From Flavobacteriaceae bacterium YJPT1-3 (GTDB lineage Bacteria; Bacteroidota; Bacteroidia; Flavobacteriales; Flavobacteriaceae), in contig CP123444.1 of assembly GCA_029866965.1 (NCBI GenBank), forward strand, positions 599,501-663,500: a stretch of 64,000 nucleotides of DNA. The letters are read 5' to 3'. The position numbers and the translations under genes are program-made. This document shows positions 1 through 64,000 of this stretch, piece after piece. The notes under the pieces are model-generated. The model had not been told where the DNA came from and ran no database searches. It saw nothing but the letters and a program-made list of their open reading frames with translations. Positions within the stretch are counted from its first letter, which is position 1, and each line of letters starts with the position of its first letter.

Positions 1-424
1 GGTGGAGGGCATTCAAAGTTTTGCAGCTGATGAATTAGAGGCCATGCTGGCCCAGTCGGCGATCTTGATCTGTTTGCTGCCCCTCACCTCCGAAACCCAA
101 GGTGTGCTGAATGCTTCTCTTTTTGCCAAACTTCCTCGTGCCGCTCACCTGATCAATGTGGGCCGCGGTGGCCACCTGCAGGAGGACGATCTTATCCCGG
201 CCCTGAAATCGGGCCAATTGAGCGGAGCCAGTCTAGACGTGGTCAGCCAGGAACCCTTACCGCAGGAACACCCTTTTTGGTCGCATCCTAAAATCCATCT
301 GACCCCGCATATCGCCAGTGTAAGCGCACCTTCATCGGTGGTGAGTCAACTGGCAGAAAACTACGAGCGCTTTATACAAGGCGAGCCGCTTAAAAATCAG
401 GTTTCTCGGGAGGATGGGTATTAA
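1..424 (+). CDS. D-isomer-specific 2-hydroxyacid dehydrogenase, C-terminal part (GhrA-like)
   Basis: This is the 3' end of a gene that begins before the window; the reading frame is open to the left edge and stops at 422-424. The visible 140 residues form the second half of a Rossmann NAD(P)-binding domain: the segment LINVGRGG, the SLDVVSQEPLP turn typical of this family, and the TPHIAS segment with the likely catalytic histidine. The order QEPLP..HPFW..HP..TPH resembles glyoxylate/hydroxypyruvate reductase A. Such enzymes reduce 2-keto acids to D-2-hydroxyacids in the cytoplasm. The family is clear; the substrate is an inference, because the N-terminal half is missing. The next gene starts 70 bp downstream on the same strand. 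Confidence 0.88.
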   Translation, partial: VEGIQSFAADELEAMLAQSAILICLLPLTSETQGVLNASLFAKLPRAAHLINVGRGGHLQEDDLIPALKSGQLSGASLDVVSQEPLPQEHPFWSHPKIHLTPHIASVSAPSSVVSQLAENYERFIQGEPLKNQVSREDGY

Positions 425-494
425 TTTGCTTGAAAAAATGAAAATTTTACTATTTTAACCGCGAACGGGCAATATTCCCCATCAGATTATATAC

Positions 495-3074
495 ATGTTA
501 CTACCATCCCTACGCAGTCAAATCATTTTGATTTGTACTCTTCTGTTTGCTTTTAAGGCGTTCTCTCAAAATTTTCAAAAGACCCCGAATCCCAATTGGT
601 TGAAGCCGGTGGAAGTAAACTACGGTACGTCAGCATCGGATGAACAAAATTTGGGCTTTTATTATCTTTTGGTTGACAATCAAGATGATCTCCAGTCCGA
701 ACAATTTTATCGAAGGACTATTTACGAAATAACCAATAATCAGGGAGTTGCTGAAATGAGCGACCTCACGGTTGACTATGATCCTGAATATCAGAAGCTT
801 TTCTTTCATCATATCCGTATAATCCGCGAAGGACAGATTATTGATCGCTTCGAACCAGGTAAAATCAGGACAGTTCAAAGAGAGTCAAATCTGGAGCGCA
901 AGCTTTACGATGGCCGATTGACCGCGATTATTAATCTTGATGATGTAAGGGAAGGTGATGTTGTTGATTATGCCTATACCGTACAAGGATATAACCCTAT
1001 TCACCAAGGGAAGTATGATACCACCTTTACGTTTCAATACCCTTTACCCATTGATCGCTATCATGTAAGTGTGCGTGTCCCATCGAATGAAACGGTGAAT
1101 TACAAATTATTTAATGACGCTCGCGAGCCGAAAAAAGTAAAGCATGAAAATCATGTGCTCTATGTTTGGGATTATAAGGATTTAGACCCGATCGTCTATG
1201 AAAATAATGTTCCTGTCTGGTATGATCCAGCGCCTTATGTCGATATCAGCCAGTATTCATCCTGGAAATCCATTATTGAACAATATCAAAGTCATTATTC
1301 AATTAGTGCGAAGGAGAAGAATCGTTTAAAAAAGGAAGCTGCTGCCATTTGGGCCGATTCAAAAACGGACCCTATTCAAGCGGCTATACAGTTCGTTCAG
1401 GATGAAGTCAGGTATCTCGGCTTTGAGAATGGAATCAATGCGCAGAAACCAAGCCAACCTTCATTAGTTCTTGAAAGACGGTTCGGAGATTGCAAGGACA
1501 AATCATTTTTACTCAGCGAATTGTTGCAATCACAGGGATTGGACGCTTATCCTATGCTGGTTCACTCGGCTATTGGCAAAACACTTTACGACCGGCTGCC
1601 CTCACCCAACATCTTCAATCACTGTGTGGTTCAGATCGATATGGGAACCTACTTTAAATACATAGATCCTACAATAAATTTGCAAGGAGGAAAGCCAGAA
1701 GAAATTTATTTTCCGAATTACCACTATGGACTTGTTCTAAAGGAAGGTGAAACATCCTTAAGTACTTTACCCCTAGTGGAACCCTCGGGAACTGAAATAA
1801 CCGAAACCTTTACTCTAGATAAGATCGGGGGAGGAGCATTGATGGAAGTGACGACCAAGTACATGGGGTCCGATGCCGATTCCAAAAGACAAGAGTTTTC
1901 CTCCAACGACAAAAATCAAATACAACAGTCTTATCTCAATTTTTACAGCGTCCTATATCCTAGAATTAGGGTAGATAGACCCATGAATTACGAAGATTCA
2001 AGGGCTTTCAATGAGTTTACTGTCTCTGAATTTTATGCCATTGATAGCATTTGGTCAGATTCTCCTGAACGAGAGGATCTAATTTTCTTGGAGTTTTATC
2101 CTATTTCAATCCAAGACTACCTATATCCTACCAGCTCACCATCGCGAGAAATGCCTTATGCCATCAATCCAAACATTAAGGTAGACCATAAAACGATTGT
2201 CTATTTACCTGAGGAATGGAACATCCAAAATGACCATGTACGCATAAATGATAAATCTTTTTACTATGCTCACAATGTAAAATACTTCGGTAACCGATTG
2301 GAAATATTACACTCTTATGGTTCCCTAAAATCTTTTCTCGATCCATCTGAAGTGGTCAACTATCTAGAAAAGCACAAGTCCATTCAACAAAACCTTAGTT
2401 ATTATCTTTCTTATGATCGAGCGCTGGCAGGTATGGATAATGCCGGCACAGCTTGGTGGGCCATATTCCTTCTGGTAGCCTTAATGATTGGAATGGCATT
2501 TTTCTGTTACCGACTTTACTATCGTTATGACCCTGTTTCAAAAACTAATGAGAAATTCACGAGGAAGATCGGAGGGTGGCTCATTTTAGTCGCTATTGGG
2601 CTCACGCTAACACCCTTAATTCTATTGTTTGAATTGGTATTTACATCAGAGTACTTTGAACCTTCTACCTGGTCCGCAGTTTTTCATCCTGCAAATAATA
2701 AAGTGGGAATGGGAATTGTCATGTTGTTCGAACTGATCTATAACACACTATTTTTTGTATATAGCATTTTAATTGTCATTCTATTCTATCAGAGAAGAAC
2801 CAGTGCGCCTAAATTAATTGTGATATTTTATGCGGTATCTACCATATTTGTAATCTTAGACACGGTGATTCTCTTGAGCCTTTATCCTGATCTTTATACC
2901 GGCGCCGAAAGACAGGACAGTTATATAGATATGATAAAAATGATTATTCGAAGTGCAATCTGGATACCTTATTTCCTACTTTCCTCCCGAGTTGCTGAAA
3001 CTTTCACTAAAAGAGTCTGGGCCGAAGAATCGAAAGAAGATAAATCACTGGCCATATCAGAACATAGCCAATAG
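495..3074 (+). CDS. DUF3857 / transglutaminase-like protein with C-terminal DUF2569-like membrane domain
   Basis: An 859-residue envelope protein. It has an N-terminal signal peptide (about residues 1-24, ending near FSQN), a DUF3857 beta-rich region, then a transglutaminase-like core with the full catalytic triad: Cys333 in GDCKDKS, His376 in FNHCVV and Asp391 in YIDPT. The C-terminal 220 residues contain about five membrane segments (starting near residues 655, 700, 740, 775 and 815), and the motif KIGGWLILVAIGL resembles DUF2569. The catalytic domain should therefore lie in the periplasm, anchored by the C-terminus. The family is widespread in Bacteroidota; its substrate is unknown. It stands alone on its strand and ends 9 bp from the convergent receptor-like gene. 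Confidence 0.85.
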   Translation: MLLPSLRSQIILICTLLFAFKAFSQNFQKTPNPNWLKPVEVNYGTSASDEQNLGFYYLLVDNQDDLQSEQFYRRTIYEITNNQGVAEMSDLTVDYDPEYQKLFFHHIRIIREGQIIDRFEPGKIRTVQRESNLERKLYDGRLTAIINLDDVREGDVVDYAYTVQGYNPIHQGKYDTTFTFQYPLPIDRYHVSVRVPSNETVNYKLFNDAREPKKVKHENHVLYVWDYKDLDPIVYENNVPVWYDPAPYVDISQYSSWKSIIEQYQSHYSISAKEKNRLKKEAAAIWADSKTDPIQAAIQFVQDEVRYLGFENGINAQKPSQPSLVLERRFGDCKDKSFLLSELLQSQGLDAYPMLVHSAIGKTLYDRLPSPNIFNHCVVQIDMGTYFKYIDPTINLQGGKPEEIYFPNYHYGLVLKEGETSLSTLPLVEPSGTEITETFTLDKIGGGALMEVTTKYMGSDADSKRQEFSSNDKNQIQQSYLNFYSVLYPRIRVDRPMNYEDSRAFNEFTVSEFYAIDSIWSDSPEREDLIFLEFYPISIQDYLYPTSSPSREMPYAINPNIKVDHKTIVYLPEEWNIQNDHVRINDKSFYYAHNVKYFGNRLEILHSYGSLKSFLDPSEVVNYLEKHKSIQQNLSYYLSYDRALAGMDNAGTAWWAIFLLVALMIGMAFFCYRLYYRYDPVSKTNEKFTRKIGGWLILVAIGLTLTPLILLFELVFTSEYFEPSTWSAVFHPANNKVGMGIVMLFELIYNTLFFVYSILIVILFYQRRTSAPKLIVIFYAVSTIFVILDTVILLSLYPDLYTGAERQDSYIDMIKMIIRSAIWIPYFLLSSRVAETFTKRVWAEESKEDKSLAISEHSQ

Positions 3075-3083
3075 TTCTGTAAC

Positions 3084-5825
3084 TTAAAGATTATAGGTTA
3101 CCGTCCACATCACAATACGCGGCTGGACGAAATACTCGGTATTAGCGATCAAAAAATCATTCACCGAGTTTTGACTGATCACGTCCACATTTAAAACATT
3201 GGTCGCCTGCATCCGGAATTCCCATTTCGAATCAGGCTTTCGATAGAAAAGATTCGCTTCCAGAAAGGAATAGTTGTTATCGATGTTGGTGCTGTCATCA
3301 TCGTCATCATAGTTGTAGTAACTCCAATCCATGCCGAACGTGAATCCCTTGAGAAAGTCCACTTCGAAGTTGGCGAAAGGACGATCGGTAAAAAACGTTC
3401 GATCGGTGATGCCATTGTCTGAATTGGTGACTGAGCGGTTATAGCCCAGCTCTGCATTGAAAGGTCCCTTCAAGTTAGTTTCCGCGCTGAACCGGTAATT
3501 CTGAGAAAGATTTTCGGTCTGACGGTCCTGGCCATTGACGATGTTGTTCAGGTTGGAATAATTTACATTCCCCGAAAGGTTAAGTTTCCATTTTTTAAAG
3601 GTCTTCGACCAACGGGCATTCCCGCCTAGGGTCTCATCCACAAAGTTGGTATTATTGATGGGGGATGCGATCTGGTTGATGCCATTGAATTGGGTGACCG
3701 ATTTGATGGGATCCACCCGCCGCGAATAATTGATGCCGCCAAAAACATTGGTAAAATTGAACATGCTGAAACTAAAATAGTTTAGGCTCAGGTTGTGGTA
3801 GATCGCATTTTCCAACTCCCGATTCCCCCGGAACAAGCGGTTGTAGTTACTGAAAATGAGCCCTTCGGCAAAATTGTTGACATCGGTATACTCGGCATTC
3901 ATCTGATAATTAAAACGCATCGATTCACTCTGCTTAAATTGAGCTACGGCGAAGAAATCAGGCAAGATCATCCATTGATCTGTTGAAGTGATCGATCCCA
4001 GCTGTTCGCTTTCGGTTCGGTAATTATGAAGCGTGAGACCCGGAGTCAGCGTGAATATGCCTGTTTTCACCTTGTAATGCAGCCCCAGAAAGAGGTCACT
4101 GAATTGGAATCGTACCCCATTGGTTAAAGGCAGCGTGTTGCCTTGACCGTCGGGTTCAGAGGCTTCAAGATTCTCCCTATTGCCCTCCAGTAGTTGAAAT
4201 ATGGAGCTGTCGAAATCCTGCCTCGATTGGGTAGTCCCCAAGGTAAAGTTTAGGTTACTCGTTTTATTCAAAACGTAGTAGTAATCGATGGAAGCATCCC
4301 ATTTATTGGTCTTGACATTGCGCTGTTGATTGATGTCGTAGAGCGTCGCATCAGCCAAGGGTAAGGTGCCTACAAAGGGCTGCTCAGAGAGGATCGCCTG
4401 GTATATGGGGTCTTCATCCTGATAGAGGTGCTGAATTTTACCGGCGAAGATGTTGTTCTCATCTAAGGTGTAATAAAGATTGAGGTTTTGATTGATGGAA
4501 AAGGGTTCATTTTCTTTGTTCTCGTCGGTAATGATCTCTTCCGTGTTTTGATACCGTGTGAAGATACTGAGTCCGTCTGAAAATTCGGTTTGCCGGGATT
4601 TTTTGATCAACACATCGTAATCCATCTGAAAATTTATATGAGGTTTAAACACGGTACTCAATTTGACCATCCCCAACTGATTGCGCTGATCGCTATCCTG
4701 CAGGAACTCCTGAGTAAAGGCATCGTTGATATAGGTATTCAGCGAGTTATTGACAAAATTGGTGCGGTTATCGCTTAGAATCGCAAATCCAGACAGATCC
4801 CATTGTTCATTCAGGGTATAGGTAAAATTCCCTGCCAGAAAGTCGGCTTCAATCTCGTTGGCCCGGTTGTTTTGTGTGGTTAAGAATCCTAGTCCGCCGT
4901 CACTCACATTGAATGAGGTTCCGCCTCGAGCGTTGAAATTTCGAAATCCCCCGGTGAAGTTGAAATAATCTCTAAACGTAAAGGGAACTTCCCCGGTATT
5001 GTTAAAGTTAGCGATGATGTTGATGCTCCCTTTCGGGGAATAATAAAAGAGCTTAGGCTTGGCCAGATACCGAAAACCCTCCCCATTGCCCGCCCCTGCA
5101 GTGACGTCACCGAACCAGAAATTCTTTTTGCCTTCTTTGAGCTTGAGGTTAATCGCGATATTGTCCTGATCATTGCCAAGGCCACCCATTTGGGACACTT
5201 CATTGTAATTCTTCAAGACCTCTACTTTTTTTAAGGCGTCTGCGGGTATGTTCTTGGTAGCTAATTTACTGTCGCCATCAAAGAAATCTTTGCCTTCGAT
5301 CATCACCTTAGACACCTGTTGGCCTTCGACCTCGATCTCTCCATCATCAGTCACTTCGATTCCGGGTAGTTTCTTGAGCACATCCCCCAGTTTCCGCTCC
5401 TCCCCATTGGTAAAACTATCGGTATTATAGACGATGGTATCCCCTCTTACTGTGACCGGCATTTCATACACCAGCTCCACATCGTCCAGTTGATTGGGAT
5501 CTTCCAGAAGGATAAAGTCTTTAAAGATTTGCTTGGGACTTTTGTCAGTGATCTCCAAATTCTCTATATGCGGTTTCAGGCCTAAAAAACTCACCTTGAG
5601 CGCATAGGTAGCTCCTCGGGTGAGATCTAGACGATAGCGACCTGATCCATCCGTGATTCCGTAAGACTCCAGGGTGCCTTTCTCCAGATTGGTAGCAATG
5701 ATATTGGCTAATTCCAGTGGGTTACCCACACTGTCCTTAATGGTGCCCGTCAGTTCTACCGACTGGGCAAAAATGATCCCGTGCGATAGGATCACTATCG
5801 TTAGTATAAGCTGTTTAAATTTCAT
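3084..5825 (-). CDS. TonB-dependent-receptor-like outer membrane beta-barrel protein
   Basis: A 913-residue outer membrane protein. It has a signal peptide (about 1-20, ending FAQS), a carboxypeptidase-regulatory-like (CarboxypepD_reg) domain at about 22-110, a plug-like region at about 120-230 (VRGDTIVYNTDSF, LKKLPGIEV, a variant of the plug fold), and a long beta-barrel region with alternating aromatic residues to the C-terminus (ends VTYNL). No clear TonB box is seen after the regulatory domain, so TonB dependence is uncertain. It is the last gene of a four-gene minus-strand operon behind two GLPGLI proteins, an association common in Flavobacteriia. The operon probably answers to the divergent kinase/regulator pair. 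The ligand is unknown. Confidence 0.85.
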   Translation of the reverse strand: MKFKQLILTIVILSHGIIFAQSVELTGTIKDSVGNPLELANIIATNLEKGTLESYGITDGSGRYRLDLTRGATYALKVSFLGLKPHIENLEITDKSPKQIFKDFILLEDPNQLDDVELVYEMPVTVRGDTIVYNTDSFTNGEERKLGDVLKKLPGIEVTDDGEIEVEGQQVSKVMIEGKDFFDGDSKLATKNIPADALKKVEVLKNYNEVSQMGGLGNDQDNIAINLKLKEGKKNFWFGDVTAGAGNGEGFRYLAKPKLFYYSPKGSINIIANFNNTGEVPFTFRDYFNFTGGFRNFNARGGTSFNVSDGGLGFLTTQNNRANEIEADFLAGNFTYTLNEQWDLSGFAILSDNRTNFVNNSLNTYINDAFTQEFLQDSDQRNQLGMVKLSTVFKPHINFQMDYDVLIKKSRQTEFSDGLSIFTRYQNTEEIITDENKENEPFSINQNLNLYYTLDENNIFAGKIQHLYQDEDPIYQAILSEQPFVGTLPLADATLYDINQQRNVKTNKWDASIDYYYVLNKTSNLNFTLGTTQSRQDFDSSIFQLLEGNRENLEASEPDGQGNTLPLTNGVRFQFSDLFLGLHYKVKTGIFTLTPGLTLHNYRTESEQLGSITSTDQWMILPDFFAVAQFKQSESMRFNYQMNAEYTDVNNFAEGLIFSNYNRLFRGNRELENAIYHNLSLNYFSFSMFNFTNVFGGINYSRRVDPIKSVTQFNGINQIASPINNTNFVDETLGGNARWSKTFKKWKLNLSGNVNYSNLNNIVNGQDRQTENLSQNYRFSAETNLKGPFNAELGYNRSVTNSDNGITDRTFFTDRPFANFEVDFLKGFTFGMDWSYYNYDDDDDSTNIDNNYSFLEANLFYRKPDSKWEFRMQATNVLNVDVISQNSVNDFLIANTEYFVQPRIVMWTVTYNL

Positions 5826-5868
5826 GTGTTGGATTGGTTGTTTGATTGATGATTAATAGACTTTACGA

Positions 5869-6711
5869 TCACTGCCCTCTCCGGTTAAAGCCTCCATTCT
5901 GACCGCGACCGCGACCGTATCGCTCCATCATTTCCCGACCTTTTTCCTCTACGATCTCTTGATATTCTTTCCGGCTCACTACTTTTCCTTTCTCCGGTCG
6001 CTCTATGGTAATTTCTGTTTTTGGATTGAGCACCACTTTGGTGCATAGCATGGTTGTATTGGCGGTATTCAGTTCGAGTATTAGTCCGGGTAAGCCACCA
6101 AATTCGTCTGGTCCGTGTTGTACGGGGATCATGGGGGTATACCAGGCCACGATAGTTTCCATTTTTGTAGTGGTGCTATCTTCCACAGGTAGTTCAGATC
6201 GTTGCTGTCTTCTGACAGCGCGTAACTTCTCCCAGGGACTGGCTTCCACGGGACGCTGAGCAACGGCTTTAAACACCGGATACTGACCGATTATTTTGCT
6301 TTCCTTAACCAGCTCCCAATTCAGATTGGATAAGCTATCTTGGATTAAAAAAGTCTTTCCCATCAAGTCATTAGCGCGTGCAAATTCATGGGTTTGCTGA
6401 TTGGTATAGATACCCCCCTGAGCGAAACTTCCACCCCAGCGGCCCATAGCTCCCTGGCCTGGGGCCTCCAGGCGTTCCTCCTCTTTAAAGAATGACTCCT
6501 CCTGAGTAAATGTGAGGGTGTACTCCTTTTCCAGGAAATTTTTCATCCGTTCCATGATTTGCTTTTTACGTTGTTCGCTCATGCCCTGGCCTCCCCAATC
6601 GTCCAAATTGATAGTCGTTTTGGTTTGATAGGTAGCCATTCCGGTGATGTGCTGTGCGTAAGTCGAAAGGGTAAGGAAAAAAATCCCCAATAGTAAGCCT
6701 GTGATTTTCAT
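5869..6711 (-). CDS. GLPGLI family secreted protein (copy 1)
   Basis: A 280-residue exported protein with the family signature GLPGLI (in FGGLPGLILELN, about residue 205) followed by a CTKVVLNP segment. The ATG at 6711 gives a normal signal peptide (MKITGLLLGIFFLTLSTYAQ), so it is preferred over the longer frame, which would need a TTG at 6738. The C-terminus is arginine- and glycine-rich (YGRGRGQNGG). GLPGLI proteins are known only from Bacteroidota and have no established function; they are usually next to TonB-receptor-like genes, as here. The protein is a paralogue of the next gene upstream in the operon (shared AWYTPMIPVQHGPDEFGG-type segment). Confidence 0.9.
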   Translation of the reverse strand: MKITGLLLGIFFLTLSTYAQHITGMATYQTKTTINLDDWGGQGMSEQRKKQIMERMKNFLEKEYTLTFTQEESFFKEEERLEAPGQGAMGRWGGSFAQGGIYTNQQTHEFARANDLMGKTFLIQDSLSNLNWELVKESKIIGQYPVFKAVAQRPVEASPWEKLRAVRRQQRSELPVEDSTTTKMETIVAWYTPMIPVQHGPDEFGGLPGLILELNTANTTMLCTKVVLNPKTEITIERPEKGKVVSRKEYQEIVEEKGREMMERYGRGRGQNGGFNRRGQ

Positions 6712-6794
6712 GTCTTGAAGTTTGGTATTGGACTTCAAGGTACAGGACTGGTTTATACGCCTAACGCTTTTTTAAGAAATATTTAAGAGTTTGA

Positions 6795-7640
6795 TCATCC
6801 CCCGATGCGGATACTGAACGACTTGCTGTCCTTACCCCGCTTTTTGCCTGCGCTGTAGCGTTCCATCATTTCCTTGGCTTTTTCATCTGAAATTTTCAGA
6901 TAGGTTGCCTCATCAACCACTTTACCTTTTTCAGGGGCTTCGAGAACAAGGGGGCCTTCAGGATTCAAAACGATCTTGGTACACATGTACGAAAGATCGC
7001 CACTATTGATCTCTAAAATAAGTCCGGGACAACCCCAATATTGGTCGGGACCATGCTGGAGGGGAATATCCAGCGTATACCAGGCCGTAGTGATGCGCTC
7101 CTCCTTGGTTTCGGAAATCGCCTCATCTCCATCCTCCAGATGCTGGGTGGTGATAGTATCTTTCCGTACAGCCTTAAAGCAGGTATACTGGCCAATATTC
7201 TTGGTCTCATTAATGAATTCCCAGTTGGATTGCTCCAGACTATCCTTGATCAAAAAGACTTTTCCCATCATATCGCTTTGTCTTACGTAGCGCTTTTCTT
7301 TGATATTCTTATACAGTTCATCCTGGTTTCCACTGACTACGATCTTGAATCCGCTGGCTGAAGCCATATCGGGTTTGTCGAGCGTGGCTTCTTCTTTCCA
7401 GAGGGAGGCCTTGTCGTCAAAATTGAGGGTATAGGTTCTTTGGAATTGACGTCTGAGTTGTTCTTGAATGGAGCGTTGCAATTCATCGCCCATGGTACTG
7501 TCCATTTTGATGTCCACTCTCTGTTGCGATTGATATGTAGCCGTACCTTTAAACTGTTGCGCGGTCAGATTGGCTTTCGCGCCCTGCCTGCCGGCAGGCA
7601 GGAAAGCGATCACCAAAAGACTGATCATTAGATTTTTCAT
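6795..7640 (-). CDS. GLPGLI family secreted protein (copy 2), signal peptide interrupted by a palindromic insertion
   Basis: A 281-residue paralogue of the downstream GLPGLI protein, sharing AWYTLDIPLQHGPDQ and CTKIVLNPEGP. The signature is altered to GCPGLI (Leu to Cys). The N-terminus is MKNLMISLLVIAF, then LPAGRQG, then AKANLTAQQ. The seven residues LPAGRQG come from a 21-bp in-frame segment at 7582-7602 holding the palindrome CCTGCCTGCCGGCAGGCAGG. Removing it restores a conventional signal peptide and also restores the 14-mer GCTTTCGCGAAAGC. The inserted proline, glycine, arginine and glutamine fall near the end of the hydrophobic core, so export may be altered. Function is unknown. The gene is in the operon with the 162-residue protein upstream. 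Confidence 0.88.
   Translation of the reverse strand: MKNLMISLLVIAFLPAGRQGAKANLTAQQFKGTATYQSQQRVDIKMDSTMGDELQRSIQEQLRRQFQRTYTLNFDDKASLWKEEATLDKPDMASASGFKIVVSGNQDELYKNIKEKRYVRQSDMMGKVFLIKDSLEQSNWEFINETKNIGQYTCFKAVRKDTITTQHLEDGDEAISETKEERITTAWYTLDIPLQHGPDQYWGCPGLILEINSGDLSYMCTKIVLNPEGPLVLEAPEKGKVVDEATYLKISDEKAKEMMERYSAGKKRGKDSKSFSIRIGG
7582..7602. repeat. 21-bp insertion carrying the 20-bp palindrome CCTGCCTGCCGGCAGGCAGG
   Basis: The perfect palindrome spans 7583-7602, with one extra C at 7582. The left flank is GCTTTCGCG (7573-7581) and the right flank is AAAGC (7603-7607). Excising the 21 bp rejoins the flanks into GCTTTCGCGAAAGC, the 14-mer found intact eight times elsewhere in the window. 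The insertion keeps the reading frame of the GLPGLI gene and adds LPAGRQG. The same 20-bp palindrome occurs twice more next to the tRNA-Gly gene. Confidence 0.9.
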
Positions 7641-7644
7641 GTGT

Positions 7645-8133
7645 TTATTGTTTTGATTGTTGTTCCTCTAGTTGTGCTGCGAACTTTTCCATTCTTTGCA
7701 GAAGCTCCTTCATTTGCTCACTATCCCTCAGCTGAACAAGCATATTTTTAAGCTCTTCACTTTCGCCCAGGGCTAGTGCAAGTCGCTGCAGTTGGGGATA
7801 GACTTCTCGTAAATCAGCCAGTTCGACCGCTTCCTGCAGTTCTTCTTCGCTATCGGCTTCAATGGAGAAGGCGTAACTGACTTTTGCATTAGAATCCTCT
7901 ATGCTCAAGGTGTTTGCAGTCTTAGATTCATCCAATTGTGCTCCAAGCCTTTTGAGCAACTGATAGAGTTCCGTCTTATTTGTTTCCGTGTTCTGGGTGT
8001 CTTCTGTGGTGGTTGACCCCTCCTGATCGAAACGAATGGTGATCTTATCTTTTTTCGTTTCCTCTCGCTGAGGCTGCTGGGCCGTTGCTGAAATCGTAAA
8101 GAAAGTCATGATGAGTAGAATTAAGGTTTTCAT
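7645..8133 (-). CDS. small secreted protein of unknown function, first gene of the GLPGLI operon
   Basis: A 162-residue protein that I do not recognise. It has a signal peptide (about 1-18, ending SATAQ), a charged Thr- and Glu-rich linker, and a helical, acidic C-terminal half with leucine-rich stretches that could form a coiled coil or helical bundle (LADLREVYPQLQRLALALG and the Glu/Gln-rich end). There are no cysteines and no enzyme motif. It is the promoter-proximal gene of the operon, 4 bp from the start of GLPGLI copy 2, so it is probably co-expressed with the GLPGLI proteins and the barrel. A periplasmic sensor or chaperone role is possible but unproven. Confidence 0.7.
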   Translation of the reverse strand: MKTLILLIMTFFTISATAQQPQREETKKDKITIRFDQEGSTTTEDTQNTETNKTELYQLLKRLGAQLDESKTANTLSIEDSNAKVSYAFSIEADSEEELQEAVELADLREVYPQLQRLALALGESEELKNMLVQLRDSEQMKELLQRMEKFAAQLEEQQSKQ

Positions 8134-8193
8134 AAGTATTCGTTTTTTTGATTAATGCTGGTACAAATATGGCCAGTAGAAGCATTCATTTGG

Positions 8194-8219
8194 GTTAACG
8201 AGCGTTAACGTGTGTTAAG
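8194..8219. promoter_or_regulatory. three GTTAA(C/G) direct repeats at 10-bp spacing, likely response-regulator operator
   Basis: GTTAAC at 8194-8199, GTTAAC at 8204-8209 and GTTAAG at 8214-8219 are exactly 10 bp apart, one helical turn. OmpR-type regulators bind direct repeats at 10-11 bp spacing, and such a regulator is encoded 1.6 kb away. The repeats lie between the divergent operons, just upstream of a -7-like element (CATATTTG, minus strand, 8173-8166) for the GLPGLI operon and 3 bp before the -33 box of the kinase gene. Binding by the neighbouring regulator is an inference. Confidence 0.7.
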
Positions 8220-8222
8220 CGA

Positions 8223-8254
8223 TTTGGTAGTGGTGTAGCACCCCACTACATTTG
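8223..8254 (+). promoter_or_regulatory. Bacteroidota-type promoter of the histidine kinase gene, probably leaderless
   Basis: TTTG at 8223-8226, a 20-bp spacer and TACATTTG at 8247-8254 match the Bacteroidota TTG...TAnnTTTG promoter. The ATG at 8259 follows after only 4 bp, so transcription should start at or next to the start codon. The spacer holds an inverted repeat, GTAGTGG (8227-8233) and CCACTAC (8243-8249), which could be a further protein site. Confidence 0.75.
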
Positions 8255-8258
8255 GAGC

Positions 8259-9869
8259 ATGAACAAAAAGCGATATACCGGTATTCTTTACTTCATTATT
8301 CTGGTCATTGGAGTGACCCTGATCACCCAAATTTATTGGAATTACAAAAACTACCAAGCCGGAAAGCAGCAGCTGATCAATGAAGTACAAATCAGCCTGG
8401 ACCAGGCGGTAGATTCGTATTATGAGATGAAAGCGGCGCAGAATACCTTGGGATTTATTGGAAATCAACTCCCTGACTCTGATATGATCTCCAATCAACT
8501 GCGCCGGTATGAAAATCTATCCGAACGTGGATTTTCCCAAAGTCATACCGTGGCTATCTCCGATTCGTTGAATGATCTTGGTTATTTAAGCATAACCGGG
8601 GCCAACAGTGAACAGATCGACTCCATCCTGGAGGCTAAAAAGGAAGAATTTAATGCTGCTGAGGGTTGGGGCTTGAATATTTATAGTGATTCACCGGTAA
8701 AACAGGAGGGCGATGTTAAATTAGACTCCTCCTCCAACGTATTTAAATTGCTAACCGCCAAGGTGGCGGACAGCAGTCGGCAGGAAGCGATCAAGAACCT
8801 GACCAGCAAAATTGTAATTTCCTTTAGTGATGATCGGCTGGACCTCAATTCGTTGGACAGTTTAGTCGATCAGGAACTGCAACGAAAGCAGATTGATCGT
8901 ATTGACCACAGACTGATCTACCGCGACAACCCCAGGCTGCGTTCTATGGAGAAAAGCAATCAAAAGGTAGATTCTACAGAACAGCAAGCAGATCAGGAAC
9001 ATTATGATCTATATGTGCAATCCAATTCTAACCTCCTGCCCAATACGGGTACGCTCGAATTGGGTTTTGAAAATGTTGAAGGATTGGTGCTGCAGCGAAA
9101 TATGGTAGGTATTGGAATCAGTTTTCTCCTTCTGGCCGCAGTCGTTGCTTGTTTATTGTATCTACTGAAGATCATTCAGGAACAACATAAATTGGCCGAA
9201 ATACGCAATGACTTTATCAGTAACATCACCCATGAATTTAAAACCCCCATGGCTACCATAGGTGTAGCTTTGGAAGGCCTGCAACACTTTAATCAGGAAA
9301 ACGATCCTGAAAAGACCGAAAAATATCTAGGAGTTTCCCGGGATCAATTGGGTAAACTTAACATAATGGTGGAGAAAATTCTGGAGACAGCAACTTTAGA
9401 TAAAGAGCGCCTGCAATTGGATCGTGCTCCGACTTCTATCACCGACCTGTTGGAAAAACTGGTACAGAAACACCAGCAGAATGTACCTGAAGTATCCATT
9501 GAATTTCATCGCCCCGACCATGAGCTTTTCGCAAATTTGGATGTGTTTCATTTTGAGAATGCGGTTGATAATCTGCTGGATAATGCGATCAAATATGGAC
9601 TTCCACCCATCATTGTTCAGCTATCCACAACCAAAGGTCAACTCCTGCTTCAGATAATCGATCAGGGCACCTCACTACAACGGGATCATGCGCAGCGACT
9701 GTTTGAGAAATTTTATCGGGTACCCAAAGGGAATCAACATGACATCAAGGGATTTGGTATCGGCTTGTATTATACCAGGACCATCATTGAGAAACACGGG
9801 GGCAGTATTGAGGTGAAAACACAACCGTCCACTTCCTTCATCATAAAACTTCCTTATGCAGAAAATTAA
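8259..9869 (+). CDS. sensor histidine kinase
   Basis: A 536-residue membrane sensor kinase. It has a TM segment near residues 6-28, a periplasmic sensor region of about 250 residues with no recognised fold, a second TM near 282-304, then a HisKA dimerisation domain with the phospho-acceptor His325 (NITHEFKTP) and an ATPase domain with an N-box (DNLLDNAIKYG) and a G2 box (GFGIGLYYT). It overlaps the response-regulator gene by 14 bp, so the two are translated together. Its divergent neighbour is the GLPGLI/barrel operon, which suggests it monitors the envelope and controls that operon; the signal is unknown. The organisation resembles RprX-type kinases of Bacteroidota. Confidence 0.93.
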   Translation: MNKKRYTGILYFIILVIGVTLITQIYWNYKNYQAGKQQLINEVQISLDQAVDSYYEMKAAQNTLGFIGNQLPDSDMISNQLRRYENLSERGFSQSHTVAISDSLNDLGYLSITGANSEQIDSILEAKKEEFNAAEGWGLNIYSDSPVKQEGDVKLDSSSNVFKLLTAKVADSSRQEAIKNLTSKIVISFSDDRLDLNSLDSLVDQELQRKQIDRIDHRLIYRDNPRLRSMEKSNQKVDSTEQQADQEHYDLYVQSNSNLLPNTGTLELGFENVEGLVLQRNMVGIGISFLLLAAVVACLLYLLKIIQEQHKLAEIRNDFISNITHEFKTPMATIGVALEGLQHFNQENDPEKTEKYLGVSRDQLGKLNIMVEKILETATLDKERLQLDRAPTSITDLLEKLVQKHQQNVPEVSIEFHRPDHELFANLDVFHFENAVDNLLDNAIKYGLPPIIVQLSTTKGQLLLQIIDQGTSLQRDHAQRLFEKFYRVPKGNQHDIKGFGIGLYYTRTIIEKHGGSIEVKTQPSTSFIIKLPYAEN

Positions 9870-10533
9870 GCTGTTGCTCGCAGAAGACGAACCCGCTTTG
9901 GGTCAGATCATTAAAGAGAGTTTGGAGACCCGAGCCTTTGAAGTGGTGCACTGCACCAATGGTGTTGAGGCCAAGGAAGTGTATAGCTCACTTGCTCCCG
10001 ATTTACTAGTATTGGACGTGATGATGCCTAAAAAAGACGGTTTTACACTGGCTAAGGAAATCCGGGCTATAGACGATGAGATTCCCATTATTTTTTTAAC
10101 GGCAAAATCGCAGGCTGTTGATGTGGTGGAAGGCTTTTCCGTAGGAGGTAATGACTATTTAAAGAAGCCCTTTAGTATGGAAGAATTGATCGCTCGGATC
10201 AATAACCTGTTGCAACGAAAGAATCTTCAGAAAAAAGGCGAGATTCTGAATTTTGGAAAATTCACTTTCGATTTTCAAAAACAACTGTTGAAATTTGGAG
10301 AAGAGGAGGAACGATTAACCCATCGGGAAGCTCATCTCCTTTTCCATCTGGTCAAAAATGCCAACCAGGTATTGGATCGCTCCCTCATTCTCAACAAGCT
10401 TTGGGGTAATGACGATTTCTTCAGTGCCCGAAGCATGGATGTATTCATCAGCAAGCTCCGCAAAAAGCTCAAAGCAGACAAATCGGTCGAAATCATCAAT
10501 ATACGTGGCTACGGTTACAAACTGATTTGCTAA
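9856..10533 (+). CDS. OmpR/PhoB-family response regulator
   Basis: A 225-residue regulator with an N-terminal receiver domain (acidic pocket LAEDEP near residue 10, phospho-acceptor Asp54 in LVLDVMMPKKDG, and FLTAKS and YLKKPF later) and a C-terminal winged-helix DNA-binding domain (about 130-225, ending IINIRGYGYKL). It is the partner of the overlapping kinase gene. Proteins of this type bind short direct repeats, and three such repeats (8194-8219) lie at the divergent promoter, so it probably regulates both the GLPGLI operon and its own operon. Confidence 0.95.
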   Translation: MQKIKLLLAEDEPALGQIIKESLETRAFEVVHCTNGVEAKEVYSSLAPDLLVLDVMMPKKDGFTLAKEIRAIDDEIPIIFLTAKSQAVDVVEGFSVGGNDYLKKPFSMEELIARINNLLQRKNLQKKGEILNFGKFTFDFQKQLLKFGEEEERLTHREAHLLFHLVKNANQVLDRSLILNKLWGNDDFFSARSMDVFISKLRKKLKADKSVEIINIRGYGYKLIC

Positions 10534-10564
10534 GTATGGCCTTATTTTTGTACTTTGGCTGCCT

Positions 10565-11386
10565 ATGAAAGTACGGCTTTTTCTATTTCTATTAATCCTT
10601 TCTGGCTGCATAACAGCTCAAGAAATTGCTGCTGTGAGTACGGCTAAAATCCCTTTACAAGCAGATCAATTTGTGGGCGTCGATGACTATAAAAGCCTGT
10701 ATTTTATTCGCAACAATACTTTTTACAAAATTCAAGGCACCCAATCCTTTCAATTCAGCGCATTGCGTTTAGGTAGACTTACCCAGGTTGATATCATCAA
10801 TCCGTTGAAGATAACCCTGTTTTATGAAGATAGCAACACGGTAGTGGTTGTTGACAATCGTCTAAATGAGATCACACGTATCAATTTTAGCGAGATCTCA
10901 AGACCGCGCAATGTGAGTCATGTGACCACGGCCGGAAATCAGCAATTTTGGATCTTTAATGTCGATCTGAAGCGAATTGAAATCTTTGATTATTTTCAAC
11001 GCAGAGTAGTGGCTAATTTCCCGCCAGAGTCCGGAATAGCAAAAGCAATGACCAGCGATTTTAACTACTGTTGGATTGTGGTTGGCAACCGGTATAAAAA
11101 ATATAGTCTGTATGGTAATTTGTTACAAGATAGCCCTAGTTTGGGCGCGAACTTTCTAGAACAGCATGATGGTAATTTAGTCACCTTCCTTCCTGATAAC
11201 ACAAATGATCCTAAGCTGGAAGATTATGTGTCTTTGAATACGCTGTATTACATGCCCAAAGGATCCCGTCTTTTTTATGCAATAGGAATCCCAGAAATGG
11301 AGGTGAAACAGTTTTTCCTCACCAGCGAAATCCTCTATATTTACGACGGCAAGCAGATCAATGCCTTTAAGCTCAAGATTTCTTAA
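10565..11386 (+). CDS. conserved hypothetical exported protein (possible lipoprotein, beta-propeller-like)
   Basis: A 273-residue protein with an N-terminal export signal. The segment LILSGCITA contains a lipobox (LSGC), so it may be lipid-anchored, although a signal peptidase I site is also possible. The rest is rich in short beta strands with recurring hydrophobic and aromatic patches, suggesting a small beta-propeller, but no motif identifies an activity. A -7 box TATTTTTG (10543-10550) lies 14 bp before the ATG. It is 12 bp upstream of the deoxynucleoside kinase gene, so the two are probably co-transcribed. The function is unknown. Confidence 0.7.
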   Translation: MKVRLFLFLLILSGCITAQEIAAVSTAKIPLQADQFVGVDDYKSLYFIRNNTFYKIQGTQSFQFSALRLGRLTQVDIINPLKITLFYEDSNTVVVVDNRLNEITRINFSEISRPRNVSHVTTAGNQQFWIFNVDLKRIEIFDYFQRRVVANFPPESGIAKAMTSDFNYCWIVVGNRYKKYSLYGNLLQDSPSLGANFLEQHDGNLVTFLPDNTNDPKLEDYVSLNTLYYMPKGSRLFYAIGIPEMEVKQFFLTSEILYIYDGKQINAFKLKIS

Positions 11387-11398
11387 AAAATCAACCCC

Positions 11399-12013
11399 AT
11401 GCACATCGCAATTGCCGGCAATATAGGGTCGGGAAAAACTACACTCACCAAATTACTCAGCAAGCATTATAAATGGCAACCCCAATACGAAGATGTAGTT
11501 GACAATCCGTACCTGGATGATTTTTACAATTCGATGGAACGCTGGTCCTTTAATTTGCAGGTTTATTTCCTCAATAGCCGTTTTCGGCAATTATTGGAGA
11601 TCAGAGACAGTAAAAAAAGCATCATACAGGACCGAACGATATACGAAGACGCCTATATTTTTGCGCCCAACCTGCATGCAATGGGCTTAATGACCAACCG
11701 GGATTTTAACAACTACCGCTCGTTGTTTGATCTCATGGAAAGTGTGGTCGACGCGCCTGATCTGTTGATCTATTTGCGGAGCAGCATCTCCAATCTGGTC
11801 GCTCAGATCCATAAGCGGGGGCGGGATTACGAAAACAGTATTAGCATCGATTACCTCAGCCGACTTAACGAGCGCTACGAGGGATGGATCCACGATTATG
11901 ATAAAGGACAACTCTTGATCATAGACGTCGATAATTTGAATTTTGTAGACAACCCGGAAGATTTGGGAGATGTGATCAATCGAATTGATGCCGAATTACA
12001 CGGATTATTCTAA
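11399..12013 (+). CDS. deoxynucleoside kinase (dAK/dGK type)
   Basis: A 204-residue cytoplasmic kinase that phosphorylates deoxynucleosides for salvage into dNTPs. It shows the P-loop GNIGSGKTT near residue 7, the ERW segment after the NPYLDDFY region (substrate site), the DRTIYED motif near residue 80 (the DRS-like motif of the family) and the KRGRDYE lid with arginines near residue 140. Length and motifs fit bacterial dAK/dGK enzymes. A second, diverged kinase of the family is fused to FolK at 53305-54444. The last 9 bp overlap the convergent phosphatase gene. Confidence 0.93.
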   Translation: MHIAIAGNIGSGKTTLTKLLSKHYKWQPQYEDVVDNPYLDDFYNSMERWSFNLQVYFLNSRFRQLLEIRDSKKSIIQDRTIYEDAYIFAPNLHAMGLMTNRDFNNYRSLFDLMESVVDAPDLLIYLRSSISNLVAQIHKRGRDYENSISIDYLSRLNERYEGWIHDYDKGQLLIIDVDNLNFVDNPEDLGDVINRIDAELHGLF

Positions 12014-13024
12014 GATCGCTTTACGCGAAATCAACCCCTGTTGTAGTGCATGATCGCGGGCTTGTTCACTACGTTCAACAAGTATCGCCGGTACACTTTC
12101 GTACGATTCAAGAACGGAGCGCACTCTTAGCACTCTTTTTCTGTGCTTTACCGATCGCAAATACACCGCTAGTATCCGATCCGGATACTCTTGGGCTATT
12201 TCCAGATAGATATCGGCATCATGCTCTCCACTATCCCCAATGAGGATAAATTTTAAATCAGGATAAGTCTTAAGAATATTCCGTATCTCTTTCTGCTTAT
12301 GGGGCTTTTCAGGGACTGCTTTTTGTTTTTGAAAAGGATCTTTAAAGTCCCGCAGCAATAAAGGCCCCTTGGGGAAATTATTAGTACTCAGAAAGGTGTC
12401 TAAATAATGATACAGGTTCCAGGGACTGTTACTCACGTAAAAAATCGGATTGGCCTTAGTTCCGGAACTGCCACGATGAAATTGGTGATACAAGGCTGCT
12501 GCTCCCTTTAATGGAGATCGCTGAGCCACATGTCTGAACAGGGAATTGATGATTAACCTCCATTTGAGGAAAGAGGCCACACCCGTGTGTAAAATGGTAT
12601 CATCTACATCACTGATGACTCCGTATTCTGCATTTGCATCCGGAATGAGCATTTTTCCCTGAAAGGTATTTGCTCCAAGAATAGGAGCCGTCAAGCTTTG
12701 ATCGTCATAGGCCACTTGATAATTCATCCAACCCTCGCTGTTGCTCCACTGGTCTAAGGAAGTCGCTTCTTGATCTAACTTAAAATAACCTTCGTCATTC
12801 GTGGTGACGTAATCGGAATGACCTTGCGGCCATTCAATACGTAAACGGGTATTTCGCTGTTCGTCACTCATGAACTGCTTCCATGAGTTCCTGAATGCCC
12901 CCCAAAGTCCGGTATCGTTGAGATCAACCCCTCTATGGGTCAATGCTCGACCCAGTAAATACAAATGCCTAGCCGTCCCGTAGGTGGCGTAGGCATGAAT
13001 TTGTAAAGGTTTTCGTTGAGCCAT
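12005..13024 (-). CDS. App1-family (DUF2183) phosphatase domain protein
   Basis: A 339-residue protein. Its C-terminal part has HAD-like phosphatase motifs: SDVDDTIL (DxDxT nucleophile motif, near residue 137), FYVSNSPW (motif II serine) and ILIGDSGEHD (motif IV acidic pair). The DUF2183 domain is shared with the yeast phosphatidate phosphatase App1, so a lipid phosphate is a plausible substrate. The N-terminal 130 residues form a beta-rich domain common in this family. No signal peptide is seen. It is convergent with the kinase gene, and its stop lies within that gene's end. Confidence 0.85.
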   Translation of the reverse strand: MAQRKPLQIHAYATYGTARHLYLLGRALTHRGVDLNDTGLWGAFRNSWKQFMSDEQRNTRLRIEWPQGHSDYVTTNDEGYFKLDQEATSLDQWSNSEGWMNYQVAYDDQSLTAPILGANTFQGKMLIPDANAEYGVISDVDDTILHTGVASFLKWRLIINSLFRHVAQRSPLKGAAALYHQFHRGSSGTKANPIFYVSNSPWNLYHYLDTFLSTNNFPKGPLLLRDFKDPFQKQKAVPEKPHKQKEIRNILKTYPDLKFILIGDSGEHDADIYLEIAQEYPDRILAVYLRSVKHRKRVLRVRSVLESYESVPAILVERSEQARDHALQQGLISRKAILE

Positions 13025-13052
13025 TCAGGGTATAAAGGTCGCAGTTTTTTCT

Positions 13053-13592
13053 TTAGGAGACCTGAGTTGATTTGGGCACCTCTTTCACTTCTCCACGTGC
13101 CGGATAATCATTGTCCAATACATAATCAATGGCCTTCAGAATATCGTTGACTCTTGGGCGCGCAAACGGCATGGTCTGCACGGAAGAAAAGAACAGGGTT
13201 CCATCCGGTTGAACTAAAAATAATCCAGGTTCAGTGAAATACTCCGGCTCTTTATCGCTTATGGCTTCAGATATGTACAAGCCATATTCCCGTGCTTTTT
13301 CAAAATCCAAATTAAAGCCAATAGGTAAGGCGGTCACCTCCCAATCTTCGCCGGCCTGCTTGGCACGTTCTTCGGAATCGCTGCTTATGGCGATGACATT
13401 CACTCCACGATCGGTGAATTCGTCCAATTGGTCCGCTACTTCTTGCAATTGCTTTTTACATAATGGGCAATGGAGGCCTCGGTAAAAAATGAGTAAAGTG
13501 AAATGATCAGGACTCTGATCGCTGAGTTTCCATAAGGTATCGTTGATCAGTGACAATTCTAAGGCAGGTACTTTGGTTCTGGGTTTAAGCAT
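13053..13592 (-). CDS. peroxiredoxin-like (AhpC/TSA) protein
   Basis: A 179-residue cytoplasmic thioredoxin-fold protein. The active-site region YRGLHCPLCKKQL (about 35-47) has two cysteines as CPLC, where most peroxiredoxins have a threonine two or three residues before the peroxidatic cysteine. This is the form seen in the peroxiredoxin-like branch of AhpC/TSA proteins. It probably reduces peroxides or acts as a thiol oxidoreductase; the electron donor is unknown. It lies 28 bp upstream of the phosphatase gene on the same strand and may be co-transcribed with it. Confidence 0.85.
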   Translation of the reverse strand: MLKPRTKVPALELSLINDTLWKLSDQSPDHFTLLIFYRGLHCPLCKKQLQEVADQLDEFTDRGVNVIAISSDSEERAKQAGEDWEVTALPIGFNLDFEKAREYGLYISEAISDKEPEYFTEPGLFLVQPDGTLFFSSVQTMPFARPRVNDILKAIDYVLDNDYPARGEVKEVPKSTQVS

Positions 13593-13678
13593 AGTTTTTC
13601 TTTAAAAGATAACCGATGAAATAGGGTAGATCGCTAAAATAGCTGGTAAACCTTTGTTAAGGATCTTTCAAAAAAATC

Positions 13679-13708
13679 AAAAAAAAAGCGAACCAATGGT
13701 TCGCTTTT
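13679..13708 (-). terminator. terminator downstream of hppA
   Basis: On the minus strand the stem AGCGAACC / GGTTCGCT (13687-13705, 3-nt loop) is followed by a run of eight or more T. It lies 22 bp after the hppA stop codon. The rest of the interval up to the peroxiredoxin-like gene shows no gene. Confidence 0.85.
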
Positions 13709-13730
13709 AGGTATTGATCATGGATAAAAT

Positions 13731-16172
13731 CTAGGCTCCTGTTGTTTTTTCCACCTCCATGATTATTTCCTTTTTTCCAGGTTTTTCTTTTACTTCCAGA
13801 GTTTTCAAGCCCTCAATTTTGGCCTCTAGCTCTTCCAGTGAACCTTCCATGCGCTCTTCTTGTACCTGCTTTTCACCATTGACGATGGTCGTTGTCGTAA
13901 CCACCCCAACCGCTTGATCATCATCTCCGGCGGTCAGTTGCACTTCTACCTGCTTTGCATTTTCGATTTCTCCGGCGACCATCGTTGCATCCTCTTCCAG
14001 GTGCCCGCCCAGGATGGGCGCTACAACCAAGCCAATCAAACAGGTCAACTTGATCAAAATGTTCATTGAAGGACCAGAAGTATCCTTAAACGGATCTCCT
14101 ACGGTATCTCCCGTTACCGCTGCTTTATGCGCGTCAGAACCCTTGTAGGTCATCTCTCCATTGATCATTACTCCGGCTTCAAATGATTTCTTCGCATTGT
14201 CCCATGCACCACCAGCATTGTTTTGGAAGATTGCCCAAAGCACTCCGCTCACCGTTACTCCGGCCATATAGCCTCCTAGCATTTCAGCGATGGCTCCAGA
14301 TTCCATACCAAAGATCATTGGAACAAAAGCGATCAACAAAGGGAATCCGATCGCTAAGAATCCGGGCAGCATCATTTCCTTTAGGGAAGCCTGGGTAGAA
14401 ATCTCCACACACTTATCGTACTGTGGTTTACCGGTACCTTCCATAATTCCAGGAATTTCTCTGAACTGTCGTCGTACCTCCTGTACCATTTGCATAGCCG
14501 CTTTTCCTACTGCATTCATCGCAAGAGCAGAGAATACCACGGGTACCATTCCACCTACAAAAAGCATAGCCAGTACGGGGGCCTTGAAAATATTGATTCC
14601 ATCGATTCCTGTGAAAGTCACATAGGCCGCAAAAAGAGCTAAGGATGTTAAGGCTGCAGAAGCGATCGCAAATCCTTTTCCGGTCGCTGCGGTCGTGTTC
14701 CCTACCGAATCCAAAATATCGGTACGCTCACGCACGATTGGCTCCTGTTCACTCATCTCAGCGATACCTCCTGCGTTATCCGAAATAGGTCCGAAAGCAT
14801 CGATCGCCAATTGCATAGCGGTAGTAGCCATCATAGCCGAAGCCGCTAACGCGACTCCGTAGAATCCTGCAAAGGCATAAGATGCCCAGATCGCACCGGC
14901 AAAGAGTAAGACCGATGGGAAGGTAGAGATCATTCCGGTAGCCAGACCAGCGATGATGTTGGTTCCTGCACCTGTACTGGATTGCTGAACGATCTTCAAG
15001 ATCGGAGCTTTACCTAGTCCGGTGTAATATTCCGTCACAGAAGAGATGGTCGCTCCAACCACCAATCCGACGAGTGTCGCATAAAAGACACGCATTTTAG
15101 AAATATCCTGCAATCCTTCTCCAAAGAATTCCATCTGCATGGTTTCCGGTAGCATGTAATAACAAAGTCCAAAACAAGAAACGGCCACTAAAATAATGGA
15201 GGTCCAGTTCCCGATGTTCAAGGCGCCCATGACCTGAGCTTCCTTGGCATCATTGCTACTGATCTTTACCAACATGGTTCCAATCACGGAAATAATAATT
15301 CCCGCTCCTGCGATAGCCATGGGTAAAAGTACCGGGCCAATACCTGCAAATCCTTCGCTTACGATATTACCACCCATGTCTCGGATCACGTAATTACCAA
15401 GAACCATGGCTGCCAATACAGTGGCCACATACGAACCAAACAGGTCCGCTCCCATCCCGGCAACATCACCTACGTTGTCTCCTACGTTATCCGCAATGGT
15501 GGCTGGGTTTCTGGGATCATCCTCAGGAATTCCAGCTTCTACTTTTCCAACCAGGTCCGCTCCTACGTCAGCCGCTTTGGTATAGATCCCTCCACCTACA
15601 CGAGCAAAAAGAGCGATTGACTCTGCACCCAGAGAGAAACCAGCAAGGGTTTCCAGGACAACGGTCATATCAGCTGTGGAAGTCCAAATTCCATCCATAA
15701 AGAAGTGGAAAAAGAAAATAAAGAAAGCTGTCAGTCCGAGTACGGCCAGGCCAGCAACACCAAGTCCCATGACGGTTCCACCGCCAAAAGAGATCTTCAG
15801 CGCTTGCGGAAGACTGGTACGGGCCGCTTGCGTAGTACGAACATTGGTTTTGGTGGCGATCTTCATTCCCACATTACCGGCGAACGCACTAAAAATAGCT
15901 CCGGCGATAAAGGCGATCACGATCAGCCAGTGTGTGGTAGGCACCACAAAAGATACGACGGCCAAGGCCACGCTGACCACGATAACAAAGATGGATAGTA
16001 AACGATATTCGGCACTTAGAAAGGCCAGGGCACCCTCGTAAATATGATCTGAAATTTCTTTCATTTTACCGTCTCCGGCATCCTGCTTTAAGACCCAGGA
16101 TTGTTTAATAAACATGTAGATCAGACCCAAAACGGCAAGAGCGATGGGCATATAAATCATCAGTGCTTCCAT
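13731..16172 (-). CDS. hppA: membrane-bound ion-pumping pyrophosphatase
   Basis: An 813-residue integral membrane enzyme with about 16 TM segments that couples PPi hydrolysis to export of Na+ or H+. The signature block DNVGDNVGDVAGMGADLF (near residue 230) and the later DAFGPISDNAGGIAEM and GDTVGDPFKDTSGP segments are the substrate-binding acidic motifs. The GNTTAATGKG segment has alanine where K+-independent enzymes have lysine, which points to the K+-dependent class. The C-terminus carries an extra hydrophilic tail of about 85 residues, rich in Glu, Lys, Val and Thr, beyond the last membrane segment. The soluble pyrophosphatase gene lies 113 bp upstream on the same strand. Confidence 0.96.
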   Translation of the reverse strand: MEALMIYMPIALAVLGLIYMFIKQSWVLKQDAGDGKMKEISDHIYEGALAFLSAEYRLLSIFVIVVSVALAVVSFVVPTTHWLIVIAFIAGAIFSAFAGNVGMKIATKTNVRTTQAARTSLPQALKISFGGGTVMGLGVAGLAVLGLTAFFIFFFHFFMDGIWTSTADMTVVLETLAGFSLGAESIALFARVGGGIYTKAADVGADLVGKVEAGIPEDDPRNPATIADNVGDNVGDVAGMGADLFGSYVATVLAAMVLGNYVIRDMGGNIVSEGFAGIGPVLLPMAIAGAGIIISVIGTMLVKISSNDAKEAQVMGALNIGNWTSIILVAVSCFGLCYYMLPETMQMEFFGEGLQDISKMRVFYATLVGLVVGATISSVTEYYTGLGKAPILKIVQQSSTGAGTNIIAGLATGMISTFPSVLLFAGAIWASYAFAGFYGVALAASAMMATTAMQLAIDAFGPISDNAGGIAEMSEQEPIVRERTDILDSVGNTTAATGKGFAIASAALTSLALFAAYVTFTGIDGINIFKAPVLAMLFVGGMVPVVFSALAMNAVGKAAMQMVQEVRRQFREIPGIMEGTGKPQYDKCVEISTQASLKEMMLPGFLAIGFPLLIAFVPMIFGMESGAIAEMLGGYMAGVTVSGVLWAIFQNNAGGAWDNAKKSFEAGVMINGEMTYKGSDAHKAAVTGDTVGDPFKDTSGPSMNILIKLTCLIGLVVAPILGGHLEEDATMVAGEIENAKQVEVQLTAGDDDQAVGVVTTTTIVNGEKQVQEERMEGSLEELEAKIEGLKTLEVKEKPGKKEIIMEVEKTTGA

Positions 16173-16226
16173 ATTAAATTTTTGATTTTTTAAGCGTTTT
16201 TAAAGTGGCGCTAAAGTAAACAAAAT

Positions 16227-16260
16227 AGGCCGAACCTGAAAAGCAAAAATCGGTCGGCCT
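16227..16260 (-). terminator. terminator downstream of the soluble pyrophosphatase gene
   Basis: The inverted repeat AGGCCGA...TCGGCCT is read on the minus strand just after ppa and is followed by ATTTTG, so the T run is weak. It separates ppa from hppA and suggests the two have separate transcripts, at least in part. Confidence 0.55.
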
Positions 16261-16285
16261 GATTAGGATGATAAGTCGTTGAAAA

Positions 16286-16813
16286 TTAGCGGATACTCAC
16301 TTCTCTGAGGGGCGTATCGCTTTCGCGAAAGCGCACAACGCATTTGGCTACAATGTCCTTAGCCTCTTCAACATCGCCCCAGCCTCCAACATCCACTTTC
16401 TTTTTCTCCAGGTCTTTATACACCTGAAAAAAGTGCTCGATTTCTTTAATGAGATGGTCATTGAGTTCGTTCAGGTCATTCACCCGACTGGAGATAGGAT
16501 CACTAACCGGTACGCAGATGACCTTTTCATCGGGTCCTTTTTCATCGGCCATGTGGAAAACTCCAATGGGTTTTACCTCGATCACACAACCGGGGAAGGT
16601 AGGTTCTGTAACCAAAACCAATACGTCTAAGGGGTCGCCATCCAGAGCCAAAGTTTCCGGAATAAAACCATAATCGGCCGGATACATCATGGAAGAAAAG
16701 ATCATCCGGTCATAACGAATTTTTTTCAACTCGAAGTCGTATTCATATTTATTTCGGCTTCCTTTGGGGATTTCAATCAGTACGTCAAAACTGTTCACTC
16801 GATCTGCAGTCAT
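16286..16813 (-). CDS. ppa: family I inorganic pyrophosphatase
   Basis: A 175-residue cytoplasmic enzyme that hydrolyses PPi to phosphate. It has the conserved YPADYGFIPET segment (about 61-71) and the metal-binding signature DGDPLDVLV (about 75-83), plus KYEYD near residue 22. Length is normal for bacterial family I enzymes. The gene contains a copy of the 14-bp palindrome at 16319-16332, read as RFRES close to the C-terminus. It is adjacent to the ion-pumping pyrophosphatase, giving the cell both energy-conserving and irreversible PPi removal. Confidence 0.97.
   Translation of the reverse strand: MTADRVNSFDVLIEIPKGSRNKYEYDFELKKIRYDRMIFSSMMYPADYGFIPETLALDGDPLDVLVLVTEPTFPGCVIEVKPIGVFHMADEKGPDEKVICVPVSDPISSRVNDLNELNDHLIKEIEHFFQVYKDLEKKKVDVGGWGDVEEAKDIVAKCVVRFRESDTPLREVSIR
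16319..16332. repeat. GCTTTCGCGAAAGC palindrome, copy 1
   Basis: Perfect 14-bp palindrome inside ppa, encoding RFRES near the C-terminus. Confidence 0.95.
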
Positions 16814-16918
16814 AATTCATTTTTTGGGTGAGGAACACTAGATAACTTCCTCATAGTCAATTTAGGGGCTGCAAAAATACGGTGAAACCCATGTTCGTAC
16901 AAGGGCTGACTCCAAAAA

Positions 16919-19405
16919 TTAAAAAGAAAATCCAAAGGCTCCGGTCACTCCGAAGCTTCGGGCTTCGGGCAGGTCTAGATAATTACCCCTAAAGTGGAAG
17001 TCCAATCGGAAAATCCTAAAAATGTTCCCGACGCCCACGCTATACTCGTAATAGGGTGTAGCATTAGGCGCCAAATAGACCTGATCGGAAGCGTTGAGCA
17101 ATATATTTTCATCTGAAATCCTTCCCATGGCCGCACGAAATCCGATGATCTCTCGAAGATTCAGCTTTTTTAAGAATGGGATTCGGCTAAAAATGCGACC
17201 ACCAAAATTGTGCTCCACGTGCAAGGTGGCGTACTCATCGGTCACGAATTCATAAAAATTCAATTGGGGAAAGGTTCCATAGATGGAAAACAAGGTTTGA
17301 TTACCCGGTATGACGCTCAGCAGACCCAGAGGCACTTCTCCAAAGGTCTTACCCGCCTCTATGGTGGTTGATAGGACGCCTACCCCACCAACTCTCCAGG
17401 GCTGGCGGTAGGACATCTGCACTTTGCTGTAGTCAAAATCGCTGTCCAAGACTCCCTTAATACCTCGAGTGTATCCCACAAATACGGTTGGAAACCACTC
17501 ATTGGCTACCATACGTTCTACGCCATACTTGGCCGTTCTTTTTCCGGGTTCCCAAATCGCACTGGTAGCGATCTCCGCCTGTTCTATCCTGCCCGAGGTT
17601 TCGGTGCGAGCCTCATTGGTAAAGTATTCCAGGCTGAAGGTAGGTGAGGCACTCTCCAGGGTACGGTAGGTGAAATCAGTGCGAAGCACCAGATTCTTCA
17701 GTGGTTCGGCTTCTATGGCGACGTTCGCCAACTTGACACTGGTCAATTGATCGTTATTCCCCACCGTGATCAAGGAGGAGGAGGCCAGATTGCGTCCCAA
17801 TACATCGGTAGAGGTCGTTAGGCTGGCACCTGTTTGCTCTACATCCTGCCGGTAACCTCCGGAAATGATAAACCGACTCTTTTTGTCGAGCAACCACTTC
17901 CCACTCAGTCCAAATTTGAACTTTTGATCTTTAAATCCGTAGGCTCCAAAACCTTCCAGACGCCAGGGGTCATTCTGCCCGAAATACGTACGGCCTCCAG
18001 CGCGAATACGCAAGCCTTCCACATCATTAAAACCAAAGGTGGAGAAGACCGGGCCGAAATCAAAATTAAGTGCAGGAAACTCCCAGTAGCCCGAAGCAAG
18101 CACCGAACCTACATTGTAGAGGGTCTTGAATCGCGGCACGGTCTTGAGGGTGTCCAACATTTTATAAATGCCCTTTTCATCCTGATTCAGGCTTTCCATG
18201 CGGTTTTCATCCCAGAATTCATCAGGACGGTTGTACACCTCATAGTCATAATCGTACACCCGTTTGTTGTAAAACTCAGGATCTTTCTCATTATCAAACT
18301 CGTAATTATCGTAGAGCGTGGTCCGTTTCCCGTAGATTCCCCGGGCCTCTTCTTTTTTACGCAAGGCAAAGTCGGAGAGGAAGTAGTCCCGTGTGATCAG
18401 AAAAACACTATCATTCAACACCTCAAACTCCTGCTCGATGTAAATTTCTTTGACCCAGTTGATGTTCGCACTTTTACTCACCTGCATATTAATCTCCTTG
18501 ACCGCCCAGGTAGAGTCATTCACCCAAAAATCACCTTTGAAGGTCAACTCATTTTTTCGACGTGGGTAGTAGATGATGTTGTAACACCATTTATTGTCGA
18601 TGTAAGCACTGTCAGAAAGAATATAGTTATAGGTCTGAATTCCGGTTCGCGACAGTGGACTCGTAAAGCTTTTATCAAAGAACTTCAGATAATTGTCATA
18701 AATATTGAAGTCGGAGTACAGGTCATTAACAAAAGAAATGATGGTTTGGTTGTTGTCAAAACCACTGTTCTTATTTCCGAGCAGGTCTTCTTTTTCTTTT
18801 CCTAATAGATTATCGCCAAATACAGTACTTCGCGCCTCATTGATGAATACAGGAAGGTAGGTTTTCCCGGTGATTCTTGAGGTATCTGTCTTTTCAAAGA
18901 TAAATTCGATACCGTTAAAGATTTTGCTATTGATGAGGGCGCTGTCAATGGTATTCAGATCGAATTCTACTTTCTCGTATTTATCGTATTTGTATTGCTT
19001 GACCTGACTCAGTCCGTTCTGCCGTTTATTAGCCCAGATTTTACGAAGGATATCAATAGCGGGATTGTTCTTTTTGGGTTGCTTACCACTGTACACAACT
19101 ACTTCAGACATCGACTCTGCTTCTTGCTCCAGCACGATGCTCATGTTGTAATTGACTCGTTTTTCGAGTTCAATTTCGCGAGAAGCGAAACCGATAAAAG
19201 ACACTTTTATGGCCGAGTAGGTATCGTCAGATTCCAGATAGAACCGTCCTTCTTCATTGGTGATCGTTCCCTCTGTAGACCCTACATACACCACATTGGC
19301 GTAGGGAATAGGATTACCCAGGTCATCGTATACGTAGCCTCCCACTTTGGTCTGTGCCAAAAGTGCCAGGGGAATTAAAAAGAGAAGCAGGATAAGTTTC
19401 TTCAT
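16919..19405 (-). CDS. DUF5686 and carboxypeptidase-regulatory-like domain protein
   Basis: An 828-residue exported protein. It has a signal peptide (1-17, ending LLAQ), a CarboxypepD_reg domain (about 18-105, with GGYVYDDLGNPIPYANVVY), a middle region and a C-terminal beta-barrel-like part with alternating aromatic residues ending GAFGFSF, all as in the DUF5686 family of Bacteroidota. An outer membrane location is likely. The function of DUF5686 is unknown. The gene begins just after the hairpin that ends the pdhB transcript, so it probably has its own promoter or depends on read-through. Confidence 0.88.
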   Translation of the reverse strand: MKKLILLLFLIPLALLAQTKVGGYVYDDLGNPIPYANVVYVGSTEGTITNEEGRFYLESDDTYSAIKVSFIGFASREIELEKRVNYNMSIVLEQEAESMSEVVVYSGKQPKKNNPAIDILRKIWANKRQNGLSQVKQYKYDKYEKVEFDLNTIDSALINSKIFNGIEFIFEKTDTSRITGKTYLPVFINEARSTVFGDNLLGKEKEDLLGNKNSGFDNNQTIISFVNDLYSDFNIYDNYLKFFDKSFTSPLSRTGIQTYNYILSDSAYIDNKWCYNIIYYPRRKNELTFKGDFWVNDSTWAVKEINMQVSKSANINWVKEIYIEQEFEVLNDSVFLITRDYFLSDFALRKKEEARGIYGKRTTLYDNYEFDNEKDPEFYNKRVYDYDYEVYNRPDEFWDENRMESLNQDEKGIYKMLDTLKTVPRFKTLYNVGSVLASGYWEFPALNFDFGPVFSTFGFNDVEGLRIRAGGRTYFGQNDPWRLEGFGAYGFKDQKFKFGLSGKWLLDKKSRFIISGGYRQDVEQTGASLTTSTDVLGRNLASSSLITVGNNDQLTSVKLANVAIEAEPLKNLVLRTDFTYRTLESASPTFSLEYFTNEARTETSGRIEQAEIATSAIWEPGKRTAKYGVERMVANEWFPTVFVGYTRGIKGVLDSDFDYSKVQMSYRQPWRVGGVGVLSTTIEAGKTFGEVPLGLLSVIPGNQTLFSIYGTFPQLNFYEFVTDEYATLHVEHNFGGRIFSRIPFLKKLNLREIIGFRAAMGRISDENILLNASDQVYLAPNATPYYEYSVGVGNIFRIFRLDFHFRGNYLDLPEARSFGVTGAFGFSF

Positions 19406-19406
19406 A

Positions 19407-19449
19407 TAAAAAACAAAGGCTTCAAAGTCGGTCTGCGCTTTGAAGCCTT
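19407..19449 (-). terminator. strong terminator downstream of pdhB
   Basis: A 12-bp perfect stem, AAGGCTTCAAAG / CTTTGAAGCCTT (19416-19449, 10-nt loop). On the minus strand it is followed by TGTTTTTTAT, which runs almost into the start codon of the DUF5686 gene (19405). Confidence 0.85.
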
Positions 19450-19469
19450 ACAATATACGTTCTTAAGGT

Positions 19470-20447
19470 TTATTTATACATCACCTTTTTTACCGCCTTG
19501 ATGACATCGTCGCTGTTGGGTAGCCATTCTTCCAATAAAACGGGAGAATAGGGTGTTGGCGTATCTGCAGTATTGATTTTTACAATGGGAGCATCCAGGT
19601 AGTCAAAGGCATCCTGTTGTACTCGGTAGGTAATCTCTGTGGCTACATTGCCAAACGGCCAGGCCTCTTCCAGAACTACCAGGCGGTTGGTTTTTTTGAC
19701 TGAATTGAGCACCGCATCATAATCCAAGGGACGTACCGTACGCAGATCGATAATCTCACAGGAAATATCTTCTTTCGCCAATTCGTCAGCGGCTTTGTAA
19801 GCTTCTTTAATGATCTTTCCGAAAGAGACGATGGTCACATCGGTACCTTCTCGCTTGATGTCAGCTACTCCCAAAGGAGTCACGTATTCACCCTCGGGCA
19901 CCTCTCCTTTATCACCGTACATCTGTTCGCTCTCCATAAAGATGACCGGGTCATCATCACGGATGGCTGCTTTCAGTAAGCCTTTGGCATCGGCAGGATT
20001 GGAAGGCACGACTACTTTAAGTCCGGGACAATTGGCAAACCAGCTTTCAAAAGCTTGAGAGTGGGTAGCCCCTAATTGACCGGCAGAAGCGGTAGGTCCT
20101 CTAAAAACGATGGGGATATTGAACTGCCCACCGCTCATCTGACGCATTTTCGCGGCATTATTGATGATCTGGTCAATACCCACCAGAGAGAAATTGAAGG
20201 TCATGAATTCAATAATAGGACGGTTGCCATTCATGGCACTCCCAACACCTATCCCGGAAAAACCCAATTCAGAGATGGGCGTATCGATCACACGATCCGG
20301 ACCAAATTCATCCAGCATGCCTTTGGAGGCTTTATAGGCTCCATTGTACTCGGCCACTTCTTCTCCCATCAAATAGATGGATTCATCGCGACGCATTTCT
20401 TCACTCATGGCCTCACAAACGGCCTCCCGAAACTGGATGGTCTTCAT
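19470..20447 (-). CDS. pdhB: pyruvate dehydrogenase E1 component, beta subunit
   Basis: A 325-residue subunit of the alpha2beta2 E1 enzyme that decarboxylates pyruvate for acetyl-CoA formation. The N-terminal region (MGEEVAEYNGAYKASKG, then DTPISELGFSGIGVG) and the mid region GPTASAGQLGATHSQAFE are typical of the PDH E1 beta subunit. The C-terminal transketolase-type domain is complete (DLRTVRPLD, VLEEAWPFGNV). No pdhA or pdhC is adjacent, so the complex is encoded at scattered loci. It diverges from etfB across a 160-bp spacer that holds the 26-bp palindrome. Confidence 0.95.
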   Translation of the reverse strand: MKTIQFREAVCEAMSEEMRRDESIYLMGEEVAEYNGAYKASKGMLDEFGPDRVIDTPISELGFSGIGVGSAMNGNRPIIEFMTFNFSLVGIDQIINNAAKMRQMSGGQFNIPIVFRGPTASAGQLGATHSQAFESWFANCPGLKVVVPSNPADAKGLLKAAIRDDDPVIFMESEQMYGDKGEVPEGEYVTPLGVADIKREGTDVTIVSFGKIIKEAYKAADELAKEDISCEIIDLRTVRPLDYDAVLNSVKKTNRLVVLEEAWPFGNVATEITYRVQQDAFDYLDAPIVKINTADTPTPYSPVLLEEWLPNSDDVIKAVKKVMYK

Positions 20448-20521
20448 ATTTTTTTAGCTATTTTCAATAGGAAAACAAAAGTAATCATTTAGCCTCCTGT
20501 AAAAAACTCCATTTTATGAAA

Positions 20522-20547
20522 AATTTACTATGCATGCATAGTAAATT
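20522..20547. promoter_or_regulatory. 26-bp perfect palindrome upstream of etfBA, probable operator
   Basis: A perfect palindrome centred on TATGCATGCATA (arms AATTTACTATGCA). It lies 75 bp before pdhB on one side and 60 bp before etfB on the other, ending 15 bp upstream of the -7 box of etfB, so it covers the -33 region. Symmetry and position suggest an operator for a dimeric repressor, for example a TetR- or GntR-type regulator of fatty acid oxidation. No such regulator gene is in the window. Confidence 0.7.
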
Positions 20548-20561
20548 CATTCCATTTATCT

Positions 20562-20569
20562 TATTTTTG
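20562..20569 (+). promoter_or_regulatory. -7 box of etfB
   Basis: TATTTTTG matches TAnnTTTG and lies 38 bp before the etfB ATG. No TTG is found at the usual -33 distance; that position is inside the 26-bp palindrome. Confidence 0.6.
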
Positions 20570-20607
20570 CAACGAAAACGTAATAGTATCCCTCAAAATA
20601 TTGAATT

Positions 20608-21348
20608 ATGAAAATATTAGTGTGCATCAGTCATGTACCTGACACCACTTCAAAGATCAATTTTAATTCAGACAATACCGAGTTTGATACCAATGGCGTA
20701 CAGTTTGTCATTAACCCGAATGATGAGTTCGGACTCACTCGCGCCATGTGGTTTAAGGAAAAGCAAAACGCTACGGTAGACGTTGTCAATGTTGGCGGTC
20801 CCGAGACTGAGCCAACTTTGCGCAAAGCCTTGGCTATTGGCGCTGATAGTGCCATTCGAGTCAATACATCCGCACTGGATGGTTATCAGGTAGCCAAAGA
20901 ACTGGCTAAAGTAGCGCAAGACGGAGGATACGACCTTATCATTGCCGGTCGGGAGTCGATCGACTACAATGGCGGAATGGTACCCGGCATGCTTGCCGGT
21001 CTCCTTGGCGCTTCTTTCGTCAATAAATGCATCGCCCTGGAGGTAGAAGGAAATTCAGCCACGGCCGTTCGTGAAATTGACGGGGGTAAAGAAACCCTGA
21101 GTACTACGCTTCCTTTGGTCATTGGCGGTCAGAAAGGTCTTGTAGAAGAAAGTGACCTGCGCATTCCTAATATGCGAGGTATTATGATGGCACGCAAAAA
21201 ACCACTGAATGTAGTGGAGCCCCAAGGCGCTGATGCCGAAACAAAAGCGGCCAGCTTTGAAAAACCGGCCCCTAGAGGTGATGTGAAACTCGCGGAGAGC
21301 GTAGACGAACTCATCGAAATGCTTCATAACGACGCAAAAGTCATTTAA
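20608..21348 (+). CDS. etfB: electron transfer flavoprotein, beta subunit
   Basis: A 246-residue subunit of the soluble heterodimeric flavoprotein that carries electrons from acyl-CoA dehydrogenases to the quinone pool. It shows the family N-terminus (KILVCISHVPDT) and the AMP-binding region AGRESIDYNGGMVPGMLAGLLG (split around residue 115-135). The gene is 12 bp upstream of etfA, so the pair forms an operon. Control through the upstream 26-bp palindrome is likely. Confidence 0.95.
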   Translation: MKILVCISHVPDTTSKINFNSDNTEFDTNGVQFVINPNDEFGLTRAMWFKEKQNATVDVVNVGGPETEPTLRKALAIGADSAIRVNTSALDGYQVAKELAKVAQDGGYDLIIAGRESIDYNGGMVPGMLAGLLGASFVNKCIALEVEGNSATAVREIDGGKETLSTTLPLVIGGQKGLVEESDLRIPNMRGIMMARKKPLNVVEPQGADAETKAASFEKPAPRGDVKLAESVDELIEMLHNDAKVI

Positions 21349-21360
21349 AAAAATTAGCAC

Positions 21361-22329
21361 ATGTCAGTAGTAGTATATACAGAATTCGAAGAAGGAAAAT
21401 TTAAAAAAACGGCTCTTGAGGTAGCCAGCTATGCAAAAGGTATAGCCAATCAGATGGGCACCTCAGTAATCGCCATTACGTTTAACGCCGATGATACAGC
21501 CGTTTTGGGCAATTATGGTGTAGATAAGGTCTTAAACCTCAAAGAGGAGCAACTGAATACCTTCGTTGCCTCCGCTTTCGCGAAAGCGATCGCCGAAGCA
21601 GCCCAGGCCGAACAAGCCAAAGTAGTCGTGTTGAGTTCCAGCGCAAATAGCAATTATCTGGCGCCGCTGTTGGCCGTGCATTTGAAGGCAGGTTATGCTT
21701 CCAACGTAGTCGCACTTCCAACAAGTACGGACCCCTTTACGGTGAAGCGTACTGCCTTTACCAACAAAGCCTTCAATCATACGGTGATCTCAACGGATAC
21801 GAAGATCATCGGACTATCCAAAAACGCCTATGGTTTAAAAGAGCATGAAGGTGCCGCTACCGAAGAAGCTTTTTCAGTTTCTCTTGGGGAAGACGATTTT
21901 GGCGTGAAGGTAGAAAACGTAGATAAGGCCACCGATAAAGTGACCATCGCCGATGCTGAAATCGTGGTTTCGGCAGGTCGCGGACTCAAGGGTCCGGAGA
22001 ATTGGGAGATGGTTGAGGAGATGGCCGATATCCTTGGAGCGGCAACAGCCTGCTCCAAACCGGTTTCTGATCTAGGCTGGAGACCACATAGTGAACACGT
22101 GGGACAGACCGGAAAACCGGTAGCCGCTAATTTGTACATCGCTATTGGTATTTCTGGAGCTATCCAGCATTTAGCAGGTATCAATGCCTCTAAAACCAAA
22201 GTAGTCATTAACAATGATCCGGAAGCCCCTTTCTTTAAGGCTGCTGACTATGGTATAGTAGGTGATGCCTTTGAAATCGTTCCCGAATTGAATGAGAAAT
22301 TAAAGGCATTCAAAGCGAGTAATAGCTAA
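21361..22329 (+). CDS. etfA: electron transfer flavoprotein, alpha subunit
   Basis: A 322-residue partner of EtfB. The C-terminal FAD-binding domain is present: VSAGRGLKGPENW (near residue 200), the VGQTGKPVAANLYIAIGISG segment and NNDPEAPFFKAADYGIVGD near the end. It follows etfB by 12 bp and is ended by a hairpin at 22354-22393. A copy of the 14-bp palindrome (21574-21587) falls in the N-terminal domain and is read as AFAKA (SAFAKAIAEA). Confidence 0.96.
   Translation: MSVVVYTEFEEGKFKKTALEVASYAKGIANQMGTSVIAITFNADDTAVLGNYGVDKVLNLKEEQLNTFVASAFAKAIAEAAQAEQAKVVVLSSSANSNYLAPLLAVHLKAGYASNVVALPTSTDPFTVKRTAFTNKAFNHTVISTDTKIIGLSKNAYGLKEHEGAATEEAFSVSLGEDDFGVKVENVDKATDKVTIADAEIVVSAGRGLKGPENWEMVEEMADILGAATACSKPVSDLGWRPHSEHVGQTGKPVAANLYIAIGISGAIQHLAGINASKTKVVINNDPEAPFFKAADYGIVGDAFEIVPELNEKLKAFKASNS
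21574..21587. repeat. GCTTTCGCGAAAGC palindrome, copy 2
   Basis: Perfect copy inside etfA, encoding AFAKA. Confidence 0.95.
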
Positions 22330-22353
22330 TTAAAGCCTTCTTTATAATTACGA

Positions 22354-22399
22354 GGTCGTTTAATTTGGAGTAAAAACTCCGCTTTAAACGGCCTTTTTT
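22354..22399 (+). terminator. terminator downstream of etfA
   Basis: The stem GGTCGTTTAA / TTTAAACGGCC encloses a smaller hairpin (GGAG/CTCC) and is followed by TTTTTT. The next promoter (-7 box at 22402) starts 3 bp after the T run. Confidence 0.8.
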
Positions 22400-22401
22400 A
22401 A

Positions 22402-22409
22402 TATTTTTG
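22402..22409 (+). promoter_or_regulatory. -7 box of the bifunctional nuclease gene, probably leaderless
   Basis: TATTTTTG ends 4 bp before the ATG at 22414, so the transcript probably begins at or next to the start codon. The T run of the etfA terminator lies immediately upstream. Confidence 0.6.
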
Positions 22410-22413
22410 CTGG

Positions 22414-23022
22414 ATGAGTCTTGTGCGCCTAAATATAAAAGGAATATCCTACAGTCAGACCCAAAACGGGGCCTACGCGCTGATCCTGAGCGAGGTAGAA
22501 GGCGAGCGTAAGCTGCCTGTGGTTATCGGTGCCTTTGAAGCCCAATCCATCGCGATCGCACTGGAAAAGGAGATCAGACCCCCACGACCATTGACGCATG
22601 ACCTGTTTAAGAATTTTGCCGATCGCTTTCAGATCGTGATCAAACAAGTGATCATTCATAAGTTAGTGGATGGGGTGTTCTATTCAAGCATCATTTGTGA
22701 ACGTGATCAAATTGAAGAGATCATTGATGCCCGCACCAGTGACGCCATCTCTCTGGCTTTGCGCTTTGACGCGCCCATCTTCACCTATAAGAACATCTTA
22801 GATAAGGCCGGAATCTACCTTAAAGGTCAAGAGAGCAATGAGGATGACGAAAAACAGGAAGACCTGTTGGTAGAAGAACTTTTGATGGAAGAAGAAGGTA
22901 GTGGCAGTGATCTTAAGAAATTATCCCTTCAGGAACTCAATGCACAACTCGATCAGGCCGTGGCTAATGAAGACTACGAAAAAGCGGCTAAAATACGTGA
23001 TGAGATCTCAAAACGTAATTAA
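22414..23022 (+). CDS. bifunctional nuclease family (DUF151) protein with C-terminal UVR motif
   Basis: A 202-residue protein. Residues 1-135 form the DUF151/bifunctional nuclease domain (LPVVIGAFEAQSIAIALE and ARTSDAISLALRFDAPIF). An acidic linker follows, then a C-terminal UvrB/UvrC-type motif (LNAQLDQAVANEDYEKAAKIRDEI, from about residue 172), which often mediates protein interaction. This architecture is common in Bacteroidota. Nuclease activity has been reported for plant members; the bacterial role is unsettled. It is 17 bp upstream of the nucleoside transporter gene, so the two are probably co-transcribed. Confidence 0.9.
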   Translation: MSLVRLNIKGISYSQTQNGAYALILSEVEGERKLPVVIGAFEAQSIAIALEKEIRPPRPLTHDLFKNFADRFQIVIKQVIIHKLVDGVFYSSIICERDQIEEIIDARTSDAISLALRFDAPIFTYKNILDKAGIYLKGQESNEDDEKQEDLLVEELLMEEEGSGSDLKKLSLQELNAQLDQAVANEDYEKAAKIRDEISKRN

Positions 23023-23039
23023 CTCTCTACCCTAGCGGA

Positions 23040-24767
23040 ATGCGTCTAACCTTACTTCTTGCCTTTTTTTTTAGTACGGCAACCTCCCTCGGACAAGAAT
23101 TAGAAAATACCTGGATCAGTGAAACCTCCTCCAGTAGTTCCATAGCAGAACTAAGACTGGAGAACGGACGCTTTTCCTACGACCTAAAAACCCAGGACAG
23201 CATAACCTATTCGGGCGATTACCTAAAACAAGATCAACTCCTGGTTTTTTTTCATAGCAGTCCGACGGACAGCATCAGTCGATTCCGCATCGATACCTTG
23301 AGTGCTGCCTCCCTCATCTTGCGCGACGGCACCCAAGAGCTCCCCTTTAATGCAGCCAGCGGGCTACCTTTGGTGGATGCACCGGCCGAGTCTTTAGAAA
23401 GTCCAAGTATCGTTCCTTCACAAGGCTTTTCTCTGGAAAGTCTTTGGCGCGGGGTGCTGGGCATGATCTCCTTACTATTGCTGGCATTTCTCTTCAGTTC
23501 CAATCGGAGAGCGATCAATTGGCGCACCGTAGGCCTGGGTCTGGCTTTTCAATTGATCATCGCTATTGGTGTGCTTAAGGTTCCCTTTATTGAAAGCATT
23601 TTCGATTTTGTAGGCAGCATCTTTGTAAAGGTTTTAGAATTTACATTAGCGGGCAGCGACTTCTTGTTTCAGGGATTGGTGAGTGACACCAGTACCTTTG
23701 GCTATATTTTTGCCTTTCAGGTACTTCCAACCATCTTGTTCTTTTCTGCGCTGACCTCTGTGCTTTACTACTTTGGTATCATTCAAAAGGTGGTGAAGGC
23801 CTTTGGCTGGTTGCTGTCCAGACTATTAAAGATCTCGGGAGCTGAAAGTTTGAGCGTAGCCGGAAACATCTTTTTGGGGCAAACAGAAGCCCCGCTGCTC
23901 ATCAAGGCCTATCTGGAAAAGATGAACAAATCGGAAATCCTACTGGTCATGATCGGTGGGATGGCCACCGTAGCCGGAGCCGTATTGGCCGCATACATCG
24001 GATTTTTAGGGGGTGACGATCCGGCCCTACGCCTCGTATTTGCCAAACACCTTTTAGCGGCTTCAGTCATGGCGGCTCCGGGAGCAATCGTAATTTCTAA
24101 GATCTTATACCCCCAGACCGAAGAAGTAAATACCGATGTGAAAGTCTCTTCAGATAAAATTGGGGCCAATGTGTTGGATGCTATCGCAAACGGAACTACG
24201 GAAGGCCTCCGACTGGCCGTCAATGTTGGAGCCATGCTTCTCGTATTCGTGGCCTTTATCGCCATGGTCAATGGAATTTTAAACGGGATAGCCAGTTTTG
24301 ATGGAATTACGATAAGCTCCATGAACATCCAATGGGAGTTCACTTCGCTTAATACCGTAATTGCTGAGCATACCGACTATGACAGCTTATCGCTTGAGTT
24401 TATTCTGGGCTATACTTTTGCCCCGTTAATGTGGTTGATAGGTGTGGCTGAGGAAGACATGATGATGATGGGCCAACTCTTAGGAATCAAACTTGCGGCC
24501 AGCGAATTTGTAGGCTACATCCAATTAGCCGATTTAAAAAATACGGCCAATGCGGTGCATTTGAATTATGAGAAATCCATCATCATGGCGACCTATATGC
24601 TCTGTGGCTTCGCCAATTTTGCTTCCATCGGAATTCAGATAGGAGGGATAGGCTCCCTGGCTCCGGGCCAACGTACGCAGCTTTCCCGTTTTGGCTTGAA
24701 AGCCCTCATTGGCGGTTCCATTGCTTCCCTGATATCTGCCACCATCGCCGGAATGATCATCGGATAG
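23040..24767 (+). CDS. CNT-family nucleoside transporter with N-terminal exported domain
   Basis: A 575-residue inner membrane protein. Residues about 140-575 are a concentrative nucleoside transporter (NupC type): multiple TM segments, the signature GNIFLGQTEAPLLIKAYL (near residue 280) and the later NANVLDAIANGTTEGLRLA-like region. These transporters import nucleosides with Na+ or H+. Ahead of this is a signal peptide (1-18) and a domain of about 100 residues, with beta-strand character, that should face the periplasm; classic NupC proteins of about 400 residues lack it. It may bind substrate or cell-envelope partners. It supplies substrates for the deoxynucleoside kinases in this window. 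Confidence 0.92.
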   Translation: MRLTLLLAFFFSTATSLGQELENTWISETSSSSSIAELRLENGRFSYDLKTQDSITYSGDYLKQDQLLVFFHSSPTDSISRFRIDTLSAASLILRDGTQELPFNAASGLPLVDAPAESLESPSIVPSQGFSLESLWRGVLGMISLLLLAFLFSSNRRAINWRTVGLGLAFQLIIAIGVLKVPFIESIFDFVGSIFVKVLEFTLAGSDFLFQGLVSDTSTFGYIFAFQVLPTILFFSALTSVLYYFGIIQKVVKAFGWLLSRLLKISGAESLSVAGNIFLGQTEAPLLIKAYLEKMNKSEILLVMIGGMATVAGAVLAAYIGFLGGDDPALRLVFAKHLLAASVMAAPGAIVISKILYPQTEEVNTDVKVSSDKIGANVLDAIANGTTEGLRLAVNVGAMLLVFVAFIAMVNGILNGIASFDGITISSMNIQWEFTSLNTVIAEHTDYDSLSLEFILGYTFAPLMWLIGVAEEDMMMMGQLLGIKLAASEFVGYIQLADLKNTANAVHLNYEKSIIMATYMLCGFANFASIGIQIGGIGSLAPGQRTQLSRFGLKALIGGSIASLISATIAGMIIG

Positions 24768-24782
24768 TCTCACCTAAATCAT

Positions 24783-24813
24783 AAAAAAACCGATCTACTG
24801 CATCGTAGACCGG
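24783..24813 (-). terminator. terminator downstream of the 117-residue exported protein
   Basis: The minus-strand stem CCGGTCTAC / GTAGATCGG (one G-T pair) is followed by TTTTTTT. It lies between convergent genes. Confidence 0.8.
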
Positions 24814-24839
24814 CTTCGCTGTTTTAAGTGTTAATTCGC

Positions 24840-25193
24840 TTAAGAATCTAACTTCGTGGCTCGCTTGGTGTAGGTTTCTTTACCTGTTTTAATGGTAATC
24901 CTAAAATCCTTTTTAGCAACCTCGCTAAAGTCGAAGACCTTACCGATAATCACCTCATCATTGATGGTTTCTGAATACACCAATTCATTGTTGTTGTCAT
25001 AGATCTTAATCACCACCTTTTCCTTCTTCAGGTTCAGGTAATTTAAATACACCCTGTCATTCTTTTCGCGTAAGCTAGGCTCCGCTTTCACGATCTTATC
25101 CGTGTCTGGTTGAGTAGTTGTTGCCTCAGTCGCTGCTGCCTGCAGGGTACCTACCAAGGTTAAGGCAGCCAAACTTTTCATTACATTTTTCAT
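24840..25193 (-). CDS. small exported protein of unknown function
   Basis: A 117-residue protein when started at the ATG at 25193. A perfect -7 box, TAGTTTTG (minus strand, 25225-25218), lies 24 bp upstream, which favours this start over the TTG at 25220. The N-terminus is a signal peptide (KNVMKSLAALTLVGTLQAAA). The mature part has a beta-sandwich pattern (VYLNYLNLKKEKVVIKIYD, then ELVYSETI, FRITIKTG) resembling small DUF3244- or Por-type immunoglobulin-like domains, but lacks the usual secretion-tail signature. It is divergent from the AraC-type regulator. A structural or binding role at the envelope is plausible; the function is unknown. Confidence 0.7.
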   Translation of the reverse strand: MKNVMKSLAALTLVGTLQAAATEATTTQPDTDKIVKAEPSLREKNDRVYLNYLNLKKEKVVIKIYDNNNELVYSETINDEVIIGKVFDFSEVAKKDFRITIKTGKETYTKRATKLDS

Positions 25194-25265
25194 ATTCGTT
25201 GTTTTTTGATTACCCTCCAAAACTACCTGTAATCACGGCCTTAGAAAAGCGCTAAATTTTCCATT

Positions 25266-25327
25266 ATATGTTCTATTTTCTCAATTAACGTTATTTTAAG
25301 ACCATCCTATGTTAATTTAGAACATAT
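25266..25327. promoter_or_regulatory. three TATGTT half-sites upstream of the AraC-type gene
   Basis: TATGTT occurs at 25267-25272 and 25308-25313, and inverted (AACATA) at 25321-25326. The outer sites extend to a perfect 10-bp inverted repeat, ATATGTTCTA (25266-25275) and TAGAACATAT (25318-25327). The 41-bp spacing of the direct copies is about four helical turns. This could be the operator of the adjacent AraC-family regulator. Confidence 0.5.
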
Positions 25328-25389
25328 TTCGGTTAATTTAAACCACTTGTTCCCTTTAGCTTCGGCTTAACTTTAAATAAGTACTATTT

Positions 25390-26274
25390 ATGAAAGAAAC
25401 CGTGGCCCTTCAAAAACCTACTTTAGAATCGATTAAGCCCAGTTTTGGACACTCCTTTACCTGTACGTGGTTTGATGCCGATCATCAAAACAACAATCAA
25501 ACCTGGCATTATCATCCGGAGATCGAATTGGTGTACGTTAACGGGGGCACCGGCAAACGCTTGATTGGGAGCCATGTTTCCTACTATCAAAAAGGTGATT
25601 TGCTGCTCATAGGCAGCAATCTGCCGCACTGTGGTTTTACCGAAAAGCTGAGTGGCAGGCACACCGAGACCGTTATTCAGATGAAACCGGATTTTTTGGG
25701 TGATGAATTTTTGCAGGTTCCGGAGATGCGGGAGATCCAGATTCTTTTCGAGCGCGCTCGCGGTGGAATGGCTTTTTCAGGAAACACCAAAAAAGAGGTG
25801 GGCAATCAACTGCGCCAGCTCAAAGAACAGGATGAATTTGATCAATTGTTGACCATTCTTTCTGTATTAAACCGACTGGGCACCAGTAAAGAGTTCAAGA
25901 TCTTGAATGCCAACGGCCTCTCTTTAGAAGCTATCGGTAGAGACAATGAGCGCATAGAACGAGTATTCAATTACGTCCGCACTCATTTTAAGGAACACAT
26001 CAGCCTGGACGAGATTGCAGATCTCATCAGTATGACCCCGCCTTCGTTCTGCCGTTTCTTTAAAAAGACCACCAACAAGACCTTCGTGCAGTTTGTCAAT
26101 GAGATCCGACTGGTACACGCCTCCAAACTCCTGGCAGAACATCACCTGGGCATTACGGATATCTGTTTTGAATGTGGCTTCAACAACTTCTCCCACTTCA
26201 ATAAGTCCTTTAAAAAATTTACAGGGCAAACGCCATCGGCCTATCGAGACGAACTGAAGACCATTATCCAGTAG
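25390..26274 (+). CDS. AraC-family transcriptional regulator with N-terminal cupin domain
   Basis: A 294-residue regulator. The N-terminal half is a cupin-type sensor (WHYHPEIELVYVNGGTGKRLIG near residues 38-60, then LPHCGFTE), which often binds a small molecule. The C-terminal 100 residues form the two helix-turn-helix units of AraC proteins (HISLDEIADLISMTPPSFCRFFKK, then ITDICFECGFNNFSHFNKSFKK, then TGQTPSAYR). The ligand is unknown. The upstream region carries TATGTT half-sites that may be its binding sites. Confidence 0.93.
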   Translation: MKETVALQKPTLESIKPSFGHSFTCTWFDADHQNNNQTWHYHPEIELVYVNGGTGKRLIGSHVSYYQKGDLLLIGSNLPHCGFTEKLSGRHTETVIQMKPDFLGDEFLQVPEMREIQILFERARGGMAFSGNTKKEVGNQLRQLKEQDEFDQLLTILSVLNRLGTSKEFKILNANGLSLEAIGRDNERIERVFNYVRTHFKEHISLDEIADLISMTPPSFCRFFKKTTNKTFVQFVNEIRLVHASKLLAEHHLGITDICFECGFNNFSHFNKSFKKFTGQTPSAYRDELKTIIQ

Positions 26275-26386
26275 TCCTTCTCAAGACCCCGTTAATAACT
26301 TGGGATAATTCCACGTCTTAAGCATTGTAAAAACCAAATTCGGTGACTTATTTTACACCCATCATTTATCCTTTTGAAGTACGACC

Positions 26387-27241
26387 ATGAAGCAGTATCA
26401 CGACTTACTCAAACACGTTTTAGAACACGGAAACCGCAAAGGGGATCGCACCGGAACGGGCACTCAAAGTGTTTTTGGTTATCAAATGCGGTTTGATCTG
26501 TCGGAAGGATTTCCCATGGTAACGACCAAAAAACTGCATCTTAAATCCATCATTTACGAACTGCTTTGGTTTTTAAAAGGAGATACCAACATAGCCTATT
26601 TGCAGGAGCATGGGGTACGCATTTGGAATGAATGGGCTGATGATAGCGGCGACTTGGGTCCCGTCTATGGCCATCAATGGCGCAATTGGAATAGCGAGGA
26701 GATCGACCAGATCCAAGAGGTTATCCATACCCTGAAGAACAATCCCAACAGTAGACGCATGCTGGTCTCTGCCTGGAACCCAAGCGTACTTCCTGACACT
26801 TCAAAATCCTTTAGCGAGAATGTGGCTAACGGAAAGGCCGCTCTTCCCCCCTGTCACGCCTTTTTTCAATTCTATGTAGCGCCTCCAAAAGTAGAAGATG
26901 GTCCTGACGCCAGGCCTCGTCTATCGCTTCAACTGTACCAGCGGAGTGCTGACATCTTCTTGGGAGTCCCTTTTAACATAGCATCCTACGCTTTGTTTAC
27001 CATGATGATGGCCCAGGTATGCGATTATGCCCCCGGCGACTTTATCCATACCTTCGGCGATGCACATATCTATGACAATCACCGGGAGCAGGTAGCCTTG
27101 CAATTGTCACGAGAGCCGCGCCCCTTGCCTACCATGAAGCTCAATCCGGAAGTCAAGGAAATTCTAGATTTCACTTTCGACGATTTCACCCTGGAAAACT
27201 ACGACCCGCATCCGCACATCAAAGGAGCGGTAGCAGTATAA
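26387..27241 (+). CDS. thyA: thymidylate synthase
   Basis: A 284-residue enzyme that methylates dUMP to dTMP using methylene-tetrahydrofolate. It shows [18 protein letters not shown] at the N-terminus, the catalytic Cys156 in [12 protein letters not shown], the [17 protein letters not shown] block and the C-terminal phosphate-binding and folate regions. It is about 20 residues longer than the E. coli enzyme because of two short insertions before and after the catalytic region ([11 protein letters not shown] and [11 protein letters not shown]). It pairs functionally with folA, which lies 4.7 kb downstream. Confidence 0.97.
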
Positions 27242-27309
27242 GAATTCGGCCACGACTTAGCACGATCCGATTCAGGACCGACCTTTAACGAAAACTTAAC
27301 GCCTGTTTT

Positions 27310-27323
27310 GCTTTCGCGAAAGC
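27310..27323. repeat. GCTTTCGCGAAAGC palindrome, copy 3
   Basis: Perfect copy in the non-coding interval between thyA and egtB. Confidence 0.95.
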
Positions 27324-27384
27324 GTACCCTGCCTTCAAAAAAGGGGAATTGTCGTAAATTTAGAAGGTACTCAGCATACCTCCC

Positions 27385-28554
27385 ATGATCGCTACCGAAA
27401 CCCTACTTGATTTTTTTATAACCACCCGACAACACAGCGAACGGCTCTGCCAACCTCTGGCCGTAGAGGATTATGTGGTGCAGCCCATCGTGGATGTATC
27501 TCCTCCCAAATGGCATTTGGGTCATACCAGCTGGTTTTTTGAGGAATTTCTCTTAAAACCGCACAAAAAGGGCTACCCACTTTTCAATGAAGAATTTGAC
27601 TATGTCTTCAATAGCTATTATGAAAGCGTTGGGAAACGGGTCGTTCGAACGGACCGGGGCAATCTCTCCCGGCCTACCGTAGATCAGGTATATGCCTACC
27701 GACGTCATGTAGATCGACATATGCAGGAATTGTTGGAGCGATTGGAAGATGACGAGCTGAGAGCCATCGTTGAGATAGGTATTCATCATGAAAAACAACA
27801 TCAGGAACTCCTGCTCACCGATATCAAATACATATTAGGCCATAACCCCCTGCTTCCGGTCTACGATCCGGAGTTTAAGGAACAGACCAAAAACGCCAGG
27901 GAAGATAACACCTTGCGCTGGATCGAAATTCCTGAAGGCGTCTATGAAATAGGTCATCAAGGCTCCGGTTTTTGTTATGACAATGAACTGGCCAGACATA
28001 AGGTCTATCTGCACGATTTTGAGATTGCCAATCGATTGGTTACTCAAGGGGAGTATTTAGACTTTATGAATGATGGAGGCTACCAAAAAGTGCTGCTCTG
28101 GCATTCGGACGGCTGGGCCTGGATACAAGAACACCAGATCAAACACCCCATGTATTGGCATCAGATCGACGGAAGCTGGCAGCACTACACCCTGAGCGGA
28201 CTCCAACCGCTGGACTTGGATGCTCCTTTGTGCCATCTATCCTACTACGAAGCCTTTGCCTTTGCGCAATGGAAAGGTGCTCGCTTACCGACTGAATTTG
28301 AGTGGGAGGCTGCACAAGCCCATATGCAATGGGGAGACCGCTGGGAATGGACTGAAAGTGCCTATTTGCCCTACCCCGGATACCAAAAAGCACCAGGAGC
28401 GCTGGGTGAGTACAATGGCAAATTTATGGTGAATCAAAAAGTACTACGTGGTGGATCGGTGGCCACGCCACCCCATCATACCCGACCCACCTATCGCAAT
28501 TTCTTTCAACCGGAACTGCGCTGGCAATTCACCGGATTAAGGTTGGCAAAATAA
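27385..28554 (+). CDS. egtB: ergothioneine biosynthesis iron enzyme EgtB
   Basis: A 389-residue non-haem iron enzyme that joins a thiol to trimethylhistidine through oxidative C-S bond formation. The N-terminal DinB-like domain has the iron ligands: a histidine in WHLGHTSWF (His47) and the HxxxHxE motif at His135-His139-Glu141. The C-terminal FGE/sulfatase-modifying-factor domain (about 180-389) ends with LRGGSVATPPHHTRPTYRNFF and TGLRLAK. The gene is followed 15 bp later by egtD. No EgtA or EgtC gene is near, so it may use cysteine rather than gamma-glutamylcysteine, as some known EgtB types do; this is an inference. Confidence 0.94.
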   Translation: MIATETLLDFFITTRQHSERLCQPLAVEDYVVQPIVDVSPPKWHLGHTSWFFEEFLLKPHKKGYPLFNEEFDYVFNSYYESVGKRVVRTDRGNLSRPTVDQVYAYRRHVDRHMQELLERLEDDELRAIVEIGIHHEKQHQELLLTDIKYILGHNPLLPVYDPEFKEQTKNAREDNTLRWIEIPEGVYEIGHQGSGFCYDNELARHKVYLHDFEIANRLVTQGEYLDFMNDGGYQKVLLWHSDGWAWIQEHQIKHPMYWHQIDGSWQHYTLSGLQPLDLDAPLCHLSYYEAFAFAQWKGARLPTEFEWEAAQAHMQWGDRWEWTESAYLPYPGYQKAPGALGEYNGKFMVNQKVLRGGSVATPPHHTRPTYRNFFQPELRWQFTGLRLAK

Positions 28555-28569
28555 TCACGACAACAAACT

Positions 28570-29556
28570 ATGAAAAATAAAACCACTTCCTTCCAGGAAG
28601 CCTTTGCCGAGGAAGTCGAAGCCGGATTAACGGCTTATCCCAAATACCTTTCCTCCAAATACATATACGATCAGCGGGGCGATGAACTGTTCCAGCAGAT
28701 CATGGCCATGCCTGAATATTACCTCACTGACTGTGAGTTTGAGATTTTGGAACGACACCAGTCGGCCATAGCTCAGGCTTTCGCCAGTGAGCGTGGTTTT
28801 GATCTGATCGAACTAGGAGCAGGAGACGGCAAAAAAACCAAAATTTTGCTGCGGCATTTTGTGCAGCAGGGGATGGATATACACTACCTACCCGTGGATA
28901 TAAGTCAGAATGCCCTGGATTTGCTCACCAACAGTCTAGAAAAAGAAATGCCCAACTTGAGCGTGCAACCGCAGCAAGGCACTTATTTCGATGTCCTGGA
29001 GGAGCTGGCTCAATACAACAAACGCAAAAAAGTGATCGTGGTACTAGGTTCCAATATTGGAAACCTTCTGCATCCTCAGGCCATCACCTTTTTACGAAAG
29101 ATAAAGGAAGCCATGGCTACAGAAGACCTGCTTTTTATGGGTTTTGATCAAAAGAAACACCCGCAGACCATCCTGGACGCCTACAACGACACTACCGGAA
29201 TTACTGAAGCCTTCAATAAAAATTTATTAAGACGCATCAACCTGGAGTTGGACGCCGACTTTGATCTGGATGCTTTCGTGCATTGGGAAGTCTATGATCC
29301 GGAAACCGGCACAGCTAAGAGTTATCTGGTCAGTACTAAAAATCAATTGGTCAATATCAATGCGTTGCATCAGGAGATCCATTTTGATGCCTGGGAAAGT
29401 ATACATACGGAGATCTCCCAAAAGTATGATGATCAGATTGTATCCTGGTTGGCTAAAGAAGCAGGACTGACCATTACTGATCAATTTGCAGATCAACGCG
29501 ACTATTTTAAAAATTACCTATTTAAAAAGAAAGCTTATGAAAGCCATTTGGAATGA
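28570..29556 (+). CDS. egtD: histidine N-alpha-methyltransferase EgtD
   Basis: A 328-residue SAM-dependent enzyme that trimethylates histidine in the first step of ergothioneine synthesis. It shows the family N-terminus (YPKYLSSKYIYDQRGDELFQQI), the SAM-binding ELGAGDGKKT motif near residue 80, and VVLGSNIGNLLHP near residue 160. Length fits. It overlaps the downstream DUF427 gene by 20 bp and follows egtB by 15 bp, so all three are one transcription unit. Confidence 0.95.
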   Translation: MKNKTTSFQEAFAEEVEAGLTAYPKYLSSKYIYDQRGDELFQQIMAMPEYYLTDCEFEILERHQSAIAQAFASERGFDLIELGAGDGKKTKILLRHFVQQGMDIHYLPVDISQNALDLLTNSLEKEMPNLSVQPQQGTYFDVLEELAQYNKRKKVIVVLGSNIGNLLHPQAITFLRKIKEAMATEDLLFMGFDQKKHPQTILDAYNDTTGITEAFNKNLLRRINLELDADFDLDAFVHWEVYDPETGTAKSYLVSTKNQLVNINALHQEIHFDAWESIHTEISQKYDDQIVSWLAKEAGLTITDQFADQRDYFKNYLFKKKAYESHLE

Positions 29557-29818
29557 TACCGTGATTGCGGAAAGCTCAGAAACTGTGGAAGTAGAAGGAA
29601 ATCAGTACTTCCCTAAATCAGCAATCCATCAAGAGTATTTTGAACCCAGTGATACCACCAGCACCTGCCCCTGGAAGGGAAAGGCCAGTTATTATACGCT
29701 TCAGGTGAACGGAAAAACCAACCAGGATGCGGCCTGGTATTATCCCGATCCCAAGGCTGCCGCTTCAGAGATCAAAGACCATGTCGCCTTTTGGAAAGGA
29801 GTTGAGGTCAAAGCATAA
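29537..29818 (+). CDS. DUF427 family protein in the egt operon
   Basis: A 93-residue protein with the DUF427 fold: KAIWNDTVIAES at the N-terminus, GNQYFPKSAI, TSTCPWKGKASYYTL and AAWYYPDPKAAA. The start chosen is the ATG at 29537, inside the end of egtD, because the DUF427 homology begins there; an in-frame start at 29486 would add 17 residues of unrelated sequence. No enzyme activity is established for this family. Its position suggests a role in, or dependence on, the ergothioneine pathway. Confidence 0.9.
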   Translation: MKAIWNDTVIAESSETVEVEGNQYFPKSAIHQEYFEPSDTTSTCPWKGKASYYTLQVNGKTNQDAAWYYPDPKAAASEIKDHVAFWKGVEVKA

Positions 29819-29875
29819 AAAAAGCCCCAACAACATCACGTCATCAGGACTCTTACTTTTAAAAGAGCTGGTCTG

Positions 29876-30169
29876 TTATACGACTACCACGCTGTTCTCA
29901 GCCGCGGCAAAATCGTTCCATTGATAGCGATCTGCATCAGCTGCGTTGACCCACTCTCCATCCACGAAGTAGCGGAATTCGTAAGCGTTATCTTTGGGTA
30001 GATCGAAGGTACCTTTAAACGTACCGTTCTTTAGTTTCTTTAAGTTGGCCTTGGTATCCCAAGCGTTAAAATCTCCTGCTACCGCAACTTTCTTGGCCTC
30101 TTTTGCAGGAACACTGAAAGTTACTTTACATACCGGTTTGGTCTTTAAATACTGTTTGGTAATCGACAT
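29876..30169 (-). CDS. isoamylase N-terminal / CBM48-type glycogen-binding domain protein
   Basis: A 97-residue stand-alone early-set domain: VTFSVPAKEAKKVAVAGDFN, AW, and YEFRYFVDGEWVNAADADRY match the carbohydrate-binding module 48 / AMPK glycogen-binding fold. No catalytic domain is attached. Such small proteins are common in Flavobacteriia and may tether or sense alpha-glucans in the cytoplasm. A perfect -7 box, TACCTTTG (minus strand, 30200-30193), lies 23 bp before the start codon. Confidence 0.9.
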   Translation of the reverse strand: MSITKQYLKTKPVCKVTFSVPAKEAKKVAVAGDFNAWDTKANLKKLKNGTFKGTFDLPKDNAYEFRYFVDGEWVNAADADRYQWNDFAAAENSVVVV

Positions 30170-30192
30170 AATTTTGTGATTGAATTAATGCC

Positions 30193-30200
30193 CAAAGGTA
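30193..30200 (-). promoter_or_regulatory. -7 box of the CBM48-like gene
   Basis: TACCTTTG on the minus strand matches TAnnTTTG, 23 bp upstream of the start codon at 30169. Confidence 0.6.
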
Positions 30201-30285
30201 AGTATCGATTTGGTAAATAACTAAAAATGAGTCTCCTAAGGTCTATTTTTGCGAACTTAATAATCAGCGCCTTAATGGAATGCAG

Positions 30286-30321
30286 ATTCCTGAATTCGAA
30301 AACGTTTTCAATTCCTGAATT
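30286..30321. repeat. direct 11-bp repeats flanking a 12-bp palindrome
   Basis: ATTCCTGAATT occurs at 30286-30296 and 30311-30321, on both sides of the perfect palindrome GAAAACGTTTTC (30298-30309). It lies between the CBM48-like gene and the end of the aminotransferase gene, and is not followed by a T run. Its role is unknown; it may be an operator. Confidence 0.6.
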
Positions 30322-30355
30322 GCAAAAGAATCAGCCCTTTTAATATCCGGGATTC

Positions 30356-31426
30356 TTACACTAAAAATTGGCGTAGGTGCTCAAGATCTTCGAGGGTATT
30401 GAAATAATGGAAGCTGACCCGAATTCCGTCGCCACGTTGGGAACAGATGATCCCCTCCTTCTGAAGTCGGTTAAAGAGTCGCTCGTCAGCGCGAAGATTG
30501 AAAATGGAGGAGTGCTGCTCCCGCTCCACCACCATGGGCTGCAGCAGGTCGAATTCGACAAAAGTCTCCATGGCTTGCTTGGTTAGCGTACGAATTTGAT
30601 CACTGATGTTTTGAATACCGATCTGTTCGATCAGTTCGAGGGCTATTTGCAGACTCCCGTAGTTCAGCGTATCCTGATGTCCGGGTTCAAAACGACCTAT
30701 AAAATTCCCTTCTTGCGGTTTGTACTTCCCCTGCAGCGAGTTGAAACCACTGGTTCGGGGAGCAATTTGATCAGCAACAGGCTCCTTAAACAAGAAAAAT
30801 GCATTTCCATAACCTGCATTTAGCCACTTGTAGGTACTGGCACCCAACACATCAATGCCGGACTCTTCAAAATTAAAGGGAGTAGTACCACAGAATTGCG
30901 TACCATCGGCTACGATCAACAGCCTGGGAAAATCATTTTTTAATTGTTTTAGAAAGGACAGGTCAATGCGAATACCGTTGATCCATTGCACCAAACTAAG
31001 GGCTAAGATATCGGGATGCTCCTTTTGTACGGCATCATAAATGTTTTGCTCCAACTGAGCGTCAATAGTGGCATAGACCACTTTGAAGTCTCTGGAGGTC
31101 ACCGGCCAATTCACCGAAGGATAGTCTCCTTCCAGCAAAAGCACTTTCTTCTGTTTAGGAACGCCTTCCCAAAGGGTATTAAAACCGTACGAGAAATTGG
31201 GGGTCAGCGCCACCCGCTCGGGAGCACAACCCATAAATCGACCTACCGTTTCCCGCACCTCGGTCAGGATCATGCCCTGACGGTCTTTGAGCAGGCTGCC
31301 CTGATGCATAAAATCACGGTCGTGCTGCTGCCGGTATGCCTGTACGCTGCGCGGAAGCAAGCCGGATGCTGCAGTATTCAGATAGGTATACTCTTGGAGT
31401 ACAGGGAACTCTTTTTTAAAATCCAT
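30356..31426 (-). CDS. class V aminotransferase-fold PLP enzyme
   Basis: A 356-residue PLP-dependent enzyme when started at the ATG at 31426 (MDFKKEFPVLQEYTYLNTAA); a longer frame would begin at 31504 and overlap the divergent gene's start. Features are the N-terminal YLNTAASG, the PLP aspartate in IVADGTQF and the Schiff-base lysine in GASTYKWLNAGYG. The class V family includes cysteine desulfurases and EgtE. Because it lies 0.5 kb from the egt operon, which lacks a C-S lyase gene, it is a candidate for that last step; this is an inference. Confidence 0.85.
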   Translation of the reverse strand: MDFKKEFPVLQEYTYLNTAASGLLPRSVQAYRQQHDRDFMHQGSLLKDRQGMILTEVRETVGRFMGCAPERVALTPNFSYGFNTLWEGVPKQKKVLLLEGDYPSVNWPVTSRDFKVVYATIDAQLEQNIYDAVQKEHPDILALSLVQWINGIRIDLSFLKQLKNDFPRLLIVADGTQFCGTTPFNFEESGIDVLGASTYKWLNAGYGNAFFLFKEPVADQIAPRTSGFNSLQGKYKPQEGNFIGRFEPGHQDTLNYGSLQIALELIEQIGIQNISDQIRTLTKQAMETFVEFDLLQPMVVEREQHSSIFNLRADERLFNRLQKEGIICSQRGDGIRVSFHYFNTLEDLEHLRQFLV

Positions 31427-31487
31427 AGGTGGTGTTTCGCTCCTAAAATAGGTATCTTTAAATCGTAAAAATACCGAATAACCCGTC

Positions 31488-31929
31488 ATGTCCTTACTTT
31501 CCAAAAAAAGAAGATCCCCATATTGATCCGGAGCAACGCGCGCTGTTTGAACATGCGCAGGAACGCATTAAGAAGAAGAAATATCTATATCGTCACTTTG
31601 TGGTATTCCTGGCTGGCGCCATTCTCCTGATCGTGGTCAATCAACTGCTGGGGTATGGCAAAGAATTCCAACCGCTCAATACGCCTTGGTTTGTCTGGGC
31701 CATTCTACTTTGGACGTTTTTCTTCCTCATCCATTTGATCAATGTCTTTTTATTGGGCAGTTTTATGAATAAGGCCTGGGAGCAAAAGCAATTAGACCGT
31801 TTGGTCGCCAAGCAGAAAAAGCGGATCGAAAAGCTGCATCAGCAGGTAGAAAAAGAATATCCACTGCCTGCACAAAACAGCACGCGCACCAGTCCACCCG
31901 CCAATACCTCAACCGATTCCAGCTTATGA
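31488..31929 (+). CDS. 2TM domain protein, apparent frameshift in an A7 run
   Basis: A membrane protein with two TM segments (FVVFLAGAILLIVVNQLLG and FVWAILLWTFFFLIHLINVF) followed by a basic coiled-coil-like tail, as in the 2TM domain family. The only plausible ATG (31488) reads MSLLSKK and then leaves the frame, stopping at 31524-31526. The downstream frame reads EDPHIDPEQRALFEHAQERI and continues through the family domain. Removing one A from the run at 31503-31509 joins the two perfectly. Either a sequence error, a recent mutation, or programmed slippage on the A-rich tract explains this. The end overlaps folA by 4 bp. Confidence 0.75.
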
Positions 31930-32423
31930 TTACCATTATTGCTGCCGCTGGAGAAGACAACGCTTTGGGGAAGAACGGAGATCTGGTCTGGCATCTGCCC
32001 GACGACTTTAAGCGTTTTAAACGGTTGACCACCGGACACCATATCATCATGGGGCGTAAGACCTGGGAGTCATTTCCTAAACCACTACCGGAACGCATAC
32101 ATGTGGTCATCACGCGGAATGCGGACTATAAAGCTGAGGAGGCCATCGTAGTACACGATCTCGAGTCGGCGCTCGCTTTCGCGAAAGCAGATCAGAACGT
32201 ATACATAATCGGAGGTGGTGAGATCTACAAACAGGCCTTAGCCTACGCCACCCATATGGAATTGACCCGGGTGCACGGCACCTTTGAGGCCGATGCCTAT
32301 TTTCCAGAGTTCAGTGAGGAGGATTGGGAATTGGTCCATGATGAGTTCCATCCTAAAGACGATAAACACGACTACGCCTTTACCTATCTGACTTACCGCA
32401 AGAAATCAAAGGAGGAATCTTAG
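31926..32423 (+). CDS. folA: dihydrofolate reductase
   Basis: A 165-residue enzyme that reduces dihydrofolate to tetrahydrofolate with NADPH. It shows ITIIAAAGEDNALGKNGDLVWHLPDDFKRF split as the Met20-loop region, the active-site acidic Asp in HLPDD, MGRKTWESFP, ITRN and IIGGGEIY. It completes the thymidylate cycle with thyA. Translation is coupled to the 2TM gene by a 4-bp overlap. A copy of the 14-bp palindrome (32175-32188) is read as AFAKA. Confidence 0.97.
   Translation: MITIIAAAGEDNALGKNGDLVWHLPDDFKRFKRLTTGHHIIMGRKTWESFPKPLPERIHVVITRNADYKAEEAIVVHDLESALAFAKADQNVYIIGGGEIYKQALAYATHMELTRVHGTFEADAYFPEFSEEDWELVHDEFHPKDDKHDYAFTYLTYRKKSKEES
32175..32188. repeat. GCTTTCGCGAAAGC palindrome, copy 4
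   Basis: Perfect copy inside folA, encoding AFAKA. Confidence 0.95.
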
Positions 32424-32443
32424 GGGGTACGCAGGGCATTCTT

Positions 32444-32451
32444 TATTTTTG
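32444..32451 (+). promoter_or_regulatory. -7 box of fabD
   Basis: TATTTTTG matches TAnnTTTG, 21 bp before the ATG at 32473. It lies between that start and the folA stop, and supports separate transcription of fabD. Confidence 0.55.
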
Positions 32452-32472
32452 TACAAACCAGCGAACGATTTT

Positions 32473-33357
32473 ATGAAAGCATATGTATTTCCCGGTCAGG
32501 GAGCCCAATTCACGGGCATGGGTAAAGACCTTTACGACAATTATCCTGTAGCCAAAGATTTATTCAACCAAGCCAACACCATACTCGGTTTTGACATTGC
32601 CAAGATCATGTTTGAGGGCAGTGCCGATGAACTTAAAGAAACCAGAGTGACCCAACCGGCCATTTTCTTGCACTCCGTGATTTTGAAAGAGGTGATGGGA
32701 GATGGATTTCAACCGGATATGGTCGCCGGCCACTCCCTGGGTGAATTCTCAGCCCTGGTGGCTAATGGGACTCTGGGCTTTGAAGATGCCCTGAAACTCG
32801 TATCCCAACGCGCCACGGCCATGCAAAAAGCCTGTGACCGGGTACCTTCTACCATGGCAGCGGTATTGGGATTGGACGATGAAGTGGTCGAAGCGGTTTG
32901 TGCGGGTGTAGACGGAACGGTGGTAGCTGCCAACTACAATTGTCCGGGACAATTGATCATTTCGGGCGAGGTCAAAGCAGTTGAAGAAGCTTGTGAACGA
33001 TTGAAAGATCGGGGTGCTAAACGCGCATTATTACTGCCCGTGGGTGGTGCTTTCCACTCTCCCTTGATGGAGCCAGCACGCGAACATTTGGCTAAGGCCA
33101 TAGAACATACCGAATTCCGTACGCCCCATTGTCCCGTCTACCAAAATGTGAGCACTTTTGCCGTGACCAATCCGGCAGAAATTCAAAAGAACTTGTTGTT
33201 TCAGTTGACCGCACCGGTCAAATGGACCCAGTCGGTGCAGCACATGATCAAGGACGGAGCTACGGAATTTATTGAAGTAGGCCCCGGTAAGGTATTGCAA
33301 GGTCTGGTCAAGAAGATCGAACGAACCATGGTCGTTTCCAGTGCAGAATTGGGATAA
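32473..33357 (+). CDS. fabD: malonyl-CoA:ACP transacylase
   Basis: A 294-residue enzyme that loads malonyl groups on acyl carrier protein for fatty acid synthesis. It shows the N-terminal FPGQGAQFTGMG, the nucleophile Ser88 in VAGHSLGEF, the substrate arginine region (SQRATAMQKA), the catalytic histidine in GGAFHSPLM and the GPGKVLQGL end. The start at 32473 (MKAYVFPGQG) is chosen because homologues begin there and a -7 box lies 21 bp upstream. Confidence 0.96.
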   Translation: MKAYVFPGQGAQFTGMGKDLYDNYPVAKDLFNQANTILGFDIAKIMFEGSADELKETRVTQPAIFLHSVILKEVMGDGFQPDMVAGHSLGEFSALVANGTLGFEDALKLVSQRATAMQKACDRVPSTMAAVLGLDDEVVEAVCAGVDGTVVAANYNCPGQLIISGEVKAVEEACERLKDRGAKRALLLPVGGAFHSPLMEPAREHLAKAIEHTEFRTPHCPVYQNVSTFAVTNPAEIQKNLLFQLTAPVKWTQSVQHMIKDGATEFIEVGPGKVLQGLVKKIERTMVVSSAELG

Positions 33358-33374
33358 AGAAGAAGAAAAATGGC

Positions 33375-33406
33375 AAAAAAAACCTGCTTCAACAAGCAGG
33401 TTTTTT
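33375..33406. terminator. bidirectional terminator between fabD and a lipoprotein gene
   Basis: The perfect stem AACCTGCTT / AAGCAGGTT (33381-33402, 4-nt loop) has an A run on the left and a T run on the right, so it can end transcripts from both convergent genes. Confidence 0.88.
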
Positions 33407-33425
33407 ATCTTAAGGAAAGAACGGA

Positions 33426-33698
33426 TTAGTAGCTATCGTCGTTGCCTTCTACTTCATCTTCTACCTCCTGAGCGCCTTCTTCAGCAGCAGCCTCCACGTC
33501 GTTGGCAGCATCTTCCATGGCTTCGCCGGCATCGTTTGCCGCATCTTCCATGGCTTCTCCTGCGTCGTTAGCCGCATCTTCCATATCGTTAGCCGCAGAT
33601 TCTGCCGCTTCTTCCATTTTACTTTCTGTAGTCTCTCTGCAGGATACTGCCCCTAAAGTCAGAGCCGCTACTGCAAATGTTAACATGATTTTTTTCAT
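33426..33698 (-). CDS. small acidic lipoprotein with 11-residue repeats
   Basis: A 90-residue predicted lipoprotein: a signal peptide with the lipobox GAVSC (Cys20), then an acidic, alanine-rich chain. MEDAANDAGEA is repeated twice and MEDAANDVEAA once, giving an 11-residue (33-bp) period. Eleven-residue repeats favour a right-handed helical coil, as in Lpp-like or LEA-like stress proteins. The function is unknown; a spacer or stress-protective role in the periplasm is possible. Confidence 0.75.
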   Translation of the reverse strand: MKKIMLTFAVAALTLGAVSCRETTESKMEEAAESAANDMEDAANDAGEAMEDAANDAGEAMEDAANDVEAAAEEGAQEVEDEVEGNDDSY

Positions 33699-33740
33699 TG
33701 TTGATGGTTTAAAAAATTAAAGTGCCAAAATAGCATTATT

Positions 33741-34517
33741 TTAAAAACCCTTAACGTCTTTTTCACTTAAATATTTCCAGTAACGTCTGGGGACATGCTG
33801 AATATGTAGCTTTTTATTGACCCGGGCTTTGATGTTGGTGCTTCTGAAATAGTCGTGCCATAAGGCTTTATACTGGGTCTCCTCTTCTTCAAAAGCCTCC
33901 TTGCCGTCCGTTTCTGGGGGGTCTAAAGTGACCGGGCTCACGGTCTGCTCATCGTAGTATAAAGCGTAACCCCGCTTCAGGTCGTGAATGATCCACGGTT
34001 GATCAGCATAGCGGTCTTTAAAATGCGGCGCAATGAGGGGAAGTACATTAAAATCAGGCTCGATCATCGCGTAGTAGATCCCATCGGTGGTGAGTTCAAA
34101 GCGGATAAAGGCCTCCATGCGGTGCTTCTCCCGACCGACCATCTTAGAGATCTGGGTGGCTCGTAAGCTGGCCTCATGACCGTAATCAACCGCCGTGCCT
34201 GATTCAAAGATATATTGGATATAACGCAACAAATAGATCTCGTTGCCCTTGATCTCACTAAGAAACGAGCGATATACGTGATATTGCGCTTTCGCGAAAG
34301 CGGACAAGCCTTTCCACACACGCTCTGCTTTAACGGGATCAGCATCGATGCTATACAGCTGTGAAAACAATCCGCCCTGAGGTGCCCGATCGGTCTGGAA
34401 AGCAACCACCTCTAATTTTTGGGCAAAGGTGAGGAACACTCCGGTCAGAAAACCTTCAAAACTACCGTCGTACTGAAGGGCCACTTCTCCGGTGGGCTCT
34501 GCGTAGACTGTTTCCAT
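33741..34517 (-). CDS. TIGR03915-family (DUF4130) DNA-repair-associated protein
   Basis: A 258-residue protein matching the family that always accompanies a TIGR03916 radical SAM protein. It shows DGSFEGFLTGVFLTF at the N-terminus, GLSAFAKAQYHVYRSFLSE in the middle and HVPRRYWKYLSEK near the C-terminus, which contains the DUF4130 region. A role in DNA repair or modification has been proposed from its partner. The gap to the partner gene is 6 bp, so they form an operon. One copy of the 14-bp palindrome (34288-34301) is read as AFAKA. Confidence 0.9.
   Translation of the reverse strand: METVYAEPTGEVALQYDGSFEGFLTGVFLTFAQKLEVVAFQTDRAPQGGLFSQLYSIDADPVKAERVWKGLSAFAKAQYHVYRSFLSEIKGNEIYLLRYIQYIFESGTAVDYGHEASLRATQISKMVGREKHRMEAFIRFELTTDGIYYAMIEPDFNVLPLIAPHFKDRYADQPWIIHDLKRGYALYYDEQTVSPVTLDPPETDGKEAFEEEETQYKALWHDYFRSTNIKARVNKKLHIQHVPRRYWKYLSEKDVKGF
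34288..34301. repeat. GCTTTCGCGAAAGC palindrome, copy 5
   Basis: Perfect copy inside the TIGR03915-family gene, encoding AFAKA. Confidence 0.95.
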
Positions 34518-34523
34518 ACTGGT

Positions 34524-35795
34524 TTAGGCGGATTGACTGAACAAATTCAACTGCCCGCTGTGCAATTGGCGGTATTTGCTGCTGGATTGCCGTAAGATCG
34601 CCCCTTTAATCTGGGAAGGAGTCAGATCGCGGCGTTCAAAATCGCGGGAATTACAGATCATGAAATACTTAGCCCGATTCATCGCGAGTCCCAAACGCTC
34701 CAGGTGTTCCCAGCTGAGGTTTCTGAATTTTCTTGCCTCCAGTATTTTGCGCACCGAATGCATCCCCACCCCGGGAATCCGGGCCAGCATCCATTTGGGT
34801 GCTTTGTTCACATCGACCGGGAACAGGTGCATGTTGCGTAAGGCCCAGCTCAGCTTGGGATCAATATCGGTATCTAAATTAGGATGCTCCTGATTCAAGA
34901 TCTCGCGCACATCAAAACCGTAAAAACGCAACAACCAGTCGGTTTGATACAAGCGGTTTTCACGCATCATGGGTACCTCGGTTCCCAGGGCTGGAAGCCT
35001 AGCGTCATCAGCGACCGGAATGTATCCGGAATAATAAACTCGTTTCATATGGTAAGTACTATAGTAATGAATGGCAGAGTACATGATGTCTTTGTCTGAC
35101 TCTCCGGTAGCCCCAATGATCATTTGAGTGCTTTGACCGGCAGGCGCATAGCGGGGCGTGGACTTGATGATCTTTTTCTCTGCTTTGTATTGAATGATCT
35201 CATTTTTGACTTTCTCCATGGGCTTGAGAAAATCCTCATGTTTTTTGTCAGGGGCGAGCAATTTAAGACCGGAAACCGTGGGGATCTCAATATTGACCGA
35301 AAGTCGGTCCGCATAGAGTCCGGCTTCCCGCATGAGTTCGTCACTGGCTCCGGGAATGGATTTCAAATGGATGTACCCGTTAAAATTTTCCTCTTCGCGC
35401 AGTTTCTTAGCCACGGCAATGAGCCGCTCCATGGTATAATCCGCATTCTTAAAAATACCCGAACTCAGAAAGAGTCCTTCGATATAGTTCCTGCGGTAGA
35501 AATTGATGGTCAGATCAACCACTTCTTGCACTTTAAAAGCCGCTCTTTTAATGTCGTTACTTTTGCGGGTGACGCAATAAGCACAGTCAAAAATGCAGTG
35601 ATTGGTGAGTAGGATCTTGAGCAAGGAAACACAGCGGCCATCTTCCGTATAGGAATGACAAATACCCATGCCGGAAGAATTCCCGATGCCCTTTTGCGTA
35701 TTCTTTCGAACGCTGCCGCTGCTGGAGCAGGACACATCGTACTTAGCCGCATCGGCCAGGATGTTCAGTTTTTCGCGAATGCGCTCAAAAGACAT
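34524..35795 (-). CDS. TIGR03916-family radical SAM protein, putative DNA repair/modification
   Basis: A 423-residue enzyme. The radical SAM cluster motif CxxxCxxC is at Cys67-Cys71-Cys74 (CIFDCAYC). A C-terminal helix-hairpin-helix (ARIPGVGMHSVRKILEARKF, near residue 335) suggests DNA binding. A spore-photolyase-like role has been proposed for the family, but the reaction is unknown. It is the first gene of the operon with the TIGR03915 protein and diverges from a LexA-like regulator with an operator in between, which suggests DNA-damage control. Confidence 0.92.
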   Translation of the reverse strand: MSFERIREKLNILADAAKYDVSCSSSGSVRKNTQKGIGNSSGMGICHSYTEDGRCVSLLKILLTNHCIFDCAYCVTRKSNDIKRAAFKVQEVVDLTINFYRRNYIEGLFLSSGIFKNADYTMERLIAVAKKLREEENFNGYIHLKSIPGASDELMREAGLYADRLSVNIEIPTVSGLKLLAPDKKHEDFLKPMEKVKNEIIQYKAEKKIIKSTPRYAPAGQSTQMIIGATGESDKDIMYSAIHYYSTYHMKRVYYSGYIPVADDARLPALGTEVPMMRENRLYQTDWLLRFYGFDVREILNQEHPNLDTDIDPKLSWALRNMHLFPVDVNKAPKWMLARIPGVGMHSVRKILEARKFRNLSWEHLERLGLAMNRAKYFMICNSRDFERRDLTPSQIKGAILRQSSSKYRQLHSGQLNLFSQSA

Positions 35796-35810
35796 AGCTT
35801 GGATTTTTTA

Positions 35811-35889
35811 CAAATATATGTATTATTTCCTATTTAGTGGAATATATCCTAAATAATAATTGGATATATTCCATATTTAAGTATATTTG
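35811..35889. promoter_or_regulatory. divergent promoters with shared LexA-like operator
   Basis: TGGAATATATCC (35838-35849) and GGATATATTCCA (35862-35873) form a 12-bp perfect inverted repeat with a 12-bp spacer. The right arm lies in the promoter of the regulator gene (TTG 35860-35862, 19 bp, TATATTTG 35882-35889), whose ATG follows 3 bp later. The left arm covers the expected -33 region of the repair operon, whose -7 box is TATATTTG on the minus strand (35818-35811). Binding of the regulator would therefore block both promoters. Confidence 0.75.
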
Positions 35890-35892
35890 ACT

Positions 35893-36675
35893 ATGGGAAC
35901 AAACGATCTACCTTCAGAAATCAGGCGCTTTAAAGAAGTGCGCGAAGACCACAACTATACGCAAACGGAGTTTGCTGAACTGCTGGGTATTAAAAACAGT
36001 ACCGCCGATATTGAACGGGGGCGCACCAAACTCTCCGGGATCGTGGTCACTGAATTATTGCGACAGTTCAACATCAATCCCTTGTGGTTGTTTGGCTACA
36101 GTAATCAGAAAATACTGCATACCGGAAAGGGAGATGTGAGTCCGAAAGTAGTTTCTGTGGATAGTGAAGACATGGAGAATATGCTGTTGGTTAATCAAAA
36201 AGCAGCAGCCGGCTATCCCCACAATATTCAGGATATAGAATGGTATCAGCAATTACCTGCCTTTGATCTTCCCTTGCCCCAGTACCGCAATGCGACCTAT
36301 CGTGGCTTTCAGGTAGAAGGTGACAGTATGCTGCCTAATTTTCAACCCAACGACTGGGTTTTGGGCAAAGCGGTAGAAGGCTTAGACTATGCCAGTGACA
36401 ATCGGGTGTATGTCGTGGTCATGCAAGATGCTGTGGTGGTCAAAAAATTGCAAAAATTACCCGATCCTTCCCGGGTTTTATTGATCTCTCTTAATAAAGA
36501 GTACGCTCCTTACGAAGTCGAAGTAAGCGATATACAGGAGCTTTGGCAAGTAAACAGCAAACTCACCTTTAATCTGGATACCTCTTCCGAGAGTAACTTA
36601 CTAAAAGAATTGCAGCAGGGCATGCTTGACCTGAAGCAGCAGCTGAACGGGCTCAGCAATACCCATAAGGCATAA
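35893..36675 (+). CDS. LexA-like XRE/S24 autoproteolytic transcriptional regulator
   Basis: A 260-residue regulator. It has an N-terminal XRE helix-turn-helix (about 10-65, YTQTEFAELLGI) and a C-terminal S24 peptidase domain with Ser145 in GDSMLPNF and Lys184 in AVVVKK as the catalytic pair. The Ala106-Gly107 bond in KAAAGYP fits the self-cleavage site of LexA-like proteins. RecA-stimulated cleavage on DNA damage is therefore likely. The ATG at 35893 is preferred over an upstream TTG because a perfect -7 box ends 3 bp before it. It diverges from the repair operon it probably represses. Confidence 0.92.
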   Translation: MGTNDLPSEIRRFKEVREDHNYTQTEFAELLGIKNSTADIERGRTKLSGIVVTELLRQFNINPLWLFGYSNQKILHTGKGDVSPKVVSVDSEDMENMLLVNQKAAAGYPHNIQDIEWYQQLPAFDLPLPQYRNATYRGFQVEGDSMLPNFQPNDWVLGKAVEGLDYASDNRVYVVVMQDAVVVKKLQKLPDPSRVLLISLNKEYAPYEVEVSDIQELWQVNSKLTFNLDTSSESNLLKELQQGMLDLKQQLNGLSNTHKA

Positions 36676-36705
36676 AAAAACCCGCTCCAAAAGAGCGGGT
36701 TTTAT
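36674..36705. terminator. bidirectional terminator
   Basis: The perfect stem AACCCGCTC / GAGCGGGTT (36679-36701, 5-nt loop), with A-rich left and T-rich right flanks, lies between convergent genes. Confidence 0.88.
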
Positions 36706-36716
36706 GTTTAAGAGAC

Positions 36717-36971
36717 TTAATTGTCGTCCGTTTCCACTTTAATCTTGGTCTCTCCGTCCTCTGTTTTGATCTTCACTTCTTTGTCGTCCGTTTCCATTTT
36801 GATTTTGGTTTCATCACCGTCGACTTTAGTCTTGATCTCAGCGCCTTCTTCTTTCATTTCCTCTACCAGCTTTTCCTCTTCAGATTGCTCGCGGCAGGCT
36901 GTGAAACTAAAGGCAAGGAATGCAATTCCAAGGACTGTCACATGCTTAAAAAAGAAACGTTTAGTTATCAT
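36717..36971 (-). CDS. small acidic lipoprotein with charged repeats
   Basis: An 84-residue predicted lipoprotein started at the ATG at 36971. The signal peptide ends with the lipobox FTAC, and the mature part repeats a KIK-E-TDD pattern (alternating Lys/Ile and acidic residues). A 60-bp DNA period is visible (TTGTCGTCCGTTTCCA at 36721 and 36781). The start codon lies inside the upstream lipoprotein gene, whose stop overlaps it by 11 bp, so they are co-translated. The function is unknown. Confidence 0.7.
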   Translation of the reverse strand: MITKRFFFKHVTVLGIAFLAFSFTACREQSEEEKLVEEMKEEGAEIKTKVDGDETKIKMETDDKEVKIKTEDGETKIKVETDDN

Positions 36972-37194
36972 CGTTTCCAATTTTGTCGATTTGCTTATCG
37001 ACCTCTTCATTGACTTCTTCGTCCACCTCTTTCCCGGCGCGCTCCAGTATGCCTTCGGCTTCCTCAGCAGTCTCTTCCGTTTCTACTTCAACTTCGCGTA
37101 CCACAGTTTCGGTTTCGGTTTTGGTTTCTCTACACGCAGTAAATGCCAAAGTAGCGATTAGCAACAAGGCTAATAATCCAATTTGTTTTTTCAT
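36961..37194 (-). CDS. small acidic lipoprotein
   Basis: A 77-residue predicted lipoprotein: signal peptide with lipobox FTAC (Cys21), then a Glu-, Val- and Lys-rich helix (ETETVVREVEVETEETAEEA, EVDEEVNEEVDKQIDKIG). It is a likely coiled coil. It is translationally coupled to the downstream lipoprotein gene by an 11-bp overlap. It resembles the 33426-33698 lipoprotein in general character (lipobox, acidic helix) but not in detail. The function is unknown. Confidence 0.72.
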   Translation of the reverse strand: MKKQIGLLALLLIATLAFTACRETKTETETVVREVEVETEETAEEAEGILERAGKEVDEEVNEEVDKQIDKIGNDDN

Positions 37195-37347
37195 TATTTC
37201 AGGTTTAACTATTGATTAGTATTGGCTGCAAATGTAATTTTTTAGCGGAAACGCGCAAGACCTCGATTCACGAACATTAATAAATTTTAGTTAAATCAAT
37301 AGTTCCCTTTAATTTTCCTCTTCGGGACTCCTAATTTTAAAGGAAAA

Positions 37348-38004
37348 ATGAGCTTTTACAAACTGTACGACTTTCTTCGCGACCTTCAGCAAAACAACAG
37401 CAAAGAGTGGATGGACGAACATCGCGATCGCTACCACGACATACGAGACTGGTACATTGGCTGGCTTGAAGAAATGGATACAAAACTCGCAAAAATTGAT
37501 CCTGAGTATACCCATACGCCGGGTAAGAAAGCGATCAACCGCATTAACAATAATCTACTCTACCACCCCAAAAAACCCACCTACAAAGATCACTTTGGAG
37601 CCGGACTCGATCAGGAGAGCAAGCAGGGCGATTTTTATATTCATTTGGGGACCTCAGAAAGCTTTATTGCCGGCGGATACTACAAGCCCAAACGTGAATT
37701 ACTGGACAGCATCCGATCGGCTATCGATTATAATGGAGACGAGTTCAAGGAAATCCTGAATAAACCAAGCTTCCAAAATACCTTTGGCGGCTTGATGGAT
37801 GATCCGGATCAATTGAAAACTTCTCCTAAAGGATACTCCCAGGACCATAAGCACATAGATCTATTGCGAATGACCTCTTTTGCAGTCAGTCATTCAGTAA
37901 CTCAGAAAGAGGTGATGCAGGAAGACTTCCAGGATCGCGTTATTGAGGTCTACAAACAAATGCTTCCGTTCAGAAGATACCTCAACAAAGCCGTTACGGT
38001 TTAA
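37348..38004 (+). CDS. DUF2461 family protein
   Basis: A 218-residue cytoplasmic protein matching DUF2461 (TIGR02453): YDFLRDLQQNNSKEWMDEHR at the N-terminus, INRINNNLLYHPKKPTYKDHF, and HLGTSESFIAGGYYKPKRELL. The function of the family is unknown. Its stop codon shares the four bases TTAA (38001-38004) with the stop of the convergent kdtA gene. Confidence 0.88.
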   Translation: MSFYKLYDFLRDLQQNNSKEWMDEHRDRYHDIRDWYIGWLEEMDTKLAKIDPEYTHTPGKKAINRINNNLLYHPKKPTYKDHFGAGLDQESKQGDFYIHLGTSESFIAGGYYKPKRELLDSIRSAIDYNGDEFKEILNKPSFQNTFGGLMDDPDQLKTSPKGYSQDHKHIDLLRMTSFAVSHSVTQKEVMQEDFQDRVIEVYKQMLPFRRYLNKAVTV

Positions 38005-39257
38005 TCCAAAATCTTGGACTGTTGCAAATAGGACATGATGGTACGGGTAGCCCCGGTATTGCTATTGATAAAATGCCCGGAGATCATTCCGCTCTTGGAA
38101 CAAAACTCCTTATCTTCCAGCAGCTTGCTTAGCAAGTTGTGCAGTTCTTGTGAATCAGCCACCGTGAATAAGCCAGCTAGTTGCCTTAAGCGCTGGGCTT
38201 CCGGGAACTTTTCAATATGTGGCCCACACAGGATGGGCAGGCCAAAGGTAGCCGGCTCCAGGATGTTGTGTAAGCCAGTATCCCCGGCTGCACCTCCCAC
38301 ATAGGCCAAATCGCCATAGGCATAGGCTCGGCTCAGCAGGCCAATTGTATCCAGAATAAGCACCTGAGTTTCCTCCAATTGAGCTTCATTTAACTGAGAA
38401 TAGCGCTGTACCTTCAGTTCATGTAACGGTTGCTCCAACTGCGCTATCTTTTCTTCTTTAATCTCATGCGGCGCAATAAGCACCTTAAGCGAATATTGTT
38501 CTAAAAGTTGGGGGATTATGGATAAAAGCAAGTGGTCGTCTGCCGGCCAGGTACTCCCACAGATCAACAAGGGCTGTTTTTGCTTGAACACGCTCAGGAA
38601 AGGCAATTCATTATCCATTTCCAATTGGGCGGCAACCCGATCAAAACGGGTGTCTCCGCTCACGGTTGCATTGTGAAATCCAAGCTGTTTCAACTGGTTC
38701 ATAGAGGCTGCATCCTGCAAAAAGAAATGATCAAAAGCTTGAAGACTGGAACGCATCCATCGTCCATACCACTTGAAAAAAGGCTGCTGCTCTCGAAATA
38801 CCCCACTGACCAGCAGTGTAGGGACTTGTTGCGCTTTTAATTCCTCTAAATAATTGGGCCAGAACTCATACTTCACAAAAATAGCCAGACGCGGATGGAC
38901 GAGCTGTAAAAAGCGTTTTACATTTTGCTTAGTGTCTATGGGAAGATAAGTAACTGCATTCGCCAAAGCATTTTCCTTCTTTACCTCGTACCCAGAAGGG
39001 GAAAAAAAGGTTACTAGTAATTGATAGGCCGGGTATTGTTTTTCCAATCGTTGCAGCACCGGGACGATCTGCTCATATTCTCCCAAAGAGGCCGTATGCA
39101 CCCAGATTGTATCACGCCCAGGCTCTAATTTTTCCTGGAGCGCTTCAAAGACATGTGCTCTACCCTCGATAAAGCGACGCAGTTTGTGATTCAGTCCCTT
39201 AAAAAGAGGAAGTACGGCTTGAACGATGCCGATGAATAGTTGGTAGAGGGATCGCAT
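38001..39257 (-). CDS. kdtA: 3-deoxy-D-manno-octulosonate transferase (Kdo transferase)
   Basis: A 418-residue GT30-family enzyme that adds Kdo to lipid A precursors at the inner membrane. It shows an N-terminal membrane segment (LYQLFIGIVQAVLPLF), the ASLGEYEQ segment with the catalytic glutamate (near residue 61), FVKYEFWPNYLEEL, SGDTRFDRV, LICGSTWPADD and the C-terminal donor-binding region YVGGAAGDTGLHNILEPATFG (split near residue 320). Length fits. It shares its stop with the convergent DUF2461 gene. Confidence 0.94.
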   Translation of the reverse strand: MRSLYQLFIGIVQAVLPLFKGLNHKLRRFIEGRAHVFEALQEKLEPGRDTIWVHTASLGEYEQIVPVLQRLEKQYPAYQLLVTFFSPSGYEVKKENALANAVTYLPIDTKQNVKRFLQLVHPRLAIFVKYEFWPNYLEELKAQQVPTLLVSGVFREQQPFFKWYGRWMRSSLQAFDHFFLQDAASMNQLKQLGFHNATVSGDTRFDRVAAQLEMDNELPFLSVFKQKQPLLICGSTWPADDHLLLSIIPQLLEQYSLKVLIAPHEIKEEKIAQLEQPLHELKVQRYSQLNEAQLEETQVLILDTIGLLSRAYAYGDLAYVGGAAGDTGLHNILEPATFGLPILCGPHIEKFPEAQRLRQLAGLFTVADSQELHNLLSKLLEDKEFCSKSGMISGHFINSNTGATRTIMSYLQQSKILD

Positions 39258-39328
39258 GGAGCGCTAAAATAGGGCTTTTGTAAAAATAGGACAGTGTATG
39301 CTGGTAGTTTTCGTATTTTCGTTAGACT

Positions 39329-40468
39329 ATGAAGAAAATACAGATGGTTGACCTTAAAGGTCAATACACCGCTATCAAAGAACAAGTCAATACCTCCATT
39401 CAGGAGGTGATCGATAATACTGCTTTTATCAACGGACCGGAAGTTCATGCCTTTCAAAAAGAATTGGAAGACTATTTGGGCGTCAAGCATGTGATTCCTT
39501 GTGCTAATGGAACGGATGCCCTGCAAATCGCCATGATGGGACTGGGACTAAAACCAGGTGATGAGGTCATCACAGCCGACTTCACCTTTGCGGCTACCGT
39601 AGAAGTTATCGCCTTATTGGGCCTCACTCCGGTGCTGGTCGACGTGAATCCCCACAGTTTTAATATCGATGTGAAAGCGATTGAACGTGCGATTACGCCC
39701 AAAACCAAAGCCATCGTCCCGGTGCACCTCTTTGGTCAGGTGGCTGAGATGGATGCCATCATGGACCTGGCCGAAAAACATCAGCTCTACGTTATCGAAG
39801 ACAATGCGCAGGGCATAGGAGCTTTGTATACCCAACGGGATGGCAGCAAGATAAAAACCGGGGGTGTCGGTCATGCCGGAAGCACCTCCTTCTTCCCTTC
39901 CAAGAACTTAGGTTGCTATGGGGATGGTGGGGCCATTTTTACCAATGATGACGATCTGGCCCACACCCTGCGGGGCATTGTCAATCATGGAATGTACGAG
40001 CGCTATCATCACGATGTCGTCGGGGTCAACTCCAGACTCGACTCCATTCAAGCCGCGGTACTCCGCGCCAAGCTGCCTCATTTAGACGCCTATAATGCGC
40101 GAAGACGAGCCGCAGCCAGAAAATATTCGGAAGCCTTTCGGGAGCATCCCCGCATAACCGTACCACTAATCTGCGACAGCTGCGACTGCCATGTCTTCCA
40201 TCAATATACTTTACAGATTAAAGGCATTGATCGAGACCAACTGGTGCAATTCTTAAATGCGAAAGAAATTCCGTGTGGGGTCTATTACCCCATTCCCCTG
40301 CACAAGCAAAAAGCCTATCAGGACGAACGGTACAAAGAGGAAGACTTTACGGTTACCAACCGGCTGGTCAAAGAGGTGATCAGCTTACCCATGCATACCG
40401 AATTGGACGACGAACAAATCAATTACATCACCCAGGCGATTATCGAATTTGTAAATACACACTCATGA
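39329..40468 (+). CDS. DegT/DnrJ/EryC1/StrS-family aminotransferase
   Basis: A 379-residue PLP-dependent sugar aminotransferase. It shows QMVDLKGQYTAI at the N-terminus, CANGTDALQIAMMGLGLKPG, the cofactor aspartate in VIEDNAQGIGA (DNAQ), the Schiff-base lysine in FFPSKNLGCYGDGGA, and SRLDSIQAAVLRAKL. Family members transfer amino groups to keto-sugars used in lipopolysaccharide or glycan synthesis. The substrate is unknown. Its stop overlaps the start of the amidohydrolase by 4 bp (ATGA), so the two are co-translated. Confidence 0.93.
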   Translation: MKKIQMVDLKGQYTAIKEQVNTSIQEVIDNTAFINGPEVHAFQKELEDYLGVKHVIPCANGTDALQIAMMGLGLKPGDEVITADFTFAATVEVIALLGLTPVLVDVNPHSFNIDVKAIERAITPKTKAIVPVHLFGQVAEMDAIMDLAEKHQLYVIEDNAQGIGALYTQRDGSKIKTGGVGHAGSTSFFPSKNLGCYGDGGAIFTNDDDLAHTLRGIVNHGMYERYHHDVVGVNSRLDSIQAAVLRAKLPHLDAYNARRRAAARKYSEAFREHPRITVPLICDSCDCHVFHQYTLQIKGIDRDQLVQFLNAKEIPCGVYYPIPLHKQKAYQDERYKEEDFTVTNRLVKEVISLPMHTELDDEQINYITQAIIEFVNTHS

Positions 40469-41745
40469 AAAGAATTACCCTCTCTCTGTTATTCCTATTA
40501 AGCACCCTGGCCCTCAGCGCTCAGGACCGGACCCTGATTCACGCCGGCCACATCGTCGATTTGGCCAATGATCAAATCCTCAACGAGAAAACCATAGTGG
40601 TGGAGGGTAACAAGATTACGGCTATTGAAGATGGGTATGCTTCCGCGAAAGAGAACGATGAAGTAATAAACCTAAAAGAACACTATATCCTTCCGGGATT
40701 TATCGACATGCATGTTCATATTGAAGGAGAGACCGGACCCAAACGCTACCTGGAAGCCTTCACCAAGAATGAGGCCGATGTGGCTTTTACGGCGGCGGAG
40801 ATTGGATACCGCACCTTAATGTCCGGCTTTACAACCGTACGGGATCTGGGAGGTAGCGGAGTCAATGTCTCTCTGCGTAATGCCATTGCGGCCGGAACCG
40901 TACCCGGCCCACGGATCTTTACCGCAGAAAAAGCGATTGGCACCACCGGGGGACACGCGGATCCCACCAATGGATACAAAAGCGAACTCATGGGCGATCC
41001 GGGACCTGCAGAAGGAGTGATCAACAGTACAGATGATGCCCGTAAAGCAGTGCGTCAACGCTATAAAAATGGGGCCGATCTGATTAAGATCACGGCAACC
41101 GGTGGGGTGCTTAGTGTCAGTAAGAACGGACAGAATCCGCAGTTCACGCAGGAAGAAGTCAACGAAATCGTCAAAACCGCTAAAGATTATGGGATGCATG
41201 TAGCCGCTCACGCCCATGGTGATGAGGGCATGCAGCGGGCTATTAAAGCCGGAGTGACCACCATTGAGCACGGTAGTTTGATGAGTAAAGAAACTGCACA
41301 GATGATGAAGAAATACAACACTTATCTGGTGCCTACCCTATCTGCCGGTCGCTTTGTGGCCCAACAGGCGGAAGTACCCGGGTACTATCCGGCCATCATC
41401 ATACCTAAGATCAAAATGGTGGACGCGCAATTGCGTAAGACCTTTGCCATGGTCGAGGCAGAAGACGTTCCCATTGCTTTTGGTACCGATGCCGGAGTCT
41501 TTCCCCACGGCGACAATGCCAAAGAATTCGCTTATATGGTCGAGACCGGCTGGTCCCCTCTGTTCAGTTTACGATCAGCTACGGTCACTAACGCCAAGCT
41601 GTTGGATATGGAAAATGAACTGGGTCAGGTTAAGCCCGGGTTCCTGGCCGATTTAGTCGCCGTAAAAGAGAATCCACTACAGAATATAAAAACTACGGAA
41701 GAAGTCGTTTTTGTGATGAAGGATGGGACGGTGTATAAGCAGTAA
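40465..41745 (+). CDS. exported amidohydrolase-superfamily metal enzyme
   Basis: A 426-residue protein with a signal peptide (KRITLSLLFLLSTLALSAQ) and an amidohydrolase TIM barrel. The metal ligands are DMHVHIE (HxH), a likely bridging lysine in ADLIKITATGG, HAHGDEG, IEHGS and the aspartate in FGTDAGVFPHG. The subfamily resembles imidazolonepropionase-like and Xaa-Pro dipeptidase (prolidase-type) enzymes, so peptidase activity in the periplasm is plausible. The ATG at 40465 overlaps the DegT stop; a longer frame from 40273 would run inside the DegT gene. Confidence 0.9.
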   Translation: MKRITLSLLFLLSTLALSAQDRTLIHAGHIVDLANDQILNEKTIVVEGNKITAIEDGYASAKENDEVINLKEHYILPGFIDMHVHIEGETGPKRYLEAFTKNEADVAFTAAEIGYRTLMSGFTTVRDLGGSGVNVSLRNAIAAGTVPGPRIFTAEKAIGTTGGHADPTNGYKSELMGDPGPAEGVINSTDDARKAVRQRYKNGADLIKITATGGVLSVSKNGQNPQFTQEEVNEIVKTAKDYGMHVAAHAHGDEGMQRAIKAGVTTIEHGSLMSKETAQMMKKYNTYLVPTLSAGRFVAQQAEVPGYYPAIIIPKIKMVDAQLRKTFAMVEAEDVPIAFGTDAGVFPHGDNAKEFAYMVETGWSPLFSLRSATVTNAKLLDMENELGQVKPGFLADLVAVKENPLQNIKTTEEVVFVMKDGTVYKQ

Positions 41746-41811
41746 GTTCCCGATACATTTCTAGAACTCAACCCCATCGGCAATTGGCTTTAAGCTTTAA
41801 ATAGTATTGAT

Positions 41812-42000
41812 ATGAAGAGATTTAGACTTGTATTGATAGTGCTGGCATCCCTACTCATCATAGGGCAATTAGTGGTAGCAGACTATACTGATTTAAGTTG
41901 GTCTAATAACACAGGGAGTTATTTAGGAATCATAGCAATGATTTTACTGATCATCTCCATGGTGCTCTCCAATCGTCACGAAAAAAAGCAAGACAGATAA
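41812..42000 (+). CDS. small two-TM membrane protein
   Basis: A 62-residue protein with two membrane segments (VLIVLASLLIIGQLVVA and YLGIIAMILLIISMVL) and a basic C-terminus (NRHEKKQDR). It lies 67 bp after the amidohydrolase gene. The function is unknown. A complete, well-formed frame with a plausible topology and a terminator downstream supports it as a real gene. Confidence 0.6.
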   Translation: MKRFRLVLIVLASLLIIGQLVVADYTDLSWSNNTGSYLGIIAMILLIISMVLSNRHEKKQDR

Positions 42001-42085
42001 TTGGATATCGGCCGCTTGAACATTCTTTAAAAAGATCAGAGGGTAGCGTTTGCTCCTTCATACAATCTATACTTACCCAGACCCA

Positions 42086-42118
42086 ACAAAAAAGCCATCT
42101 TTTCAGATGGCTTTTTAT
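42086..42118. terminator. bidirectional terminator
   Basis: The perfect stem AAGCCATCT / AGATGGCTT (42092-42113, 4-nt loop), with A run before and T run after, lies between convergent genes. Confidence 0.88.
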
Positions 42119-42138
42119 TTTAAGAATATAGAAAGTAT

Positions 42139-43140
42139 TTAGTTGTTGGGCCAGTTACCCCAATTGCTGCAGTGTCCGGCATTGTCGGTCTTTTCAACCA
42201 CGCGTCGGGCTTGGGTATAGCCGGCATTCATCACCGCATAGGGTGCAAATTTAATTTTACCACTGTTGTTGGTAAATGCCTTACCAAAATGCGCCTGACT
42301 TAAAGCATGTCCGGTTTCGTGTAGCGCTACGGTTTCGAAATCAACAAAAGGACTTCCTAAAGTAGCATCCGGCGCATCCTGCCAGTTGTAACCGTTATTG
42401 TAATAGATCTCTTTGACGGCCACATCCCCTCTTCCATCGTTGTCGATGTCGTCATTCCAAACAAAGGTAAAGGCAACTCCAAGGATGTTAGGCGAACCTA
42501 AAACTCCGCTAAAGAAATTAGGAGGCAACATCCCTGCATGTACGATCACACCAGGGAAGAATCCACCGCTACCGCCAAATCCAAATAAACTAGACACAAA
42601 TCCAATGTCATTGGGGCTTACGCCTCCGCTTGGTAAAGTCAGTCCGTCTGAACAGGTCACTGCGTCCCAGGTGCTCATCGCACTGTTAATAGCAGGAATT
42701 GTGTTTAATCCGGAGGCGGTAATTGCCTGACTCCCATCAATAATATAAGGCACGGTTTCTCCGCCTAAATTTCTAGGATCGTTAGGCACATAGTCTGAAT
42801 TCAGTTGCTTATTCCCTCGGTCATTAAAAAAAACAGTAATCCCAGCCTCTCCTGCGCTGTAAACCTCCATTTTTTCTAGATGCAGACCATACTCCACTAA
42901 GGATTCATTAATGCTGGCTACATGCGCTTGCAATGCTTCTGTGGTATTGCCGCCATCCTTGGCAAGGATCGAACTTTTGAATTGTTGTATTTCAGTAGTC
43001 ATGGCTGCATCCATTTTGACTGGGGTCATTTTAGCAGTAAGATCCTGGTCTTCCGCAACCGTATAAACGTCTTCATTGTCTTGTTGACATCCCAGTAAGA
43101 GTAAAGCAGAGATGCCGGTTATGGTTAATAATTTTTTCAT
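42139..43140 (-). CDS. metzincin-type zinc metalloprotease, lipoprotein
   Basis: A 333-residue predicted lipoprotein (lipobox LLLGC, Cys18) with the zinc-binding motif HExxHxxxxxH (HETGHALSQAHFGKAF, near residue 280) and a Met-turn-like YAVMNAGYT 30 residues later. This fits the matrixin-like M10 group of metzincins. It should act at the cell surface or in the periplasm; the substrate is unknown. It is a single-gene unit with a terminator downstream. The interval behind its start (43141-43340) shows no gene; a -7-like TATTTTTA is visible near its start. Confidence 0.86.
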   Translation of the reverse strand: MKKLLTITGISALLLLGCQQDNEDVYTVAEDQDLTAKMTPVKMDAAMTTEIQQFKSSILAKDGGNTTEALQAHVASINESLVEYGLHLEKMEVYSAGEAGITVFFNDRGNKQLNSDYVPNDPRNLGGETVPYIIDGSQAITASGLNTIPAINSAMSTWDAVTCSDGLTLPSGGVSPNDIGFVSSLFGFGGSGGFFPGVIVHAGMLPPNFFSGVLGSPNILGVAFTFVWNDDIDNDGRGDVAVKEIYYNNGYNWQDAPDATLGSPFVDFETVALHETGHALSQAHFGKAFTNNSGKIKFAPYAVMNAGYTQARRVVEKTDNAGHCSNWGNWPNN

Positions 43141-43347
43141 TGAATTTGATTTTAATTAGAATGGATTTAAAAATAATCTGAATGTATTAGATACAGATTC
43201 CTGAATATTAGTTATCTAGAAAAATAGGGAATAAAAACCGAATACCCACAGAATCAATGTGCCTTTCGGGTAATGAATTAAACAATCCTCAATACAGAAA
43301 AACTACCGGCAGTATTCTGTAACAGAATAAATATGTCCTAAACACCA

Positions 43348-43377
43348 ACAAAAAAAGGCCTCTATCAAAAGAGACCT
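43348..43377 (-). terminator. terminator downstream of dabA
   Basis: The minus-strand stem AGGTCTCT / AGAGGCCT (one G-T pair) is followed by a run of seven T. It lies 46 bp after the dabA stop. Confidence 0.85.
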
Positions 43378-43422
43378 TTTTTTTGCGGTCAGATCCATGT
43401 CGCAAGGGTACTGACCGCACCC

Positions 43423-45798
43423 CTAAACGGTAAGTACTTCAATCACTTCGGTCTCGTTGGCGACGGCATCCACCTTCTGCGGCAACGGTTCTGTTCCTAT
43501 CTTTTTCCAAACACCATCCACGCAGTAGCGTTTTACCTGATTGTTCTCGGTTGGGTCCATGACCAACAGATAGATCCATGCGTTATCCAACAGTTGTTTT
43601 ACGGCCGGATTGCGCTCCAGAATTTGGCTAATTCGTTGTGCCGGAGCTTGAATCAAAACAGAAAGTCGTAGTGGCTGGTGGTACAGCTCATCATCATTTT
43701 GCTGCAGCGACTGCAAGGGCAGGCCAAACTTGAGATCCCCCCCATTCCCCTGTACCAGACCAAATTTCCCGGTGATGTTCTGGGTAATTTTTGATCCCCC
43801 TCCAAAGCGATCGTTATCTACGGTCGAGAAGTAATAGTGATTATTGATCCATTGGGTCACGGTCATCGGCCCCTGCATGATCCCTTCCAGGGCTTTGCCT
43901 TCGGTATCGTCCTCCCAATCATAAGAGTGAAGGAAGCATCGTCCTTCCAGATCCAGGTGTTGGGTCAGTGAGCGTGGTCCCACCACAAAGCCAGCATTTC
44001 GGGCCAGTCCCCATTCCGGGCGGGTATCTGCCCAATCGTTAGCTTTGCCTTCTGCAGTGGCAATGCTTCGTTCAGTACCCAGACGCGCTTGAGTAGCTGC
44101 TTGTTGTGCCTGTTTCAAATGCTGCTTAAGCGCCTGCAGTTGTTGTTGATGGGTAGCAGGCACCTCCGCGTCAAACAATTCGATCGCATCGGTAGTTGTG
44201 TTGTGCTCTGCACCTATAAACACCGTGTCCTCGGGTATATCGTAATAGGGTCTAAGGGCTTCTCTCACTTTCGTGGAATTAGCCATACGGGCCAACATCC
44301 GGGCATTATGCCTACCAGGGCTCGCTGCACAGGCCCCGCAATCAAGGCTTGAGCCATACGGGTTATTCGCGGTATGGCTGCCGTGTCCGGCGAAAACAAC
44401 CAAAGGGGCAAACTCTTTCCAGCCGGTCAGATCAAAGGCTGATTTGACGATGCCTACTTGCTCGTCCACAGATAGACTTGTTTCAAGCTCTGCGGAGGAG
44501 GCAGCATGAAGAATAGGGTCGCAGTGGGATTCGTAAGAACTGCTGTTCTTTTGCTTGCTGCGGAATAAGGCTCCCGGAAAGAGGGTTCGCGCAAGCATAG
44601 CGAGTCCGTAATAAAAGCCCGAGCCTTCCACAAAGCCAAAGGCTGAAGGCAGCATATTCTTCATACGTCTCAGGAAGTAATCCGCGAAATGACGGTGTTC
44701 TACCCGTTTCTGATGCTTTTTGTAGGCTGCGCCCCGCTCTGGTTTAGGGCGTTCACTCATCAGGTAGGCCGATCCTACGATAGGCGGACACGATTTGCGC
44801 TGAAGTCCCGTATCCGGATTCTTGTAATCCATAGCGATCCCGAAAAATCCCGCATAGCCAAAGGTTTCATAGTTGCCCTGAGCTTCCACATGCCGGCGGA
44901 TGGCCTCCGATCGTGTATCGATACAAAAGACCAGTTGTGCCTCTGCGCGTTTGCCTGGTGTAGAGTCTTTTAGATGTTCTTCTCGCCCGTTTTGTAACTG
45001 CTCCACCAGATCCTGCTGCCAGCTGGCTTCCCAGGCTCGCAGCCAGATCAGTTGCAGATCGTGGTTCGATGAGGTTGTCTTGTTCGGAACAGGAAGCACT
45101 TGTTCTCCCCAATGTTTAGCAATAAATAGTCGAACGGCGAGATAGTCTTTCAATTCCAGGGGGAAGGCTTGCTGCCAGACGGTTTCCTGTTCGCTGCGAT
45201 ACTTGATGTAACCGGTCCAACCGGGTAGCGCAGACAAGTGATAGCGGAGGATCTCGTCAACTTCTTTTGCTGAATTCCCTTTGAGCATTTCCTCCAAGGC
45301 AGCCGTGGCCGTTTTTGGTAAGGAAGCCCGACCCAAATTCAATTCCTGATCATAAGGGGCCAGCGCACTCCACGCTTTAAAGAAACCCTGCTCTTTACCG
45401 GGCATTTGCCATTCTGCTAATCCTTCATCCAGGAAAGCGGATAGCCACTTTATCATCATGCGATCCAATCGAGCATTCTCATGGAGCCCTTCACGCTGGG
45501 TTTCGCGCTCCAGCTGTTCCAGATAATAGGCTGGAGTGGCTGTAAAGCCCCCGGCTTGTAGTAGTGGAGACAAGACCTCTGGTTTAATGGCTCCTTGTTC
45601 CCAGGCCTGGCGAAACGCTCGTGCAGAAGGGAACACCGAAGCCTGAAAACGTTGAGCGGCTTGATCTACTGCTTGTTTAAAGGGTTGGTTTTCAAACCCG
45701 CTCAAGGGGTTTGAGGTAACGTAAGTGTAGAGTGGCCAAGTGATCGCCACTTCTTGAGCAGCTTGATCCAGTTGTTTTGAAAGGGTACTTAAGTGCAT
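43423..45798 (-). CDS. dabA: DabA-type inorganic carbon uptake subunit (DUF2309)
   Basis: A 791-residue protein matching DUF2309/DabA. It shows the zinc-site segments VFCIDTRSEAIRRHVE (cysteine and aspartate, near residue 325) and GHGSHTANNPYGSSLDCGAC (histidine and cysteine, near residue 490), which form a beta-carbonic-anhydrase-like centre. With DabB it forms an energy-driven complex that converts CO2 to bicarbonate in the cytoplasm. The ATG at 45798 begins the family homology; the longer frame to 45864 would lie inside dabB. Four bp separate it from the dabB stop. Confidence 0.93.
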   Translation of the reverse strand: MHLSTLSKQLDQAAQEVAITWPLYTYVTSNPLSGFENQPFKQAVDQAAQRFQASVFPSARAFRQAWEQGAIKPEVLSPLLQAGGFTATPAYYLEQLERETQREGLHENARLDRMMIKWLSAFLDEGLAEWQMPGKEQGFFKAWSALAPYDQELNLGRASLPKTATAALEEMLKGNSAKEVDEILRYHLSALPGWTGYIKYRSEQETVWQQAFPLELKDYLAVRLFIAKHWGEQVLPVPNKTTSSNHDLQLIWLRAWEASWQQDLVEQLQNGREEHLKDSTPGKRAEAQLVFCIDTRSEAIRRHVEAQGNYETFGYAGFFGIAMDYKNPDTGLQRKSCPPIVGSAYLMSERPKPERGAAYKKHQKRVEHRHFADYFLRRMKNMLPSAFGFVEGSGFYYGLAMLARTLFPGALFRSKQKNSSSYESHCDPILHAASSAELETSLSVDEQVGIVKSAFDLTGWKEFAPLVVFAGHGSHTANNPYGSSLDCGACAASPGRHNARMLARMANSTKVREALRPYYDIPEDTVFIGAEHNTTTDAIELFDAEVPATHQQQLQALKQHLKQAQQAATQARLGTERSIATAEGKANDWADTRPEWGLARNAGFVVGPRSLTQHLDLEGRCFLHSYDWEDDTEGKALEGIMQGPMTVTQWINNHYYFSTVDNDRFGGGSKITQNITGKFGLVQGNGGDLKFGLPLQSLQQNDDELYHQPLRLSVLIQAPAQRISQILERNPAVKQLLDNAWIYLLVMDPTENNQVKRYCVDGVWKKIGTEPLPQKVDAVANETEVIEVLTV

Positions 45799-45802
45799 GA
45801 GT

Positions 45803-47275
45803 TTAAGATTTATAGTGGAGTACAGATTGTTTGCCGGGTTGCGATAAATTGAGCAACTTGACATAAAGCCAGGGTACTCGTTGATACAAGCCCAATTTCA
45901 TGAGGAAGAATCCAATTAAGAACACAAGGCCGAATACCACCTGGGTGATGGTTAGAGGCACTGGGGAAGCTACCATGGGCATATCGGCCATAAGCACGGT
46001 AACCCCATTATAGAACAAGGCATACAGACCAATCCCCGAGATGAACAATACTGCAGGCACCGTGAGCTTCTGTTTCCAGTTCAGGTGCTGCTGCTTAACC
46101 ATGTTATAGGTAACCTGCCCCACCGTGATCGCTACGATAAGGGTAAGAAATATACTACTATCCCAAGCCCAGCTCTTTCCGGTCCAGTACATGAATAATA
46201 CTGCGCCCAAGGCTCCAAAGAGGAGGACCACTAAGGCCTGAATTGGCTGAATACGAATGGCTGGATGCTTTTGCGGCGTGCCTTGAGCCACTTCTTCGCC
46301 GGAGGATAGGAATAAGTAGGCTTTATAGAAGCCGTGTAAGATCAAGTGGACAATGGCCGCGTTGAAAAATCCAAGACCGCACTGCATGATCATAAAGCCC
46401 ATTTGAGCGATGGTCGAACAAGCCAATTTTTGCTTGACATTAACTTGCAGCAGTTTGGTGAATTGGGCCAGGATGGCCGTCATTCCACCAATGATGAGCA
46501 ACAAGGATAAGGTTCCAGAACCAAAGAATACCGGAGCAAGCAGGGCCAATAAAATACCGCCTCCATTGACAAAGCCTGCATGCATCAGTGCAGAAGCCGG
46601 GGTAGGCGCTGTCATGGCGGAGAGCAACCAGCGGTGAAAAGGGTAGATCGCCGACTGTACGACCGCAGCAGTAATGATGCATAAGGCCGAAAATAACAAC
46701 ACATAAAAGGGTATAGTAGTTATTTTTTGGACCAGTCGGTCAATTGTAAAGGCTCCACTTTGAGCTGCCAAAGTGAGTAGGCCTATGCTGAGCAGCACAG
46801 TGCACAGTACAAAGTAGCGTCGTGTAAAACGCTCGGCGGCCCTGGCTTCTCCCCACTGCGATTGAATACCAATGAGTCGGGACATAAAGAAGCCCATCAA
46901 GCCCCAGCAACCAATAAATAAAAGCAGGTGGTTGGACAGCACCAAAAGCATTACCGAAAGGGTAAAGCCTAGCAGAAAGCTGAAAAAAGCCGACTGCCTC
47001 TTAAATCCATCCAGGTACTTCTTGGCAAAACTGCTGATCGCGGCCCCGAAAAAACTTACGACCGTCCAGATCAGTACGGTAAATGTTGAAAGCCTTATCC
47101 AGGAATCTGGCTGCGTATCGATCGGGTTGACCCAGACGATCCCCAGCAGGAATAGATTAATGATAAAAACGATCCAGAGCAGGGTCTCTACAACGCTACT
47201 GCTGCGCTTGTTCTTGACTTGGGCGCCCCTTAAGCTCGATTGTTGATGTTTCATGTAGGTGGTATGTGGTTTCAT
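45803..47275 (-). CDS. dabB: DabB-type proton-conducting membrane subunit (NuoL/ND5-like)
   Basis: A 490-residue membrane protein with about a dozen TM segments, of the proton-conducting transporter family (ND5/NuoL/MrpA-like). The segment HAGFVNGGGILLALL and the SAIYPFHRWLLSAMTAPTPASA region (split near residue 215) are the conserved proton-channel helices with lysine or histidine. DabB anchors DabA and provides the cation gradient for inorganic carbon uptake. The start at 47275 is used; an ATG at 47254 is also possible. It lies between three small genes and dabA in one operon. Confidence 0.92.
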   Translation of the reverse strand: MKPHTTYMKHQQSSLRGAQVKNKRSSSVVETLLWIVFIINLFLLGIVWVNPIDTQPDSWIRLSTFTVLIWTVVSFFGAAISSFAKKYLDGFKRQSAFFSFLLGFTLSVMLLVLSNHLLLFIGCWGLMGFFMSRLIGIQSQWGEARAAERFTRRYFVLCTVLLSIGLLTLAAQSGAFTIDRLVQKITTIPFYVLLFSALCIITAAVVQSAIYPFHRWLLSAMTAPTPASALMHAGFVNGGGILLALLAPVFFGSGTLSLLLIIGGMTAILAQFTKLLQVNVKQKLACSTIAQMGFMIMQCGLGFFNAAIVHLILHGFYKAYLFLSSGEEVAQGTPQKHPAIRIQPIQALVVLLFGALGAVLFMYWTGKSWAWDSSIFLTLIVAITVGQVTYNMVKQQHLNWKQKLTVPAVLFISGIGLYALFYNGVTVLMADMPMVASPVPLTITQVVFGLVFLIGFFLMKLGLYQRVPWLYVKLLNLSQPGKQSVLHYKS

Positions 47276-47313
47276 AATTGATAGTTCAGCACGACACGAC
47301 GAAGCGTCATTTC

Positions 47314-47631
47314 TTACTCAGGGCAACGAACTGTTCTCAACTGCATGCCGGAGCCGGAAGCTTCCAGTTCCCGTATTTGAAAACTGCTGCTGATTTCCAG
47401 GCGCACGCCTCTGCGATGCGCACTCAGGATCAATTCTTGAATATGCTGCTTAGCCTGGCGAAGCTGTTCCAGGGATGATAAATCCTGTTCGCACGGGAGC
47501 TGGCCTGTCTTTTTGGCCCGGTCACACTTGGCGCGGAGAAATTTAATTTTCTCATTGATTAGCAGAATCAGCAATTCGGCACCCTCAATTGGGCTATAGT
47601 TGCCTTGAAAGAAAGAAATAGATGCTCCCAT
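47314..47631 (-). CDS. small protein of the dab operon, paralogue of the 47883-48191 protein
   Basis: A 105-residue protein that I do not recognise. It aligns along its length with the other small protein of the operon: ISFFQGNYSPIEGAELLILLINEKIKF here against IELVKGEFTPAEASDVVCALIDEKINF there (each about 26 residues), then a cysteine-containing linker (QLPCE / DHHCE) and an amphipathic helix. There is no signal peptide or membrane segment. It is 38 bp upstream of dabB. A regulatory or assembly role with the Dab complex is an inference from position. Confidence 0.72.
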   Translation of the reverse strand: MGASISFFQGNYSPIEGAELLILLINEKIKFLRAKCDRAKKTGQLPCEQDLSSLEQLRQAKQHIQELILSAHRRGVRLEISSSFQIRELEASGSGMQLRTVRCPE

Positions 47632-47643
47632 AGGAAACCGTGC

Positions 47644-47835
47644 TTACTTGCTTCTTTTTAGTTGAAGTTCCCGCATTTGTTCTTTCATTCTCGCTAGAAA
47701 AACAACGGAGAAGATGAAGGTACACACGATGATTCGGTCGAAATACACTGAGCCTTCGAAATAAGAGACCAGGGTGAGCGCCGCTAAAGCAAGCATACCG
47801 AGTAAGGGTAGGACAATGGATTTGAAAAAAGACAT
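47644..47835 (-). CDS. small two-TM protein of the dab operon
   Basis: A 63-residue membrane protein with two segments (IVLPLLGMLALAALTLVSYF and IIVCTFIFSVVFLARM) and a basic C-terminus (RELQLKRSK). It is 12 bp upstream of the next small gene and in line with dabB and dabA. The function is unknown; it may associate with the DabB membrane subunit. Confidence 0.65.
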   Translation of the reverse strand: MSFFKSIVLPLLGMLALAALTLVSYFEGSVYFDRIIVCTFIFSVVFLARMKEQMRELQLKRSK

Positions 47836-47882
47836 AAACTAAAATTTAAGTGTATGAATAAATGGCGAAAAGAAAACCCTGG

Positions 47883-48191
47883 TTAGTCGGCCAGGGAGAT
47901 TTTAAGTGTTCCTTCTATTTTTAAACATTGACCCAATCCTCGAGTCTTGGCGATAAAAGCTCGCGCAATGCGTTTCTCTTCTTCCAATTCTTTAATCCGT
48001 CCATCCAGCGGGGCAGTTTCACAATGGTGGTCCCCCTCCCATTGCTGAAGACGTTGCAATTTATGGAAGTTGATCTTTTCATCAATCAAGGCACAGACGA
48101 CATCACTGGCCTCCGCCGGAGTGAATTCTCCTTTGACCAGTTCGATTTCTTGCTGTGCTTGTGCGGTAGGTGTTAAGACTGCTGTTTTCAT
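47883..48191 (-). CDS. small protein of the dab operon, first gene
   Basis: A 102-residue protein that I do not recognise, paralogous to the 47314-47631 product (shared GxF/YxPxE motif and the L-I-D/N-E-K-I-x-F block, near residue 35-42). It is soluble, with a charged helical middle (KELEEEKRIARAFIAKT) and a beta-like end (LKIEGTLKISL). It begins the dab transcript and is divergent from the LysR regulator, so it probably responds to inorganic carbon status like the rest of the operon. The exact role is unknown. Confidence 0.7.
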   Translation of the reverse strand: MKTAVLTPTAQAQQEIELVKGEFTPAEASDVVCALIDEKINFHKLQRLQQWEGDHHCETAPLDGRIKELEEEKRIARAFIAKTRGLGQCLKIEGTLKISLAD

Positions 48192-48233
48192 AGATACACG
48201 TTTTTACGGTTTTGTTTGGTGTTAAAATCGAGG

Positions 48234-48292
48234 CAAAGATGAATCATCATCAGCATATAATTTTATTTATATTTGTTATTAAATACATTAAT
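48234..48292. promoter_or_regulatory. divergent dab operon / LysR promoter region with LysR-type box
   Basis: The dab side has a -7-like CATCTTTG on the minus strand (48241-48234). The LysR side has a perfect TATATTTG at 48268-48275. ATTAA-N5-TTAAT (48278-48292) is a T-N11-A LysR-type box between this -7 box and the ATG at 48300, so binding could repress the lysR gene itself. An interrupted palindrome GATGA-A-TCATC (48238-48248) overlaps the dab -7 element. Confidence 0.65.
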
Positions 48293-48299
48293 ATTTTTT

Positions 48300-49223
48300 A
48301 TGAATTACACCTTGCACCAACTTCAGATTTTCTTGAAAATCGCCGAACTGCAAAGCATCACCAAGGCCTCGGAGGAACTTTATTTAACCCAGCCGGCGGT
48401 GTCCATTCAACTCAAAAATTTTCAGGATCAGTTTCCAATTCCCTTGACCGAAGTGGTTGGAAGAAAGCTTTACATCACCGATTTTGGAAAGGAAATTGCC
48501 ATTGCTGCAGAGCGTATCCTGAACGAGGTACACGCCATTAATTATCGCCTATCTGCCTTCCAGGGGGAGTTGTCCGGGAGGATCAAAATCTCGGTGGCCT
48601 CCACCGGAAAATACGTGATGCCCTATTTTCTGGCTGATTTTATGCGGGATAACCCCGGGGTCGAATTGCAAATGGATGTGACCAACAAGACCCGTGTGGT
48701 GGAAAGTTTAGAGAAAAATGAGATCGATTTTGCCTTGGTATCCGTACTGCCAGAGCATTTGAAGATCGAACGGGTGGAACTCATGCCTAATAAACTGTTT
48801 TACGTAAGCAGTGATCGAATTTTAATTAAAGGAAAGCCTACCAAAAAGAAACGCTTTGAAGAAGTGCCGCTCATTTATCGCGAGCAAGGCTCTGCTACCC
48901 GAAACGCCATGGAACACTTTATCAACAAGAACAACTTTAAAGTACGCAAGAAAATAGAACTCACTTCCAATGAAGCGGTGAAGCAAGCTGTGGTTTCGGG
49001 CTTGGGCTGTTCCATCATGCCGTTGATTGGGATCAAAAACGAACTCAAGAATAAGGATGTAAAGATCATTCCCATGCGGGGGCTTCCCATCGTCACTACC
49101 TGGAACTTAGTCTGGCTCAGTGCCAAGAAGTTATCTCCGGCAGCCAAGGCCTATTTATCTTTTCTGGAGGCTGAAAAACAACGCATCACGACCGAATTAT
49201 TCTCATGGATTGAAGAATTCTAA
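48300..49223 (+). CDS. LysR-family transcriptional regulator of the dab operon
   Basis: A 307-residue regulator with an N-terminal winged helix-turn-helix (LHQLQIFLKIAELQSITKAS, then LTQPAVSIQLKNFQ, about 1-60) and a C-terminal substrate-binding fold (GRIKISVASTGKYVMPYFLADF from about residue 90). It is divergent from the inorganic-carbon operon, like CbbR/CcmR-type regulators that sense carbon metabolites. The ATG at 48300 is used; the longer frame to 48273 overlaps the -7 box. Its identity as the dab regulator is an inference from position. Confidence 0.88.
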   Translation: MNYTLHQLQIFLKIAELQSITKASEELYLTQPAVSIQLKNFQDQFPIPLTEVVGRKLYITDFGKEIAIAAERILNEVHAINYRLSAFQGELSGRIKISVASTGKYVMPYFLADFMRDNPGVELQMDVTNKTRVVESLEKNEIDFALVSVLPEHLKIERVELMPNKLFYVSSDRILIKGKPTKKKRFEEVPLIYREQGSATRNAMEHFINKNNFKVRKKIELTSNEAVKQAVVSGLGCSIMPLIGIKNELKNKDVKIIPMRGLPIVTTWNLVWLSAKKLSPAAKAYLSFLEAEKQRITTELFSWIEEF

Positions 49224-49270
49224 ATCCCGGACCGCTCTAAAGGTCATTTTTGCTGCTCGACCATAAAAAA

Positions 49271-49292
49271 AGCCCTCACTTACGTGAAGGCT
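49271..49292 (-). terminator. terminator hairpin, copy A (distal)
   Basis: The minus-strand stem AGCCTTCAC / GTGAGGGCT is followed by seven T. It is nearly identical to the hairpin at 49394-49415, so the tRNA-Leu has two terminators in tandem, 120 bp apart. The repeat extends to about 40 bp (49265-49304 and 49389-49427). Confidence 0.8.
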
Positions 49293-49393
49293 TCCCTCAT
49301 GTACCCTTCGATTGTACTCAGGGCAGCGCTCCAGGACGGGTCCCATAAAACGGGAGTAAACACCAGTCCCGTGTTGTTGCAAGGCAACAAAAA

Positions 49394-49415
49394 AGCCCTC
49401 ACTTGCGTGAAGGCT
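49394..49415 (-). terminator. terminator hairpin, copy B (proximal to tRNA-Leu)
   Basis: The same stem as copy A with GCAA in place of GTAA in the loop, followed by six T. It lies 10 bp after the end of tRNA-Leu. Confidence 0.82.
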
Positions 49416-49424
49416 TCCCTCGTG

Positions 49425-49508
49425 TACTCGGGACGGGACTTGAACCCGTACGAACTAATGTTCATTGGATTTTAAGTCCAACGTGTCTACCAATTCCACC
49501 ACCCGAGC
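49425..49508 (-). tRNA. tRNA-Leu (UAA)
   Basis: On the minus strand, GCTCGGG pairs with CCCGAGT (one G-U pair) as the acceptor stem. The anticodon stem TTGGA/TCCAA encloses CTTAAAA (anticodon TAA). A long variable arm (GAAC-ATTA-GTTC) and the T-arm ACGGG-TTCAAGT-CCCGT mark a class II tRNA. CCA is not encoded. Confidence 0.93.
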
Positions 49509-49545
49509 ATGGTATCTTTCTACTATTCATGCCTTAAATAAAAAA

Positions 49546-49562
49546 CTCCGGACCTGCCGGAG
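49546..49562 (-). terminator. terminator after the tRNA-Gly region
   Basis: The minus-strand stem CTCCGG / CCGGAG (5-nt loop) is followed by TTTTTTATTT. It separates the tRNA-Gly repeats from tRNA-Leu. Confidence 0.75.
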
Positions 49563-49634
49563 CATCCTGTTACAGGCACTTTTTTTATTATAAGCCGGCT
49601 GAGATCCGTTTTGTGGAATCGCCACCGCTTTGGA

Positions 49635-49742
49635 GCGAAAGACGGGATTTGAACCCCTGCCTGCCGGCAGGCAGGCGCGACCTGGGTCGCGTCTTTATAA
49701 CTCAAACTCCCCAATCTCATTATTGAGAAGATCTTGTTTTGA
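49635..49742. repeat. 108-bp repeat, copy 1, with tRNA-Gly fragment and 20-bp palindrome
   Basis: The unit begins with the 3' end of tRNA-Gly (through 49656), then the 20-bp palindrome CCTGCCTGCCGGCAGGCAGG (49656-49675), then a GCGACC-TG-GGTCGC hairpin and a spacer containing CTCATTATTGAG. It is repeated directly at 49743-49850 with one base different (ATTATT / CTTATT). A third partial copy of the start is the true tRNA-Gly gene. Confidence 0.9.
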
Positions 49743-49850
49743 GCGAAAGACGGGATTTGAACCCCTGCCTGCCGGCAGGCAGGCGCGACCTGGGTCGCGT
49801 CTTTATAACTCAAACTCCCCAATCTCCTTATTGAGAAGATCTTGTTTTGA
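49743..49850. repeat. 108-bp repeat, copy 2, with tRNA-Gly fragment and 20-bp palindrome
   Basis: Tandem copy of the preceding unit; its palindrome is at 49764-49783. Relative to the tRNA gene, the fragment has a 20-bp insertion exactly between GAACCC and GCGACC (T-arm), and homology stops a few bases later, so these are broken tRNA copies rather than genes. Confidence 0.9.
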
Positions 49851-49921
49851 GCGAAAGACGGGATTTGAACCCGCGACCCTCACCTTGGCAAGGTGATGCT
49901 CTACCCCTGAGCTACTTTCGC
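49850..49921 (-). tRNA. tRNA-Gly (GCC)
   Basis: On the minus strand, the acceptor GCGAAAG pairs with CTTTCGC. The D-arm is TAGCTCAGGGGTAGAGCA, the anticodon stem TCACC/GGTGA encloses TTGCCAA (anticodon GCC), and the T-arm is GCGGG-TTCAAAT-CCCGT. CCA is not encoded. The 72-nt molecule is complete. The sequence that follows its 3' end is the pair of 108-bp repeats. Confidence 0.95.
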
Positions 49922-50044
49922 ATTATTTCAAGCACTGTCGCTTCACGCTTCTGCGGGTGCAAATTTACATTATTTCTCATTTTTACAAAGACAAAACGGA
50001 AAAATATTCGACCCACTAAACGATCTCTTACACCAGCTTTCACG

Positions 50045-52663
50045 CTAGCCGGTACTTCTCCCTTTCTTGATCAACATCCGTTTGATCTCATTCAATTTCA
50101 TCAAAGCTTCCACCGGAGTTAAGGTGTCAATATCCGTATGCAGGATTTCCTCTTTGATCTCCTCCAAAAGCGGATCGTCCAAATTGAAAAAACTCAGTTG
50201 CAGCTCTTCCCTGCCCGCCTCCTTCAATACAGCACCTGTAGTCTCCTTGTGCTTGCTTTGCTCCAGTTGCTGCAGCATTTTGTTGGCCCTTCGTAAGACC
50301 TGCTGAGGCATTCCCGCCATCTTGGCTACATGGATCCCGAAGCTATGGGCACTCCCCCCTGGAACCAGCTTACGCAAAAACAACACCTGATCATCCAACT
50401 CTTTGATGGAGACATTGTAATTACGGATACGCCCAAAAGTTTCAGTCATATCGTTCAGTTCGTGGTAATGGGTGGCGAAAAGGGTCTTGGGCCTCGCCGG
50501 ATGTTCATGCAAATACTCACTAATCGCCCAGGCAATGGAAATACCGTCATAGGTACTGGTACCCCGACCAATCTCGTCGAGCAAGACCAAGCTCCGATCA
50601 GAAATATTGTTCAAAATACTGGCCGTTTCGTTCATTTCAACCATGAACGTGCTCTCTCCCATAGAAATATTGTCGCTGGCGCCTACCCGGGTAAAGATCT
50701 TATCCACGATACCCAGCGTAGCCGCTTCCGCCGGAACAAAACTCCCCATTTGCGCCAAAAGCACGATCAGGGCCGTTTGCCGGAGAATAGCACTTTTCCC
50801 GCTCATGTTGGGCCCCGTGATCATGATGATCTGTTGTTGCTCCCGATCCAGATATACATCGTTAGTGATGTAAGGCTCGCCAAGCGGCAATTGCTTCTCG
50901 ATCACCGGATGACGGCCATTTTTAATGTCTAAGGCATAGCCATCGGTAAAGGTAGGACGAACATACTGCTGCTCTTGCGCCAGGGTGGCAAAGCTGGCCA
51001 AACAATCCAAACGCGCCACCAGCGAAGCATTTTCCTGTACCGGCTTGATGTAGGCCCGCAACTCGTGCACCAATTCGCTGAACAGCTGCTGCTCAATGGC
51101 CAGAATACGTTCTTCTGCACCCAGAATCTTCGACTCATACTCTTTAAGCTCTTCGGTGATATAACGCTCTGCATTCACTAAGGTCTGCTTCCGAATCCAC
51201 TCCGGAGGCACCTTATCTTTATGGGTATTGCGCACTTCAATATAATAGCCAAAGACATTGTTTGAAGCTATTTTAAGGGAGGTGATCCCGGTACGCTCGG
51301 TCTCCCGCTCCAGCATTTTATCCAGATAATCCTTTCCCGAAAAGGCAATGTTGCGCAGATTGTCCAGTTCCTGATGGAAGCCCGAGGCAATAGTATTGCC
51401 TTTGGCCACAGCTACCGGAGCTTCTTCATTTAAGGTACTCTGAATACGCTCCCGCAGAGCGTCGCATTTGTTAATCTGAGCCCCCAAAGCCTGTAATGCA
51501 TCGTTATCAGAAGCTTCCGCCAAAGCTTTTACCGGGATCAATAAGGCCAGTGAATTTTTAAGCTGGATCACTTCTCGGGGACTCACCCTGCCCGTAGCGA
51601 TCTTCGAGATCAGGCGTTCCAGGTCATAGACCTGTTTGATGTGATGACCTATTTTGGCCAGCACTTCTCCTGACTCCGCCAGATAAGCCACCACGTCATG
51701 GCGCTTTTCAATGCGTTCTTTATCTTTTAAGGGTAATGCCAACCAGCGCTTCAAGAGGCGCCCGCCCATGGGAGAGCAGGTCTTATCGATGACGTCGAGC
51801 AGGGTGATCGCTTTCGCGAAAGCGGACTGATACAATTCCAAATTCCGAATGGTGAACCGATCCATCCAGACGTACTCCTCCTCGGCGATGCGCTGAATTT
51901 GTGTAATGTGTTGCAACCGATGATGCTGTGTTTCTCCCAGATAATGCAAGGCGGCTCCGGCGGCTACAATGCCCTGATCCAGATGATCCACCCCAAAACC
52001 TTTTAGAGATTTCACTTCAAAATGTTTATGCAAAGTTTCCTGAGCATAATCGGTTTGAAATACCCAGTCTTCTAAGAAAAATAACGGATGATCAGTCCCA
52101 AATTGCGCCTGGAACTCCCGTTTATGACCTTTAGAGATCAACAATTCACTGGGCTGAAAATTCTGCAACAATTTATCGACCAAGGCCGCATCGCCCTGGG
52201 CGACTAAAAATTCGCCAGTGGACACGTCTAGAAAAGAAACGCCCATCAGGGTATTCCCAAAGTGCACCGCTCCTAAGAAATTATTCGACTTGGAGTGCAG
52301 CACTTCATCGTTCAACGCCACTCCCGGGGTCACCAATTCTGTCACTCCCCGCTTGACAATGGTTTTTGTCGCCTTCGGGTCTTCCAATTGATCACAAATA
52401 GCCACCCGACAACCCGCCTTGACCAGGCGTGGCAAATAGGTGTTTAAAGCATGATGAGGAAAGCCGGCCAGCTCCGTACGATCTCCTCCATTATTCCGCT
52501 GGGTGAGCGTGATCTCTAAAATTTGAGCAGCACGCACCGCATCCTCTCCAAAGGTCTCGTAAAAATCGCCCACGCGAAACAGCAACAAAGCATCCGGATA
52601 CCGTGACTTGATCCCGTTGTATTGCTTCATCAAAGGAGTTACTTTTTTCGCTTTTCCCGCCAT
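50045..52663 (-). CDS. mutS: DNA mismatch repair ATPase MutS
   Basis: An 872-residue protein that recognises mismatches. It shows the mismatch-binding N-terminus with the [11 protein letters not shown] motif (Phe-X-Glu, near residue 32), the lever and clamp regions, the Walker A motif GPNMSGKS (near residue 615), the STFMVEM segment, the [14 protein letters not shown] Walker B region and the ATHYHELN segment. It is complete. A copy of the 14-bp palindrome (51810-51823) is read as AFAKA in the core domain. It is transcribed alone; tRNA-Gly lies 120 bp downstream on the same strand. Confidence 0.97.
51810..51823. repeat. GCTTTCGCGAAAGC palindrome, copy 6
   Basis: Perfect copy inside mutS, encoding AFAKA. 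Confidence 0.95.
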
Positions 52664-52758
52664 AATACGAAGATATCAATACCGCAGCGGCTTTAAAAGG
52701 CTCCAGAAGATCAACTTATCGCTTTTTATTCACAAAATGCCTCCCCAGAATTATAATG

Positions 52759-52766
52759 TACCTTTG
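52759..52766 (+). promoter_or_regulatory. -7 box of the TrmH-family gene, probably leaderless
   Basis: TACCTTTG matches TAnnTTTG and ends 4 bp before the ATG at 52771. An earlier in-frame ATG at 52756 lies upstream of this box, so the later start is preferred. Confidence 0.65.
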
Positions 52767-52770
52767 CGGC

Positions 52771-53316
52771 ATGCCCAGAAAATTAAAAAATAGCGAGCTG
52801 GACCGGAAGTCGGTAACCGACTTTAAAAAAGCGGAAAAAACTCCCCTTATTGTGGTTTTAGATCAGGTACGCAGCTTGAATAATGTGGGTGCTGTTTTTC
52901 GCTCTGCCGACGCATTCCTGATTAAAGAAATTATCCTTTGTGGCATTACGGCCACCCCTCCGCATAAAGACATAACCAAAACCGCATTGGGCGCTACTGA
53001 AACTGTAGACTGGACCTATTCAGAAAATACCTTAGACAGCATTGAAGCTCTGAAATCCAAGGGGGTCATCACCTGTGCTGTGGAGCAAGCAGAACGCTCC
53101 ATCGCACTAGATGAATTCAACCCCCAATCCGGGAGAACCTATGCGCTTGTCTTTGGCCATGAAGTGAAAGGGGTCAGTCAGGACGTAGTGAATGCCTGTG
53201 AGCATGTGATTGAGATCCCTCAACTGGGCACCAAGCACTCCCTCAATATCGCTGTAAGTGCCGGAGTAGTCTTATGGGACTTCTTTAGTAAAATACGCGC
53301 GCTGTCAGGCCGGTAA
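52771..53316 (+). CDS. TrmH/SpoU-family RNA 2'-O-methyltransferase
   Basis: A 181-residue SPOUT-fold methyltransferase. It shows the family motifs: LDQVRSLNNVGAVFRSADAF (motif 1, near residue 35), FGHEVKGVSQDVV (motif 2) and IPQLGTKHSLNIAVSAGVVLW (motif 3, near residue 155). These bind SAM through the trefoil knot and methylate ribose in tRNA or rRNA. The exact target is unknown. The start at 52771 is set by the -7 box. Its end overlaps the convergent folK-dNK gene by 12 bp. Confidence 0.92.
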   Translation: MPRKLKNSELDRKSVTDFKKAEKTPLIVVLDQVRSLNNVGAVFRSADAFLIKEIILCGITATPPHKDITKTALGATETVDWTYSENTLDSIEALKSKGVITCAVEQAERSIALDEFNPQSGRTYALVFGHEVKGVSQDVVNACEHVIEIPQLGTKHSLNIAVSAGVVLWDFFSKIRALSGR

Positions 53317-54444
53317 TAGCGCCCGGATCACCTGGAGATAATCGGCGCGATTATGCACAAAATCAAGTTCGGAAATATCCACCATTTTAACGTTGAGCTG
53401 ATGCTGGGCGCGAATAAAATCAAGGTAGCCTTGATTGATCTTCGAAAGATAGTCCGCTGAAATTTCCTGTTCGTAGCTTCGGCCACGCTTCTTGATGTTT
53501 TCGAGCAAGCGCTCGGTGTTTTGAAAAAGATACACGTAGCAGTCGGGAGCCGGCATATCCTTATACATCATTCCGTGTAAACGCTTATAGAGCACAAATT
53601 CCTCCTCCTGCAGAGTGACCTGAGCAAATACCAAAGACTTGTAGCGGTCGTAATCGGCCACCATAAAATCGGAGAACAGATCGTACTGCCCTATATCGTC
53701 CAACAACTGCTGATAGCGATCGGCCAAAAACGACATTTCCAGGGGAAAGGCATAACGCTGCGGCTTTTTATAAAATTTAGGCAAAAAGGGATTATCCTTG
53801 AAACGCTCCAGGATCAGTTTAGCATTGAATTCGGATGCGATTAATTCAGCCAGGCTCGTTTTTCCCGCCCCAATATTCCCTTCAATGGCAATATAATTGT
53901 ATTGCGACAAGGGCAGATCATCCTTGGGATTGCGTAGCCATTTGGGTTGTTTTTCGAGAACAGAATCATCTTCACAATGGTCCAGTAGTTGGCTCACCTT
54001 TCGCTGCAAACCCGGATGTTGCAGATCAGGTGCAATATCACATAAGGGCTGCAAGACAAAGCGACGCTGCTGCATACGTGGATGCGGCAGCTGTAGGTCT
54101 TCCTCATCCAGAAGAAGCTCATCATAGAAGAGTACATCCAGATCAATGATGCGGTCTTGATAGCCTTCAACACTATCTTCCGAACGAATGCGCCCCATGT
54201 CCTGCTCGATCTTAAGACACCAGTGCAAGGCTTGTTTTGCAGTACAATTCGTCTGCATCAACACCACACAATTCAAAAAATCAGCGCCCTCAAACCCTAA
54301 AGCTTTACTCTTATATACGGAGGAAATTTTCTGGATCGCCCCAACCTGTTCAAACAGCTGCTGTACCGCCTCTTGAAGGTGTTCAAATGAATTTCCCTGG
54401 TTACTACCCAGAGAAAGAACGAGTTGGTGTTGGGAAAGGCTCAA
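53305..54444 (-). CDS. folK: FolK (HPPK) / deoxynucleoside kinase fusion
   Basis: A 379-residue bifunctional protein. Residues about 8-165 are 6-hydroxymethyl-dihydropterin pyrophosphokinase: LSLGSNQGNS, then RIIDLDVLFYDE and LPHPRMQQRRFVLQPL. Residues about 180-379 are a deoxynucleoside kinase: P-loop EGNIGAGKTSLAEL, ERFKDNPFLPKFY, ADYDRYKSLVFA and KKRGRSYEQ. The fusion is frequent in Bacteroidota and links folate synthesis with dNTP salvage. The kinase half differs from the single-domain enzyme at 11399 (for example FADY in place of DRTIYED), which suggests different substrates. Confidence 0.94.
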   Translation of the reverse strand: MSLSQHQLVLSLGSNQGNSFEHLQEAVQQLFEQVGAIQKISSVYKSKALGFEGADFLNCVVLMQTNCTAKQALHWCLKIEQDMGRIRSEDSVEGYQDRIIDLDVLFYDELLLDEEDLQLPHPRMQQRRFVLQPLCDIAPDLQHPGLQRKVSQLLDHCEDDSVLEKQPKWLRNPKDDLPLSQYNYIAIEGNIGAGKTSLAELIASEFNAKLILERFKDNPFLPKFYKKPQRYAFPLEMSFLADRYQQLLDDIGQYDLFSDFMVADYDRYKSLVFAQVTLQEEEFVLYKRLHGMMYKDMPAPDCYVYLFQNTERLLENIKKRGRSYEQEISADYLSKINQGYLDFIRAQHQLNVKMVDISELDFVHNRADYLQVIRALLPA

Positions 54445-54651
54445 AGATTGGATCGTTTTTTCGGCTTGTACTAAGAACAGCGAATTTAGGAGTTCTCCTG
54501 TGGAAGAACCAAATCAACAGGACAGAACTTGTTCACGATAGCAAGAGAATCTTAGCAGAATATTAAGTAAAACCAAGCTTTCGAATGCTAATTTTGAATC
54601 AAACACCTAGAACCCTGTTTATTGAAAGCTGTTCTCAATCAAAAAGACCGC

Positions 54652-55347
54652 ATGGATGCTTACCGCATCTATTTTATTTTAGGAGCACTCTTTATTTGTG
54701 CTCTTGTGGTTTCTAACCTGATCTTTCAAAAGTTCTTTTATTTTGACTTGTTTGGACTGCGACGCTTTGAGATTTCGGTAGGAATTTTACCCTACCCCAT
54801 CACCTTTTTGATCACTGATCTGATTTCAGAGATCTACGGAAAGAAAAAAGCCAATCAGGTGGTGACCGCGGGAATCTACGCTTCTGTGTTTTCCCTTTTG
54901 ATCGTGTATACGGCTCAAGCGGTGCCCGCCACCGCCTGGTCTCCGGTCGATAATCCTTTGTTCACCAAAGTCTTTGGAGCGACAGCTGTTGCTGTTTTTG
55001 CGAGCATGATGGCTTACCTGCTGGCTCAGTATATTGATATTCACATCTTCCATTTTTGGAAGAAACTGACCAAGGGCAAGCATTTATGGTTGCGCAACAA
55101 TTTCAGTACCTTTTTGTCTCAATTTGTAGATACCGCCGCCGTACTGCTGCTGCTATGTAGCTTTGGCAAAATTGAATGGAGTCTTTTTAGTGGACTCTTA
55201 CTGAGCGGTTTCCTCTTCAAGGTCATTGTCGCTGCCCTCGATACTCCGCTCTTGTACCTAGGTGTTTATTTATTTAGAAAACGATTTAACCTGAAAGAAG
55301 GCGAAGAAATTGATCTGATCACCTCGCAAGCGGTGACCCATTCTTAG
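54652..55347 (+). CDS. queuosine precursor transporter (VUT/YhhQ family)
   Basis: A 231-residue membrane protein with about six TM segments, matching the VUT family (DUF165): the PYPITFLITDLISEIYGKKKANQ signature near residue 45-67 and FSTFLSQFVDTAAVLLL near residue 155. Members import queuine-type precursors (preQ0/preQ1). The ATG at 54652 is chosen; a TTG at 54622 would add a hydrophilic N-terminus. The 14-bp palindrome lies 1 bp after its stop. Confidence 0.9.
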   Translation: MDAYRIYFILGALFICALVVSNLIFQKFFYFDLFGLRRFEISVGILPYPITFLITDLISEIYGKKKANQVVTAGIYASVFSLLIVYTAQAVPATAWSPVDNPLFTKVFGATAVAVFASMMAYLLAQYIDIHIFHFWKKLTKGKHLWLRNNFSTFLSQFVDTAAVLLLLCSFGKIEWSLFSGLLLSGFLFKVIVAALDTPLLYLGVYLFRKRFNLKEGEEIDLITSQAVTHS

Positions 55348-55348
55348 C

Positions 55349-55362
55349 GCTTTCGCGAAAGC
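55349..55362. repeat. GCTTTCGCGAAAGC palindrome, copy 7
   Basis: Perfect copy between the transporter stop and the AsmA start, not translated. Confidence 0.95.
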
Positions 55363-55369
55363 ATAACCC

Positions 55370-58021
55370 ATGAAACGCATTTTAAAAATAATTGGCATTA
55401 GTCTGTTGGTCGTCATCATTCTACTGGTGAGCGCACCCTTTTTATTTAAAGGCAAACTGGAGAATCTACTCCGGCAAACCATCAACAACCGACTTACTGC
55501 GGAAGTCGCCTGGCAGGATCTCGATCTAAGCTTGTTCCGCAGTTTCCCTGAAGCTACTCTGGTGCTTAAAGACTTTACGGTCATCAATCGACAAGCTCCC
55601 TATACCGGTGATACTCTGGCCAAGGGAAGTGCTTTACAGTTGGATCTGGGCATTAAACAACTGTTTAAGACCAGTGAAGACGAACCCATAGCCTTGGACG
55701 CCATTCGTATTGATGACGCCGTAGTCTGGATCAAAATCGATTCTAGCGGTGCCACGAATTATGATATAGTCAAAGAGACTCCGGCCAGCGAAACCCCCAG
55801 CGCCAATTCAGGCTTTACCTTTGACATTGCGCATTATGAACTCAATAATGCGAACGTCACTTACGAAGATCGATCGAACAACACCCGTTTTCAACTGCAC
55901 GATTTCAATCATGAAGGTAACGGAGATTTTTCTGCTGATGTGGCGGATCTGGATACGCAAACAGAAGGATTGGTCTCCCTGGATTACGACGGTATCAATT
56001 ATTTGAACAAAAATAAATTGGCCCTGGAGGCCGTGATCGAACTTAATTTTCCCGATCAGAAATACACTTTTAAAGAAAATGAAGCCCGTATCAATCAGTT
56101 GCCTTTGGTTTTTGAGGGCTTTGTACAAAACATTCCGGAAGGGACTTTGATGGACTTAAGCTTCGAAACCCCCTCTTCTGACTTCAAAAATTTTTTAGCG
56201 ATACTGCCTGAAGTCTATTTAAAAAACCTGGACGGTGTGGAAACCACGGGTGATTTTCGCGTAAGCGGACGGATTGAAGGAGAAGCCACAGAAACGACCA
56301 TCCCCAGGTTGGACATCGCCATCGCTTCTGATAATGCTTCATTCAATTACCCCAGCCTGCCCAAGCGGGTTGACAATATCACCATTGACGCACTCCTAAA
56401 GAATGAGACCGGCATCGCCAGTGACACCTATTTGCTGATCAATGCACTGAATTTTCGAATTGATGACAATACCATGCGCGCCCAGGGGAGCCTTCGCAAT
56501 CTGACTGAGAATATTGCAGTGGCCCTCAAACTCAAGGGTGTTCTGGACCTGGCCGATATCGAAAAGGTATATCCTTTGGATAAGGAGCTTAATCTGAACG
56601 GCTTGCTGAAAGCTGATGTATCGACGCGATTCACGAGCAATGCTATCGAGCAGCAGCGGTATCAAGACATTGCCAGCACCGGGAGCCTCAACCTCAATAA
56701 TTTTTCTTACGCGGCCACCAATCTTCCCAATCCGATCAAGATCAGTCAGGCTCAGGTCAATTTTAGTCCCGGTAATATCAAGCTCTCGCAATTGGAGGGC
56801 AGTTCGGGGAGCACCGACTTTAAGGCGACCGGAACCATCCAGAACCTCATTCCTTTCCTCATGTCACGGGAAGATCTTAAAGGTCAATTCGACCTGCAGT
56901 CTAACCGCTTTGACTTGAACGATTTTAAATCGCCCACCATAGCCGACGAACCTTCCACGGATGGGAAAGCGGTAGCCAAGGAGGCCATCACCATTCCTGA
57001 TTTTCTGGATGCCCGACTCAATTTTAGATTGAATCAACTGGTTTACGACAACATTACCTTAAGAAATGCGACCGGGGCGATCACCATCGCTGAAGAGACG
57101 GCATCACTCAAGGAGGTACGATCTGATCTTTTTGGAGGCACCATAGCTCTGGATGGGCAGGTCTCCACCAAGGGGACACAGCCCACCTTCAACATGGCTT
57201 TAAATCTGAATAGTCTTGATATTGATCAATCGTTTAAAGGGTTAGACATGCTTCGTCAGCTGGCTCCGGTAGCCAAGGCCTTGCAAGGGGTATTATCCAC
57301 CCAGCTTTCCGTGTCGGGAAATCTCGATCAGGATCTGAGTCCGGTACTTTCTTCCATCGCCGGAAATGCCCTGGCTGAACTCCTGACCGCCGAGGTGAAT
57401 ACGGCAGAAATGCCCTTACTTTCACTGCTGGACAGTAAACTGGACTTTGTCGATCTGACGGGTATCAATCTGGACGGACTTAAAACGAAACTGGACTTCC
57501 AGGACGGATTAGTCACCGTAAGGCCTTTTGACTTTGATGTGAAAGGCATAGGAGTGAAGGTGAGCGGAAATCACAGTTTACAAAATCAGATGGATTACCG
57601 ACTCCAACTGGATGTTCCGGCACGCTATCTAGGCAAGGAGGCTTCCCAGCTTCTAGCTAAACTTTCCGGGGATGAAATGCAGAATACTACAGTGGCTCTA
57701 CCGGTACAATTAACCGGTAATTTCGGCAGTCCGCAGGTGACGGTAAACACCCAGGCCGCTATCACAGAATTGAGTCAGCGAATTGTACAACGCCAAAAAG
57801 ACAATTTAAAACAGCAGGGGAAAGACAAGGTTAATGAAGTTCTTGGCGGACTCTTGGGCAGAGATACCATCCCCACACCAGCAACGGATTCTTCGTCCAC
57901 TACCACCCCTCAGCCCACAACGGATAAAGTGGTTAAAGATGCGGCTAAAGACATTTTGAGTGGACTTTTAGGGCGCAAAAAGAAAACGGCAGATACCACA
58001 AAGACGAATAACGAGCCGTAA
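55370..58021 (+). CDS. AsmA-family protein
   Basis: An 883-residue protein with an N-terminal membrane anchor (ILKIIGISLLVVIILLVSAPFLF) followed by a very long repeating beta-rich chain (AsmA/DUF3971-type), as in bridge-like lipid transfer proteins. An AsmA C-terminal region is visible at about 560-780, and the end is a low-complexity Thr/Pro/Ser and Lys-rich tail. Family members span the periplasm and are involved in lipid transport to the outer membrane. The role in this organism is inferred from the family. Confidence 0.88.
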   Translation: MKRILKIIGISLLVVIILLVSAPFLFKGKLENLLRQTINNRLTAEVAWQDLDLSLFRSFPEATLVLKDFTVINRQAPYTGDTLAKGSALQLDLGIKQLFKTSEDEPIALDAIRIDDAVVWIKIDSSGATNYDIVKETPASETPSANSGFTFDIAHYELNNANVTYEDRSNNTRFQLHDFNHEGNGDFSADVADLDTQTEGLVSLDYDGINYLNKNKLALEAVIELNFPDQKYTFKENEARINQLPLVFEGFVQNIPEGTLMDLSFETPSSDFKNFLAILPEVYLKNLDGVETTGDFRVSGRIEGEATETTIPRLDIAIASDNASFNYPSLPKRVDNITIDALLKNETGIASDTYLLINALNFRIDDNTMRAQGSLRNLTENIAVALKLKGVLDLADIEKVYPLDKELNLNGLLKADVSTRFTSNAIEQQRYQDIASTGSLNLNNFSYAATNLPNPIKISQAQVNFSPGNIKLSQLEGSSGSTDFKATGTIQNLIPFLMSREDLKGQFDLQSNRFDLNDFKSPTIADEPSTDGKAVAKEAITIPDFLDARLNFRLNQLVYDNITLRNATGAITIAEETASLKEVRSDLFGGTIALDGQVSTKGTQPTFNMALNLNSLDIDQSFKGLDMLRQLAPVAKALQGVLSTQLSVSGNLDQDLSPVLSSIAGNALAELLTAEVNTAEMPLLSLLDSKLDFVDLTGINLDGLKTKLDFQDGLVTVRPFDFDVKGIGVKVSGNHSLQNQMDYRLQLDVPARYLGKEASQLLAKLSGDEMQNTTVALPVQLTGNFGSPQVTVNTQAAITELSQRIVQRQKDNLKQQGKDKVNEVLGGLLGRDTIPTPATDSSSTTTPQPTTDKVVKDAAKDILSGLLGRKKKTADTTKTNNEP

Positions 58022-58051
58022 GGAAGTCGTGATTAGCTCCACTAAGGGCGA

Positions 58052-58672
58052 ATGATACTTCTTATGTTTAGTTTGGGTGTGATGGCGGCCGTAGTAGGTG
58101 CCCTGCCTTTGGGTGCAGTGAATTTAATGGTGATGCAAACTACCATGACCCGAAATTTGAACAAGGGATTGCAGGTCGCCCTAGCTGCCGGTATTGGCGA
58201 AGTTGTACTGGTCGGTATCGCTCTTTTATTTTCCATGGAAGTACTGATCTTTTTTGATCAATTGCCCTGGCTACAGCCGGGAATCGCGATTTTATTCATC
58301 GCTGGTGGAATCTTCTTCCTCCTCAAAAAAGCAAAACAGTGGAAACGCAAGACCGGCACGTCGGCCGTACCTTATTTTTCGGGGCTGATACTCGCCCTAC
58401 TCAATCCTCCTGTCATCCTGTATTGGTTGCTCTTCTTTGCTTTACTCCATGATCAGATGATTGTAGTAGATAACCAAATCGGTGTACTGACCTTAAGCTT
58501 ATTTTTCCTGGGAATTTATCTGGGTAAAGTGGGTGTTCTATACGGCTATGCGCGATGGAGTGATCATTTGAAAAGGGACGGCGATTCGGCCCAACGGAAA
58601 TTATTCCGAATAGTTGGAACGGCTTTTATTCTACTGGGAGTAGTTCAAATGACACGCCTACTCTACGCTTAA
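58052..58672 (+). CDS. LysE/RhtB-family exporter
   Basis: A 206-residue membrane protein with six TM segments, including the family N-terminal segment GALPLGAVNLMVMQTTM (near residue 15) and ALLNPPVILYWLLFFALL near residue 117. LysE proteins export amino acids or other small metabolites. The substrate is unknown. Its stop codon shares TTAA (58669-58672) with the convergent DUF2797 gene. Confidence 0.88.
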   Translation: MILLMFSLGVMAAVVGALPLGAVNLMVMQTTMTRNLNKGLQVALAAGIGEVVLVGIALLFSMEVLIFFDQLPWLQPGIAILFIAGGIFFLLKKAKQWKRKTGTSAVPYFSGLILALLNPPVILYWLLFFALLHDQMIVVDNQIGVLTLSLFFLGIYLGKVGVLYGYARWSDHLKRDGDSAQRKLFRIVGTAFILLGVVQMTRLLYA

Positions 58673-59463
58673 AGCAAGGAAATATTCACCACATAGCCCT
58701 CGTAGCTACGCACATTGAAGACCGTGCTGTCTTCAAAGAGGAGGTACTGCCCTTTAATACCCTTAAGCACCCCTTCAAATGCGGGTGTCTTGTCCAGGTT
58801 TAGACTTTTCACCTTAGACGGATACTGCAAGACCGGGAAATGAATATGGGTTTCTTCATTATCTGCAATGAAGTAAGATTCGGCTTCTTCAGGAATGTAT
58901 TGTTTTAGGCTTTCGCGAAAGCGCACCAGGTCTACATCCTCGATGTCGTTAGTCAGCATTTTACGCCAATTCGTTTTATCTGACACATGCTCTTTCAAAG
59001 CTACCTCGGTAATTCCCGCCAGGTAGCGATTAGGTGTTTCAACGATCTCTATGGCCTCATGTGCCCCCTGATCAATCCAGCGCGTAGGCACCTGAGTCTT
59101 GCGCGTCACCCCCACTTTGATGTCGCTACTGTTGGCCAGATAGACGATGTGTGGTTGCAACTGCACTTTTTTCTCATAGTCCAGATCGCGGTCTTCCTCC
59201 TCCAAATGCGCCTTGCTCAATTCGGGTTTGAGCACCCATTCGGCAGCTTGAGGCACATTAAAGAAATCATCATAGCAATAACCCTGACGGTAAATTTTCT
59301 TGTCCTGCCCACAGGCCAGGCATTGATAGCGCACAAATTCCAAATGTATTTTCTTGTCTAAAAGCTGGTTAACCTGAATGAAGTCATTTTCAAAGACGAG
59401 ATAGTATTGAATGGGCTCTTGAAACTCGGTTTCCATTTTGCGGAGAACACCTTGATACTGCAT
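58669..59463 (-). CDS. DUF2797 family protein
   Basis: A 264-residue cytoplasmic protein matching DUF2797: a zinc-ribbon-like CLACGQDKKIYRQGYCYDDFF near residue 48-70, ELSKAH, and HIVYLANSSDIKVGVTRKTQVPTRWIDQGA (split near residue 107), which resembles a GIY-YIG-like fold. The function is unknown. A copy of the 14-bp palindrome (58909-58922) is read as RFRES in the middle of the protein. It diverges from the GH3 gene. Confidence 0.88.
   Translation of the reverse strand: MQYQGVLRKMETEFQEPIQYYLVFENDFIQVNQLLDKKIHLEFVRYQCLACGQDKKIYRQGYCYDDFFNVPQAAEWVLKPELSKAHLEEEDRDLDYEKKVQLQPHIVYLANSSDIKVGVTRKTQVPTRWIDQGAHEAIEIVETPNRYLAGITEVALKEHVSDKTNWRKMLTNDIEDVDLVRFRESLKQYIPEEAESYFIADNEETHIHFPVLQYPSKVKSLNLDKTPAFEGVLKGIKGQYLLFEDSTVFNVRSYEGYVVNISLL
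58909..58922. repeat. GCTTTCGCGAAAGC palindrome, copy 8
   Basis: Perfect copy inside the DUF2797 gene, encoding RFRES. Confidence 0.95.
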
Positions 59464-59517
59464 GCTTTTTCGAGGAATTTTTAAAATTTGAATGGGAAAA
59501 GTTTAATTTAGCGGTTG

Positions 59518-61089
59518 ATGCTTAACCTTGCAAACAAGGTCGCGAACGGCATAAAAATTAAAGATACTAACTTAATGCCAATCCCTCTTGTCAATTCTAT
59601 AGCCTCCTGGTTTCTCAAGAAGCGTATTCACCAGGTAGAGCTATTTCTAAAGTACCCTCATGAAGTACAACAGGAGCTTCTTCAACGGCTGTTGTATCAA
59701 GCACGAGATACAGAATACGGCAAAAAGTATGGTTTCCACTCCATTAAATCCCGAGAGACCTTCGCCGAGCGCGTCCCGGTGACCACCTACGAAGAATATC
59801 GACCCGACATAGAGCGTTGCCGAAGGGGTGAAAGCAATATTTTCTGGCCCAGCACCATTAAATGGTTTGCCCAAAGTAGTGGCACAACGGGATCCAAAAG
59901 TAAATACATCCCGGTGAGTACTGATTCGCTGGAAGACTGTCATTATGCCGCCAGCAAAGACTTGCTGTGCATGTACCTCAACAATAATGAGAACTCCCAG
60001 TTATTTACCGGCAAAGGATTACGCCTGGGCGGTAGCAAGAAATTATACGAAAGCAATGGCACCCAATACGGAGATCTCTCGGCCATCCTAATCGATAATA
60101 TGCCGTTTTGGGCTGAATTCAGCAGTACCCCGGGCAATGAGATCTCCCTTATGAGCGACTGGGAGACCAAACTGCAAGCCATTGTAGACGAATCCATTCA
60201 GGAAAACGTAACCAGTTTGGCCGGAGTGCCCTCCTGGATGCTCGTACTTATGAACACCGTTTTGGAGTCCACCGGCAAGGATCATCTCTTTGAGATCTGG
60301 CCTAATCTGGAGGTCTATTTTCACGGTGGGGTAAGCTTTGAACCATACATGGAGCAGTACAAGGCCATTCTGCCTCGTCCTGAATTCAAATACTATGAAA
60401 TTTATAATGCCTCAGAGGGATTTTTTGCCATTCAGGACCAGAATGACAGCAAAGAACTGCTTTTGATGCTCGATTACGGCATTTATTACGAATTCATACC
60501 CATGGATACCTACGGCACCCCCGAAGAGCAGGTTGTTGGACTGAGCGATGTGGAGGTAGGCCATAATTATGCGGTCATCATCAGCACCAACGCCGGACTA
60601 TGGCGCTACAAAATTGGAGACACCGTGCGCTTCACCTCCGTAAATCCCTACCGCATTAAGGTCAGTGGCCGCACCAAACATCACATCAATGCTTTTGGGG
60701 AAGAATTGATCATCGAAAATGCAGAAGAAGCCTTGCGACAGGTCTCAGAAAAAACCCAGTGTCAAATCGTAGACTATACGGCGGCTCCCATTTTTATGAA
60801 AGGAAAAGAAAAAGGGGCCCACGAGTGGATCATCGAATTTAAACGTGCTCCCCGTGACCTCCACGTTTTCAATCAGGAATTAGATTTGGCGTTGCAGTCC
60901 ATCAATAGTGATTACGAAGCGAAACGGTATTTGAACACCACCCTCAACGCACCTAAGGTACATGTGGCTCGGGAGCGTTTGTTCTACGATTGGCTGAAGG
61001 CCAAAAATAAACTGGGAGGACAGCATAAAGTCCCGCGACTCTCCAATTCAAGGGATTATCTAGAAGAATTGCTGAGCATGAATGATTAG
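59518..61089 (+). CDS. GH3-family acyl-adenylate-type ligase
   Basis: A 523-residue protein of the GH3 auxin-responsive superfamily. It shows the ATP-binding AQSSGTTGSKSKYIPVS (near residue 120), a fold with YFHGGVSFEPY and YEIYNASEGFFAIQD, and the C-terminal YKIGDTVRFTSV and KVSGRTKHHINAFGEEL. Plant members conjugate amino acids to carboxylic acids; bacterial members occur in Bacteroidota with unknown substrates. The ATG at 59518 is used; homology of the conserved core begins near the ATG at 59575 (MPIPLVNS), which is an alternative start. Confidence 0.88.
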   Translation: MLNLANKVANGIKIKDTNLMPIPLVNSIASWFLKKRIHQVELFLKYPHEVQQELLQRLLYQARDTEYGKKYGFHSIKSRETFAERVPVTTYEEYRPDIERCRRGESNIFWPSTIKWFAQSSGTTGSKSKYIPVSTDSLEDCHYAASKDLLCMYLNNNENSQLFTGKGLRLGGSKKLYESNGTQYGDLSAILIDNMPFWAEFSSTPGNEISLMSDWETKLQAIVDESIQENVTSLAGVPSWMLVLMNTVLESTGKDHLFEIWPNLEVYFHGGVSFEPYMEQYKAILPRPEFKYYEIYNASEGFFAIQDQNDSKELLLMLDYGIYYEFIPMDTYGTPEEQVVGLSDVEVGHNYAVIISTNAGLWRYKIGDTVRFTSVNPYRIKVSGRTKHHINAFGEELIIENAEEALRQVSEKTQCQIVDYTAAPIFMKGKEKGAHEWIIEFKRAPRDLHVFNQELDLALQSINSDYEAKRYLNTTLNAPKVHVARERLFYDWLKAKNKLGGQHKVPRLSNSRDYLEELLSMND

Positions 61090-61108
61090 CAGAAATGTAG
61101 CGAATTAC

Positions 61109-62341
61109 TTAAGAGACTGCCTTGAGTTTCTTAATGGTACTCTTGTTCAGTTTCCCTTCAGCATAGTCTTTGGTGACGCGAAGCTCACCTTCCTTCGAAC
61201 CTGGCATTTCAAACATGGCATCGGTAAGAATGGCTTCACAAAGAGAACGCAATCCACGTGCGCCTAATTTGTATTCAATTGCTTTTTCTACAATGTACTC
61301 TAGGGCTCCGTCGGTAATGCTGAACTGAATATCATCCATGTCAAACAGCTTTTCGTACTGCTTTATAATGGCATTTTTAGGCTCGGTCAAAATGGCTCTT
61401 AGGGTTTTAGCATCCAGAGGATCCATATGCGTGAGCACAGGCAAACGTCCTATGATCTCCGGGATCAAACCAAAGTCTTTAAGATCTTTAGGGATGATGT
61501 ACTTGAGTAGGTTATCTTTTTCGATCACATCTTCACTCTTACTGGCGCTAAAGCCTACCGCCTGCATGTTCAGACGCTTGGTGATGACGCGTTCGATGCC
61601 GTCAAAAGCGCCTCCGGCAATGAATAAAATGTGTTCGGTATTGACCTCTATAAATTTCTGATCGGGGTGCTTTCGTCCTCCCTTAGGTGGCACGTTAACC
61701 GTTGTTCCTTCCAGCAATTTAAGCAAGGCTTGCTGTACTCCCTCACCACTAACATCACGGGTGATGGATGGGTTGTCACTTTTACGTGCTATTTTGTCGA
61801 TTTCATCAATAAACACAATGCCTCGCTGTGCCTTATCCAAATTATAGTCGGCGGCTTGCAGCAATCGGGTCAGAATGCTCTCTACATCTTCTCCTACATA
61901 ACCCGCTTCAGTAAGCACGGTCGCATCGACAATGGCTAAAGGAACATTGAGCATACGCGCGATGGTTTTGGCCATCAGGGTTTTACCCGTTCCGGTCTGA
62001 CCCACCATGATGATATTACTTTTTTGGATTTCAATATCGTCTTCACTGCTGGGCTGCAAAAGTCTTTTGTAGTGATTGTAGACGGCAACAGACATCACTT
62101 TTTTGGTAAATTCCTGACCAATGATGTAGTCGTCAAGAAAGGCTTTGATCGCCTGAGGCTTTTTGAGCATGAGTTCGCCGCTCAGGTCTCCATGTTGAAT
62201 ATCTTTAGATTCTTCCAACACAATGCCATGCGCTTGTTCAATACAGCGATCGCAAATGTGAGCATCCAAACCTGCAATTAGCAAATTCGTTTCTGGCTTC
62301 TTCCTTCCGCAAAATGAGCATTCTAATTCTTCCTTGGCCAT
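61109..62341 (-). CDS. clpX: ATP-dependent Clp protease ATP-binding subunit ClpX
   Basis: A 410-residue AAA+ unfoldase. The N-terminal zinc-binding domain has Cys8, Cys11, Cys30 and Cys33. The AAA+ module shows Walker A GQTGTGKT (near residue 114), Walker [12 protein letters not shown] and the pore loop region (GYVGEDVES). It ends in the sensor 2 region [10 protein letters not shown]. It works with the ClpP gene located 106 bp upstream on the same strand. Confidence 0.97.
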
Positions 62342-62447
62342 ACCTACTGTCTTAATTCGTTTTGCTTAATTGCCTTTTAAGCTCGTTGTAATCGCAGCAA
62401 ATAATGCTCTATTTCCCCTTTCGGAGAATGAGCCATTTTCTGCTAAT

Positions 62448-63122
62448 TTATTCTCTTGCGAGAATTTCATCAATCATACCGTACTCCAGCGCTTTCTCTG
62501 CTTTCATCCAGTAATCACGATCACTGTCTTCATACACCTTGTCGTAGTCCTGACCGGTATGCTTGGCAATGATCTGATAGAGTTCTTCTTTTAACGTAAT
62601 AATCTCTTTAGCCGTGATTTCAATATCACTGGCTTGTCCCTGTGCGCCCCCCATCGGTTGATGAATCATCACCCGTGAATGAGTTAATCCACTGCGTTTC
62701 CCTTTTTCTCCGGCGCAGAGAAGCACGGCTCCCATAGAAGCAGCCATGCCCGTACAGATGGTAGCGACATCAGGCTTGATGAATTGCATGGTGTCGTAAA
62801 TACCGAGTCCTGCATAAACACTTCCTCCGGGGGAGTTGATGTAGATTTGAATGTCTTTTGAGGCGTCTGTACTTTCCAAAAAGAGCAACTGAGCCTGCAC
62901 GATATTGGCTACCTGATCGTTGATCCCCGTACCTAGAAAAATGATACGATCCATCATCAGACGTGAAAACACGTCCATAGCCACCGCATTGAGCTGACGC
63001 TCTTCGATAATATTAGGCGTCAATCCCACAGGATGCATGCTACTGATGATCTTATCGTAGTAGGTACTACTGATCCCCTGGTCTTTGATCGCAAAGTCTT
63101 TAAATTCCTTCTGGTAATTCAT
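62448..63122 (-). CDS. clpP: ATP-dependent Clp protease proteolytic subunit ClpP
   Basis: A 224-residue serine peptidase with the catalytic triad Ser129 (GMAASMGA), His154 (MIHQPMGG) and a likely Asp203 (SDRDYWM). Its N-terminal region is longer than in E. coli and may include a processed propeptide (about 25 residues). It is in the conserved order tig-clpP-clpX, with a terminator between tig and clpP. Confidence 0.97.
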
Positions 63123-63193
63123 ATATGATAATCGTCTTTCTAAACTAAATATGTGTCTTCACAAAGCTATCGATTCACAAACGCCTTTTAGTT

Positions 63194-63225
63194 AAAAAAG
63201 GCGTAAAACCGATACGTTCTACGCC
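63194..63225 (-). terminator. terminator between tig and clpP
   Basis: The minus-strand stem GGCGTA / TACGCC (63200-63225) is followed by TTTTTT (complement of the A run at 63194-63199). It suggests clpP has its own promoter. Confidence 0.7.
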
Positions 63226-63253
63226 CTAAATATAGCACTATTCTTAAAAGGGC

Positions 63254-64000
63254 TTATTGATACACCTCTTTAACAAACTCATCAAAGGTGACCTCCTTCG
63301 TCTTTAGTTTCGCGTTTTCTTTAAAAAAGTCGAGCATTTTCTTATTCATCAATTGCTCGCTCATGCGTCGCACCTCATCTTGATTTCCCAGGATACGGGC
63401 GGCAATATTCTCCAGCTCTTCGTCTTTGGGATCCATCTGACCAAATTGCATCATTTGAGCTTTGATCATTTCTTTCGCGTAAGCTTTTAACTCTTCAAAA
63501 GTAACCTGCAGATTATTGTCTTTAATGATCTTACTTTCGATCAGTTGATAGCGTAAGCCTTTTTCAGATCGCTCAAATTCTTCTTTGGCCTCATCAAAAG
63601 TCATTTCTTTTTCTCCCGATACCTGAATCCATCGTTTTAAAAACTCTGCAGGAAGATCAAACTTGGTTTGTTCGATCAATCCCTCAGTTACCGTATTCAA
63701 TAATTGTTGATCACTTTGCTGTTCAAATTGACGCGCTGCGTCTTCTTTGATCTTATCCTTCATTTCAATCACCGACTTCACCGCGTCTTTACCAAAAAGC
63801 TTATCGAACAACTCCTGATCCAGATCGGCTAATTCTCTACGGTTGATCTCTTTAATTTCAAAGGTCAGTTCCAAATTCTGTTTCTTGGCATCCTCTTCGC
63901 TCATTTTTAGCGCAGTCTGATAGTCTCCGGCTTCTTCAAACAAGCTCTTCGACTTGACATTTACGGTATCACCAACTTTGGCACCCAGGAAGGCATCGGT
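63254..64000 (-). CDS. tig: trigger factor, partial (C-terminal part)
   Basis: About 248 codons of the ribosome-associated chaperone trigger factor. The frame is open to the right edge of the window, so the N-terminal ribosome-binding part lies outside. The visible part begins in the PPIase-like domain (DAFLGAKVGDTVNV, then KSLFEEAGDYQ) and continues through the helical C-terminal arms (KLFGKDAVKSVIEMKDKIKE, and MTFDEAKEEFERSEKGLRY). It ends TFDEFVKEVYQ. The position before clpP and clpX is the usual order in bacteria. The internal TTG at 63943 is not a start. Confidence 0.93.
   Translation of the reverse strand, partial: TDAFLGAKVGDTVNVKSKSLFEEAGDYQTALKMSEEDAKKQNLELTFEIKEINRRELADLDQELFDKLFGKDAVKSVIEMKDKIKEDAARQFEQQSDQQLLNTVTEGLIEQTKFDLPAEFLKRWIQVSGEKEMTFDEAKEEFERSEKGLRYQLIESKIIKDNNLQVTFEELKAYAKEMIKAQMMQFGQMDPKDEELENIAARILGNQDEVRRMSEQLMNKKMLDFFKENAKLKTKEVTFDEFVKEVYQ

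Follow-up and report, generated by a model that had tools for sequence, protein, structure and literature searches.

Small dispersed repeats have been described in several groups of bacteria. Rickettsia palindromic elements are about 100–150 bp long and are not known outside Rickettsiales. Families of cyanobacterial small dispersed repeats (SDRs) of 20–27 nt, with nested copies and an association with heptamer repeats, were reportedly described by Elhai and colleagues in 2008; to our knowledge no enzyme is known for the SDR families, nor are they known outside a single cyanobacterial subgroup. One unit, SDR5, inserts precisely within the iterated palindrome HIP1 (PMC4390886). The tags GTAG and CGTC define two super-families of REP sequences (PMC3733652). 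Here we describe a perfect 20-bp palindrome, CCTGCCTGCCGGCAGGCAGG (hereafter the 20-mer), in a flavobacterial genome of 3.16 Mb (a single contig, 99.8% complete), and argue that it belongs with the ‘very small mobile elements’, as a mobile repeat that is self-complementary and codes for nothing. The whole account developed below is given a probability of roughly 0.78, and on that account the 20-mer appears to be among the smallest DNA units able to move.

The 20-mer was found within a gene of the GLPGLI family (TIGR01200, E 1.1e-52; PF09697, E 1.1e-20), which occupies positions 6795–7640 on the minus strand of the window (the whole 64,000-nt stretch of DNA that was analysed) and encodes 281 aa. 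It lies at 7583–7602 and has no strand; its predicted fold on its own is a hairpin with a stem of 8 bp and a loop of 4 nt, at −13.9 kcal/mol for the RNA. One extra base at 7582 (minus strand; C in the window, G on the coding strand) brings the insertion to 21 bp and keeps it in frame. An earlier note on this DNA had claimed that the palindrome and one base separate GCTTTCGCG from AAAGC, and the coordinates agree: GCTTTCGCG is found at 7573–7581 and AAAGC at 7603–7607, and taking out the 21 bp at 7582–7602 rebuilds the palindrome GCTTTCGCGAAAGC exactly, as had been proposed, its interrupted copy (no strand) spanning 7573–7607. On the coding strand the order is GCTTT, 20-mer, G, CGCGAAAGC. Translation of the ORF likewise bears out the claimed in-frame gain of seven residues, LPAGRQG, which sit between IAF and AKA (...LLVIAF-LPAGRQG-AKANLTAQQ) in a putative signal peptide. 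The neighbouring GLPGLI-type (PF09697) paralogue, at 5869–6738 on the minus strand, is without the insertion. Matches to the GLPGLI gene were obtained in 46 of 60 genomes of the family, its own included. An insertion would be refuted, the earlier note had argued, if all relatives shared the seven residues; 19 relatives were fetched from the 45 other matching genomes, and none of the 18 with an N-terminus contained LPAGRQG (L219, which lacks one, was left out). These relatives are best matches at 39–47% identity and are not proven orthologues.

The interrupted sequence had been regarded as a first palindrome into which a second was inserted. Its interruption by the unit stands, but it is not a one-off: GCTTTCGCGAAAGC, a 14-mer, is iterated across the source genome and is a preferred target. 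There are 408 exact copies against none for the reversed control, and 536 against 5 when one mismatch is allowed. The window holds eight intact copies (at 16319, 21574, 27310, 32175, 34288, 51810, 55349 and 58909), six of them in ORFs, where four translate as AFAKA and two as RFRES; the interrupted copy of the GLPGLI gene is read like the former. Exact copies were present in seven of the 60 genomes searched, again with the source genome included, and ran to hundreds in only two, the source genome and another of the same family (G010, 578 copies), in which the single exact 20-mer does not lie within the iterated palindrome. A literature search for GCTTTCGCGAAAGC found no description of it.

Besides the copy at 7583, the 20-mer occurs in the window at 49656 and 49764, and not at all in the shuffled sequence. 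The whole genome contains 17 copies at up to two mismatches, 11 of them exact, and none of the reversed pattern, so that the unit is repeated elsewhere as the earlier note had expected. Merging of tandem and repeat-borne copies, by manual grouping, leaves 13 independent sites. Five of these (L006, which is the GLPGLI site, L441, L011, L003 and L013) lie at the junction GCTTT/(N)CGC of the iterated palindrome, where the slash marks the insertion point. Removal of the unit restores GCTTTCGCGAAAGC exactly at L006 and L441 only; the host at L011 carries one extra base, and those at L003 and L013 are degenerate copies that match GCTTTCGCGAAAGC only partly. Calculated from the half-site density of the window (20 per 64,000), the chance of finding at least four of 13 sites at this junction is 7e-12; the half-site was defined post hoc, with the data already seen. 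A further five sites lie in tRNA fragments, namely the tail of tRNA-Thr (L001/L002), the 5' part of tRNA-Arg (L004/L005), the tail of tRNA-Gly (L007/L008) and the 5' parts of tRNA-Trp (L012) and tRNA-Leu (L440). The remaining sites are a pair of attC-like repeats counted as one (L010/L015), and L009 and L014, which are neither palindrome nor tRNA.

The second copy in the window (49656–49675, no strand) is located inside a tRNA-Gly 3'-end fragment, between GAACC and CGCGACC, and the third (49764–49783, no strand) in a second tandem repeat of that fragment at a spacing of 108 bp. The intact tRNA-Gly(GCC), at 49849–49921 on the minus strand (converted from L007 1694–1766), has in its T arm GAACCCGCGACC, the empty form of both fragments. 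Tandem units of 108–112 bp were observed downstream of tRNA-Gly (window 49633–49799) and of tRNA-Thr (L001/L002), each consisting of a tRNA 3' tail, the 20-mer and a hairpin of tRNA sequence (CGCGACC..GGTCGCG); the unit between tRNA-Thr and a tuf-like gene (EF-Tu by eye) recurs in another genus (L049). These tail units resemble the tyrT tail repeats of E. coli. Elsewhere in the genome, at 3.035–3.048 Mb (L444), there are three attC-like repeats (ACAACAATGGC...CCGAGACCGTTGT; named by eye) that resemble an integron cassette array (L444:1628–1814, 2568–2704 and 5173–5368), two with the 20-mer or a one-mismatch copy and one empty. The same region contains octamer minisatellites, with units close to TTTAGGTG and TTGAGGTG (L444:7762–7933 and 9231–9378).

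All three coding insertions at GCTTT/(N)CGC are 21 bp long and in frame, and both non-coding ones (L003 and L011, where no frame with a start codon and 100 codons spans the insertion) are 20 bp long, which is the pattern that frame selection would leave. The three genes are demonstrably in frame; selection for the reading frame at coding insertions is inferred. In addition to the GLPGLI gene (AF-LPAGRQG-AKA), the unit is found in an ActB-like subunit of alternative complex III (L013; AF-LPAGRQG-ASP), with the same extra G, and in a TrmN-like tRNA methyltransferase (FRE-LPAGRQE-SK), for which the match to NF047853, at 225 bits, is under the cut-off of 350 and relatives were not compared at the site. 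ActB matches were present in 59 of 60 genomes, and none of the 29 relatives fetched from the 58 other matching genomes contained LPAGRQG. The region is a linker of variable length, and the seven residues align to a gap in the solved ActB, 6btm_B. Searches of the literature for the 20-mer, its core and the peptides LPAGRQ, PAGRQG and PAGRQ found no description of the unit or the peptide; matches to LPAGRQ-type peptides concerned unrelated topics (peptide ligands and a kinetochore protein).

What distinguishes a filled site can be read from empty/filled pairs. Eight of 80 portal loci (PF05136) on phage-like contigs have the GGCTCATANCC motif in a tRNA-Met before the portal gene, six of them empty and two filled. 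The empty L311 reads GAGG/TCGCCGG and the filled L300 reads GAGG-(20-mer)-TCGCCGG, a difference of exactly 20 bp in the variable region with neither loss nor duplication at the junction; L331 has the 20-mer and the left junction of L300, with 13 bases missing to the right. In two genomes of the genus Salegentibacter (G100 and G135; L380–L399) there is a dispersed repeat of some 110 bp, present in many copies per genome. From 67 matches in both genomes, 20 fetched regions and four earlier loci were chosen, and 22 of 26 matches were aligned, the four that ended early being left out. The 20-mer or a variant is found in five of the 22 copies and is lacking from 17, eight of which cleanly cross the site; L389 (empty) and L120 (filled) differ by 20 bp. 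All filled copies hold the unit at a single position, so a copy that was already filled has probably been amplified; and as the empty site already has CCTG, the junction is ambiguous by a few bases. The attC-like array of the source genome offers an empty GTGTGCA/CTTGCAAAG (L444:2568) and a filled GTGTGTA-(20-mer)-CTTGCAAAG (L444:1628). The comparison was extended to 166 sites, a set in which near-identical flanks were merged, 30 bases were required on both sides and a site was excluded if its flank held another copy. Once the 20-mer is removed, 12 of these have joined flanks that match a tRNA across the junction (E < 1e-4); the same holds for 10 of 3300 control positions. Of the 12 matches, 11 are gap-free, and nine are to the intact tRNA of their own locus (42 nt at 100% in L110, for example). 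Apart from L331 and the ambiguous Salegentibacter junction, the empty/filled pairs show no target duplication or loss. No movement was observed, and gain rather than loss is inferred from the empty form being the commoner among the fetched copies (GLPGLI and ActB relatives, phage tRNA and Salegentibacter repeat). The proposal that a palindromic unit entered a pre-existing sequence is thus supported by the gene relatives without the unit, by its dispersal in the genome and by pairs that differ by exactly 20 bp.

Features shared by the targets were sought in the 166 sites and in sets of 172 and 169 sites obtained with laxer rules. Of the flanking columns, only the last base before the unit is strongly biased: with both orientations counted, A stands there in 44% of flanks and T in 9%. 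No tetranucleotide is fixed. Direct repeats of 7–8 bp (at most one mismatch) flank 12 of the 166 sites, and 7-bp direct repeats flank 5.9% of the 169 sites against 0.35% in controls; such repeats could reflect target duplication or be tandem heptamers that were there before. When set beside MITEs and insertion sequences, the 20-mer has clean empty sites without duplication and 7–8 bp repeats at a minority of sites; transposase ends were not compared. Perfect stems of at least 5 bp abut the junction at 19 of 166 sites against 7.5 expected, a modest enrichment that concerns a minority of sites. With an ungapped stem score, stems of at least 6 were found at 24 of 172 sites against 5.5% of controls, and there was no overall shift (Mann–Whitney p 0.21). 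The case for a general targeting of hairpin loops is weak, as predicted pairs spanning the junction were not enriched when the 166 sites were folded (mean 8.24 against 8.40 in controls). Junctions in tRNAs, positioned from alignments, fall mostly in the D arm (L004, L052, L054, L064, L088, L095, L144, L153 and L197), and others in the anticodon loop, variable region and T arm. Only open frames were used to judge coding status, and by that measure 41 of 166 sites lie inside frames of at least 300 codons against 54.9% of control positions.

When one genome per species was scanned for exact matches, the 20-mer appeared in at least 116 stretches. By title, the 80 matches listed (stretches, a few of which share one genome) comprise 32 from Patescibacteria, 21 from Bacteroidota, seven from Omnitrophota, five from Nitrospirota, two each from Elusimicrobia and Planctomycetota, one each from the PVC group, Verrucomicrobia, Chloroflexi and WOR-1, and seven from unnamed bacteria; Pseudomonadota, Bacillota and Actinomycetota do not appear among the titles of those 80. 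Viral contigs account for 33 stretches with the exact 20-mer. At least nine phyla, as well as viral contigs, hold the identical sequence, and horizontal spread is inferred. Across 48 genomes picked as carriers, copy number ranges from 1 to 43 per genome (control 0). Seven of 60 genomes from the same and related genera carry the 20-mer; 11 exact copies are in the source genome, and each of the remaining six has a single one. A sister variant, CATGCCTACCGGCAGGCAGG, was seen 14 times in L117, L163 and L199, and suggests that the 20-mer has subfamilies.

A short dispersed hairpin could be a REP/REPIN sequence moved by a RAYT (Y1 tyrosine transposase, PF01797), and Y1_Tnp matches do occur in 38 of the 48 carriers, although the rate in non-carriers was not measured. 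The source genome, however, has no Y1_Tnp match, and neither do carriers G098, G105, G127 and G128, which hold 15, 12, 11 and 11 copies (these assemblies may be incomplete). Around 40 Y1_Tnp genes in carriers (88,667 bases; places picked from the listed matches, mostly stronger ones) the exact 20-mer is absent, with one copy at one mismatch (L438), and some perfect 8-bp hairpin is present in 30 of the 40 neighbourhoods; the unit itself, CCTG...CAGG, bears neither a GTAG nor a CGTC tag. An origin as REP/REPIN is on these grounds largely refuted and very improbable. It is unlikely, in turn, that the 20-mer is a selected functional site that does not move, such as a terminator, a protein-binding site or a DNA-uptake sequence. 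Identity across phyla, a strong hairpin, depletion in long open frames and recurrence of the tRNA-Thr/tuf copy in a second genus would all suit such a site; exact 20-bp filled/empty pairs in phage tRNA and dispersed repeats, and location inside proteins, would not, nor would a copy number that varies so widely among carriers and a presence in so few genomes of the same and related genera, six of them with one copy.

The resemblance of a perfect palindromic 20-mer, present in many metagenome assemblies, to a linker raises the question of a sequencing or assembly artefact. This can practically be dismissed, since the unit is present in a nearly complete single-contig genome and in named isolates (Winogradskyella, Salegentibacter, Longitalea, Aquiflexum and Flavivirga), its protein insertions have a frame-keeping extra base, and diverged and nested copies (L067) exist. 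A local and independent origin each time, by templated (quasi-palindrome) mutation, would fit the subset of sites at centres or edges of inverted repeats and the CCTG already present in the Salegentibacter empty site. As such mutation copies local sequence, it cannot give the same 20 letters at targets as unrelated as GCTTT/CGCG, GAGG/TCGCC and GTGTGCA/CTTGC, and we reject it as scarcely credible.

If the 20-mer is instead a mobile repeat, it must be inserted by a trans-acting machine, because it encodes nothing. Neither a Y1_Tnp (REP-type) transposase nor an RVT_1 (PF00078) reverse transcriptase of the source genome, as now sequenced, is that machine; RVT_1 matches were present in 23 of 48 carriers and absent from the source genome, so a reverse transcriptase is not required as a resident gene. 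Several copies adjoin genes for GIY-YIG nucleases. A GIY-YIG profile built from four proteins adjoining the 20-mer gave 11 matches, nine of them within 300 bp of a 20-mer; with overlapping loci counted once, seven of nine domain copies are near a 20-mer, at six loci (tRNA-Arg and tRNA-Leu of the source genome, L064, L110, L144 and L197), and the other two are more than 1.7 kb away. Since the seeds were taken from 20-mer sites, only L110 and L443 (the tRNA-Leu locus of the source genome) are independent. Pfam confirmed GIY-YIG in L004, L064 and L197. At L004, L064, L110 and L443 a tRNA 5' fragment is followed by the 20-mer or a variant, then the nuclease gene, then the intact tRNA. Three of four viral stretches with a relative of the L197 gene, all except the contig of L197 itself, lack an exact 20-mer, and in one of the three (L447) the gene still adjoins a tRNA-Arg; the link is therefore not obligatory, and a role as sole partner is weakened. 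The small GIY-YIG genes beside tRNA fragments and intact tRNAs (L004, L064, L110 and L443; L144, L197 and L447) look like a tRNA-targeting selfish gene. A tRNA-linked GIY-YIG nuclease is a weak lead for the inserting enzyme, and no enzyme has been identified.

The mobile-repeat account runs as follows. A filled site exceeds its empty counterpart by exactly one 20-nt unit, with target bases neither duplicated nor lost in the clean pairs, and copies in the source genome favour the GCTTT/CGC junction of the iterated palindrome and the arms of tRNA-like sequences; this much is observed, whereas gain of the unit is inferred. In the GLPGLI gene the target would have been an iterated palindrome read as AFAKA, and the unit would have survived there in the form with the extra base because the reading frame was kept; the extra base in coding copies must have a separate explanation. 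Some multiplication may be passive, through amplification of a larger repeat that carries a 20-mer, as inferred from the Salegentibacter family. The likeliest route, inferred on weak evidence, would be insertion at the stem-loop edges of folded single strands, and cutting might be performed, on equally weak inference, by the small tRNA-associated GIY-YIG nucleases that adjoin several copies. A more ambitious reading takes the 20-mer for a cross-phylum 20-bp mobile element, inserted exactly and without duplication at the stem-loop edges of hairpins that are RNA-like or single-stranded (tRNA arms and iterated palindromes), partly carried by phages between Patescibacteria, Bacteroidota and others, and with GIY-YIG nucleases as its cutting partner. 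We consider this doubtful, and the viral GIY-YIG relatives without a 20-mer have lowered our estimate of it a little.

Should unrelated genomes indeed receive a geneless 20-bp unit exactly and repeatedly, the carrier phyla would possess an insertion activity that is explained by neither of the enzyme families tested. The protein insertions and the phage tRNA provide clean before-and-after pairs, with which the movement of very small repeats can be put to a direct test. Stray residues in predicted proteins of these phyla may, in cases not counted here, also be due to LPAGRQ-type peptides.

Compared with known systems, the 20-mer resembles REP/REPIN sequences with their RAYT in being a short dispersed palindromic repeat that is sometimes found within genes, and differs from them in having no tag, no RAYT match in its own genome and no exact copy at 40 RAYT genes. 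The earlier note had likened it to the palindromic elements of Rickettsia. This holds for the in-frame position within proteins, seen here in three genes, but the unit is only 20 bp long and spans phyla, and its closest parallel is cyanobacterial SDR5 in HIP1. The host palindromes have in common that GCTTTCGCGAAAGC, like HIP1 (GCGATCGC), is iterated genome-wide; the two differ in sequence and lineage, and GCTTTCGCGAAAGC is abundant in only two of 60 genomes searched. As with SDR5, the 20-mer is geneless, hairpin-forming and dispersed (17 copies, control 0), and occupies a fixed position in an iterated palindrome (5 of 13 sites); as with SDRs more generally, it has filled and empty sites, a self-nested copy (L067) and 7–8 bp flanking repeats at some sites (12 of 166). 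It departs from SDR5 in its host palindrome, its presence in at least nine phyla, its tRNA-fragment targets and the GIY-YIG genes beside some copies. Descent from SDRs is not shown, SDR sequences not having been compared, and the parallel is one of features; by those features the most fitting label for the 20-mer is that of a very small mobile repeat of the SDR type.
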